From Streptomyces sp. NBS 14/10 (lineage in GTDB: Bacteria; Actinomycetota; Actinomycetes; Streptomycetales; Streptomycetaceae): a stretch of DNA of 64,000 nt. The notes under the pieces are model-generated. The model searched no databases, was not told the DNA's origin, and saw nothing but the letters and a program-made list of their open reading frames with translations. The stretch lies in assembly GCF_002224125.1 (NCBI RefSeq), contig NZ_NCSM01000016.1, positions 12,342 through 76,341 of the forward strand, written 5' to 3'. Each line of letters opens with the position of its first letter. The first letter of the stretch is position 1. Shown piece by piece: positions 1 through 64,000 of the stretch. Made by a program: the position numbers and the translations under genes.

Positions 1-19
1 GGCGAGCCGGTCCCCGACA

Positions 20-1300
20 TCACGCCCGCCGCCCCGGCCGCGCCGCCTCGGCGCCCAGCCTCACGGGCAGCCGGACGAGCTGCCGGGTGCCCGGCACCGG
101 ACGCCACGCCAGCTCCGCCTCCTCAACAGCGAGTTCAAGCTGCGGAAAACGGCCGAAGAGCGTCCCCAGCGCGATCTCCGCCTCCTGGTCGGCCAGTGTG
201 GCCCCGAGGCAGTGGTGCGGCCCGCGCGAGTACGCCAGGTGCCGCCCGCCCTCGCCGTCGGGCCGGCGGGTGATGTCCAGCCGCTCGGGCTCCGGGAAAC
301 GCCGCGGATCGTGGTTGGCGGCGCCCTGTACGGGCAGCACCACATCGCCCTTGCCGATCGGCGTGTCCGCGACCCGGATCTCCTCCGTGGCGTACCGCGG
401 TTTGCCGAACACCATCGGACTGCACCAGCGCAGCAGCTCCTGTACGGCCTCCGGCATCCGCTGCGGCTCGTTCGCGAGGAGCGCGAGCTGGCCGGGGTGG
501 GTGAGCAGCGCGAGGATGCCATTGCCGATCAGGCCGGCGGTCGTCTCGTGTGCGGCGACGATCAGGTGGAACGCCATGGTGACCACCTCCGTGTCCGACA
601 GCCGCTCGCCCTCCGCGCCCTGCGCCATGAGCCCGGTGATCAGGTCGTCCGCCGGTTCGGCGCGGCGCCGCCGAACCAGCTCCCGGAGATGGCCGCCGGA
701 CTCCGTGAGCATCTTCTTCAGCCGCAGGATGTCCGCGTAGTCATGGCTCCATTTCCGCCATCTCGCCCGGTCCTCGGCCGGTACGCCGAGCAGTTCGCAG
801 ACGACCGCGATCGGCAGCGGATCGGCGAAGTGTTCGACCAGGTCGACGGTCCCGGTCCCGTCCACGGCGTGCACCGGCAGCGCGTCGACCAGCTCGTCCG
901 CCAGCGCCCGCACCCGGGGCAGCAGGGCGGGGACACGCGCCGAGAACGCCCCCGCGACCAGCTCGCGCAGCCGTGTGTGATGTGGCGGATCGAGTTGGGT
1001 GATGGCGCGGGTGAGCAGGGGCAACAGCTCCTCGGACAGGCCCAGCCAGGTCAGCGACTCGGCATGGCGGTTCGTGGTGGTGCCGGGCACCGACTGGGAG
1101 TTGCTGACGAAGCGCTCATCGGTGAGCACGGCGTGCACATCGTCGTAGCGGGTGACGATCCAGATGTTCCGGCCGTCCGCCAGGGAGCCCAGGGCGACGG
1201 GCGCCTCCTCCCTGATCCGCCCGAAGCCGTGGTACGGATCGGCGGTCAGCTCCGGGTCGTTGAGGGAGATCGGGCACCGGCCCGGTTTCTCTGGTGTCAT
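20..1300 (-). CDS. Cytochrome P450 monooxygenase (first of two)
   Basis: Protein of 426 aa, the usual length of a soluble bacterial class I P450. The heme loop reads YSRGPHHCLG, with the thiolate ligand Cys364; Tyr replaces the more usual Phe at its start. The I-helix oxygen motif AHETT and the K-helix ExxR (ELLR) are present, so it should be a working enzyme. The start chosen is the ATG at 1300, preceded by a good ribosome site (GGAAGG). The open frame continues 143 codons further upstream, but that part has no P450 homology and runs through the promoter region and into the next gene. It is transcribed away from the epoxide hydrolase gene. It probably hydroxylates or further oxidises the polyether skeleton; the site cannot be told from sequence. 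It has no ferredoxin beside it and may share the one at 16996. Confidence 0.93.
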   Translation of the reverse strand: MTPEKPGRCPISLNDPELTADPYHGFGRIREEAPVALGSLADGRNIWIVTRYDDVHAVLTDERFVSNSQSVPGTTTNRHAESLTWLGLSEELLPLLTRAITQLDPPHHTRLRELVAGAFSARVPALLPRVRALADELVDALPVHAVDGTGTVDLVEHFADPLPIAVVCELLGVPAEDRARWRKWSHDYADILRLKKMLTESGGHLRELVRRRRAEPADDLITGLMAQGAEGERLSDTEVVTMAFHLIVAAHETTAGLIGNGILALLTHPGQLALLANEPQRMPEAVQELLRWCSPMVFGKPRYATEEIRVADTPIGKGDVVLPVQGAANHDPRRFPEPERLDITRRPDGEGGRHLAYSRGPHHCLGATLADQEAEIALGTLFGRFPQLELAVEEAELAWRPVPGTRQLVRLPVRLGAEAARPGRRA

Positions 1301-1478
1301 CTTCAGGCCTTCCGTCGTCGGCCATGCCATGCCGTCCCATGCCATGCCATCCGGGACTGTGCGGAGGATCGCCGATCCGCCTAAAGCAGCCCTGTCGCTG
1401 CCACGTCGCGCGGCAAGGGCAGCTTTAGAGCGCTCGGCAAGGGTGACTGCTCGGGGTCCTGAAGCCAGGGAGGACACG
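1301..1478. promoter_or_regulatory. Divergent promoter region with putative operator
   Basis: This 178-nt gap separates the first P450 (leftward) from the epoxide hydrolase (rightward). It holds CCATG-type short repeats at about 1322-1352. Positions 1367-1396, read on the minus strand, match 15670-15699 at 28 of 30 bases. Around it lies an inverted repeat with CTAAAGCAGCCCT at 1381-1393 and its near complement at 1416-1428 (12 of 13 bases), with a 22-nt spacer. No convincing -10/-35 pair was assigned. Confidence 0.6.
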
Positions 1479-2348
1479 GTGATCAACGAGCGCCCGCGCA
1501 AGCGGATCGCACTCGAACACAGCCGGCGCCTGAGCGCGGGCGATATCGACGCGCTCCTCGACCTGTACGCGGAGGACGCCACGTACGAGGACCCGGTCGG
1601 AGCCGGTGGCGGCAGTGGCCGCGAGGCGCTGCGCGCACACTTCGAGAGCGCCGTGGCCGGAAACGTCCAGGAGACCGTGGAGGACACGGTCGTCGGGCAG
1701 GACGGCACCCATGTGCTGTCCCGGATCACCGCGGTGATGGACTACCGGCCCCGTGGCCCGGTGTACGCCGACCGCGGATGGGTGCCACCGCCATCGGGCG
1801 CGGAGCCGGCCGGTCTGCGCTACCACTACGCGCTGCTGCTCCGCGTCGGCGAGTCCGGCCTCATCGAGGACATGCGGGCGTACTGGGGCCGGCCCGATAT
1901 CGAGCTCTCGGCGGACGGCACACCGGAGTCGTTCCGCGGCCCCGACACCATCACCCCCCGCGAACTGGACCTGAGGCGGTTGCCGGAGAAATACCTCGGG
2001 CGGCTGCTCAAGGGCGATATCGAGGGGACCGTCGCCATGTTCACGGAGGACATCGTCTTCGAGGACCCGGTGGGCGGTATGAAGCTGCACGGCAAGGACG
2101 CCCTGCGCAAGCATGTGTTCCGCGGCTCCGAGAACAAGGTGCACGAGGTGCTCGGTCGGCCCGTCTCGTCGATGGACGGACGGTTCGTGGTGATCCGGGG
2201 GGACGCCCGGGTGTTTGTACCGGCCGAGATGCGCATGCGCATGATCACCATCTGTGAGGTGAACGAGGACGGCCTCGGCGCGCATATCCGGGGGTTCTGG
2301 GGGCTCACGGACCTGACGATGGGGCTTTCCCCGAAAGACCCGCTTTAG
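1479..2348 (+). CDS. Two-domain polyether epoxide hydrolase / cyclase (Lsd19/MonB type)
   Basis: Protein of 289 aa made of two SnoaL/ketosteroid-isomerase-fold halves (about 10-140 and 165-285). From memory it resembles Lsd19 of lasalocid biosynthesis, which opens two epoxides in sequence by acid/base catalysis. The Lsd19A catalytic pair, Asp38 and Glu65, fall at exactly the same numbers here (in YEDPVG and VQET). The second half has its own pair, Asp196 (FEDPVG) and Glu223 (VHEV). Both halves should therefore be active and form ether rings from epoxides made by the next gene. The start is GTG 1479, with AGGGAGGA four bases upstream; this gives an N-terminus in register with Lsd19. A hairpin follows the stop. 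It is the first gene of the plus-strand post-PKS operon. Confidence 0.88.
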   Translation: MINERPRKRIALEHSRRLSAGDIDALLDLYAEDATYEDPVGAGGGSGREALRAHFESAVAGNVQETVEDTVVGQDGTHVLSRITAVMDYRPRGPVYADRGWVPPPSGAEPAGLRYHYALLLRVGESGLIEDMRAYWGRPDIELSADGTPESFRGPDTITPRELDLRRLPEKYLGRLLKGDIEGTVAMFTEDIVFEDPVGGMKLHGKDALRKHVFRGSENKVHEVLGRPVSSMDGRFVVIRGDARVFVPAEMRMRMITICEVNEDGLGAHIRGFWGLTDLTMGLSPKDPL

Positions 2349-2350
2349 CC

Positions 2351-2383
2351 GCCTCGGACACCCTCATGACGGGTGTCCGAGGC
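2351..2383 (+). terminator. Perfect 13-bp hairpin after the epoxide hydrolase gene
   Basis: GCCTCGGACACCC (2351-2363) and its exact complement (2371-2383) are separated by 7 nt and begin two bases after the stop codon. There is no T-run, as is common in actinomycetes. It could be a partial terminator, an attenuator or an mRNA-stabilising structure, because the next gene starts only 64 nt later on the same strand. Confidence 0.6.
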
Positions 2384-2446
2384 GAAAGGCGAATGTCCGC
2401 CCACCACAAGACCGGGCGAGCCCGTTTTCCGAGAGGACTTGATGCC

Positions 2447-3883
2447 ATGACCACACCGACACGCGCCGTTGTGCTGGGCGGCGGATGGGCCGGCATGCTG
2501 ACCGCTCATGTGCTGGCCCGCCACGTCGAATCCGTGACCGTGGTGGAACGTGACATCCTGCCCGACGGGCCGCACCACCGTAAGGGACAGCCGCAGGCCC
2601 GCCACGTCCACGTCCTGTGGTCCAGTGGCGCGGGCATCGTGGAGAACCTGCTGCCGGGCACCGCCGAGCGGCTGCTGGCGGCCGGTGCGCGCCGGATCGG
2701 CTTCCAGCGCGACCTGGTGACCCTGACCGCGTGGGGCTGGCAGTACCGCTTCCCGGCCACCGCGTACGCGATGATGTGCACCCGCCCCCTGCTCGACTGG
2801 ACGGTGCGCAGCGCGATCCTGGCCGACGGCCGGATCCAGGTCGAGCAGGGCACCGAGGCCGTAGACCTGGCCGGTGACCGCTCCCGGGTGACCGGGGTCC
2901 GGGTGCGCGAGGTGGACGGCGGCGAGACCAGGCTGCTCGAGGCGGACCTGGTGGTGGACGCCACGGGTCGGGCCTCGCGGCTGGGCCGCTGGCTGGCGGC
3001 CCTGGGCCTGCCGGCCGTCGAGCAGGACGTGGTCGACGCCGGTATCGGCTACGCCACCCGCATGTTCAAGGCGCCCGAGGGCGCGGGCGACACCTTCCCC
3101 GCGGTCCAGGTGGCCGCCGACCCCCTCACCCGGCAGCCCGGCCGCTTCGGCGTGGTCTACCCCCAGGAGGGCGGCCGTTGGCTGGTCACGCTGACCAGTA
3201 CGCGCGGCGCCCCGCTGCCCTCCCAGGAGGACGAGTTCCGGGGCTACGCCAAGGAGCTGCGGCATCCGATCGTCAGCGACCTGATGAGCGTCGCCGAGCC
3301 CATCAGCTCGATCTTCCAGTCGCATTCGGGCGCCAACCGGCGGCTGTACCCCGAGCGCATGCCACAGTGGCCGGAGGGTCTGCTGATCCTCGGCGACTCG
3401 CTGGCGGCGTTCAACCCGGTGTACGGCCACGGCATGAGCTCGGCCGCCCGCGCCGCCGAGGCGCTGGACAAGGAGTTGGCGCGCGACGGCTTCGGCGAGG
3501 GCGGCACCCGGCAACTTCAGCGGGCGCTGAGCGAGGTGGTCGACGATCCGTGGATCATGGCCGGGCTCAATGACATCCAGTACGTCAACTGCCGCAACCT
3601 CTCCCGCGATCCGCGGCTGACCGGCCCGGACACCGCGGAGCGGCTGAAATTCTCCGACTACGTCTCCAGCAAGTCGATCCGGTCGCCGAAGGTCTGCGAG
3701 GTCGCCACCGGCGTGCTGTCCCTGAACGCGCCGCAGAGGGCCCTGGGCGACCCCGGATTCCTGTCGTTGCTGCACAGCGACACCAGTTACCCGGAGCTCG
3801 TCGAACCGCCGTTCCGCCCCGAAGAGCTGGAGACGGTCGGGCTCAAGCCCTCCGGCACCGCCGCCAAGGGCGTGTTCGACTGA
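2447..3883 (+). CDS. FAD-dependent polyene epoxidase (Lsd18/MonCI type)
   Basis: Protein of 478 aa, about the length of Lsd18, which epoxidises the alkenes of the linear polyketide in lasalocid biosynthesis. The N-terminal Rossmann motif GGGWAGM (11-17) binds the FAD ADP moiety, and a second FAD motif reads GDSLAAFNPVYGHGMSSA. Long stretches recall Lsd18, for example KGQPQARHVHVLWS and LLDWTVR. The start is ATG 2447, with GAGAGGA nine bases upstream; the longer frame to 2366 would begin inside the preceding hairpin. Its likely substrates are the alkenes made by the DH-KR modules of the minus-strand PKS, held on an ACP. Together with the upstream hydrolase it forms the polyether ring-making pair. 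Confidence 0.9.
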   Translation: MTTPTRAVVLGGGWAGMLTAHVLARHVESVTVVERDILPDGPHHRKGQPQARHVHVLWSSGAGIVENLLPGTAERLLAAGARRIGFQRDLVTLTAWGWQYRFPATAYAMMCTRPLLDWTVRSAILADGRIQVEQGTEAVDLAGDRSRVTGVRVREVDGGETRLLEADLVVDATGRASRLGRWLAALGLPAVEQDVVDAGIGYATRMFKAPEGAGDTFPAVQVAADPLTRQPGRFGVVYPQEGGRWLVTLTSTRGAPLPSQEDEFRGYAKELRHPIVSDLMSVAEPISSIFQSHSGANRRLYPERMPQWPEGLLILGDSLAAFNPVYGHGMSSAARAAEALDKELARDGFGEGGTRQLQRALSEVVDDPWIMAGLNDIQYVNCRNLSRDPRLTGPDTAERLKFSDYVSSKSIRSPKVCEVATGVLSLNAPQRALGDPGFLSLLHSDTSYPELVEPPFRPEELETVGLKPSGTAAKGVFD

Positions 3884-3947
3884 CCGGCCGTCCTCGACCC
3901 GCGACGTACTCCCGCCAGCCCGACATGACACCGAGAGAGGTGCGGCC

Positions 3948-4289
3948 ATGGAGCCCAACGAAGTGTCCACCGAGTCCACTGAGTCCCCCGAGTCCACCCA
4001 CGACGAGCAGATGGCCGGGCGGCTCGCGTCCGCGACGCCCGAGGAGCGCGAGGACCTGCTGCGCGACCTGGTGCTCCGGCGGTCCCGCGAAATCCTCGAA
4101 CGCCCCGAACTCGACGAGGACGGCAACTTCCTGGAGAACGGCCTGAGCTCGCTGAACGCCCTGCAACTGTCCAAGACCCTGATGGGCGACACCGGGGTCG
4201 AAGCCCCGCTCGTCGCCATCGTCGAACACCCCACCCCCACCCTGCTCGGCAAGTACCTGGCCGAGGCATACGAGGTGGAAGCGGAGTAG
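3948..4289 (+). CDS. Discrete acyl carrier protein (putative polyether ACPX)
   Basis: Protein of 113 aa: an acidic, Ser/Thr/Glu-rich N-terminal tail of about 20 residues, then one ACP fold. The phosphopantetheine site is Ser68 in NGLSSLNALQL. The residue before it is Ser67, where nearly all ACPs have Asp (DSL). Polyether clusters such as monensin and nanchangmycin carry a free ACP that is thought to take over the finished chain for oxidative cyclisation. The position between epoxidase and thioesterase supports that role here. The start ATG 3948 has a GAGAGAGG ribosome site seven bases upstream. The discrete KSX-type transfer ketosynthase that usually accompanies it is not in the window. Role assigned from context and family knowledge. 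Confidence 0.85.
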   Translation: MEPNEVSTESTESPESTHDEQMAGRLASATPEEREDLLRDLVLRRSREILERPELDEDGNFLENGLSSLNALQLSKTLMGDTGVEAPLVAIVEHPTPTLLGKYLAEAYEVEAE

Positions 4290-4362
4290 GGCCTGACCGG
4301 GCCTCGCGCCCCGCCCGTCCGCCTGTCACATCCCAACTCCCGGGAGGCAAGGGATCCCCGTC

Positions 4363-5235
4363 ATGAAGCTGTCCGTTCCCGTGGACCACGGGGTGACGTT
4401 GAACGTACGGCACCGGCCGGGTGGCGACGGCCGGCCGTTCCTGCTGCTTCACGGGCTGGGGTCCAACGCCCGGATGTGGGACGAGGCCGCCGACCGGCTC
4501 GCGGCCGCCGGCCACCCCGTCTACGCGCTCGACATGCGCGGACACGGCGAGTCCGACGTGGCGCCGGACGGTTACGACAACGAGACCGTCGTGGCCGATC
4601 TGGTGACGGTCTGCCGTGAGCTGGGCCTGACCGGGGCGCTGCTGGCCGGCCACTCCTGGGGCGGCAATATCGCGGTGCGGACCGCGGCCGAACACCCCGA
4701 ACTGGCCGCGGGCCTCGCGCTGGTCGACGGTGGCTGGCTCAGCCTCGTCGACTCCGCGATCACCATCGAGAAGAGCGTGGAAACACTGGAGCGGTGGCAC
4801 TCCCAGGTCACCGGGGCGACCGAGGAGACCATCCGGGAACTCCAGTGGACGCTCCACCCGACCTGGTCCGAGGCCGCCATCGAGGCGATCATGGCCGACC
4901 TGGTGAAGGGGCCGGACGGGCGGCTCGCCCAGCGGCTGCCGCTGGAACACCAGGTGTCGATCTCGTACAGCATGTGGAACGACCCGCCCGCCCGCTGGTA
5001 TCCGGGTATCACGGTGCCCGTCCTGCTGCTGATCGCCCTGCCCCCCTACTCCGCCCTGCGCGGCAGCTGGGCGCGGAAGTGGGTGGCGGAGGCCCAGGCG
5101 GCCATCCCGCAGGCGGACTCCCGCTCGTACGTCGACGCGGACCACAACCTCCACGCGGATCAGCCCGAGCGGGTGGCGAACGACCTGCTCGACCTGGCGC
5201 ACACCGTGGACAAGCCGGCCCCGGAGCGGTCCTGA
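4363..5235 (+). CDS. Alpha/beta-hydrolase, probable polyether-releasing thioesterase (NanE/MonCII type)
   Basis: Protein of 290 aa with an alpha/beta-hydrolase fold: oxyanion region LLLHGLGSN (27-35) and nucleophile elbow GHSWGG with Ser98. Asp122 lies 24 residues on (LVDGG), and a C-terminal His is at 261 or 264. NanE, the discrete thioesterase of nanchangmycin, is recalled as using Ser96, Asp120 and His261, so the spacing of the first two matches exactly. It probably hydrolyses the finished, cyclised (possibly glycosylated) polyether from the discrete ACP, which would explain the absence of TE domains in the PKS. The alternatives are an editing type II thioesterase or a simple esterase. Its stop codon lies one base before the start of the PKS gene, so the two are probably translationally coupled. 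Confidence 0.8.
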   Translation: MKLSVPVDHGVTLNVRHRPGGDGRPFLLLHGLGSNARMWDEAADRLAAAGHPVYALDMRGHGESDVAPDGYDNETVVADLVTVCRELGLTGALLAGHSWGGNIAVRTAAEHPELAAGLALVDGGWLSLVDSAITIEKSVETLERWHSQVTGATEETIRELQWTLHPTWSEAAIEAIMADLVKGPDGRLAQRLPLEHQVSISYSMWNDPPARWYPGITVPVLLLIALPPYSALRGSWARKWVAEAQAAIPQADSRSYVDADHNLHADQPERVANDLLDLAHTVDKPAPERS

Positions 5236-5236
5236 C

Positions 5237-10267
<5,031 letters not shown>

Positions 10268-10268
10268 C

Positions 10269-11180
10269 ATGATGAAGGGCATCATTCTCGCGGGCGGGAA
10301 CGGAACACGGCTGCAGCCCGTCACCTTGGCGGGGTCGAAACAGCTGGTTCCCGTTTACGACAAACCCATGATCTACTACCCGCTGTCCGTTCTTATGTTC
10401 GCGGGCATCCGGGATATTCTGATCATCAGCCGCCCCACGGAACTGCCGCAGTTCCAAAAGCTTTTCGACGACGGCAGGCGCCTGGGGCTGAACATTTCCT
10501 ATGCCGCCCAGGAAAAACCGCGGGGAATCGCCGATGCCTTCCGGGTCGGCGCGGACCATATTCGCGGTGAGGAGTGCGCGCTGATCCTGGGCGACAATCT
10601 CTTCCATGGCGCGAACCTGCCCGCGCTGCTCCGCAGAAGCGTGCAGCGGCTGCGCGGATGTGTGCTGTTCGGGCACGAGGTCGCCGACCCCCGGCACTTC
10701 GGCGTCGCCGAAATAGACGACCGCGGCAAACTGCTGTCCATCGAGGAGAAACCGGAGCGGCCCCGGTCGAACCTGGCCATTCCCGGTCTGTACTTCTTCG
10801 ACAGCAGCGTCGTCGACATCGCCAAGCGCCTGGCTCCCTCGGACCGGGGCGAGTTGGAGATCACCGATGTGCTGCAGGCATATCTGGAGGAGGGCCGGGC
10901 CGATCTGGTGTGGCTCGGCAGGGGCGTCACCTGGCTGGACACCGGCACCCACGAGACCCTGCTGGACGCGGGCCGTATGGTGCGCGACGTACAGCACTAC
11001 CAGGGCACCCGGCTCGGCTGTGTCGAGGAGATCGCCATGTACATGGGATTCATCGGACCCGACGACTGTCATGCGCTGGGCGCCGAGATGAGCAATTCGC
11101 CCTACGGCCAGTACGTCATGGACCGCGCTCGCTCGTACCAAAGAGGCCTGCCGCCCGCGCGGTTCCTGGAGGAAATATGA
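10269..11180 (+). CDS. Glucose-1-phosphate thymidylyltransferase (RmlA-type)
   Basis: Protein of 303 aa that makes dTDP-D-glucose from dTTP and glucose 1-phosphate, the first step of dTDP-deoxysugar synthesis. The nucleotide-binding signature GGNGTRLxPxT is at the N-terminus and is followed by SKQLVPVYDKP; GDNLFHG and the EEKP motif are also present. Length and motifs fit the short, feedback-controlled RmlA group used in antibiotic pathways. Two ATGs in a row (10269 and 10272) can start it; family members usually begin MKGIILAGG, which favours 10272. It begins one base after the PKS stop and its own stop overlaps the next start (ATGA). Its first part is less GC-rich in codon choice than the PKS genes. 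Confidence 0.95.
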   Translation: MMKGIILAGGNGTRLQPVTLAGSKQLVPVYDKPMIYYPLSVLMFAGIRDILIISRPTELPQFQKLFDDGRRLGLNISYAAQEKPRGIADAFRVGADHIRGEECALILGDNLFHGANLPALLRRSVQRLRGCVLFGHEVADPRHFGVAEIDDRGKLLSIEEKPERPRSNLAIPGLYFFDSSVVDIAKRLAPSDRGELEITDVLQAYLEEGRADLVWLGRGVTWLDTGTHETLLDAGRMVRDVQHYQGTRLGCVEEIAMYMGFIGPDDCHALGAEMSNSPYGQYVMDRARSYQRGLPPARFLEEI

Positions 11181-12184
11181 GACTCCTCGTCACCGGCGCC
11201 GCGGGGTTCATCGGCTCCACCTACGTACGCGGGCTCCTCGCACCGGGTGGCGCGGAGCGGGGCGCTGCCGACTGGGGCCCCGACGTCTCCCAGGTCACGG
11301 TGCTGGACAAGCTCACCTACGCCGGCTCGCTGAGCAACCTCGAGACCGCCGACCCCCGGCTGACGTTCGTCCACGGCGACATCTGCGACGCCGAACTGGT
11401 CGACACGCTCATGAAACAGGCCGGCCAGGTGGTCCACTTCGCCGCCGAGTCCCATGTGGACCGCTCCATCGACGGCGCCGACGCGTTCGTGCGCACCAAC
11501 ATCGAGGGCACCCATACGCTTCTGCAGGCCGCCTTGCGGCACGGTGTGGAGCGGTTCGTCCATGTCTCCACCGACGAGGTCTACGGCTCCGTCGAGACCG
11601 GCTCCAGCCCCGAGACCGCCCTGCTCGACCCCAACTCGCCCTACGCCGCCTCCAAGGCCGCCTCGGACCTGATCGCCCTCGCCTACCACCGCACCCATGG
11701 TCTTGACGTACGCGTCACCCGGTGCAGCAACAACTACGGTCCCCACCAGTTCCCCGAAAAGATCATCCCGCTGTTCATCACCAATCTGCTCGACGGCGAG
11801 GACGTACCGCTGTACGGGGACGGGCTGAACGTACGCGACTGGCTGCACGTGGAGGACCACTGCCGCGGTGTGGAACTGGTGCGCACCAAGGGGTGCCCCG
11901 GCGAGATCTACAACATCGGCGGCGGCACCGCGCTGACCAACCGCGAGCTGACCGGTCTGCTGCTGGAGGCATGCGGCGCCGACTGGGGCCGCGTACGGTA
12001 TGTCGCGGACCGCAAGGGACACGACCGGCGCTACGCCGTCCGGGACGACAAGGCCAGGGACGGACTCGGCTACCGCCCGCGGCATGACTTCGCCGCCGGG
12101 CTGGCCGAGACGGTCGCCTGGTACCGGGACAACCGCGCCTGGTGGGAACCGCTCAAGCGGTCCGCCCAGCCGACCCACCGCTGA
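11177..12184 (+). CDS. dTDP-glucose 4,6-dehydratase (RmlB-type)
   Basis: Protein of 335 aa in the extended short-chain dehydrogenase family. It converts dTDP-glucose to dTDP-4-keto-6-deoxyglucose. The NAD loop is GAAGFIG; the catalytic Tyr156 and Lys160 are in YAASK; and the STDEVYG motif carries the Asp and Glu used for water elimination. It overlaps the thymidylyltransferase stop by four bases, so the two products that act in sequence are translationally coupled. It is the last gene of the plus-strand operon and is followed by a strong stem-loop. Its product feeds the 3-dehydratase encoded just downstream on the other strand. Confidence 0.95.
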   Translation: MRLLVTGAAGFIGSTYVRGLLAPGGAERGAADWGPDVSQVTVLDKLTYAGSLSNLETADPRLTFVHGDICDAELVDTLMKQAGQVVHFAAESHVDRSIDGADAFVRTNIEGTHTLLQAALRHGVERFVHVSTDEVYGSVETGSSPETALLDPNSPYAASKAASDLIALAYHRTHGLDVRVTRCSNNYGPHQFPEKIIPLFITNLLDGEDVPLYGDGLNVRDWLHVEDHCRGVELVRTKGCPGEIYNIGGGTALTNRELTGLLLEACGADWGRVRYVADRKGHDRRYAVRDDKARDGLGYRPRHDFAAGLAETVAWYRDNRAWWEPLKRSAQPTHR

Positions 12185-12195
12185 CCGCGCGAACC

Positions 12196-12263
12196 ACCGC
12201 ACGCCGGCGAACCACTGCACGCCGTCGGCCGCGCGGCCAACGGCGTGCAGTGATACGTGCGGT
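12196..12263. terminator. Bidirectional terminator between convergent sugar genes
   Basis: CACTGCACGCCGT (12213-12225) pairs perfectly with 12240-12252, and the loop contains a further self-complementary GGCCGCGCGGCC. An outer stem (ACCGCACG at 12196-12203 with 12256-12263) encloses it and reaches the stop codon of the minus-strand gene. It should end transcription from both sides. Confidence 0.85.
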
Positions 12264-13567
12264 CAGCCGCGGCTTTCGACGAACTCCTTGATGGACGAGA
12301 CCATGTAGTCGATCATCTCCTCGGTCAGCCCCGGGTAGACGCCGACCCAGAACGTGTGCTCGGTGATGATGTCGCTGTTGGTCAGCTCACCGCACACCCG
12401 GTGCGGCGCCTCCGCGTGCGCGGGGTGGCGGGTCAGGTTCCCGGCGAACAGCCGGCGCGTGCCGATCTTGCGGGACTCCAGGAAGTCGACGAGCTCGGCC
12501 CGGCTGAACGGGGCCGCCGGGTCGACGGTCAGCACGAACCCGAACCAGCTCGGATCGGAGCGCGGCGTCGCCTCCGGCAGGATCAGCCACGGCAGCCCGT
12601 CAAGACCCTCGCGCAGCTGCCGCCAGTTGCGCCGCCGGGCCGAGCAGAACGCGTCGAGCTTGTCGAGCTGCGCCAGCCCCAGCGCCGCCTGCAGATCGGT
12701 CGACTTCAGGTTGTATCCGATATGGGAGAAAATGTACTTGTGGTCGTAGCCGGCCGGCAGCGTGCCCATCTGATAGCCGAACCGCTTGCGGCACGTATCG
12801 CTCTCGCCCGGTTCGCACCAGCAGTCCCGGCCCCAGTCCCGCAGCGACTCCACGATCCGTGCCAGCGCCAGGTTCGAGGTCAGCACGCAGCCGCCCTCGC
12901 CCATGGTCAGATGGTGCGCGGGATAGAAGCTGACGGTCGTCAGATCGCCGAAGGTCCCCGCCAACTGCCCGTCGTACGTGGAGCCCACGGCGTCGCAGGT
13001 GTCCTCGATCAGGACCAGGTCGCGGTCCTGCGCCAGCTGGGCCATCTCCGCGGCCTCGAAGGGGTTGCCCAGGGTGTGCGCCATGATGATGGCCTTGGTG
13101 CGCGGCCCGATCGCCCGCGCCACCCGCTCGGCCGTGGCGTTGTAGGTCCGCAGCTCGACGTCCACATAGACCGGGACAAGGCCGTTCTGCAGGATCGGGT
13201 TGACGGTGGTCGGGAAGCTCGCCGCCACCGTGATGACCTCGTCGCCCGGGCGCAGCCGGCGGTCGCCCAGCAGATGGGAGGTGAGCGAGGAGAGCGCCAA
13301 CAGGTTCGCGGACGACCCGGAGTTCGTCAGATGGGCCTTACGGCGCTTCATTCTGCGCGCGAAGGCCGACTCGAACTTCCGGGAGGACTTGCCCGCCGCG
13401 ATCCGCATCTCCAGCGCGGCCTCCACCAGCGCGACCCGGTCCTCCTCGTCCAGCACCGCGCCCGAGGGCCAGATCTCGGTGACCCCGGGGATGAAGCCCC
13501 GCCCCTCCTGGCTGTCCTGGTGGTACTTGCGCACCTCGTCGAGGATGCGCGCGACCCGTTCGCTCAT
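12263..13567 (-). CDS. NDP-4-keto-6-deoxyhexose 3-dehydratase (E1/SpnQ/RfbH family, PMP and [2Fe-2S])
   Basis: Protein of 434 aa of the DegT/DnrJ/EryC1 fold that removes the C-3 hydroxyl of a 4-keto-6-deoxysugar, using PMP and a [2Fe-2S] cluster. The usual Schiff-base Lys of the fold is replaced by His ([13 protein letters not shown], His218/219), the hallmark of this non-transaminating group. The cluster ligands Cys191, Cys249, Cys251 and Cys259 follow the exact C-x57-C-x1-C-x7-C pattern of the E1 and SpnQ enzymes. It needs an electron donor; no dedicated reductase is in the window. Its start overlaps the end of the ketoreductase gene by four bases. It makes the sugar a 3,6-dideoxyhexose, or a 2,3,6-trideoxyhexose if 2-deoxygenation genes lie elsewhere. 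Confidence 0.94.
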
Positions 13568-14589
13568 CTGCTGTCCTTCCCATGGCTGTTCCCGGGCCCG
13601 CCGGCCGTCGCCGTACGCACCGCCGCGGGCGGCGAGCCGGCTGCCGCGAGCAGATCGCGCAGTGACTCCTGAAGGGTTCGGCGCGGCGCCCAGCCCAGCA
13701 GGCGCCGCGCCCGTGCGATGTCCAGCCGCTGCCAGGCCGCGTCCGAACGCGTCCGGTGCAGGGCCGGGTCCTCGACCACCCGCACCGGCAGCCCGCTGAG
13801 CACGATCATCAGGTCGACCAGCCTGCGCACATGCACCGCCCGGCCGCTCCCGATGTTCACAACGGCCCCGGTGACCGCGCCGACCGGGGCCACGGCCGCC
13901 GCGATCACCGCGTCGGCCACGTCCCGGACGTCCACCAGATCGCGGTGGTCGCGCAGCGGCGCGAGCCGCAATTCCCCGTGGCCTGCCGTCAGATGGGCGG
14001 CCACGACCCCGGCGAGGCTGTTGCCGGGGGCGCCCGGTCCGCAGGCGACGGAGACCCGCAGTACGGTCCCGGCCACGCTGCCCTCGGCCGCGGCCCGCAG
14101 CACGGCCTGCGAGCCGCGCAGCTTGGTGCGGCCGTAGACGGTGGCCGGGTCGGTCGGCCAGTCCTCGCCGATCGAGGTCCCGGGCGCGGCCGGGCCGTAC
14201 TCGTAGGCGCTGCCCAGGTGGATCAGCCGCGGCCGGTCCGGGAGGTGGGCGACGGCCGTGGTGAGGCGGCTCACGAACCCGGAGTTGGCCTCGGCCATCT
14301 GCCGTTCGCCGCCGCCCCAGACCGCGCCCGCGGCGTTCACCAGCACCCGCGCCCCCGTATCGGCGCAGAGCCGGGCCAGCTCGGCGGGGCCGGCCGCGGT
14401 CAGGTCCAGGCGCAGCGAACGGCAGCCGTCGCCGTCCGTGCCGTCGCCGTCCGTGCCGTCGCCGTTCAGGCCGCCGCGGGAGACCCGTACCACCCGGGCG
14501 CCCGCGGCGGTGAACGCCGAGCAGATGTGCCGCCCCAGATACCCGGAGCCGCCCAGCACCAGGACCGGCGTGCCGACCAGTGCGTCCAT
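13564..14589 (-). CDS. NDP-hexose 4-ketoreductase (NAD-dependent epimerase/dehydratase family)
   Basis: Protein of 341 aa with an N-terminal Rossmann loop GGSGYLG (13-19) and catalytic Tyr152 and Lys156 (VYGRTK). It is closest in kind to the 4-ketoreductases of deoxysugar pathways (UrdR/SpnN-like), which set the C-4 hydroxyl before glycosyl transfer. The loop after the second beta strand, near the cofactor ribose, contains a Gly-Asp-Thr repeat (residues 43-55) coded by a 15-nt tandem repeat. It has a good ribosome site (CCAGGAGGGA) and overlaps the 3-dehydratase start. Neighbouring genes place it after 3-deoxygenation and before O-methylation. The stereochemical outcome cannot be read from sequence. 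Confidence 0.88.
14425..14466 (-). repeat. 15-nt in-frame tandem repeat in the 4-ketoreductase
   Basis: Plus-strand unit GCCGTCGCCGTCCGT occurs twice exactly and once partly. It encodes GDGTD repeats in the loop after the second beta strand of the Rossmann fold. Confidence 0.85.
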
Positions 14590-14612
14590 AGTTCCCTCCT
14601 GGGAGGACGGGG

Positions 14613-15575
14613 CTACGGACGGGCGTCGTGTGCCTTCTCGCCGCCAGCCTTAGTGCTGCCTGTATTCCTGCTGCCTGTATTCCTGAAGACGGCCTGCCAG
14701 AAGTAGCTCCAGGGGAGGCCCCGGGTGTCCGCGGCGCAGGTCCATCGGTCGGCGGGCCGGTAGGCGTCGATGAAGGCGGGCACGGCCGCGGCCACGGCCT
14801 CGCTGTCGTGGATGTCGAGCACCTGCCGCAGCGGGCCGGTCTCCATGGCCAGCTTCACGGCCTCTTCGCCCTTCTGGTGGCCGTCCATGCTCTTGTCCCG
14901 GAACTTTCCGACCGGGTTCTTCACGAAGAACGCCCCGCACCTCTCGTCGATCAGGCGCAGATAGGCCTTGACGGTGTCGGGGGTCATCTCCGTGAAGGAG
15001 TGCACATTGACGCACAGGTCGAAGCGGTCCGTGCCCAGTGCCGTGTCGATGTCCTCCACCTGCACGAACTTCAGCTTGGCGAACTGCTTCTCGTCCAGGA
15101 CCGCACGCAGATACGCCCTGCTCAGCGAGAGCGTGTTCTTCAGGTCGATGATGGTGTACGAGGCGAGGTCGTAGTTGGACAGCATCGAGTGGCAGGTGCG
15201 GCCGTAGCCCGCGCCGATCTCCAGGACGTGGGCGCCGTCCAGGTCCACCTCCTTCTCGATGAATCCGAGTTCAAGCGCCGCCTGGAGATAGTCCAGGCAT
15301 ACGGACTTGCCCTCGTAGCGGACCGTGACCGGATCTCCCACCTCACGGTTGCGAACACTCTCGATCTTAGACCAGTCGTCGTCGCCCAGCCGCGTGGCCA
15401 GTTCGTACACAAGGGCCCGCAAATACCTGATTCCGTTGGCCGTCGGATCCCAAAGGGCGAGATTGAAATTCCGTCGGTCCGACTTGAAACCGGTCAGATC
15501 GGTGGCCGCGTCCTCGGTGACCCAGAGTTCACTGATGCGCTCCCACTGTCGGCTGGCCTGAAAAACCTCTGCCAT
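14613..15575 (-). CDS. Putative sugar O-methyltransferase (NanM-like)
   Basis: Protein of 320 aa with a SAM-binding motif [10 protein letters not shown] at 117-126 and a long N-terminal region typical of the putative sugar O-methyltransferase family that includes NanM. NanM is assigned to methylation of the deoxysugar of nanchangmycin. It is the first gene of the minus-strand sugar operon (O-methyltransferase, ketoreductase, 3-dehydratase). Its ribosome site is GAAGGAGA. It probably methylates the free hydroxyl at C-4 of the deoxyhexose; the position is inferred from NanM and not seen in the sequence. The C-terminus carries a 15-nt tandem duplication (two NTGSR units). Its substrate could instead be the polyether itself. 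Confidence 0.8.
14655..14684 (-). repeat. Exact 15-nt tandem duplication at the methyltransferase C-terminus
   Basis: GCTGCCTGTATTCCT occurs twice with no change, within the last 15 to 20 codons of the methyltransferase. It adds five residues without changing the frame. Confidence 0.9.
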
Positions 15576-15799
15576 CCCGCTCTCCTTCTGCGCCTTGTCC
15601 GTCGGCGTCGGTCGCGTCCCGGTGCTGGGAAGTCTCCAGGCGGCCGCTAAAGGCGGACTAACTCGGGTTGACAGTTCTGCTTTAGGCGGATCGGCGATCG
15701 TCTCCTGGGAGAGATGCGTGGCCAGAGACGTGTGGCCAGAGAAACGTGGCCAGAGAAACGTGGCGGCGAAACGCGGGCGGCGAAAGGGAGAACCACACC
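15576..15799. promoter_or_regulatory. Second divergent promoter region with the same putative operator
   Basis: This 224-nt gap lies between the methyltransferase (leftward) and the second P450 (rightward). Positions 15670-15699 match the minus strand of 1367-1396 at 28 of 30 bases. The inverted repeat CTAAAGGCGGACT (15647-15659) and AGTTCTGCTTTAG (15673-15685) matches at 10 of 13 positions, with a 13-nt spacer. A consensus -35 hexamer TTGACA lies at 15668-15673, inside the element, but no clear -10 follows. In both promoters the conserved half points toward a P450 gene. Confidence 0.65.
15718..15772 (+). repeat. Four imperfect 13-15 nt tandem repeats in the P450 leader
   Basis: GTGGCCAGAGAAAC occurs exactly at 15732-15745 and 15746-15759, with shorter or altered copies on either side (15718-15729 and 15760-15772). 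It lies in the untranslated leader, between the operator-like element and the P450 ribosome site. Its function is unknown. Confidence 0.85.
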
Positions 15800-16993
15800 A
15801 TGCGGGACACCCCTATCAGCTTTCCTCTGCGGGGGCGCCCCGGACCATTCGACCCGCCCGCGGTGCTGGGACAGCTGCGGGAGGAGCGGCCGATCGCGCC
15901 CATGCGATTCGCCGACGGCCATGTGGGCTGGCTGGTCACGGGGTATTCGGCGGTGCGCGCCATTTTGGGGGACGCCCGGTTCAGCACCCGGCTGGAGCTG
16001 GGTCACCGGATCGTCGATGTGCCGACGGCCCAGCTCTCGGGCCAGACCACGGGCCCCGGTATGTTCCCGCTGATGGACCCCCCGGATCACACCCGGTACC
16101 GGCGGCTGCTGATGGCCGAGTTCACCGTCCGGCGGATGAAGCGGCTCGAATCGCGGATCGCGGAGATCACCCACGGGCGCCTCGACGCGATGGAAGCCGC
16201 CGGTTCACCGGCGGACCTCGTGGCGGAGTTCGCCTCCCCGGTCCCGGCCCTGGTGATCTGTGAACTGCTCGGCGTCCCCGACGAGGACCGGGAGGAGTTC
16301 CGGCTGGCCGTGGAGGCCCTGTTCTGCTGGGACACCACCCCCAAGGAGGCACAGGCCGCCCTGGCCGTCACCCTCCGCGTGTTCCCCGCGCTCATCGCGC
16401 GCCGGCGCGCCGAACCCACTGACGACATCTTCAGCGGTCTGGTCCACAACGCCGAACTGACCGACCAGGAACTGGCCACCATCGGCTACATCCTGCTCGC
16501 CAGCGGCCTGGAGACCACCGCCAACATGCTGTCGCTCGGCACCTTCGCCCTGCTGTGCCATCCCGAGCAGAAGGAGGCGCTGCGCGGCGACCCGGATCTC
16601 ATCGACACCGCGGTGGAAGAGCTTGTGCGCTATCTGTCCATCGCCCAGTACGGCTCCGTGCGCACGGCCTTGGAGGATGTCGAGATCGAAGGGACGCTGA
16701 TCGGCAAGGGGCAGTCCGTCCTGGTGTCGATGTCGGCGGCCAACCGCGACGCGGCGCGCTTCGGCGACCCCGACACGCTCGACATCACCAGGCCCATCGG
16801 CGGCCATATCGGCTTCGGCCACGGCTTCCACCACTGCCTGGGCCAGCAACTGGCCCGCGCCGAGATGCGACAGGCGTTTCCCGCGCTGCTGGACCGCTTT
16901 CCCGAGCTGCGGCTGGCCGTTCCGCCCGACGAGGTCCCGACCGCGGAGGACCGGTTCACCTACGGTGTCCACCGGCTGCCGGTGGCGTGGTGA
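15800..16993 (+). CDS. Cytochrome P450 monooxygenase (second), coupled to a ferredoxin
   Basis: Protein of 397 aa. The heme loop FGHGFHHCLG contains the thiolate Cys346; ExxR is ELVR, and the I helix has SGLETT in place of AGxET. The start is ATG 15800, with AAAGGGAG nine bases upstream. A longer frame from 15746 would add 18 residues coded by the leader repeats and is not supported. The gene ends two bases before its ferredoxin and is the first gene of a P450-ferredoxin-glycosyltransferase operon. It probably puts in the hydroxyl that is later glycosylated, or another late oxidation. It keeps its heme Cys, so it is not an EryCII/DesVIII-type glycosyltransferase helper, although it lies next to such a transferase. 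Confidence 0.94.
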   Translation: MRDTPISFPLRGRPGPFDPPAVLGQLREERPIAPMRFADGHVGWLVTGYSAVRAILGDARFSTRLELGHRIVDVPTAQLSGQTTGPGMFPLMDPPDHTRYRRLLMAEFTVRRMKRLESRIAEITHGRLDAMEAAGSPADLVAEFASPVPALVICELLGVPDEDREEFRLAVEALFCWDTTPKEAQAALAVTLRVFPALIARRRAEPTDDIFSGLVHNAELTDQELATIGYILLASGLETTANMLSLGTFALLCHPEQKEALRGDPDLIDTAVEELVRYLSIAQYGSVRTALEDVEIEGTLIGKGQSVLVSMSAANRDAARFGDPDTLDITRPIGGHIGFGHGFHHCLGQQLARAEMRQAFPALLDRFPELRLAVPPDEVPTAEDRFTYGVHRLPVAW

Positions 16994-16995
16994 CC

Positions 16996-17202
16996 ATGCG
17001 CGTAGGTGTCAGGAAGGACCTCTGCATGGGGGCCGGCATGTGCGCGCTGACGGCGCCGGAAGTGTTCACCCAGAGCGAGGACGACGGGACCGTCGAAATC
17101 CTCGACCCGCACCCCTCCCAAGACCGGCACGCCCTGGTCCGGCGCGCGGTGACGCTCTGCCCGGCCGGCGCCATCACGGTCACCGAAGACGCCGAGCGGT
17201 GA
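16996..17202 (+). CDS. [3Fe-4S] ferredoxin, P450 redox partner
   Basis: Protein of 68 aa. Cys10, Cys16 and Cys55 (followed by Pro) form the C-x5-C...CP pattern of the small [3Fe-4S] ferredoxins that serve Streptomyces P450s. The usual second Cys of a [4Fe-4S] site is absent (Ala14 lies in the CMGAGMC loop). It starts two bases after the P450 stop, so it is almost certainly co-translated with it, and it may also serve the P450 at 20-1300. It passes electrons from a housekeeping ferredoxin reductase, which is not in the window. Confidence 0.95.
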   Translation: MRVGVRKDLCMGAGMCALTAPEVFTQSEDDGTVEILDPHPSQDRHALVRRAVTLCPAGAITVTEDAER

Positions 17203-17283
17203 CTCTCCCGGCGCTCTCGGCGCCACGGCCGGCAATCCGTCGTGCACGATCCGCCGCTGACAATCAGAGAGGAGATGCCGGCC

Positions 17284-18651
17284 ATGCGCGTCCTGTTCGT
17301 CACATTTCCCTGGCATACCCACTTCCAGTTCTGTGCGCCGATGGCCTGGGCCCTGCGCACCGCGGGCCACGAGGTTCACTTCGCGGGCAGCCCCGACCTC
17401 ATCGACGTCATCACCGGGGCAGGACATACGGCCGTCCCGGTCGGCCCCGATGAGCCCTTCACCGAGCGGGCATACCGAGCGCGCGAGAACGTACAGGGGA
17501 AGCTCAAGGAAAGCGGCGTCATCAACGACACGAGCGGCGACACGAGCGGCGGGTCGGGCGGCGGGTCGGGCAGCGATTCCGGGAGCGGGAACGCCCCCGT
17601 CCTCGATCTCGGTGAGAACGGCGAGGAAAACCTCCCCTGGAGCTATCTGAAGCTGATCGCCGCCGGTTCCACCGAGGTGGCCAAGCTCGCCAATGACGCG
17701 ATGATCGACGATCTGGTCGCGTACTGCCGCTGGTGGAAGCCCGATCTGGTGGTGTGGGAGTGGCTGACGTACGCGGGCGCCGTCGCCGCCGCCGCGGTGG
17801 GCGCGGCCCATGCGCGGATGCCGATCGGCATCGAGGTCGAGGCCCGGATCCGCCGCCACTTCGTGAAGGTACGGGACCAGCAGCCCCCGGCCGACCGCGA
17901 GGACCCCATGCGGGACTGGCTCGGAGGGTGGGGGGACAAGTACGGTTTCGAGTTCTCCGAAGATCTGGTGACCGGGCAGTTCACGATCGACCAGGTGCCG
18001 GACTCGATGCGGCTGGCCTGCGAGGTGCCGCATGTCCCGGTCCGTTACGTGCCCTACAACGGCCCCGCCGTCGTGCCCGAGTGGATCCGCGGCGAACCGC
18101 GGGCGCCGCGGGTCCTCGCCACCTTCGGGACGAGCATGTGGGACACGGACAAGTCAGGGCTCGTCCTCGACAGCCAGCGGGTGTCCAAGGACCAGCTTCA
18201 GGACATGCTGGACTCGCTGGCCGACCTCGATATCGAGCTCGTGATGACCCTGCCGGTCAGCATGCAGAAACAGCTGGAGCACATTCCGGACAACGCGCGG
18301 TTCGTCGAGTTCGTGCCCATGCACACCATCGTCCCGTCGTGCGCGGCCGTGATCCACCACGGTGGACTTCCCACCTTCCTCAGCTCGCTGGCCCATGGGA
18401 TTCCGCAGATCATGCTCACCTGGATGGCCCCGGACGCCTCGGTGCGCGGCGCCCGCCTGCACAAGGCCGGGGCGGGCGAGTGGATTCCGCCCGAGCGGAT
18501 GACGGGCCGGCGGATCCGGGACACCCTGGTGCGGCTGCTGGACGACCCGTCGGGCGCCCAGCGGCTCCGTGACGAGGTACGGGCCCAGCTGTCCCCCAAC
18601 GACGCGGCTCCGGAACTGGAGCGGCTGGCCGCCCGGTTCGGTTCTCGCTGA
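17284..18651 (+). CDS. Macrolide/polyether-type glycosyltransferase (GT1, EryCIII/DesVII-like)
   Basis: Protein of 455 aa of the GT-B fold. The N-terminal acceptor domain begins RVLFVTFPWHTHFQF. The C-terminal donor domain has the HHGG signature at 358-361, followed by a Ser/Leu-rich helix and GIPQIML. It should transfer the dTDP-deoxyhexose made by the cluster to a hydroxyl of the polyketide. The start is ATG 17284, with GAGAGGAG nine bases upstream; the in-frame ATG at 17275 touches the ribosome site. Residues about 81-103 are a Gly/Ser/Asp repeat in the N-terminal domain. Relatives such as EryCIII and DesVII need a heme-less P450-like partner. None is visible here, so this enzyme may be partner-independent or the partner may lie outside. 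Confidence 0.9.
   Translation: MRVLFVTFPWHTHFQFCAPMAWALRTAGHEVHFAGSPDLIDVITGAGHTAVPVGPDEPFTERAYRARENVQGKLKESGVINDTSGDTSGGSGGGSGSDSGSGNAPVLDLGENGEENLPWSYLKLIAAGSTEVAKLANDAMIDDLVAYCRWWKPDLVVWEWLTYAGAVAAAAVGAAHARMPIGIEVEARIRRHFVKVRDQQPPADREDPMRDWLGGWGDKYGFEFSEDLVTGQFTIDQVPDSMRLACEVPHVPVRYVPYNGPAVVPEWIRGEPRAPRVLATFGTSMWDTDKSGLVLDSQRVSKDQLQDMLDSLADLDIELVMTLPVSMQKQLEHIPDNARFVEFVPMHTIVPSCAAVIHHGGLPTFLSSLAHGIPQIMLTWMAPDASVRGARLHKAGAGEWIPPERMTGRRIRDTLVRLLDDPSGAQRLRDEVRAQLSPNDAAPELERLAARFGSR
17524..17592 (+). repeat. Gly/Ser/Asp low-complexity insert in the glycosyltransferase
   Basis: Short in-frame repeats (GACACGAGCGGC twice, then GGCGGGTCG units) encode a flexible stretch of about 23 residues rich in Gly, Ser, Asp and Thr, near residues 81-103. 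Confidence 0.8.
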
Positions 18652-18669
18652 CTGTCCTGACCCAGAGCT

Positions 18670-18733
18670 CCTGAGCCCCTGAGCCCCTGATTCCCTGATT
18701 CCCTGAGTCCCTGAGCCCTTGAGCCCCTGACCC
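18670..18733. repeat. Eight copies of an 8-nt tandem repeat beside a terminator
   Basis: Eight consecutive 8-nt units follow the pattern CCTGANNC: GAGCC, GATTC, GAGTC and GACCC variants after CCT, with one CTT. They run straight into the terminator stem, whose left arm is made of the last units. It is non-coding, between convergent genes. Confidence 0.9.
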
Positions 18734-18751
18734 CGCCGGGGTCAGGGGCTC
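18721..18751. terminator. Bidirectional terminator between the glycosyltransferase and the PKS operon
   Basis: GAGCCCCTGACCCC (18721-18734) pairs perfectly with 18738-18751 across a 3-nt loop. It lies between the stop of the plus-strand glycosyltransferase and the stop of the minus-strand PKS operon. No T-run follows. Confidence 0.85.
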
Positions 18752-18766
18752 AGCTGTGTGCCGTGT

Positions 18767-21700
18767 TCAGGACTCCCCGAACTCCCGGTCGATGAGGGCG
18801 AACATCTCGTCCGCGGACGCCGTCTCCAAGTCGTCGCCGCCCGTCTCCTCGGCAGGGTCGGGCGCGCCGTCCCCGGACCCGGCCCCCTCGTCGTATCGCC
18901 ACAGCAGCACCCGCAGCCGGTGGGTGAGCCCGGCGCGGCGCGGATCGTCGGAGTCCAAGGCGGCGAGCGTGGCCTCGATCTCGTCGAGGTGGGCCGCGAC
19001 CGGCTCCGCCTCCGGCTCCTCGGGCAGCACCTGGGTGACCAGATGGCCGGCCAGCGCGGTCGGCGTCGGATAGTCGAAGACCAGCGTGGCGGGCAGGCTC
19101 AGGCCGATGGCGCCGCGCAGCCGGTTCTTGAACTCGACGGCCGCCAGGGAGTCGAACCCCAGCTCCTTGAAGGGCTGGTCCGGGTCGACCGACTCAGCCG
19201 CCGGATAGCGCAGCGCACCGGCCACATGAGAGCGGACGAGCGCCAGCAGCGTACCGGCGCGCGCCTCCGGCGCCTGGGCCGTCAGCCGCTCCCGCAGGGC
19301 CGTCAGGCTCTCGGAGCCCTCCTCGTCCGGGGCGTCCAGCGCCGCCTGCCAGGCCCGCCGGGCCGCCGGGATCTCGTCGAAGAGCCGGCTGGGGCGCGCC
19401 ATGGTGAACAGCGGGACGAAACGATCCCAGTTGACGTCCGCGACCACCGCATGCGCGTCGGCTCGGCCTTCGTCGTGGCCGCCCTCGTCGAGCGTCCGCC
19501 GCAGCGCGGCCGGCGCCAGCTCGGGCGGGAGGGCCGGAAGCCCCAGCCGTTCGGCGCGTTCGGCCGCCTCCGGGCCCTCCGAACCGTCCCATACGCCCCA
19601 CGCCAGCCGTACGACATGGCCTCCCGCCACCTGGCGCCGCCGCGCCACCGCGTCCAGATACGCGTCGGCCGCGGCCCGTGCGCCGTGCCCGCCACCGCCC
19701 CACACCGCGGCGATGGACGAGAAGACCACCACCGGATCGTCGGGCTCCAGGCCGCACGCCTCCGCGAGCCGATCGGCTCCCCCCATGGCGTTCGACACCG
19801 CCTCGGCCAGCCGGTCCGGTGTGAGTTCGGCCAGCGGCGCCCAGTCGCTCGGCGCCCCGGTGTGGATGACCGTACGGACCCGCAGCCCCGAGGCCGCGAG
19901 TTGGTCGGCCAGCTCCCGCTGGGCCTCCGGGCCGGACGGCACACCGTCCAGCACCGTCGCCTCCGCGCCCAGCTCCGCCAGCTCGGCCACCAGCTCCGCG
20001 CCACCGGGCGCGGCCGGGCCGTCCGGCGCCAGCAGGACCAGGCGCTTCGTGCCGCCCGCGGCCAGCCACCGCGCCACGAGAGCCGCGGTTCCGGCGACGC
20101 CGCCGGTGACGAGGACATCGTTCCGGGGCGTCCACTCACGCGCCGGCGCCTCCCCGAGGCCGCTCAGTGGTGCGGGCAGCAGCCGCCGCCCGAAGGCCCC
20201 GGCCGGCCGCAGCGCCACCTGGTCCTCCCCGTCCCGGCCCGTCAGCGCGGCGCGCAGCAGGTCAGGGGCAAGGTCCTGGGGTGAGTCGGGCAGGTCGACC
20301 AGCCCGCCCCACGCCGCCGGATGCTCCAGCGCGGCCACCCGGCCGAGCCCCCACACCTGAGCCTGCGCGGGGGCCTGTGGCCGCTCGTCGTCAGCGACCG
20401 CCACCGCGCCCCGCGTGGCGCACCACAGGGGCGCGGCGAACTCCGCGTCCAGCAGGGCCCGCAGCAGGGTGTGGGTGCCCGTCACACCGCCGATCACGGC
20501 GGGGCTCACTTCGTCGTGCGGGCGTTCGTCGAGCGGCAGCAGGGACAGCACCCCCGCCCAGGGCCCGCCCTCGTCGCCCAGCGCCCGCAGCGCCGTGGTC
20601 AGCCCGGCCACATCTGTCCCGCCGTCCGTCACCAGCCGCCGCACCTCGCCGCCATCCGCCGCCAGGGCCCGCTCACACGCGTCGGCCCACTCCTCGGCGC
20701 CCTCCGGCGGTACGACCAGCAGCCACGGGCCCGCAGCGGCTGCCGCCGGGCCGAGGTCAGGCAGACGGCGCCAGCCGACCCGGTAGCGCCAGGAGTTCAC
20801 GGTCGACCGCTCATGGCGCTCCTGGTGCCAGCGCGACAGTGTCGGCAGCACCGCGCCGAGCGACGAGTGCCGCCCGTCCTCCTCGCCGATGCCCAGCGCC
20901 TCGGACAGCGCCGGGAGATCCTGCGCCGCCACCGCGCTCCAGAACCGCACCTCCTCCTCGTCCGCCTCCGCCGGCGGCGCGTCCGCCAGGGCGTCCGGCA
21001 GCCAGTACCGCTCGCGCTGGAAGGGGTAGGTGGGCAGGTCCACGGTCGGTGGCGGGGTCCCGTGGGCGAACCACGGCCGCCAGTCGACGGGGGCGAGCGT
21101 GTGCAGCCGGGCGAGCGCGTACGCCAGGCCCTCGACATCGGGCTGCTTACGCGTCAGTGCGGGGACCAGCAGCGGAGGGTGCGCGGGCAGGTCGTCCAGC
21201 GCGTCGAGACTGTTCTGCGCGGCCGGGATCAGTACGGCGTCGGGGCCGACCTCGACGAAGACCGCGGAGCGCTGCGCGATATGGGCGATGGCGGGGTGGA
21301 AGTGGACTGGTTGGCGGATGTGGCGGACCCAGTAGTCGGGGGTGGCGATGTCCTCTTCGGCCGGTTCGCCGGTGAGGTTGCTGATGAGAGGGATGGTGGG
21401 CTGGTGGTACGTCAGCCCGGCGATGGCCTGCCGGAAGTCGTCCAGGACCGGTTCCATGAGGGGGGAGTGGAAGGCGTGGCTGACGGTCAGCGCCTTGATC
21501 CTGCGGCCGCGTTCCTTCCACGCCGCGCCGATTTCGGCGACGAGGTCGGCCGGGCCGGAGATGACGGTGCTGGTGGGGGCGTTGAGGGCTGCGATGGCGA
21601 CCTGGCCGTCGTATGGGGCGAGGGCTTCGGCGGCTTCCTCGGCGGTGGCTTCGAGGGCGGTCATGGCACCGCCGGAGGGCAGGCTGCCGAGTAGGGTGGC

Positions 21701-23791
21701 GCGGGCGGCGACCAGGCGGCAGGCGTCTTCGAGGGAGAAGACTCCGGCGATATGGGCCGCGGCGATCTCGCCGATGGAGTGGCCGATCACCGCGTCCGGC
21801 CGCACCCCGCAGTCCTTCAGCAGCCGGGCGAGCGCCACCTGCACCGCGAACAGCCCGGCCTGGGTGTAGGTGGTGTGGTCCAGCAGTTCGGCTCGCGGCC
21901 GGCCGCGCAGTACGACGTCGGCCAGCGGGTGGTCCAGCTCCGGATCGAGCAGCGCGCACACCTCGTCGAAGGCGGCCGCGAAGACCGGGAAACGCGCATG
22001 CAGTTCGGCGCCCATGCCCGGGCGCTGGCTGCCCTGCCCGGAGAACAGGAACACCCGCCACCCGGATCCCCGCACCCCCGCCTCGCGCCGTACCAGCGCC
22101 GGATGCTCCTCCCCGGCCGCCAGCGCGGCCAGGCCAGCCCGTAGCGTCGCGGTGTCCCGGCCCATGACCACGGCCCGGTGGTCGAACACCGTACGCGAGG
22201 TGGCCAGCGACCAGCCCACCGCGTCCGGATCGCCGTCGACGGCCGCCGCGTTCAGCAACTGCCCGGCCTGCGCGCGCAGCGCGTCCGCGCCGCGCGCCGA
22301 CACCACCCACGGCGTGACCCGGTCCTCGGGCCGGTCGATGGCCGTGTCGGCGGGCGTGTCCGTGTCCGTGTCCGTGGGCGTGTCCGTGGGCGTGTCCGTG
22401 GGCGGGGCGGGCTCCTCCAGGATGACGTGGGCGTTGGTGCCGGAGATGCCGAACGAGGACACCCCGGCCCGGCGCGGATGGTCCCCCCGCGGCCAGTCGA
22501 CCGGCTCGCTCAGCAGCCGTACGGCGCCGGAGTCCCAGTCCACATGGGAGGTCGGCTCATCGATGTGCAGGGTGGCGGGCAGCCGGCCGTGGCGCAGGGC
22601 CATCACCATCTTGATCACGCCCGCCACGCCCGCCGCCGCATGGGTGTGGCCGATGTTCGACTTGATCGAGCCCAGCCACAGCGGCCGGTCCGCCGGGCGG
22701 TCCTGACCGTAGGTGGCCAGCAGCGCCTGGGCCTCGATCGGGTCGCCGAGCGTCGTACCCGTACCGTGCGCCTCCACCGCGTCCACCTGGTCGGCGGTGA
22801 GCCGGGCGCTGTCCAGCGCCTGCCGGATCACCCGTTCCTGCGCGGCGTCGTTGGGCGCGGACAGCCCGTTGCTCGCACCGTCCTGGTTGACCGCCGAGCC
22901 GCGCAGCACGGCGAGTACGCGATGGCCGTTGCGCAGGGCGTCCGAAAGCCGCTCCAGCAGCACCAGACCCGCGCCCTCGGAGAAGCCGGTGCCGTCCGCG
23001 GCAGCGGCGAACGCCTTGCAGCGGGCGTCCGGTGCGAACCCCCGCTGCCGGGAGAACTCCACATACGCCGTGGGCGTGCTGAACACGGTCACGCCGCCGG
23101 CCAGGGCCAGGTCGCATTCGCCCTGCCGCAGCGCCTGTCCGGCGAGGTGCATCGCCACCAGGGAGGCGGAGCAGGCGGTGTCCAGGGTGACCGCGGGACC
23201 TTCGAGGCCCAGCGTGTACGCCACGCGGCCGGACACCACGCTGGTGAGTCCGCCCGTGGCCGTATAGCCCTCGAAACCCTCGGGGATCCGCGGTATCCGC
23301 GACAGATAGTCCTGGCTCGACACCCCCGTGTAGACGCCGGTGGCGGAACCTTTGAGAGTGGTGGGGTCGATCTGCGCGCGTTCGAGGAGTTCCCAGGCGG
23401 TTTCGAGCAGGACGCGCTGCTGCGGGTCCATGGCCAGGGCTTCGCGCGGGCTGATGTTGAAGAAGGAGGCGTCGAACTGGTCGGCGTCGTGCAGAAAGCC
23501 GCCCTCGGTCACATAGCTGGTGCCGTAGTGGTCGGGGTCGGGGTGGTAGAGGCGGTCGAGGTCCCAGACCCGGTTGGTGGGGAACGGGCCGATGGCGTCG
23601 GTGCCGGTGGCCACCAGCTCCCACAGGGCCTCCGGGGAGGTGATACCGCCGGGGTAGCGGCAGGCCATGGCGGTGATCGCGATGGGCTCCTGGTGGCGCT
23701 CCTCCGCTTCGCGCAGCCGCTGTTTGGCCTGGCCGAGGTCGAGGGTGACGCGCTTGAGGTACTGGCGCAGTTTGTCTTCGGTGGTGGACAT
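18767..23791 (-). CDS. Type I PKS, one module: KS-AT(malonyl)-inactive KR-ACP
   Basis: Protein of 1674 aa, the last gene of the minus-strand PKS operon. Docking helix 1-30; KS with Cys207; AT with Ser672 (GHSIG) and HAFH at 772-775, the malonyl signature; DH-free linker; KR-like region about 1220-1400; ACP with Ser1548; docking tail ([13 protein letters not shown]). The KR is dead: the glycine loop reads GGVAGTAAL, the catalytic Lys region has lost its Lys (AVSNAMGG), and the active-site Tyr and Asn are Arg1372 and Asp1376. The beta-keto group should therefore be kept. The start is ATG 23791, with GAGGGAGA upstream; the longer open frame to 26332 lies within the neighbouring PKS in another frame. 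There is no TE. The KS-AT linker has a Thr/Asp/Pro repeat. Confidence 0.95.
22354..22402 (-). repeat. 6/12-nt in-frame repeat in a PKS KS-AT linker
   Basis: Repeats built from CGTGTC and CGTGGG units encode Thr-Asp-Thr-Pro repeats after the KS domain of the one-module PKS. Confidence 0.8.
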
Positions 23792-23811
23792 GGCTTCTCC
23801 CTCGCTGCCGG

Positions 23812-35715
<11,904 letters not shown>

Positions 35716-35760
35716 CCGCAGTCACGACCTTCATACGCGTCGAAGCGAGCAACTGAGCCT

Positions 35761-38700
35761 TCACGAGGTGCCGAGTTCGTTGTCGATGAACGCGAGCACT
35801 TCGTCGGCGGTGGCGAGCGTGAGCCGGTCGGTCGCGTTGTCCTCGGCCGACGGCGCGGACGCCGCCTTCCATTGGGCCAGCAGACCCTCAAGCCGATCTG
35901 TCACCGCGCGCGCGTCCGCCTCGGGCAGGGCGAGGGCCGACAGTGTGGACTCCAGCCGCGCCAGCTCGCCGAGGACCGGGTCCACCCCGCCCTGGGCGCC
36001 GGACCCGCCGTCCGCCACCAGTTGGCCGCGCAGATGGTCGGCCAGCGTCCGGGCCGAGGGGAAGTCGAAGACCAGCGCGGCGGGCAGCCGCAGCCCGGTC
36101 GCTGCCGAGAGCCGGTTGCGCAGCTCGACACCGGTCAGCGAGTCGAAGCCCAGATCCGTGAACGGCGCCTCCTCCCGTACGCTCTCGGCGTCGGCGTGGC
36201 CGAGCACCGTCGCGGCGTTGGTGCGCACCAGCGTGAGCAGCTGCTGCCGCTGCTCGGCCTCCGGCAGCCCGGCGAGCCGGCGTGTCCAGTCGCCGGGGCG
36301 CTGCGCGGCCGCGGCGGCGCGCCGGGTGGCCCCGCTCGGCCGGGTGGCCAGGGCGCGCATCGCCGCCGGGAGGGTGGCGACCGGCTGGGAGGCCAGCGTG
36401 TGTACGTCGAGGTCGAGTGCCACGAGCTGCGGGTCCCCGTGCCGGTGGGCCGCGTCGAAGAGGGCCAGCGCGTGGTCGGCGGCCAGCGCCGTGACCCCGG
36501 TGCGGCCCATCCGCGCCACATCGGCCTCGGTGAGCTGTCCGGTGATGTCACTGGTGGCGTCCCACAGGCCCCAGGCGATGGAGGTGGCGGGCAGACCCGC
36601 GTGGTGCCGCCGGGAGGCCAGGGCGTCGCAGTAGGCGTTGGCGGCGGCGTAGTTGGCCTGTCCGGGGTTGCCCAGGGTGCCGGAGACGGAGGAGTAGAGG
36701 GCGAACATGGCGAGCGGAAGGTGGTGGGTGGCCCGGTGGAGGTTGGCCGCGCCCACCGCCTTGGCCGCCCAGACACGGCCGAGGGTTTCGGGGGTCTGGG
36801 AGGTGACCATCGCGTCGTCGACGATGCCGGCGGTGTGGATGACGGCGGTGAGCGGATGGTCGGCGTCGATGGCGTCGACGACCTGCCGCACGGCCTCGGG
36901 ATCCGAGGTGTCGGCGGCAGTGATGTGGACGGTGGCGCCGAGTTCGGTGAGGCGGGCCGTCAGCTCGGCGGCGCCTGGGGCGTCGGGTCCGCGGCGGCTG
37001 AGGAGGTGGAGATGGGTGATGTGGTGGTGGGTGACGAGGTGTTCGGCGACGAGGGCGCCGAGGGTACCGGTGCCGCCGGTGATCAGGGCCGTGCCGTCGG
37101 GGTCGAGGGCAGGCGGGATGGTCAGGACGATCTTTCCGGTGTGCTTGGCCTGGCTCATGAAGCGCAGCGCCTGGCGGGCCTTGGCCAGCGGCCACACCTG
37201 CACCGGGGGCGGCGTCAGCGTGCCCTCGTCGAACAGCGCCACCAGGGTCGCCAGCATCAGCGCGACGCGGTCCGCCCCGGCGTCCGAGACCAGGTCGTAC
37301 ACCCGGTAGTCCACCCCGGCGAAGTCCTTGGCCACCTGTTCGGGTTCGCGGAGGTCGGTCTTGCCCATCTCCAGGAAACGGCCGCCCTTGGCCAGCAGAC
37401 GCAGCGACGCGTCGATGTAGTCCCCGGCGAGGCTGTTGAGGACCATGTCGACGCCCCGGCCACCGGTGGCGGCGCGGAAGGCCTCTTCGAAGTCCAGGTC
37501 GCGGGAGGAGGCGCGGTGGGCCTCGTCGATGCCCATGGCCTCCAGCGCGGCGTGTTTGCCGGGGCTGGCGGTGGCGTACACCTCCGCGCCCAGGTGTTGG
37601 GCGATCTGTACGGCGGCCATGCCGACGCCGCCTGCTGCCGCGTGGATCAGGACCGACTCGCCCGCCTTGAGGCGGCCGAGCTCCACCAGCCCGTACCAAG
37701 CGGTCAGAAACGCCACGGGGACGGCTGCCGCCCGCGGGAAGTCCCAGGACTCGGGCATCCGGGTCACCATCCGCGCGTCGGAGACGGTGACCTGGCCGAA
37801 CGCGCCGTCGAAGACCCCCAGGACGCGGTCGCCGGGCGTCACCGTGGTGACGTCGGGGGCCACTTCGAGGACGACGCCCGCGCCCTCGCCGCCGATACGG
37901 GTCTGGTCGGGCACCATGCCGAGGCTGATCAGGACATCGCGGAAGTTGACACCGGCCGCGCGCACCTCGATGCGTACGCGCCCGGCCGCCAGCTCCTCCT
38001 CGGCCTCGGGGAACGGCACCGGCGCCACGGAGTCGAGCGTCGCGGAGCCCGACGTGCCCGCGGCGTCCAGCCGCCACGCGCCCTGGCCGACCGGGGGTAC
38101 GAGCGTGGCCGAGGCGGTCGCCCGGACCAGCCGGGGCACCAGGATCCGGCCGCCGCGGAGCGCCAGCTGCGGTTCGTCGAGGTCGAGTGCGCAGCGGACC
38201 GCGTCGGCCACCAGGCCGTCGGACGCCGCCTCCTCGTCGGTCTTCAGGTCCGTGTCCAGCAGGACGAAGCGGCCGGGGTTCTCCGACTGGGCGCTGCGGA
38301 CCAGGCCCCAGACGGCCGCCGCGACGGGGTCGAGGTCCGTCTCCTCGTCCACGGCCACGGCCTTACGGGTCAGCACCACCAGCCGGGCGTCGTCGGACCG
38401 CGGCTCGGCCAGCCAGTTCTGCACCAGCGTCAACGCCCGCTCGACGGCCTCCAGCTCGCCGCCTTCACCGTCTGCGACCGGTGCCTTGGCGAAGACCACC
38501 TCGGGCGCCGTGGACTCGTCCGACCGGTCGGCGAGGGGCGCCGCGGGCGTCCACTCCAGCGTGAACAGCCCTTCGGCGGTGGCCCGTTGGGGTGCGTCCA
38601 GGCGTAGTGGCCGGGTGGTGACGGCGTCGGCGGTGAGGATGAGCTGCCCGGTGGCATCGGTGAGGGTGAGGCTGTGCTCGCTCTCGTCGTGGGAGGTGAT

Positions 38701-41700
38701 CCGGACCCGGGCGTGGCTGGCGCCGGTGGCGTGGAGGGTGACGCCGCTCCAGGAGAACGGCAGCCAGACCTCGCCGCCCGAGGTGTCCGTGACGGCCACC
38801 AGGGGATGGAGCGCGCTGTCGAGGAACGCGGGGTGGACGGCGAGTGCGTCGGCGGTGTCCTCGGTGTCCTCGGCCGTGGCCAGGGTGACCTCGGCGAAGA
38901 GGTCGTCGCCGCGCCGCCACAGCGCCTGGAGCCCCTGGAAGGCGGGCCCGTACGCATAGCCGTTCGCCGCCGCGCGATCGTAGAAGCCGGTGATGTCGAC
39001 GGGTTCGGCATCGGAGGGCGGCCAGGCCGCTTCCCGCTCTGCCCCCGTCGGTTGGTCGCGGTCGGGCGCGGGCTCGGCGGTGAGGGTGGCGGTGGTGTGC
39101 CGGGTCCACTCGGCCGTGGGGGCGGACTGGGGGCGGGTGTAGACGTGGAGGACTCGGCGGTCGGTGTCGTCGGCGGTGCCGACGACGATCTGCAGATCGA
39201 GGGGGGAGGTGGCGTGGAGGGTGAGCGGGTGGTGGAGGAGAAGTTCCTCGACGTGGGGGCTGTCGGTGTGCTCGGCGGCGCACAGGGCGAGTTCGAGCAG
39301 CGCGGTGCCGGGCAGCAGGACGGTGTCCGCGATGGTGTGTTCGGTGAGCCAGCTGTCGTGGTCGGCCGGCGGGACATGCCCGGTGAGCACCACACCGCCG
39401 TCCGCCAGGGGCGCCACCGCGTCCAGCAGCGGATGGTCCAGGCCGGTGCCGCCGGGCGCGGCGCCGCCGGAGGTGTGGGGGGCGATCCAGTACGGCCGGC
39501 GCTGGAAGCGGTAGGTGGGCAGGGCGACCGGCTCGGGCGCCGGGTCGGTGGGATACCAGGGGGTCCAGTCCAGCGGGGCGTGGGCGATGTGCAGCGACGC
39601 CAGGCTGTGGGCCAGGGCCGGTACATCGGACTGCTTACCGGTGAGGGTGGCGAGCGCCGTGGCGGTGGTCCCCTCGGGCAGGGTGTGGTGGACGGCGTGG
39701 GTCAGCACGGGAGCCGGGCCCAGCTCGAGGAAGACGGCCGTGTCCTCGGCGAGATGGGCGATGCTCTGGTGGAAGTGGACAGGCCGGCGGATGTGCTGGG
39801 CCCAGTATTCGGGGGTGGTGATCTCCTCGCCCGCGGGCCGGCCGGTGAGGTTGCTGATCAGCGGGATACGGGGCGGCTGGAAGGCCAACTGCCCGATGGC
39901 CTCGGTGAACGGGGCCAGGATGGGCTCCATCAGGGGCGAGTGGAAGGCGTGGGAGACCGGCAGGGACCGGGTCCTGCGCCCTTGCTCCTGCCACCAGGCG
40001 CTGGCGGCGGCGACCTGGTCGGCGGGGCCGGAGACGACCGTGTGGCCCGGGGTGTTCATCGCGGCGATGGCCAGACCGGGGTAGTCGCCGAGAGTGGCGG
40101 TGATCTCCTCTTCGCTCGCGTGCACGGTGGCCATGGCGCCGCCGGGCGGGAGTTCGCCCATGAGGGTGGCGCGGACGGCGACCAAGTGGGCGGCGTCTTC
40201 CAGGGAGAACACGCCCGCGAGGTGGGCGGCGGAGATCTCGCCGATGGAGTGGCCCGCGACGGCGTCGGGGGCCAGGCCCATGCTCGTCAGGAGGCGGGCG
40301 AGGGCGAGGTGGAGGGCGAAAAGACCGGCCTGGGTGTAGGTGGTGTGGTGGATCAGATCGCCGTGCTCGGGGTCGGAGGCGAACACCACGTCGCGCAGCG
40401 GGCGGTCGAGATGGGGGTCCAGGAGCGCGCAGACCTCGTCGAAGGCAGCGGCGAAGACAGGGAAGCGCCGGTAGAGCTCGGCGCCCATGCCGGGGCGCTG
40501 GCTGCCCTGTCCGGAGAACAGCCACACCACATTCCCCTGCGCCTCCGAAGCGGCGCCGGTCGGAGTGGACAGGCCGGGGTGCGGATCCCCGGCGGCCAGC
40601 GCCTCCAGGGCGGCGGCCATTTCATCGATGCCATCGCCGACGACCACGGCCCGCCGTTCGAACACCGCCCGCGTCGTGGCCAGGGACCACCCCACGGCCG
40701 CCACCGACGCGCCGCCGTCGGCCCGTAGCTGCTCGGCGAGCGCCGAGGCCTGGGCACGCAGGGCGTCATCGCTCCGGGCGGACAGCGGCCAGGGCACGAC
40801 ACCGGGCGGGGGAGCGACGGCCGCCAACTGAGGCGTCTCCGGGGCCTGTTCGATGATGAGGTGGGCGTTGGTGCCGGAGGCGCCGAAGGAGGAGACGGCG
40901 GCGCGGCGGGGCCGGTCGGCCTCGGGCCAGTCGATGGCTTCGGTGAGGAGCTGGACGTTTCCGCTGGTCCAGTCGATATGCGGGCTGGGTTCGTCGATAT
41001 GGAGGCTGGCGGGCAGCCGGCCGTGGCGCATCGCCATGATCATCTTGATCACGCCGACGATCCCGCTGGCGGCCTGGGTGTGACCGATGTTGGACTTGAC
41101 CGAGCCGAGCCACAGCGGCCGGTCGTCGGCCCGGTGTTGGCCGTAGGCGGCCAGCAGGGCCTGGGCCTCGATCGGGTCGCCGAGGGTGGTGCCGGTGCCG
41201 TGGGCCTCGACGGCGTCGATATCGGCGGGAGTCAGACCGGCGCTGGCGAGGGCCTGGGCGATGACGCGTTGCTGGGAGGGGCCGTTGGGCGCGGTCAGCC
41301 CGTTGCTCGCGCCGTCCTGGTTGATCGCCGAGCCGCGTACCACCGCGAGCACCTGGTGGCCGTTGCGGCGGGCGTCGGAGAGCCGTTCGAGCAGCACGAG
41401 CCCGGCGCCTTCGCTCAGGCTGGTGCCGTCGGCGGCGGCGGCGAACGGCTTGCACCGCCCGTCCGGCGCAAGACCGCGCTGCCGGGAGAACCCGGTGAAC
41501 GGGTCCGGGGTGGCCATCACCGTCACCCCGCCCGCGAGCGCCAGATCGCATTCGCCCTGGCGGAGGGCCTGGGCGGCGAGGTGCATGGCGACCAGGGAGG
41601 AGGAGCAGGCGGTGTCCACGGTGACGGCCGGGCCCTGGAGGCCGAGGGTGTACGCCACCCGGCCGGAGATGATGCTGCCGATGCTGGACAGCATGGTGTA

Positions 41701-44700
41701 GCCGTCCAGCCGGGGGTCGGCCGAGGACAGACCGGACGCGTAGTCGTGGTAGATGACGCCGGTATAGACGCCGGTCAGGCTCTCCTTGAGGGTGTGCGGG
41801 TCGATACCGGCGCGTTCGAGGGCTTCCCAGGCGGTTTCCAGGATCAGACGCTGCTGGGGGTCGATGGCCAGCGCCTCGCGGGGGTTGATGCCGAAGAACG
41901 CGGCGTCGAAGCCGTCGGCGTCGTAGATGAACGCGCCCTGCGAGGCGTAGGTCGTGCCGGGGTGTTCGGGGTCGGGATGGAACAGATTGGCCAGGTCCCA
42001 GCCGCGGTTGGTGGGGAACGGGCCGCGGATGTGTTCGCCCGCCTCGACCAGGTCCCACAGCCCCTCGGGCGTGGTCACATCGCCGGGGAAGCGGCACGCC
42101 ATCGCCACCACGGCGATGGGCTCGTCGTCCACGCCCTTGGCCCGCGTCCGCCCCACCGGGATCGAGATGGTGGGCGCGGTGCCGGCCACGAGCTGGAGGA
42201 GATGGTCGGCGAGGGACCGGGGGGTCGGGTAGTCGAAGACGAGGGTCGAGGGCAGCCGCAGCCCGGTGGCGTCGACCAGACGGTTGCGCAGCCCGACGGC
42301 CGTGAGGGAGTCGAAGCCCAGCTCCTTGAAGGCGGCCTCGGCCCGGATCGCGGTGTCGGAGGAGTGGCCCAGGACCACGGCGGCCATCTGGCGCACCACG
42401 TCCAGCAGCAGTTCGCGCTGTCCGGACGCGTCGAGACCGGCGAGGCGCGAGGTCAGGGCGTGGGCCGCCGACTGCCGTTCCGCGGCGCGGCGCCGGACGG
42501 GCCGGGCCAGGGCGCGCAGCAGCGCGGGGGCCTCGGGGCCCAGCCGTGCGGTGTCCAGATCGGCGGCCACGACCAAGGGCCGTACGACACACAACGCCGC
42601 GTCGAACAGGCGCGAGGTGTCGGCGGCGGTCTCTTCCCCGGCCTCTTCCCCCAGGGTCCAGACCAGGCCCGTGCCCGCGAGCCCGGCGGCGTGCCGACGG
42701 GCGATCAGGGCGTCGGTGTGGGCGTCGGCGGCGGCGTGTCCGACGTCGGCCGCTGAGAACACCACGAACATTCGCAGCGGCAGGTCCTGGGTGAGGGTGT
42801 GCAGCTGCCACGCACTGTCTCCCGCCCCGGCCAGATGCACCACGCCCACCAGCGGGTGGCTGTCGGGTACGGACGCCAGAACTTCCGCCAGCGCGGCGCG
42901 GTCGGCGATATCGACCGCCGCCACCTCAACCGCCGCGCCCAGTGCCGTCAGCCGCTCGGTCAGGTCGGGCAGTTGCACCGCTTCGGAAGGCTCGGGGGAG
43001 AGGAGCAGCAGCCGCTCGGCGCCGTACGCACGTACCAGCTGCTCGGCGATGACGCCGCCGGACACATGGTCCGTCGCGCCCGACACCACCACCGTGCCGC
43101 CGGACAGCTCGACCGCCGCGCCCTCGTCGGGCCGGTTGGTGGCGCGTAGCAGACGGGGGACCGACACCTCGCCCGAACGGACCGCGATCTGCGGTTCGTC
43201 CGCGGCGATGGCTCGGCGTACGGCGTCGGCCAACATCTCGTCATCGTCCGCGTCGGCGCCCATGTCGACCAGTGTGAAGTGGTCCGGGTGTTCGGCCTGG
43301 GCCGCCCGGACCAGGCCGTACACGGCCGCGCTCGCCGGATCCACCGGCCCGTCGCCGTCGCCGACCGAGGCCGCGCCGGAGGTGATCAGCACCAGCCGGG
43401 AGTCCCGCAGCCTCGGCTCCGCCAGCCACTCCTGGATGAGCCCCAAGGTGTCAGTCGTCGGCGTTACGGCGGCGAGGACCACAGGCGGCGCGGGCTCTCC
43501 GCCGTCCACTGCCGACAGCAGCGCGGCCAGGTCGGCGTAGTGGCGCCCGGGGCCGGAGGTGAGCGTCGCCCAGCCGTCCGCGGCCTCGTCCGGCTCGGAT
43601 TGGCTCCCCGGGGGAGGTAGCGGTAGCCACTCCACCGTGAACAGGTCGGCCGTGGACCGCCGTTCCGCGGCCTTCAGCCAGTCACCGTCGGCGGGCCGCA
43701 GCGCGACCGAGTCCACGGTGAGCACCGGAGCGCCGGTCGGGTCCGCGACCACGACGGTCAGCTCACGGCCTTCGGTGTCCGTCTGCCCCCGCTGCCCGAT
43801 CCGCACCCGTACGCTCGTCGCGCCTCCCGCGTGCAGGGATACACCGCTCCAGGCGAACGGCAGCCACAGCGGGCTGTCGGCGTCCGCATCGGCCGGCGGC
43901 CTATCGTCCAGCGCCACTGGGTGCAGGGCGCATTCGAGCAGCGCGGGATGGATGCCGAACTCGCCGCCGCCCTCCTCGACCCCCTGGTCCAGGGCCACTT
44001 CGGCGAGCAGGTCGGCGCCGTGCCGCCACACCGCCTGGACACCCTGGAACGTCGGCCCGTACCGATAGCCGGCGGCCTCGGCGCGCGCGTACAGGTCGGT
44101 GAGGTCCACGGCTTCGGCACCGGCCGGTGGCCAGGCGCCCGCCAGCTCGGTCCCAGCGGCCGCGGCGGGCGTGAGGGTGCCGGTCGCATGGCAGGTCCAG
44201 GTGTCCTGCCCGTCGGCTCGGTCCGGGGTGTCGACCGCGGGCTGGGAGGAGATGCGTACGGCGCGGCTGCCGTCCTCGTCGGGGGCGTCCACCGCGACCT
44301 GGACGCGCAGTTCGGATGCGGCGGACAGGGTCAGCGGGGCTTGAAGGGTCAGCTCCTCGACGCCGCCGCAGCCCGCCTCGTCGGCTGCCCGCAGGGTCCA
44401 CTCCACCAGGGCCGTGCTGGGCACCAGGACCACATCGGCGAACTCGTGCTCGCCCAGCCAGCCCGCGTCCCCTGCCGCCGGCAGGCGCCCGGTGAGCAGA
44501 AGCCCGCCGTCGGCGAGGCCCGTCGCGGCGGACAGCTGCGGATGGTCCACCGGCCGCAGCCCGGCCGCGCTGACGTCGCCAGTCTGGCGGCCCGCCGCCG
44601 ACCAGTAGCGCTGCCGCTGGAAGGGGTAGGTGGGCAGGTCGGTAGTGGCGGGCGGGGTGGTGGCGTACCAGGGCCGCCAGTCGACGGTGAGGCCGCTGGT

Positions 44701-47514
44701 GTGGGCGAGCGCGAGGGCGTCCGCGAGGTCGTGGGGGGTGCCGTGGTCACGGCGGAGGGTGGGGATCGTGGTGGCAGGGGCACCGGCGTCGTCGATGGCG
44801 TCCTGGATGCCGGGGGTGAGGACGGGGTGGGGGCTCGCCTCGATGAAGTGGCGGTGCTGGTGGTCCAGGAGGGTGGTGAGGGTGTCGGTGAAGCGGACCG
44901 GCCGGCGGAGGTTGGTGAACCAGTACTCGGCGTCGAGCGGGGTGTCGGCCAGTGGCTCGCCGGTGACGGTGGAGTAGAAGGGGATGGTGGGCGCGACGGG
45001 GGCCAGATCGGCGAGTTGCGCGAGGATGGTGTCGCGGATGCGGTCGACGTGCGGGCTGTGGGAGGCGTAGTCCACGTCGATGGTGCGGGTCCGCGCGCCC
45101 TGCGCCTCGGCGGCCGCCAGGACGGTGGCGATCTGGTCCGGTGGCCCGGAGACGACGGTGGAACGGGGGCCGTTGTGGGCGGCGACCGCGACGTCCTCGG
45201 CGGCCTGGCCGAGTTCGGTCAGCACGCGGGCGGTGTCCTCGGCGCCGAGGGTGAGGGAGGCCATGGCCCCGTGGCCTGCGAGGGCGCGTAGCGCCTGGCT
45301 GCGCAGGGCCACCACCTTGGCGGCGTCGTCGAGGGTCAGGGCCCCCGCCACACAGGCGGCGGCGATCTCGCCCTGGGAGTGTCCGATGACGGCGGCCGGG
45401 GTGATGCCGAAGTCCTGCCACAGGCCCGCCAGGGACACCATGACGGCCCACAGGGTCGGCTGGATGACATCCACGCGGTGCGGGTCGGTGGCGGTGTCCG
45501 TACCGCGCAGAACGGCGGTGAGCGACCAGTCGACGTACGGGGCCAGGGCCCGTTCGCAGGCGGCGATCCGGGTGGCGAAGGCGGGGGAGGAGTCCAGCAG
45601 CCCGACGGCCATACCGGGCCACTGGGAGCCCTGGCCGGGGAAGACGAGGACCGGGCCCGCCTGCGGGTCGAGGGCAGTGCCGCGGACGAGGTGGGGGTGT
45701 TCGCCGCCGGTGGCCAGGGCCTCGAGCGCGGCGGTGAGGTCGGCGAGCTCGGTGCCGGTGACCACGGCGCGGTGATCGAACGTGGCCCGGGTGGTGGCCA
45801 GCGACCAGGCCACCTCGGCGGGCGAGGCGGGCGAGGCGGGCGCGACAGCGGGGTCGCTGGCGGCGGCCGGGGTATCGGTGACTGGGCCGCCAGCGGCCGG
45901 GGCGGCAGCGGCTGGGGCGCCAGTGTCGGTCACCAGGGCGCCGGTGTCGGTGACCGGGCCGTCGGCGTCGGCATGGCCGCCGGTGCCGGTGATGGCGCGG
46001 ACCAGCCCGCGCGCCTGCTGGGCCAAGGCCTCCTGCGTACGGGCCGAGACCACCCAGGGCGCCACACCGCCCAGGAGGGCCGGCTCGGCGGTGTTCTCGT
46101 TCGCCGCGGAGTCTTCCGCCGCCGAGGGCAGGCCCGCCTCCTCCAGGATGAGGTGGGCGTTGGTGCCGGAGATGCCGAACGCCGAGACACCGGCCCGGCG
46201 CGGCCGGTCGGGGGCCGTCGGCCAGTCGACCGGCTCGGTCAGCAGCCGTACCGTGCCACGGTCCCAGTCCACATGCGACGTGGGCTCGTCGACGTGCAGG
46301 GTGGCGGGCAGCGAGCCGTGGCGCAGGGCCATCACCATCTTGATGACGCCCGCGACCCCGGCGGCGCCCTGCGCATGGCCGATGTTGGACTTGATCGACC
46401 CCAGCCACAGCGGACGGTCCTCCGGCCGCTCCTGGCCGTAGGTGGCCAGCAGCGCCTCGGCCTCGATCGGGTCACCGAGCGTGGTGCCCGTGCCATGGGC
46501 CTCCACCGCGTCCACCTCGACCGTGGCCAGCCCGGCGTTGGCCAGCGCCTGGCGGATCACCCGCTGCTGCGAGGGCCCGTTGGGGGCGCTCAGCCCGTTG
46601 CTCGCGCCGTCCTGGTTGACGGCCGTACCCCGGATGACGGCGAGCACCTGGTGTCCGTTGCGCTCGGCGTCCGACAGCCGCTCCAGCAGCACCAGGCCCG
46701 CGCCCTCGGAGAAGCCCGTGCCGTCGGCCGCCGTGGCGAACGGCTTGCACCGCCCGTCCGGGGACAGACCGCGCTGCCGGGAGAACTCGACGATCACGTT
46801 CGGGGTCGACATGACCGTCACCCCGCCGGCCAGCGCCAGGTCGCATTCGCCCTGCCGCAGCGCCTGCACCGCCAGGTGCATCGCCACCAGCGAGGACGAG
46901 CACGCCGTGTCCAGTGTGACCGCGGGGCCCTCCAGGCCGAGGGTGAAGGCGATACGGCCGGACACCACGCTGAGCGCGTTGCCCGTCAGCAGGAAACCCT
47001 CGGCGCTCCGCTCGATATGCGGGGTGCCGAAGCCGGGCACACCGCAGCCCGTGTAGACGCCGGTGGCGGTGCCTTTGAGGGCCGTGGGGTCGATATGGGC
47101 GCGTTCGAGGAGTTCCCAGGCGGTTTCGAGGAGCAGCCGCTGCTGCGGATCCATGGCGAGGGCTTCGCGCGGGCTGATGTTGAAGAAGGAGGCGTCGAAT
47201 TCATCGGCGTCATGGACGAAGCCGCCGTCCCGGACATAGCTGGTGCCGGAGTGGTCGGGGTCGGGGTGGTAGAGGCCGGTCAGGTTCCAGCCGCGGTTGA
47301 CCGGGAAGGGGCCGATGGCGTCGGTACGGCTGTCGACCAGCTCCCACAGGGTTTCCGGGGAGGTGACCCCGCCGGGGTAGCGGCAGGCCATGGACGTGAT
47401 GGCGATGGGCTCGTGCTGGCGTTGTTCCGCTTTGCGCAGGCGCTGTCGGGCCTCGCCCAGGTCGACGGTGACCCGCTTGAGGTACTGGCGCAGCTTGTCT
47501 TCCGTGGACGACAT
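35761..47514 (-). CDS. Type I PKS, two modules: KS-AT(mm)-[DH-KR decayed]-ACP / KS-AT(mal)-DH-ER-KR-ACP
   Basis: Protein of 3917 aa. Module 1: KS Cys205, AT Ser713 (GHSQG) with YASHS at 816 (methylmalonyl), DH His1023 but with the partner Asp changed to Glu1194 (LLECALH), a badly shortened KR (about 1460-1640), and ACP Ser1736. It should keep its ketone. Module 2: KS Cys1970, AT Ser2423 (GHSIG, HAFHSP; malonyl), DH His2726, ER, KR Tyr3622, ACP Ser3792; fully reducing. The docking helix is [15 protein letters not shown] and the tail is DEVLAFIDNELGTS. An insert rich in Pro, Ala and Thr lies before the first AT. The start is ATG 47514, with GGGGGAGGA upstream. The longer open frame to 48963 lies inside the next PKS gene. 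The gene is a close relative of the 3967-aa neighbour. Confidence 0.95.
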   Translation of the reverse strand: MSSTEDKLRQYLKRVTVDLGEARQRLRKAEQRQHEPIAITSMACRYPGGVTSPETLWELVDSRTDAIGPFPVNRGWNLTGLYHPDPDHSGTSYVRDGGFVHDADEFDASFFNISPREALAMDPQQRLLLETAWELLERAHIDPTALKGTATGVYTGCGVPGFGTPHIERSAEGFLLTGNALSVVSGRIAFTLGLEGPAVTLDTACSSSLVAMHLAVQALRQGECDLALAGGVTVMSTPNVIVEFSRQRGLSPDGRCKPFATAADGTGFSEGAGLVLLERLSDAERNGHQVLAVIRGTAVNQDGASNGLSAPNGPSQQRVIRQALANAGLATVEVDAVEAHGTGTTLGDPIEAEALLATYGQERPEDRPLWLGSIKSNIGHAQGAAGVAGVIKMVMALRHGSLPATLHVDEPTSHVDWDRGTVRLLTEPVDWPTAPDRPRRAGVSAFGISGTNAHLILEEAGLPSAAEDSAANENTAEPALLGGVAPWVVSARTQEALAQQARGLVRAITGTGGHADADGPVTDTGALVTDTGAPAAAAPAAGGPVTDTPAAASDPAVAPASPASPAEVAWSLATTRATFDHRAVVTGTELADLTAALEALATGGEHPHLVRGTALDPQAGPVLVFPGQGSQWPGMAVGLLDSSPAFATRIAACERALAPYVDWSLTAVLRGTDTATDPHRVDVIQPTLWAVMVSLAGLWQDFGITPAAVIGHSQGEIAAACVAGALTLDDAAKVVALRSQALRALAGHGAMASLTLGAEDTARVLTELGQAAEDVAVAAHNGPRSTVVSGPPDQIATVLAAAEAQGARTRTIDVDYASHSPHVDRIRDTILAQLADLAPVAPTIPFYSTVTGEPLADTPLDAEYWFTNLRRPVRFTDTLTTLLDHQHRHFIEASPHPVLTPGIQDAIDDAGAPATTIPTLRRDHGTPHDLADALALAHTSGLTVDWRPWYATTPPATTDLPTYPFQRQRYWSAAGRQTGDVSAAGLRPVDHPQLSAATGLADGGLLLTGRLPAAGDAGWLGEHEFADVVLVPSTALVEWTLRAADEAGCGGVEELTLQAPLTLSAASELRVQVAVDAPDEDGSRAVRISSQPAVDTPDRADGQDTWTCHATGTLTPAAAAGTELAGAWPPAGAEAVDLTDLYARAEAAGYRYGPTFQGVQAVWRHGADLLAEVALDQGVEEGGGEFGIHPALLECALHPVALDDRPPADADADSPLWLPFAWSGVSLHAGGATSVRVRIGQRGQTDTEGRELTVVVADPTGAPVLTVDSVALRPADGDWLKAAERRSTADLFTVEWLPLPPPGSQSEPDEAADGWATLTSGPGRHYADLAALLSAVDGGEPAPPVVLAAVTPTTDTLGLIQEWLAEPRLRDSRLVLITSGAASVGDGDGPVDPASAAVYGLVRAAQAEHPDHFTLVDMGADADDDEMLADAVRRAIAADEPQIAVRSGEVSVPRLLRATNRPDEGAAVELSGGTVVVSGATDHVSGGVIAEQLVRAYGAERLLLLSPEPSEAVQLPDLTERLTALGAAVEVAAVDIADRAALAEVLASVPDSHPLVGVVHLAGAGDSAWQLHTLTQDLPLRMFVVFSAADVGHAAADAHTDALIARRHAAGLAGTGLVWTLGEEAGEETAADTSRLFDAALCVVRPLVVAADLDTARLGPEAPALLRALARPVRRRAAERQSAAHALTSRLAGLDASGQRELLLDVVRQMAAVVLGHSSDTAIRAEAAFKELGFDSLTAVGLRNRLVDATGLRLPSTLVFDYPTPRSLADHLLQLVAGTAPTISIPVGRTRAKGVDDEPIAVVAMACRFPGDVTTPEGLWDLVEAGEHIRGPFPTNRGWDLANLFHPDPEHPGTTYASQGAFIYDADGFDAAFFGINPREALAIDPQQRLILETAWEALERAGIDPHTLKESLTGVYTGVIYHDYASGLSSADPRLDGYTMLSSIGSIISGRVAYTLGLQGPAVTVDTACSSSLVAMHLAAQALRQGECDLALAGGVTVMATPDPFTGFSRQRGLAPDGRCKPFAAAADGTSLSEGAGLVLLERLSDARRNGHQVLAVVRGSAINQDGASNGLTAPNGPSQQRVIAQALASAGLTPADIDAVEAHGTGTTLGDPIEAQALLAAYGQHRADDRPLWLGSVKSNIGHTQAASGIVGVIKMIMAMRHGRLPASLHIDEPSPHIDWTSGNVQLLTEAIDWPEADRPRRAAVSSFGASGTNAHLIIEQAPETPQLAAVAPPPGVVPWPLSARSDDALRAQASALAEQLRADGGASVAAVGWSLATTRAVFERRAVVVGDGIDEMAAALEALAAGDPHPGLSTPTGAASEAQGNVVWLFSGQGSQRPGMGAELYRRFPVFAAAFDEVCALLDPHLDRPLRDVVFASDPEHGDLIHHTTYTQAGLFALHLALARLLTSMGLAPDAVAGHSIGEISAAHLAGVFSLEDAAHLVAVRATLMGELPPGGAMATVHASEEEITATLGDYPGLAIAAMNTPGHTVVSGPADQVAAASAWWQEQGRRTRSLPVSHAFHSPLMEPILAPFTEAIGQLAFQPPRIPLISNLTGRPAGEEITTPEYWAQHIRRPVHFHQSIAHLAEDTAVFLELGPAPVLTHAVHHTLPEGTTATALATLTGKQSDVPALAHSLASLHIAHAPLDWTPWYPTDPAPEPVALPTYRFQRRPYWIAPHTSGGAAPGGTGLDHPLLDAVAPLADGGVVLTGHVPPADHDSWLTEHTIADTVLLPGTALLELALCAAEHTDSPHVEELLLHHPLTLHATSPLDLQIVVGTADDTDRRVLHVYTRPQSAPTAEWTRHTTATLTAEPAPDRDQPTGAEREAAWPPSDAEPVDITGFYDRAAANGYAYGPAFQGLQALWRRGDDLFAEVTLATAEDTEDTADALAVHPAFLDSALHPLVAVTDTSGGEVWLPFSWSGVTLHATGASHARVRITSHDESEHSLTLTDATGQLILTADAVTTRPLRLDAPQRATAEGLFTLEWTPAAPLADRSDESTAPEVVFAKAPVADGEGGELEAVERALTLVQNWLAEPRSDDARLVVLTRKAVAVDEETDLDPVAAAVWGLVRSAQSENPGRFVLLDTDLKTDEEAASDGLVADAVRCALDLDEPQLALRGGRILVPRLVRATASATLVPPVGQGAWRLDAAGTSGSATLDSVAPVPFPEAEEELAAGRVRIEVRAAGVNFRDVLISLGMVPDQTRIGGEGAGVVLEVAPDVTTVTPGDRVLGVFDGAFGQVTVSDARMVTRMPESWDFPRAAAVPVAFLTAWYGLVELGRLKAGESVLIHAAAGGVGMAAVQIAQHLGAEVYATASPGKHAALEAMGIDEAHRASSRDLDFEEAFRAATGGRGVDMVLNSLAGDYIDASLRLLAKGGRFLEMGKTDLREPEQVAKDFAGVDYRVYDLVSDAGADRVALMLATLVALFDEGTLTPPPVQVWPLAKARQALRFMSQAKHTGKIVLTIPPALDPDGTALITGGTGTLGALVAEHLVTHHHITHLHLLSRRGPDAPGAAELTARLTELGATVHITAADTSDPEAVRQVVDAIDADHPLTAVIHTAGIVDDAMVTSQTPETLGRVWAAKAVGAANLHRATHHLPLAMFALYSSVSGTLGNPGQANYAAANAYCDALASRRHHAGLPATSIAWGLWDATSDITGQLTEADVARMGRTGVTALAADHALALFDAAHRHGDPQLVALDLDVHTLASQPVATLPAAMRALATRPSGATRRAAAAAQRPGDWTRRLAGLPEAEQRQQLLTLVRTNAATVLGHADAESVREEAPFTDLGFDSLTGVELRNRLSAATGLRLPAALVFDFPSARTLADHLRGQLVADGGSGAQGGVDPVLGELARLESTLSALALPEADARAVTDRLEGLLAQWKAASAPSAEDNATDRLTLATADEVLAFIDNELGTS
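45830..45990 (-). repeat. Pro/Ala/Thr-rich repetitive insert before an AT domain
   Basis: Short repeats coding GPVTDTG and PAAAAPAA-like units add roughly 50 residues in the KS-AT region of module 1 of the 3917-aa PKS, compared with the other modules. Confidence 0.7.
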
Positions 47515-47534
47515 TGGTCCTCCCCCACTTCTCG

Positions 47535-50500
47535 TCAGGACGAGCCCAGTTGCTGGTCGATGAGCGCGAACATCTCGTCGTCCGAGGCGGACTCCAGCGC
47601 CTCGCCGTCGATGTCCGCCTCGCTGGCCGTGCTCCCCTCCAGCCGGGACAGCAGGGCGTGGAGCCGGCCCGCGATCGTCTCGCGCGCCTTCCCGTCCACG
47701 TCGTGGCTGCCCAGGGTGGACTCCAGCCGGGCCAAGTCGTTGAGAACGGGGGCGAGTTGGTCGACCGTCGCCTCCGTACGGTCCGCGGGGGCGAGCTTCT
47801 GGTCCAGGAAGCGGGCCATGGTCTCCGCGTCGGGATAGTCGAAGACGAGCGCGGCGGGCAGCCGCAGCCCGGTCGCGGCCGAGAGCCGGTTGCGCAGCTC
47901 CACGGCGGTCAGCGAGTCGAACCCCAGCTCCTTGAACGAGGTGTCCGCGCGGAGCGCCGCGGGGTCGCTGTGGCCGAGCACCGTCGCCGCATGCGTACGT
48001 ACCAGGTTGACCAGCTCGCGGTGGCGCTCGGCGTCGGAGAGCGCGGCCAGCCGGCCCGCCCAGTCGGTGGACTGTGCGACGGCGGCGGTACGCCGGACCG
48101 GCGCTCCCGCGGCGGCCACGGTACGCAGCACCGCGGGCACGGTGTCGGACGGCTGGGCGCCGAGCGTACGCGGATCGAGGTCGAGCGCGAGCGGGGTCGC
48201 GCCGCCGTGTCGCCCGGCGGCGTCGAACAGCGCCAGCGCCATCGGGGTGGCCAGCGGGGTGAAGCCGGTGCGGCTCATCCGGGCCAGGTCGGCGTCCGCC
48301 AGATGCCCGGTCATCTCGCTGGTGGCGGCCCACAGGCCCCAGGCGATGGAGGTGGCGGGCAGTCCGGTGTGGTGCCGCCGGGTGGCGAGGGCGTCGCAGT
48401 AGGCGTTGGCGGCGGCGTAGTTGGCCTGCCCCGGGGTGCCGAGGGTGCCGGCGGCCGAGGAGAAGATGGCGAACATGGCCAGGGGGAGATCCTTGGTGGC
48501 CTGGTGGAGATTGGCCGCGGCCGTCGCCTTCGCCGCCCAGACGACCGCCAGCCGCTCCGGGGTCTGCGCGGTCAGCACCGCGTCGTCCAGCGCCCCCGCG
48601 GCGTGGATGACACCGGTGAGCGGGTGGCCGGGGTCGACGGTGTCGAGGGCCTGGCGGAGGGCGTGCGGGTCGGCGGTGTCGGTGGCGGTGATGTGGACGG
48701 TGGCGCCGAGTTCGGTGAGTCGGGCGGTCAGCTCGGCGGCGCCTGGGGCGTCGGGTCCGCGGCGGCTGAGGAGGTGGAGATGGGTGATGTGGTGGTTGGT
48801 GACCAGGTGTTCGGCGACGAGGGCGCCGAGGGTGCCGGTGCCGCCGGTGATCAGAACGGTGCCGTCGGGGTCGAGCGTACGGGGCATGTCCAGGACGTAT
48901 TTGCCGGTGTGCTTGGCCTGGCTCATCTGGCGCAGCGCCTGCCGGGCCTCGGCCAGCGGCCACGCCCGCACCGGCGGCGGCGCCAGAACACCCTGGGCGA
49001 AGTGGCCGCCCAGCGTGGTCAGCATCTCCGCGACCCGGTCCAGACCGGCGTCCGGCACCAGATCGTAGAAGCGGTAACGGACATCGGGGTACGCGTCGGC
49101 GATCTGCTCGGCGTCGCGCTTGTCGGTCTTGCCCATCTCGATGAAGCGCCCACCCCCGGTCAGCAGCCGCAAGGACGCGTCGGTGTACTCGCCCGCGAGG
49201 CTGTTGAGGACCACATCGAAGCCACGGCCACCGGTGGCGGCGCGGAAGGCGGTCTCGAAGTCCAGGTCGCGGGAGGAGGCGCGATGGGCCGCGTCGATGC
49301 CCATGGCCTCCAGTACGGCGTGCTTTCCGGGGCTGGCGGTGGCGTATACCTCGGCGCCCAGGTGGCGGGCGATCTGCACGGCCGCCGTGCCCACGCCGCC
49401 CGTGGCGGCATGGACGAGCACCGTCTCGCCCGCCTTGAGGCCGGCCAGGTCCACCAGCCCGTACCAGGCGGTCAGGAACGTCGTCGGGACGGCCGCGGCC
49501 TGCTGGTCCGTCCAGCCCGGCGGGATCGGTACGACGGCCCGGGCGTCGGCGACGGCCACGGGTCCGAAGGCGCCCTCGAACAGCCCGAAGACACGGTCGC
49601 CGACGGCCACCGACGTCACATCGCCGGCCACGTCCAGCACCACGCCCGCGCCCTCGCTGCCCCGGAACACCCCCTCGTCCGGATACATCCCGAGCACGAT
49701 CAGCACATCGCGGAAGTTGATGCCCGCGGCCCGCACCGCGATCCGCACCTGCCCGGGCGCCAGCGGCTCCAGCACCTCCGGGCAGGCCACGGTCGACACG
49801 CTGTCGATGGTGCCGGTGTCATCCGCGGCCAGCCGCCAGGCCGGCTCGCCCGGCGGCGGAGCCAACTCCGGTGCGCCCGCCCGCTCAAGCCGAGGCGTCA
49901 GCACACGGCCACCGCGCACCGCCACCTGCGGCTCGTCCAGGGCCACCGCCCGTGTGACGGCGCCGAGCACATCGTCGGGCCCGGCGCCGTCGTCGATGTC
50001 GCACAGCAGGAAACGGCCCGGGTTCTCCGCCTGTGCGCTGCGCAGCAGACCCCACACCGCGGCCGCCGCCGGGTCGGGGCCGTCGTCGGCCTCCGTATCC
50101 ACCACCGCTCCCCGGGTGACCAGCACCAGCCGGGCGTCGGCCAGTTCCGGTACCTCCAGCCACCGCCGCGCCAGCGTCAGCACACCCGTGGTCACGGCCA
50201 ACGCGCCCTCGGCCGAATCGTCGTCACCGGTAACGCCGACGAGCACCGTCGACGGCAGGGCGGGGGCAGCGAGCAGGGTGTCGATGTCGGCGTGGCGGGG
50301 CGGCGATCCGGCCTGTGACGGGTCGAACGGAAGCGGGCCGCCGTCCAGCAGCGCCCACCCCTCTACGCTCCCCGTCTCAGCCTCAGCCGCGGTGTCCGAC
50401 GGCGGCGGCATGGGCACCCACGCCACCTCGTACAGCCCGTCCACCCGCCGCGCGCCCGCGTCGCGCAACTGCCGTGCGCTGGTGGGGCGTACGACCACGG

Positions 50501-53500
50501 ACTCGGCGCTGAGCACCGGCTGGCCCGCCGCATCGGCCACCACCAGCCGGAAGCCGTGCTCCAGCGGGGACATACGGACCCGGGCCGCGCGAGCGCCGGT
50601 GGCCCACAGCGACACACCGCTCCAGGCGAACGGCAGCCGCAGCTGCCCGTCCTCCCTCTGCCCGCTCTCCCCCTGGCCGTCCAGGGCCAAGGGGTGCAGG
50701 GCCGCGTCGAGCAGCGCGGGGTGCAGGGCGAACCCGTCGGCGCCCTCGTGGGCCGCCTCCGGCAGCACCACCTCGGCGAGCAGATCGTCACCCTGCCGCC
50801 AGGCGGCGGTCAGGCCCCGGAAGGCCGGTCCATAGCCGTAGCCGATCGCCTCGGCGCGGCCGTAGAAGTCGGCCACGTCGACCTGTTCGGCGTCCCGCGG
50901 TGGCCACCCCCCGGCCGCAGCCGGATCAGCGGCGCCCGGGGCGGTCGGGGTGGTCGGGGAGAGGTGTCCGGTGGCGTGGCAGGTCCAGGGCGCCGAGCCG
51001 TCCTCCGCGTCGGGGCGGGAGTGCACCCGTACCTCGCGGCGGCCGTCCCCGTCCGGCGCGTACGCCACGACCTGGATCCGCAGCCCACCTGACGCGGGCA
51101 GCGCCATCGGGACATGGAGCGCCAGCTCCTCGATCCCGCCGCACCCCGCCTCGTCGGCCGCCCGCAGCACCCACTCCACCAGGGCGGTGCCCGGGACCAG
51201 GGGTGTGTCGGCGACGACGTGGTCGGCGAGCCAGCCGCCGCTCCCGGCGGCGGGCAGCCGGCCGGTCATCACCAGTCCGCCGTCGGCCAGTTCGACCGCC
51301 GCGCCGAGCTGGGCGTGGGCCACCGAGGTGAGCCCGGCGCTGCGCAGATCGCCCGGCCCGCCGTCCATGCCGAGCCAGTAACGGCGGCCCTGGAAGGGGT
51401 AGGTGGGCAGATCGGTGGTGCGCGGCCCGGCCGGATACCACGGGGCCCAGTCGATGACCAGACCGGCCGTGTACGCGCGGGCCACGGCCTGGGCGAGCTG
51501 CTGCGGCCCGCCCTGGTCGCGGCGGAGGGTGGGGACGGCGGTGGCGGGGGCGCCGGCCGCCTCGAAGCCGTCCTGCATCCCGGGGATCAGCACGGGGTGC
51601 GGGCTGACCTCGATGAAGTGCCGGTGTCCATGGGCGAGGAGAGTGGCGAGGGTGTCGGCGAAGCGGACCGGCCGGCGGAGGTTGGTGAACCAGTAGTCGG
51701 CGTCGAGCCCGGCCGTGTCCAGGCGATCGGCGGTCACCGTCGAGTAGAAGGCGACCTCCGACGCGGTGGGCGCGAGGCCGCCCAGGACGGAGACGATGTC
51801 CTCGCGGATACGGTCGACATGGGGCCCGTGGGAGGCGTAGTCCACATCGATGGTGCGGGTCCGCGCGCCGCGCGCCTCGGCCGCCGCCAGGACGGTGGCG
51901 ATCTGCTCGACCGCACCGGAGATGACGGTGGTGGCGGGACCGTTGGCGGCGGCCACGGTGACGTCGTCGGCCTCTTCGCCCAGCTCCTCCAGGAGCCCAG
52001 CGGTCTCGTCGGCGCCGAGGGTGAGCGAGGCCATGGTGCCGTGGCCTGCGAGGGCGCGTATCGCCTGGCTGCGCAGGGCCACCACCTTGGCGGCGTCGTC
52101 GAGGCTGAGGGCCCCGGCCACACACGCGGCGGCGATCTCGCCCTGGGAGTGGCCGATGACGGCGGCCGGGGTGATGCCCAGGTGCTGCCAGAGGGCGGCC
52201 AGGGACACCATGACGGCCCACAGGGTGGGCTGGACGACATCCACGCGTTGGGGGTCGGTGGTGGTGTCCGTACCGCGCAGTACGGCGGTGAGGGACCAGT
52301 CCACGTACGGCGCCAGGGCCCGCTCGCACTCCGCGATCCGGGCCGCGAACACCGGCGAGGTGTCCAGCAGTTCCACACCCATACCGCGCCACTGAGACCC
52401 CTGGCCCGGGAAGACGAACACCGGTCCCGCGGCCGCGGTGATCGCCGTCCCCGCCACCACCGCCGGATCGGGCTCGTCGGCGGCCAGCTTCTCCAGACCG
52501 GCCAGCAGCGCAGCCCGGTCCTCGCCCACGACCACCGCCCGGTGCTCGAACGCCGACCGGGTGGTCGCCAGCGACCAGCCCACCTCCGCCACCTCGGCCG
52601 AGGGGAGCCGCCCCGCCAGATTCACGGCCTGGGCGCGCAGCGCCTCGGCCGTACGGGCGGAGAGCACGAACGGCACGATGCCGCCCGCGGTGGCGGACTC
52701 GGACTGTTCCGGTTCTGGTTCTGGTTCTGGTTGCGGTTCGGGCTGGTCAGGGGCCTGTTCCAGGATGAGGTGGGCGTTGGTGCCGGAGATCCCGAAGGAG
52801 GAGACGGCGGCGCGGCGGGGCCGGTCGGCCTCCGGCCAGTCGGTGGCCTCGGTGAGGAGCCGTACGCTTCCGCTCGCCCAGTCCACATGCGGGCTCGGCT
52901 CGTCCACGTGCAGGGTGGCGGGCAGCCGGCCGTGGCGCAGGGCCATGACCATCTTGATCACTGCGGCCGCCCCGGCGGCGGCCTGGGTGTGGCCGATGTT
53001 CGACTTGATGGACCCCAGCCACAGGGGCTGTTCGGCGGGGCGGCTCTGGCCGTAGGTGGCCAGCAGGGCCTGGGCCTCGATGGGGTCGCCCAGCGTCGTG
53101 CCCGTGCCATGCGCCTCCACCACATCGACCCCGGCGGGATCCACCCCCGCCACGGCCAGGGCCTGGCTGATCACCCGTTGCTGTGAGGGGCCGTTGGGCG
53201 CGGTCAGCCCGTTGCTCGCGCCGTCCTGGTTGACCGCCGAACCCCGCAGGACCGCGAGCACCCGGTGCCCGTTGCGGCGCGCGTCCGACAGCCGCTCCAG
53301 CACCAGCAGCCCGGCGCCCTCGCTCCACCCGGTGCCGTCGGCGGCGGCGGCGAACGGCTTGCACCGCCCGTCCGGCGCCAGCCCGCGCTGGCGCGAGAAC
53401 TCGACGAACGTGTTCGGCGTGGCCATCACCGTCACACCGCCCGCCAGGGCGAGGTCGCATTCGCCCTGGCGCAGCGCCTGCGCGGCCAGATGCATCGCCA

Positions 53501-56500
53501 CCAGCGACGACGAACACGCCGTGTCCACGGTCAGCGTCGGCCCCTCCAGACCGAAGGTGTACGCCACCCGGCCGGACGCCACGCTCGGCGTGGAGCCGGT
53601 CATGATCTGGCCCTCGTACCCCTCCGGGATCCGGCCCAGGAACCGCGCGCCGTAGTCGTCGTACATGATGCCGGTGACCACCGCCGTACGGCTGCCGCGC
53701 AGCGCCGCCGGATCGATACGGGCGTGCTCGAACGCCTGCCACGCCGTCTCCAGCAGCAGCCGCTGCTGCGGATCGGTGGCCAGCGCCTCCCGGGGGCTGA
53801 TCCCGAAGAACTCCGCGTCGAACAGGGCCGCTTCATGCAGGAAGCCGCCCTCCCTGGCGTAGCTCTTGCCCGTGCGCTCGGGGTCCGGGTCGTACAGCCC
53901 GGCCACATCCCAGCCACGGTCCTCGGGGAACGGCCCGATCGCGTCCACCCCGTCGGCCACCAGCCGCCACAGCTCGTCCGGCGAGTGCACATCGCCCGGG
54001 TAGTGGCAGGCCATGCCGACGATCACGACGGGGTCGTCGGCGCTCCCGGTCCGGGCCTGAGCCCCGGCACCCGGCGGCAGCGGCGCGGTGGCCGCGGTGG
54101 CCGCAGTGGCGCCGAGCAGTTCGGTGCGCAGATGGCTGACCAGGGTCTCGGGGGTCGGGTAGTCGAAGATTGCGGTGGCCGGGAGGCGGACACCCGTCGC
54201 CTCATGGATCGCGTTGCGCAGCTCCAGCGCGGTCAGCGAGTCGAGGCCGAGCTGCGCGAACGTCCGGCCCAGTTCGAGGGTTTCCGGCTCCGGATGCGCC
54301 AGGACGGCGGCGATCCGGTCGCGTATCAGCTCCCCGATCACCCGGTCCTGCTCGGTCTCCGGCAGCCCGGCGAGCCGCCCGGCCCAGGAGGGGGACGCCT
54401 CCACTGCCGCGGCCGTACGGACGGGCAGGCGTACGAGGCGGCGCAGCAGCGGCGGCAGCGTGCCCGCGGCGGCCTGTTCGCGCAGTACGGCGAGGTCGAA
54501 CCTGGCCGGGATCAGCACGGGCAGCGCGGTGGCCAGCGCCGCGTCGAACCGGGCGAGGCCCGCCTCCCCGGACATCGCGGCGGTGCCCGAGCGCGCCATC
54601 CGGGCCCGGTCCGCGGTGGCGAGGTGTTCCGTCATCCCCTCGTCCACCCCCCACAGGCCCCAGGCCAGCGAGGTGGCCGGGCTGCCCGCGGCGCGCATGT
54701 GCTCGGCGAGGGCGTTGAGGAACGCGTTCGCCGCGCCGTAGTTGCCCTGCCCACCGCTGCCGAGCACGGAGGCGGCGGACGAGAACAGGACGAACGAGGC
54801 GAGGTCCGCGTCCCGGGTCAGCCGGTGCAGCTGCCAGGCCGCGTCCACCTTCGGCGCCAGCACGGCATCGAGCTGTTCGGGCGTCAGCGAGGTGACCACG
54901 CCGTCGTCGAGCACACCCGCGGTGTGCACGACCGAGGTCAGCGGGTGCTCGTCGGGGACGCTGGCGAGCAGGGCGGCCAGCGCCTCGGGGTCGGTGGTGT
55001 CACAGCTCTCGACCCGTACGTCGGCCGCGAGCCCGGCCGCGAACGCCTCGATGCCCTCGGCGGCCGGCCCGCTCCGGCTCACCAGCAGCAGATGCCGGGC
55101 GCCGTGATGTTCGACGAGGTGGCGGGCGAGCAGCCGGCCGAGCGACCCGGTGCCGCCGGTCACCAGCACGGTGCCGTCGGGGTCGAGCGCCACGGGCGCC
55201 GCGTCGGGGTCGGGGTGCGCCAGAACCAGCCGGGGCACCAGCGCGCGCCCGTCGCGCAGCGCCAGCTGCCACTCGCCGGCGGCCACGGCGGCGGCCACCG
55301 CCGCCGCCAGCGCGTCCCGGGACGCCGGGGCGTCGTCGGTGTCCACCAGCACGATCCGGCCCGGGTGTTCGGCCTGGGCGGCGCGCAGCAGGCCCAGGAC
55401 CGCCGAACCCGCCAGATCGGCCGGTGCGTCAGCCGGGTTGGCGGCGACGGCTCCGGCGGTGAGAACTACCAGCTGGGTGGCGGCGAGGGCGTCGTCCGTC
55501 AGCCACTCCCGCAGCCGCGCGAGGACACGGTGGGTGGCGGTGCGTACCCGGGAGGGCGGCTCGTCGCCGTCGTCGGATGTGTCGTAGGGGGCGCCGAGGC
55601 AGGCCATGACGACCAGGTCGGGGGCGGCGGCCCCGGCGGCGACCGACGCGCTCAGCGAGGCGAGGCCGGGGTGGCGCGCGACGTGTTCCGCGGGCAGCGA
55701 GGCCGTGGCGGCGTCCGTGGCGGCGTCCGTGGCGTGGGTGTCATCCCCGGCGAGTACGGCCCAGCAGTCCGGCGCCGATGCCGATGCCGCTGCCGTGGCG
55801 GTGGGCAGCGCGAAGGACTCCCAGTCCAGCCGGTACAGCGGCCGGTCGGCGGGGACCGCCCCGGACCGCCACCGCTGCGCGGAAACGGCGCGCAGCGTGA
55901 GCGAGTCGACGGCCACGACCTCGGCGCCGGTGTCGTCGGACAGCCGCATGGTCACGGCGTCGGGACCGGTCGGCGTGATGCGGACCCGCAGCCGGGACGC
56001 GCCGCGCGCGAGGAGCCGTACGCCGCCGAAGGAGAACGGCAGCCGGACCGTGCCCGGCGCGCCGCCCGCCTGGTCCTCACCGGTGAACAGCGCGCCGATC
56101 GGGTGCAGGGCGGCGTCCAGGAGCGCGGGGTGGATGGCGTACGCACCGCCGTCGCCCCGCTGACCGGCGGCGAGACCGACCTCGGCGAACATCTCCTCGC
56201 CGACTCGCCACGCGGCGCGCAACCCCGTGAACGCCGGTCCGTAGCGATAGCCCTCGGCGGCCAGCCGCTCGTACAGCCCGGCCACGTCGATGGCCTCCGC
56301 CCCGGCGGGGGGCCACTGGGCCGGTGGCGCGGCGGGCTCGGGGACACCGGTCCCCGCTCCGGCCGGAGTGGCGCTCAGCGTGGCGGTGGCATGGCGACGC
56401 CATGGGCCGTACGGGCCGTCGCCCGGCTCATCCGCGACATCCGCGACAGCCGCGACACCCGGGTCCTCCGAACCCTCCGAACCGCCGCCGGACGGGCGTG

Positions 56501-59500
56501 AGTAGACGGTGACGGCCCGTCGGCCGGCCGCGTCGGTGGCCCCGACGGCCACCTGGAGGTCCACCGCACCCACCGGGGGCAGCAGCAGCGGCGCCTCCAG
56601 GGTGAGATCGTCGATCAGGTCGCAGCCGACCCGTTCCCCGGCCTGGAGGGCGAGCTCCACGAAGAGCGTGCCGGGCAGCGGCACCGCGTCCACGATGGCG
56701 TGGTCGGCGAGCCAGGGCTGGCCGCGCAGCGACAGCCGGCCGGTCAGCAGCAGCCCGCCGTCCGCCGGTTCGAGCGCGGCGCGCAGCAGCGGATGGTCGC
56801 TCGCCTCGAGCCCGGCGGCCCGTACGTCCGCCTCCGCCTGCGGGGCGTCCCGCCAGTACCGGCGGCGGTCGAAGCGGTAGGTGGGCAGGTCGGTGGCCTG
56901 GGTGGCGGGCGGGAAGGCGGCGGAGAAGTCGACGCTCTCGCCGTCCACCTGGAGCTGGGCGAGCGCGGTCAGCAGCGTACGGGGCTCGTCGCGGCCCTTG
57001 CGCAGCACCGTGGCGAGCACCGGCGCGCCGGGGCCGGATTCGGTGGCGGCGCCCTCCGGGGCCGACTCCGTGGTCAGGCTGGTCAGGCTGGTCAGGCAGT
57101 CGCGCGCCATGGTGGTGAGCACGGCGTCCGGGCCGAGCTCCAGGAAGCGGGTGACACCCTCCGCGCGCAGCGCGGCGATGCCGTCGCGGAACCGCACCGG
57201 CTGCCGTGCGTGCCGCACCCAGTAGTCGGGGTCGCACAGCTGCTCGGCCCCGGCCAGCGCGCCGGTGACGTTCGAGACGACGGCGATCCGGGGCTGTGCG
57301 TACGTCAGCGAGGCGGCGACCTGCCGGAACTCCTCCAGCATCGGGTCGATCCGCGGCGAGTGGAAGGCGTGCCCGACCCGCAGCCGCCTGGTCCGGTGTC
57401 CGCGCTCCCGGATCGTACGGGCGATCTCCTCGACCGCGTCCTCGTCACCCGAGACCACCACCGACGTCGGCGCGTTGACGGCCGCCAGCGCCACCTGGTC
57501 CGCCCGCCCGGCGAGCAGCGGCGCCACCTCCTCCTCGGCGGCCTCCAGCGCGACCATCGCACCGCCCTCGGGCAGCGCCTGCATCAGCCGCCCCCGGGCG
57601 GCGACCAGCCGCGCCGCGTCCGGCAGCGACAGCACCCCGGCGATATGCGCTGCGACCAGTTCGCCGACCGAGTGTCCCGCCAGATAGCCGGGGACCACAC
57701 CGAACGACTCGACCAGCCGGTACAGGGCGACCTCGACGGCGAACAGCGCGGCCTGCGTCACCTCCGTCGCGTCCAGCGGGCTGGCACCCTCGGTGGGTGC
57801 GAACACCAACTCCCGCAGCGACCGCCCCAGATGGAGGTCAAGTGCCGCACACGCCTCGTCGAAGGCGGCGGCGAACGCCGGATAGGCCCGGTACAGCTGG
57901 GCGCCCATGCCGGGGCGCTGGCTGCCCTGCCCGGTGAAGAGGAACGCACTGCCGCCGAGCCGCGCCGGGGCGGACGCCCGCGTGACATCGGGGTGTGTCC
58001 GGCCCTCGGCGAGGTCGGCGAGCCGGGCGGACAACTCCTCGCGGTCCGCGCCCAGCACGACGGCGCGGTGGTCGAGCGGCGACCGTGTGGTGGCCAGCGA
58101 CCAGCCGATGTCGTCGACCGGGACGTCCGGGCGCGCGGCCATGTGCTCGGCGAGCGCCGCGGCCTGCGTACGCAGCGACGCCGCGCCGCGCGCGGACACC
58201 ACCCACGGCACGGCGGTGCCCTCCGGCCGCTGCGGCGTGTTCGCAGTGTCCGCGGCATCGTCCGTGTCCGGCCGGGGCGGGGCCTCCTCGAGGATCAGAT
58301 GCGCGTTGGTGCCGCTGATGCCGAAGGAGGAGATGCCGGCCCGGCGCCGCCGGTCCCCGGCCGGCCACGCGACCGGCTCGGCCAGCAGCCGTACCGCGCC
58401 ACCTTCCCAGTCGACCACGGGCGTGGGCCGGTCGGCGTGCAGCAGGGCGGGCAGCGAGGCGTTCCGCAGCGCCATCACCATCTTGATGACGCCGGCGACG
58501 CCCGCCGCGCCCTGTGTGTGTCCGAGGTTCGGCTTGATCGCGCCCAGCCACAGCGGCCGGCCCTCGGGCCTCTCCTGACCGTAAGTGGCCAGCAGCGCCT
58601 GGGCCTCGATCGGGTCGCCGAGCGTGGTGCCCGTGCCATGGGCCTCGACGACGTCCACATCCGCCGGGGAGAGCCGGGCGTTGGCCAGCGCCTGCCGGAT
58701 GACGCGCTGCTGCGACAGTCCGTTGGGCGCGGTCAGCCCGTTGCTCGCGCCGTCCTGGTTGATCGCCGAGCCGCGCATCACGGCCAGCACCTGGTGTCCG
58801 TTGCGCTGGGCGTCCGACAGCCGCTCCAGTACCAGCAGCCCCGCGCCCTCGGCGAACGCCGTGCCGTCGGCGCCCTCGGAGAAGGCCTTGCACCGGCTGT
58901 CGGCCGCCAGGCCACGTTGCCGCGCGAACTCCGTGAACACGTACGGCGTCGTCATGACCGTCACACCGCCCGCCAGGGCGAGGTCGCATTCGCCCTGCCG
59001 CAGCGCCTGCGCGGCCAAGTGCATCGCCACCAGCGACGACGAACACGCCGTGTCCACCGTGACCGCGGGCCCCTCCAGACCCAGGGTGTACGCCACCCGG
59101 CCGGACAGCACGCTCGGCGCGTTGCCGGTGACCAGATAGCCCTCCGCGGCCCGGTCGATATGCGGGGTGCCGAAGCCGGGCAGGGCGGTGCCCGCGTATA
59201 CGCCGACGGGCGCGCCCTTGAGCGACCCGGGCGCGATGCCCGACCGCTCCAGCGCCTCCCAGGCCACTTCGAGCAGCAGCCGCTGCTGCGGGTCGACCGC
59301 CGCCGCCTCGCGGGGGCTGATGCCGAAGAACTCCGGGTCGAACAGGTCGGCGTCGTGCAGGAATCCGCCCTCGCGGGCGTAGCTGGTGCCCGGGTGGTCG
59401 GGGTCCGGGTGGAACAGCCGCTCCAGGTCCCAGCCGCGGTTGTCCGGAAACGCGGTCATCGCGTGGCGGCGCGCGGCGACGAGGTCCCACAGAGCCTCGG

Positions 59501-59663
59501 GGGAGGCGACATCGCCGGGGTAGCGGCAGGCCATCGCCACGATGGCCACCGGCTCCCGCTGTCCGTCCTCCACCTCGCGCAGCCGCGCCCGGGTGTCATG
59601 CAGATCGGCGGCGACCCGCTTCAGGTAATCGACAAGCCGCTCTTCGTTCGTCTCAGTGCTCAC
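47535..59663 (-). CDS. Type I PKS, two modules: KS-AT(mal)-DH-KR-ACP / KS-AT(mm)-DH-ER-KR-ACP
   Basis: Protein of 4042 aa. Module 1: KS Cys207, AT Ser665 (GHSVG) with HAFHSP from 765 (malonyl), DH His988 (HAIVDAVPLP), KR Tyr1642 with the LDD motif (B type, D-hydroxyl, trans alkene expected), ACP Ser1809. Module 2: KS Cys2050, AT Ser2506 (GHSQG) with YASHG at 2609 (methylmalonyl), DH His2815, ER with [11 protein letters not shown] Tyr3749 with LDD, ACP Ser3917; fully reducing and methyl-branched. The docking helix is EERLVDYLKRVAADLHDTR and the tail is [15 protein letters not shown]. The start is GTG 59663, with a GGGAGGAGGGG ribosome site. It should add an unbranched alkene unit followed by a saturated methyl-branched unit. 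Confidence 0.96.
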   Translation of the reverse strand: MSTETNEERLVDYLKRVAADLHDTRARLREVEDGQREPVAIVAMACRYPGDVASPEALWDLVAARRHAMTAFPDNRGWDLERLFHPDPDHPGTSYAREGGFLHDADLFDPEFFGISPREAAAVDPQQRLLLEVAWEALERSGIAPGSLKGAPVGVYAGTALPGFGTPHIDRAAEGYLVTGNAPSVLSGRVAYTLGLEGPAVTVDTACSSSLVAMHLAAQALRQGECDLALAGGVTVMTTPYVFTEFARQRGLAADSRCKAFSEGADGTAFAEGAGLLVLERLSDAQRNGHQVLAVMRGSAINQDGASNGLTAPNGLSQQRVIRQALANARLSPADVDVVEAHGTGTTLGDPIEAQALLATYGQERPEGRPLWLGAIKPNLGHTQGAAGVAGVIKMVMALRNASLPALLHADRPTPVVDWEGGAVRLLAEPVAWPAGDRRRRAGISSFGISGTNAHLILEEAPPRPDTDDAADTANTPQRPEGTAVPWVVSARGAASLRTQAAALAEHMAARPDVPVDDIGWSLATTRSPLDHRAVVLGADREELSARLADLAEGRTHPDVTRASAPARLGGSAFLFTGQGSQRPGMGAQLYRAYPAFAAAFDEACAALDLHLGRSLRELVFAPTEGASPLDATEVTQAALFAVEVALYRLVESFGVVPGYLAGHSVGELVAAHIAGVLSLPDAARLVAARGRLMQALPEGGAMVALEAAEEEVAPLLAGRADQVALAAVNAPTSVVVSGDEDAVEEIARTIRERGHRTRRLRVGHAFHSPRIDPMLEEFRQVAASLTYAQPRIAVVSNVTGALAGAEQLCDPDYWVRHARQPVRFRDGIAALRAEGVTRFLELGPDAVLTTMARDCLTSLTSLTTESAPEGAATESGPGAPVLATVLRKGRDEPRTLLTALAQLQVDGESVDFSAAFPPATQATDLPTYRFDRRRYWRDAPQAEADVRAAGLEASDHPLLRAALEPADGGLLLTGRLSLRGQPWLADHAIVDAVPLPGTLFVELALQAGERVGCDLIDDLTLEAPLLLPPVGAVDLQVAVGATDAAGRRAVTVYSRPSGGGSEGSEDPGVAAVADVADEPGDGPYGPWRRHATATLSATPAGAGTGVPEPAAPPAQWPPAGAEAIDVAGLYERLAAEGYRYGPAFTGLRAAWRVGEEMFAEVGLAAGQRGDGGAYAIHPALLDAALHPIGALFTGEDQAGGAPGTVRLPFSFGGVRLLARGASRLRVRITPTGPDAVTMRLSDDTGAEVVAVDSLTLRAVSAQRWRSGAVPADRPLYRLDWESFALPTATAAASASAPDCWAVLAGDDTHATDAATDAATASLPAEHVARHPGLASLSASVAAGAAAPDLVVMACLGAPYDTSDDGDEPPSRVRTATHRVLARLREWLTDDALAATQLVVLTAGAVAANPADAPADLAGSAVLGLLRAAQAEHPGRIVLVDTDDAPASRDALAAAVAAAVAAGEWQLALRDGRALVPRLVLAHPDPDAAPVALDPDGTVLVTGGTGSLGRLLARHLVEHHGARHLLLVSRSGPAAEGIEAFAAGLAADVRVESCDTTDPEALAALLASVPDEHPLTSVVHTAGVLDDGVVTSLTPEQLDAVLAPKVDAAWQLHRLTRDADLASFVLFSSAASVLGSGGQGNYGAANAFLNALAEHMRAAGSPATSLAWGLWGVDEGMTEHLATADRARMARSGTAAMSGEAGLARFDAALATALPVLIPARFDLAVLREQAAAGTLPPLLRRLVRLPVRTAAAVEASPSWAGRLAGLPETEQDRVIGELIRDRIAAVLAHPEPETLELGRTFAQLGLDSLTALELRNAIHEATGVRLPATAIFDYPTPETLVSHLRTELLGATAATAATAPLPPGAGAQARTGSADDPVVIVGMACHYPGDVHSPDELWRLVADGVDAIGPFPEDRGWDVAGLYDPDPERTGKSYAREGGFLHEAALFDAEFFGISPREALATDPQQRLLLETAWQAFEHARIDPAALRGSRTAVVTGIMYDDYGARFLGRIPEGYEGQIMTGSTPSVASGRVAYTFGLEGPTLTVDTACSSSLVAMHLAAQALRQGECDLALAGGVTVMATPNTFVEFSRQRGLAPDGRCKPFAAAADGTGWSEGAGLLVLERLSDARRNGHRVLAVLRGSAVNQDGASNGLTAPNGPSQQRVISQALAVAGVDPAGVDVVEAHGTGTTLGDPIEAQALLATYGQSRPAEQPLWLGSIKSNIGHTQAAAGAAAVIKMVMALRHGRLPATLHVDEPSPHVDWASGSVRLLTEATDWPEADRPRRAAVSSFGISGTNAHLILEQAPDQPEPQPEPEPEPEQSESATAGGIVPFVLSARTAEALRAQAVNLAGRLPSAEVAEVGWSLATTRSAFEHRAVVVGEDRAALLAGLEKLAADEPDPAVVAGTAITAAAGPVFVFPGQGSQWRGMGVELLDTSPVFAARIAECERALAPYVDWSLTAVLRGTDTTTDPQRVDVVQPTLWAVMVSLAALWQHLGITPAAVIGHSQGEIAAACVAGALSLDDAAKVVALRSQAIRALAGHGTMASLTLGADETAGLLEELGEEADDVTVAAANGPATTVISGAVEQIATVLAAAEARGARTRTIDVDYASHGPHVDRIREDIVSVLGGLAPTASEVAFYSTVTADRLDTAGLDADYWFTNLRRPVRFADTLATLLAHGHRHFIEVSPHPVLIPGMQDGFEAAGAPATAVPTLRRDQGGPQQLAQAVARAYTAGLVIDWAPWYPAGPRTTDLPTYPFQGRRYWLGMDGGPGDLRSAGLTSVAHAQLGAAVELADGGLVMTGRLPAAGSGGWLADHVVADTPLVPGTALVEWVLRAADEAGCGGIEELALHVPMALPASGGLRIQVVAYAPDGDGRREVRVHSRPDAEDGSAPWTCHATGHLSPTTPTAPGAADPAAAGGWPPRDAEQVDVADFYGRAEAIGYGYGPAFRGLTAAWRQGDDLLAEVVLPEAAHEGADGFALHPALLDAALHPLALDGQGESGQREDGQLRLPFAWSGVSLWATGARAARVRMSPLEHGFRLVVADAAGQPVLSAESVVVRPTSARQLRDAGARRVDGLYEVAWVPMPPPSDTAAEAETGSVEGWALLDGGPLPFDPSQAGSPPRHADIDTLLAAPALPSTVLVGVTGDDDSAEGALAVTTGVLTLARRWLEVPELADARLVLVTRGAVVDTEADDGPDPAAAAVWGLLRSAQAENPGRFLLCDIDDGAGPDDVLGAVTRAVALDEPQVAVRGGRVLTPRLERAGAPELAPPPGEPAWRLAADDTGTIDSVSTVACPEVLEPLAPGQVRIAVRAAGINFRDVLIVLGMYPDEGVFRGSEGAGVVLDVAGDVTSVAVGDRVFGLFEGAFGPVAVADARAVVPIPPGWTDQQAAAVPTTFLTAWYGLVDLAGLKAGETVLVHAATGGVGTAAVQIARHLGAEVYATASPGKHAVLEAMGIDAAHRASSRDLDFETAFRAATGGRGFDVVLNSLAGEYTDASLRLLTGGGRFIEMGKTDKRDAEQIADAYPDVRYRFYDLVPDAGLDRVAEMLTTLGGHFAQGVLAPPPVRAWPLAEARQALRQMSQAKHTGKYVLDMPRTLDPDGTVLITGGTGTLGALVAEHLVTNHHITHLHLLSRRGPDAPGAAELTARLTELGATVHITATDTADPHALRQALDTVDPGHPLTGVIHAAGALDDAVLTAQTPERLAVVWAAKATAAANLHQATKDLPLAMFAIFSSAAGTLGTPGQANYAAANAYCDALATRRHHTGLPATSIAWGLWAATSEMTGHLADADLARMSRTGFTPLATPMALALFDAAGRHGGATPLALDLDPRTLGAQPSDTVPAVLRTVAAAGAPVRRTAAVAQSTDWAGRLAALSDAERHRELVNLVRTHAATVLGHSDPAALRADTSFKELGFDSLTAVELRNRLSAATGLRLPAALVFDYPDAETMARFLDQKLAPADRTEATVDQLAPVLNDLARLESTLGSHDVDGKARETIAGRLHALLSRLEGSTASEADIDGEALESASDDEMFALIDQQLGSS
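52710..52742 (-). repeat. 6-nt in-frame repeat in a KS-AT linker
   Basis: GGTTCT/GGTTGC units encode alternating Pro-Glu residues (PEPQPEPEPEPE) after the second KS of the 4042-aa PKS. Confidence 0.8.
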
Positions 59664-59683
59664 TTCGCCCCTCCTCCCGCTCA

Positions 59684-59779
59684 GTCTTGGCGCGCTCCAA
59701 CGCGCGGGCTTCCCTCGTCACTGCTCGCTCCTCCGTCGCTGCGCGACTCCTCAGTCCAGCCCGCACAGCGCGCCAAGAC
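59684..59779. repeat. Long interrupted palindrome (REP-like) between two PKS genes
   Basis: GTCTTGGCGCGCT (59684-59696) is the exact complement of 59767-59779, and GCGGGCT (59704-59710) of 59758-59764. The middle contains an AGCGACGGAGGAGCGAGCAG-like sequence on the minus strand. It fills most of the 132-nt gap between the partial PKS and the 4042-aa PKS. It could be a mobile intergenic repeat, an mRNA-stabilising structure or a partial terminator. Confidence 0.7.
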
Positions 59780-59795
59780 ACGCTCATACCGGCGC

Positions 59796-62700
59796 TCATT
59801 GCACTCCGAGTTCCTTGTCGATGAAGTCGAGGACCTGGTCGGTCGTCGCGGCTTCGAGCCGTTCGGCCGCCGTGCCGCCGTTCCGGCTCGGGGCGTGGGC
59901 CGCCTTCCAGGTGGCCAGCAGCGACTCAAGACGCGTGGTCACCGCGCCCGGGTCGGCCACTCCGTTCACACCGGATGTGGTGAGCGCCGTCAGCGTCTCC
60001 TCCAAGCCGGTGAGCCGGCTGAGCACAGGCGCGTAGAGGTCCGGCGCCGTCGCCGATGCCCCCTCCTCGGGGGCCAGTTGGGTGCGCAGATGCTCGGCCA
60101 GCGCCCCGGGCTCCGGGTAGTCGAAGATGACCGTGGCGGGCAGCCGCAGCCCGGTGGCGGCGGTGACGCGGTTGCGCAGCTCGACGGCGGTCAGCGAGTC
60201 GAAGCCGAGCTCCTTGAACGCCGCGTCGGCCGGTACGGCCTCCGGGTCGGCGTGGCCGAGCACGGTCGCGGCGTGCCTGCGTACCAGGTCGGTGAGCAGG
60301 CGCCGCTGTTCGGCCGGGGCGAGCGGGCCCAACCGGGCCGCCCAGTCCCCGGGCTCCTCGGCCGCCGCCGCGGTCGGCCGCGCCGCCGCGCCGCCGGAGC
60401 GGGCGCCCGCCGCCTGGGCGTCGGCCGCCAGGGCGCGCAGTGGCGCGGGCAGGGCCGCGAGGGGCTGCGCGGCCAGCGCCCGGGTGTCCAGGTTCAGCGC
60501 GAGCAGTGCTGGGCGTCCGTGCCCGAGCGCCGCGTCGAACAGGTCGTGTCCCTGCTCGGTGCTGTTCGGGACGATGCCCTGCCGGGCGATCCGCGCCACA
60601 TCGGCCTCGGTAAGACCTCCGGTGAGCCCGCTCGCGGCGGCCCACAGGCCCCAGCTCACCGATACGCCCGGCAGGCCCTCGGCGTGCCGCCGCTCGACCA
60701 GGGCGTCGCAGTACGCGTTGGCGGCCGCGTAGTTGGCCTGCCCCGCGGTGCCGAGGGTCGACGCGAACGACGAGAACAGCACGAACATGCCCAGCGGCAG
60801 CCCGGCGGTCGCATCGTGCAGACGGTCCGCCGCCGCGGCCTTGGCGGACCAGGCCGCCACCAGGCGCTCGTCGTCCTGCGACGGCAGCATCGCGTCGGCC
60901 ACCACGCCCGCCGCGTGGACGACGCCGGTGAGCGGATGCGCCGGGTCCACGCCCGCGACCGCCTCGCCCAGGGCGGTGGCGTCCCCGACGTCCACCGCGG
61001 CCACCCGTACCCGCGCGCCAAGTTCGGCGAGCCGGGCCGTCAGCTCCTCGGCGCCCGGGGCGTCCGGGCCGCGCCGGCTGAGCAGCAGCAGATGCCGCAC
61101 CCCGCGCGAGCGCACCAGGTGTTCGGCGATCAGACCGCCGAGGGTGCCGGTGCCGCCCGTGATGAGCACCGTGCCGTCCGGGTCGGGCGCGGGATCCACG
61201 TCCAGCACCAGCTTCCCGGTGTGCCGGGCCTGGCTGAGCTGCCGCAGCGCCTGCCTGGCCTGGCCGAGCCGCCACCCGGTGACGGGCAGGGGAGTGAACG
61301 CGCCATCGGCGAACCGCTCGCCCAGGGCGGCCAGCAGCCGCCCGATGCGCTCCGGACCGGCGTCCGCGATCAGATCGAACGCCCGGTACGCGACGGAGTG
61401 CTCGCTCGCGACCTGGTCCGGATCGCGTACGTCGGTCTTGCCCATCTCGATCAGCCGTCCGCCGGGCGCGAGAAGCCTCAGCGAGGCGTCCGTGAACTCC
61501 CCGGCCAGGCTGTTGAGGACGACATCGACGCCCCGGCCGCCGGCCGCCGACGAAAACGCCGCCTCGAAGCCCAGATCCCGCGAGGACGCCCGGTGGGCCG
61601 CGTCCACGCCCATGCCCTCCAGCACCGGGTGTTTCGCCGGGCTCGCCGTCGCGAACACCTCCGCGCCCAGGTGCCGGGCGACCTGGACGGCGGCCATGCC
61701 CACGCCACCGGCCGCACCGTGGATCACCACGGTCTCGCCGGAGCGCAGCCCGCCCAGCTCCACCAGGCCGTACCACGCGGTCAGGAAGGCCACCGGGGCC
61801 GCCGCGGCCTCCCGGAAACTCCAGCCGTCCGGCACCGGGGCGACCATCCGGGCGTCCGCCACCGCCACCGGGCCGAACGCATCGTCGAACAGGCCCATCA
61901 CACGGTCGCCGACGGCGACCCCGGCCACCCCGTCGCCGACCTCGAGCACGACACCCGCGCCCTCGCTGCCGATCGACGCCGCGGCGTCCGGGTACATGTC
62001 CAGGGCGATCAGCACATCGCGGAAGTTGAGCCCCGCGGCGCGTACGGCGATCCGCACCTGGCCGGGCGCGAGGGGAGCGGAGGCCCGGGGGCTGGGCACC
62101 GCCGTGAGATCGTCGGGGCCGGTCCTGCCGGCCACCACGTGCCAGGCCCGCTCGCCCGCCGGAGCCATCAGCTCCGGTTCGGCGTCCACCCGGGCCATCC
62201 GGGGCACCAACGCACGCCCGCCGCGCAGCGCGAGCTGCGGCTCGTCCGTACGTACGGCCTCCAGGATGTTTTCGGTGCTGTCGGTGTCTGCGTCGATGTC
62301 CGCGTCGATGAGGACGAAACGCCCCGGGTGTTCCGTCTGGGCGCTGCGCACCAGCCCCCACACCGCGGCGGCCGCGGGGTCCACCCGCTCCCGGTCGCCG
62401 TCCCCGGTCCGTACCGCCGACCGGGTGACCACGGCAAGCCGCGCACCCTCGGCCCCGCTCCCGGCCAGCCACTCCTGGGCCAGCGTCAGCGTCCGGCGGG
62501 CGGTGGCCAGGCCGGTGTCCGCCGCTGCCGGGTCGTCGCCCGTCCGCACCGAAGCGATGACGACATCCGGTGCGGTGGCTCCGCCGGCCACGGCGCGGAA
62601 CAGCGTGTCGAGGTCGGGGTAGCGGTCGGCGCCGGCCAGGTCCGGGGCGTCGTCGCCCAGCACCGCGACCGTCCCGGGCGCCGCCCCGTCAGCCGTCCCG

Positions 62701-64000
62701 CCCGCCGTAGCGGACAGCGGAGTCCACTCGACGGCGAACAGCCCGTGCGACCCCCGTACCCGGCTCGACGCGCGCAACTGCTGGACGCCCGTCTCGCGGA
62801 GCGCGACCGCGTCCGCGGTGAGTACGGGGGCGCCCGTGGCGTCGGCCAGCACCACCCGCAGCCCCTCCGGCCGCGGCGACAGCCGGACGCGGAGCCGGGT
62901 GGCGCCCCCCGCCCACAGCCGCACCCCGCTCCAGGTGAACGGGAGCAGCACCGTTCCGGACGCCGCGTCCGCGTCCGCGCCCGTCGCGTCGGCGAGTTGA
63001 CCCGCCAGCAGTACGGGCTGCATCGCCGCGTCGAGCAGGGCGGGATGGATACCGAAGCCACTCGCCTGCTCCGCCGCCTCCTTGGGCAGCACCACCTCCG
63101 CCAGCGTGTCCTCGCTGTCGTGCCATACGTTCGCCAGGCCCCGGTAGAACGCGCCGTAGCCGTACCCCGCGGCCTCGGCCCGCTCGTAGAAGCCGTCGAT
63201 CGCCGCGGGCCGCGCCCCCGGTGGCGGCCACGCCCCGCCCAGACCGGTCGGCGGAACCGGCCCGGCCGTCGCCGCGCCGGGGAGCAGCGTGCCCGAGACA
63301 TGGCAGACCCATGTGTCCGGCGCGCCCGAGTCCCCCTCGGGCCGGTCGGGCCGGTCGGTCCGGGAGTAGACCCGGACCGGACGGCGTCCGTCGCCCTCGG
63401 CGGCGTCCACGACCACCTGGATCACCAGCCCGCCGGATACGGGAAGCGCCACCGGGACCTGGAGCGCCAGCTCCTCCACGCCGTCGCAACCGGCCTCGTC
63501 GGCCGCCCGCAGCACCCACTCGACCAGCACCGCGCCGGGCAGCAACGGCAGGTCGGCGACGAGGTGTTCGGCCAGCCAGCCGCCCCGCGCCGCCTCCGGC
63601 AGCCGCCCGGTGAGCACCAGGCTTCCGTCGGCCAGACGTACGGACACCGGGAGCAGCGCGTGTCCGACCGCGGTGAGCCCGGCGCCCGCGACATCGCCAG
63701 GACCGGAACCGCCACCGGCAGGCAGCCAGTACCGCTCCCGCTGGAAGGCGTATGCCGGCAGCGGCACGGCTGCGGGCGCGGGCCCGTCGGCGTACCAGCT
63801 CGCCCAGTCCACCGCCACGCCCGCGACATGCGCCTCGGCCAGCGCCCGGCACAGCCGCTCGGGGCCGCCCTCGTCCCGGCGGAGCGTGCCGACCGCCACG
63901 GCCGGGGCGTCCGCCGCCTCGAAGCACTCCTGAAGGCCGAGCAGCAGTACGGGATGCGCGCTGACCTCGATGAACACCCGGTAGTCGGCGTCGAGCAGCG
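59796..64000 (-). CDS. Type I PKS, partial at the right edge: ...AT(end)-DH-ER-KR-ACP
   Basis: About 1400 C-terminal residues; the N-terminal part lies beyond the window and the frame is open to base 64000. What is seen: the end of an AT domain (too little to judge its substrate), DH with the catalytic His (EHLVADLPLLP) and Asp (LLDAAMQ), ER with a GGVGMAAVQ loop, KR with the GGTGTLG loop and the Tyr/Asn of NYAAAN, and an ACP with GFDSL. The last module should fully reduce its unit. Its docking tail, DQVLDFIDKELGVQ, is of the same type as that of the 3917-aa protein. It is upstream of the other four PKS genes in the same operon, so it acts earlier. The GTG at 63977 is internal and not the start. 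Confidence 0.95.
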   Translation of the reverse strand, partial: LLDADYRVFIEVSAHPVLLLGLQECFEAADAPAVAVGTLRRDEGGPERLCRALAEAHVAGVAVDWASWYADGPAPAAVPLPAYAFQRERYWLPAGGGSGPGDVAGAGLTAVGHALLPVSVRLADGSLVLTGRLPEAARGGWLAEHLVADLPLLPGAVLVEWVLRAADEAGCDGVEELALQVPVALPVSGGLVIQVVVDAAEGDGRRPVRVYSRTDRPDRPEGDSGAPDTWVCHVSGTLLPGAATAGPVPPTGLGGAWPPPGARPAAIDGFYERAEAAGYGYGAFYRGLANVWHDSEDTLAEVVLPKEAAEQASGFGIHPALLDAAMQPVLLAGQLADATGADADAASGTVLLPFTWSGVRLWAGGATRLRVRLSPRPEGLRVVLADATGAPVLTADAVALRETGVQQLRASSRVRGSHGLFAVEWTPLSATAGGTADGAAPGTVAVLGDDAPDLAGADRYPDLDTLFRAVAGGATAPDVVIASVRTGDDPAAADTGLATARRTLTLAQEWLAGSGAEGARLAVVTRSAVRTGDGDRERVDPAAAAVWGLVRSAQTEHPGRFVLIDADIDADTDSTENILEAVRTDEPQLALRGGRALVPRMARVDAEPELMAPAGERAWHVVAGRTGPDDLTAVPSPRASAPLAPGQVRIAVRAAGLNFRDVLIALDMYPDAAASIGSEGAGVVLEVGDGVAGVAVGDRVMGLFDDAFGPVAVADARMVAPVPDGWSFREAAAAPVAFLTAWYGLVELGGLRSGETVVIHGAAGGVGMAAVQVARHLGAEVFATASPAKHPVLEGMGVDAAHRASSRDLGFEAAFSSAAGGRGVDVVLNSLAGEFTDASLRLLAPGGRLIEMGKTDVRDPDQVASEHSVAYRAFDLIADAGPERIGRLLAALGERFADGAFTPLPVTGWRLGQARQALRQLSQARHTGKLVLDVDPAPDPDGTVLITGGTGTLGGLIAEHLVRSRGVRHLLLLSRRGPDAPGAEELTARLAELGARVRVAAVDVGDATALGEAVAGVDPAHPLTGVVHAAGVVADAMLPSQDDERLVAAWSAKAAAADRLHDATAGLPLGMFVLFSSFASTLGTAGQANYAAANAYCDALVERRHAEGLPGVSVSWGLWAAASGLTGGLTEADVARIARQGIVPNSTEQGHDLFDAALGHGRPALLALNLDTRALAAQPLAALPAPLRALAADAQAAGARSGGAAARPTAAAAEEPGDWAARLGPLAPAEQRRLLTDLVRRHAATVLGHADPEAVPADAAFKELGFDSLTAVELRNRVTAATGLRLPATVIFDYPEPGALAEHLRTQLAPEEGASATAPDLYAPVLSRLTGLEETLTALTTSGVNGVADPGAVTTRLESLLATWKAAHAPSRNGGTAAERLEAATTDQVLDFIDKELGVQ

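Follow-up and report, generated by a model that had tools for sequence, protein, structure and literature searches.

The window analysed here is a 64,000-nt stretch of DNA (C36:12342-76341, on a contig of 247,882 bases). Judged by gene content, it belongs to a nanchangmycin-type polyether (ionophore antibiotic) cluster, because a nanM-type methyltransferase, an epoxide hydrolase, an epoxidase, deoxysugar genes and tandem small SARPs are all present. The genes around the element under study are, in window coordinates:

20..1300, minus strand: P450-1 gene
1479..2348, plus strand: polyether epoxide hydrolase, nanI-type, with two SnoaL-like domains
2447..3883, plus strand: FAD-dependent epoxidase
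14613..15575, minus strand: nanM-type sugar O-methyltransferase (TIGR04371, 185 bits against a cut-off of 44)
15800..16993, plus strand: P450-2 gene, followed by a ferredoxin gene and then the glycosyltransferase gene
17284-18651: glycosyltransferase of the activator-dependent family (464 bits against a cut-off of 440)

The cluster further contains genes for an acyl carrier protein, a thioesterase-type alpha/beta hydrolase and modular PKSs, together with the deoxysugar genes. The automatic gene caller overlooked P450-1, which was located separately, and extended one PKS frame across a run of N. Against a model of P450-derived activators, P450-1 and P450-2 gave matches below the cut-off only, and a plasmid search with NanM returned two weak partial matches. 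The glycosyltransferase gene and a PKS gene converge, and between their ends lies, at 18661-18738, an 8-nt tandem repeat (CCCTGAGC-like) with at least seven copies in register. A tandem pair of small SARP genes, transcribed divergently from the PKS operon, lies at 88,141-89,763 of the contig, ~12 kb past the end of the window. Both products carry Trans_reg_C and BTAD domains and have AfsR as their best relative with a solved structure; their identities are 97% and 98% to a tandem pair of S. milbemycinicus (G394), and 86% and 88% to one of S. sparsogenes (G392). Adjoining the SARP pair, at 90.4-93.4 kb of the contig, are two histidine-kinase-like genes and a response-regulator gene, an order kept in both of these species.

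A first-pass annotation of the window had reported a 30-nt element shared by two divergent intergenic regions, each copy facing a P450 gene. Re-alignment of positions 1367-1396 (minus strand; GACAGGGCTGCTTTAGGCGGATCGGCGATC) with 15670-15699 (plus strand; GACAGTTCTGCTTTAGGCGGATCGGCGATC) confirmed identity at 28 of 30 bases and an unbroken run of 23, and our own gene calls likewise returned just these two divergent intergenic regions in the window, with P450-1 and P450-2 downstream of the respective copies. Extended, the alignment of the two P450-side copies comes to 30 of 33 nt (91%). When both intergenic regions were subjected to dinucleotide shuffling (n=1000), the best 30-nt match averaged 18.5 and never exceeded 22; no shuffle reached 28/30, which rules out a chance match. 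The annotation had named a dispersed repeat as the reading that a genome search could expose. Across all 127 contigs of the genome (12,145,312 bases), the 20-nt core occurs as two exact copies, with one extra place at three mismatches. Among 392 genomes of the genus, the 17-nt core is found at up to one mismatch in 10, and exactly in this genome only. With two exact core copies genome-wide and the near matches in the genus isolated, a dispersed repeat is ruled out as well.

The same two regions hold weaker copies that had been overlooked (1414-1444, plus strand; 15661-15631, minus strand). Further overlooked copies lie at the epoxide hydrolase stop codon (2334-2364, plus strand) and, beyond the window, ahead of the PKS operon that runs through it. 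An initial idea, a simple inverted repeat (CTAAAG...CTTTAG), was resolved into divergent direct-repeat operators. The six cluster sites align as NNAGNNN-N4-TTAGNNN-N7-NANNNT, that is, two heptads 11 bp apart, then a 7-bp spacer and then a -10-like ANNNT. The 30-nt element reaches from heptad 1 to most of the -10, and the best reading is therefore a whole core promoter of SARP type, consisting of a predicted operator and a -10. Five such predicted promoters lie in the window:

1365..1395, minus strand: SARP-type core promoter of P450-1; heptads ACAGGGC (1395-1389) and TTAGGCG (1384-1378), -10-like GATCCT (1370-1365)
1414..1444, plus strand: SARP-type core promoter of the epoxide hydrolase gene; CAAGGGC, TTAGAGC, -10-like AAGGGT
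2334..2364, plus strand: SARP-type core promoter of the epoxidase gene; AAAGACC, TTAGCCG, -10-like CACCCT; overlaps the epoxide hydrolase stop codon
15631..15661, minus strand: SARP-type core promoter of nanM; TTAGTCC, TTAGCGG, -10-like GAGACT
15671..15701, plus strand: SARP-type core promoter of P450-2; heptad 1 ACAGTTC, heptad 2 TTAGGCG, -10-like GATCGT

The sixth site, outside the window, belongs to the first PKS gene of the leftward operon and has its -10 ~65 nt before the gene start; by our own count, the distance from -10 to start codon gives leaders of ~34 to 98 nt. The first heptad is poor at both P450 sites and at the epoxide hydrolase and epoxidase sites, which have AG alone in common. 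In the P450-2 leader, between core promoter and start codon, three head-to-tail 14-nt units (AGAGAAACGTGGCC-like) occupy 15710-15764.

According to the passages on AfsR-SARP in PMC10936776, the spacing of SARP repeats is 11 or 22 bp, 8 bp separate the 3' repeat from the -10, and the SARP dimer binds the -35 region in a side-by-side arrangement (PMC10936776; also PMC10972967). The 11-bp phasing of the six sites and their distance to the -10 are therefore consistent with this rule. What marks a SARP operator is found here together: direct repeats at 11 bp, the -10 distance, SARP genes in the cluster and recurrence at six promoters. The proposal of the annotation that the element is the site of a cluster-specific regulator, with a SARP among the candidates, is thus supported by repeat spacing, -10 distance and the nearby tandem SARP genes. 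We consider it highly probable that this 30-nt element acts as a core promoter dependent on SARPs and that six promoters of this kind serve the cluster genes together. The anatomy of the repeats, their position, their concentration in the cluster, their conservation and the SARP genes are seen directly, and the definition of the site is well supported by the sequence comparisons. The mechanism would be an ordinary one: SARPs bound at the heptads would recruit RNA polymerase to a weak -10 that lies 7 bases further downstream, and the six promoters would jointly activate the PKS operon, the epoxide hydrolase, the epoxidase, the sugar methyltransferase and both P450 genes. Binding by these particular SARPs, activation and the transcription starts are inferred. 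Co-control of tailoring and sugar genes, also proposed by the annotation, fits this picture; the sugar gene nanM, however, would be reached through its own neighbouring operator and not through the 30-nt element.

Because TTAG pairs 11 bp apart were seen upstream of nanM in two other genomes, the pattern was written as AGN5YTTTAG. It has 23 matches in this genome, six of them in one 74-kb stretch of the cluster (13.7 to 87.6 kb of the contig), where they face P450-1, the epoxide hydrolase, the epoxidase, nanM, P450-2 and the first PKS gene; the cluster contig has none beyond this stretch. Such clustering has a binomial probability of ~5e-9, for a pattern derived from some of the same sites. 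A version with 12-bp spacing, an unplanned control, gave 16 matches in the genome, none on the cluster contig. The ANNNT -10 occupies the identical spot at 6/6 cluster sites versus 2/17 other genomic matches (Fisher 3e-4); in other genomes, it is at the exact spot in 8/11 sites and shifted by 1 nt in the remaining three (Fisher 2e-3), for a total of 14 of the 17 tabulated sites (six here, 11 elsewhere). For these Fisher values, orthologous sites are not independent, and the -10 rule was read from the same data. Operator and -10 combined match 10 times in the 12.1-Mb genome, with six matches within the polyether cluster, and four times in each of G298, G392 and G394, with two in the cluster in each. 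TTAGN7TTAG alone is unspecific, with 17 matches in this genome, two in the cluster and 15 elsewhere.

Many of these 15 outside pairs are 11-bp direct repeats of a GTTAG-GGGACGTTAG-like family with up to three units, present on contigs C33, C38, C47, C62, C80, C82, C108 and C115, several near contig ends; the family is possibly another regulon or a repeat. A similar operator-like site with a -10 precedes, in three species and away from the polyether cluster, a gene whose large product is secreted-protein-like (C39:117017-117045, G394:C673:2079 and G392:C98:4800), and the 24 kb read around the C39 site contain no polyether cluster.

The sites recur in relatives. In both S. milbemycinicus and S. 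sparsogenes they are found at nanM, at the glycosyltransferase gene that faces it and at the PKS gene (3/11 and 3/9 genomic matches, respectively). The 17-nt nanM operator, GTTAGTCCGCCTTTAGC, is identical in these two species and the present strain while its flanks differ, and the PKS operator is likewise conserved in both species. At the epoxidase site, three relatives have the variant CTTAAG for CTTTAG with an unchanged -10; this site overlaps the end of a coding region, and part of its conservation may be coding. A more distant polyether cluster (G298) has sites before nanM, a PKS gene and a P450 gene (3/7 genomic matches), the P450 being 59% identical to P450-1. The G326 cluster has no exact AGN5YTTTAG, only a variant at nanM; genome-wide, the pattern matches 12 times in G393 and five times in G395.

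For a wider view, we took 19 of the 30 SARP matches outside this genome (E <= 1e-70, 392 genomes searched) with their flanks, 338 kb altogether. TTAG pairs occur there eight times at 11-bp spacing, one of the eight being the G326 nanM site known beforehand, and zero times at 13 other spacings. AGNYTTTAG-type pairs number 11 at 11-bp spacing and 0 to 4 at other spacings. By our own count, these amount to 16 distinct sites in 13/19 SARP stretches, with the -10 at the exact spot in 11/16; the other six of the 19 SARP neighbourhoods are without a site, and the other 5/16 sites are without a -10 at that spot. A 181-kb comparison set, which partly covers the G326 PKS region, has two TTAG pairs at 11 bp.

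Common regulation may be just part of the reason why the two P450 promoters are so alike. That one core promoter was copied when the P450 genes joined the cluster is an explanation that we favour somewhat, and it would complement SARP control. At the 20 positions left free by the operator, the P450 pair agrees at 18, other non-orthologous pairs agree at 11 at most and orthologous nanM pairs agree at 14 (13/17 sites compared, near-duplicates from relatives omitted). The epoxide hydrolase gene of S. sparsogenes and S. sp. NRRL F-5123 comes immediately after the PKS gene, with neither a P450 nor a promoter of its own; in S. milbemycinicus and S. sparsogenes, nanM directly faces the glycosyltransferase gene, and the fetched stretches of these relatives contain no P450 match. 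This excess likeness of the pair, together with relatives that lack a P450 at either place, argues for a copied promoter, and we infer that both P450 genes were added, with one core promoter copied between or with them. Against this, the flanks beyond 33 nt are without match and the P450 proteins are just 36% identical, which therefore speaks against simple gene duplication, and a search of the 392 genomes turned up no donor cluster carrying this promoter. P450-1 has relatives at E <= 1e-125 in G298 only, among those genomes; relatives of P450-2 (up to 60% identity) occur in 129/392 at E <= 1e-110 and are thus too common to indicate a donor.

Binding by another regulator, such as a LuxR/LAL activator or the two-component response regulator encoded next to the SARPs, appears improbable: although the two kinase-like genes and the response regulator, which has a GerE domain, adjoin the SARP genes and are conserved in relatives, direct repeats with 11-bp phasing set against the -10 are what the passages of PMC10936776 report for SARPs, and the same phasing is seen beside related SARPs in other genomes. 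Ordinary constitutive promoters, or chance or a dispersed repeat, are the least credible account, since the sigma-70-like -35 TTGACA adjoining the P450-2 copy (15669-15674) has by eye no usable -10 at the usual distance of 17 bp and is replaced by GCGACA at the P450-1 copy, and the shuffles and the two exact core copies leave no room for the others.

The predicted SARP control of the six promoters resembles known systems. The afs box of AfsR and other SARP operators, as presented in passages of PMC10936776 and PMC10972967, also have 11-bp direct repeats upstream of pathway genes, with 7-8 bp between the 3' repeat and a weak -10; unlike them, the sites here often have a degenerate first repeat, and the heptad is headed by TTAG, whereas the AfsR site at afsS is given as CGTTYATCGNN (PMC10972967). 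As in the NanR1/NanR2 system, a pair of small SARP genes adjoins a polyether cluster that contains nanM along with epoxide hydrolase, epoxidase and deoxysugar genes, a likeness based on gene content, with the SARP proteins themselves compared with the S. milbemycinicus and S. sparsogenes pairs. A difference is that, where the present cluster carries P450-1 and P450-2/ferredoxin, two relatives have no P450. A passage of PMC9312159 names NanR1 and NanR2 as activators of the nanchangmycin polyketide genes. ChlF2 and NigR, in published passages 55% and 57% identical to NanR2 and thus of the same small-SARP subfamily, are described there as activating several operons; the protein for gel shifts was reportedly unobtainable for both groups, and these passages give no operator sequence, as against the operator predicted here. 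Among the matches listed in one open literature library, whose scope does not extend to the primary NanR1/NanR2 paper (Yu et al. 2012), none describes an operator for this subfamily, a hint that the operator may so far be undescribed.

The analysis offers a testable predicted operator and target-gene list for the activator pair of a polyether ionophore. An operator derived from sequence is useful here because gel-shift work on ChlF2 and NigR reportedly failed, and its simple pattern might serve to locate promoters targeted by related small SARPs. The common P450 promoter suggests a route by which a cluster gains control of newly acquired tailoring genes. It is a tentative generalization, and one that we put at somewhat below even chances, that tailoring genes enter polyether clusters with a copied ~33-nt SARP core promoter and that TTAG-N7-TTAG-N11-ANNNT is the common operator of a whole small-SARP subfamily. 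If true, a newly gained P450 would be under cluster control at once, and the pattern could predict the targets of small SARPs in uncharacterised clusters.
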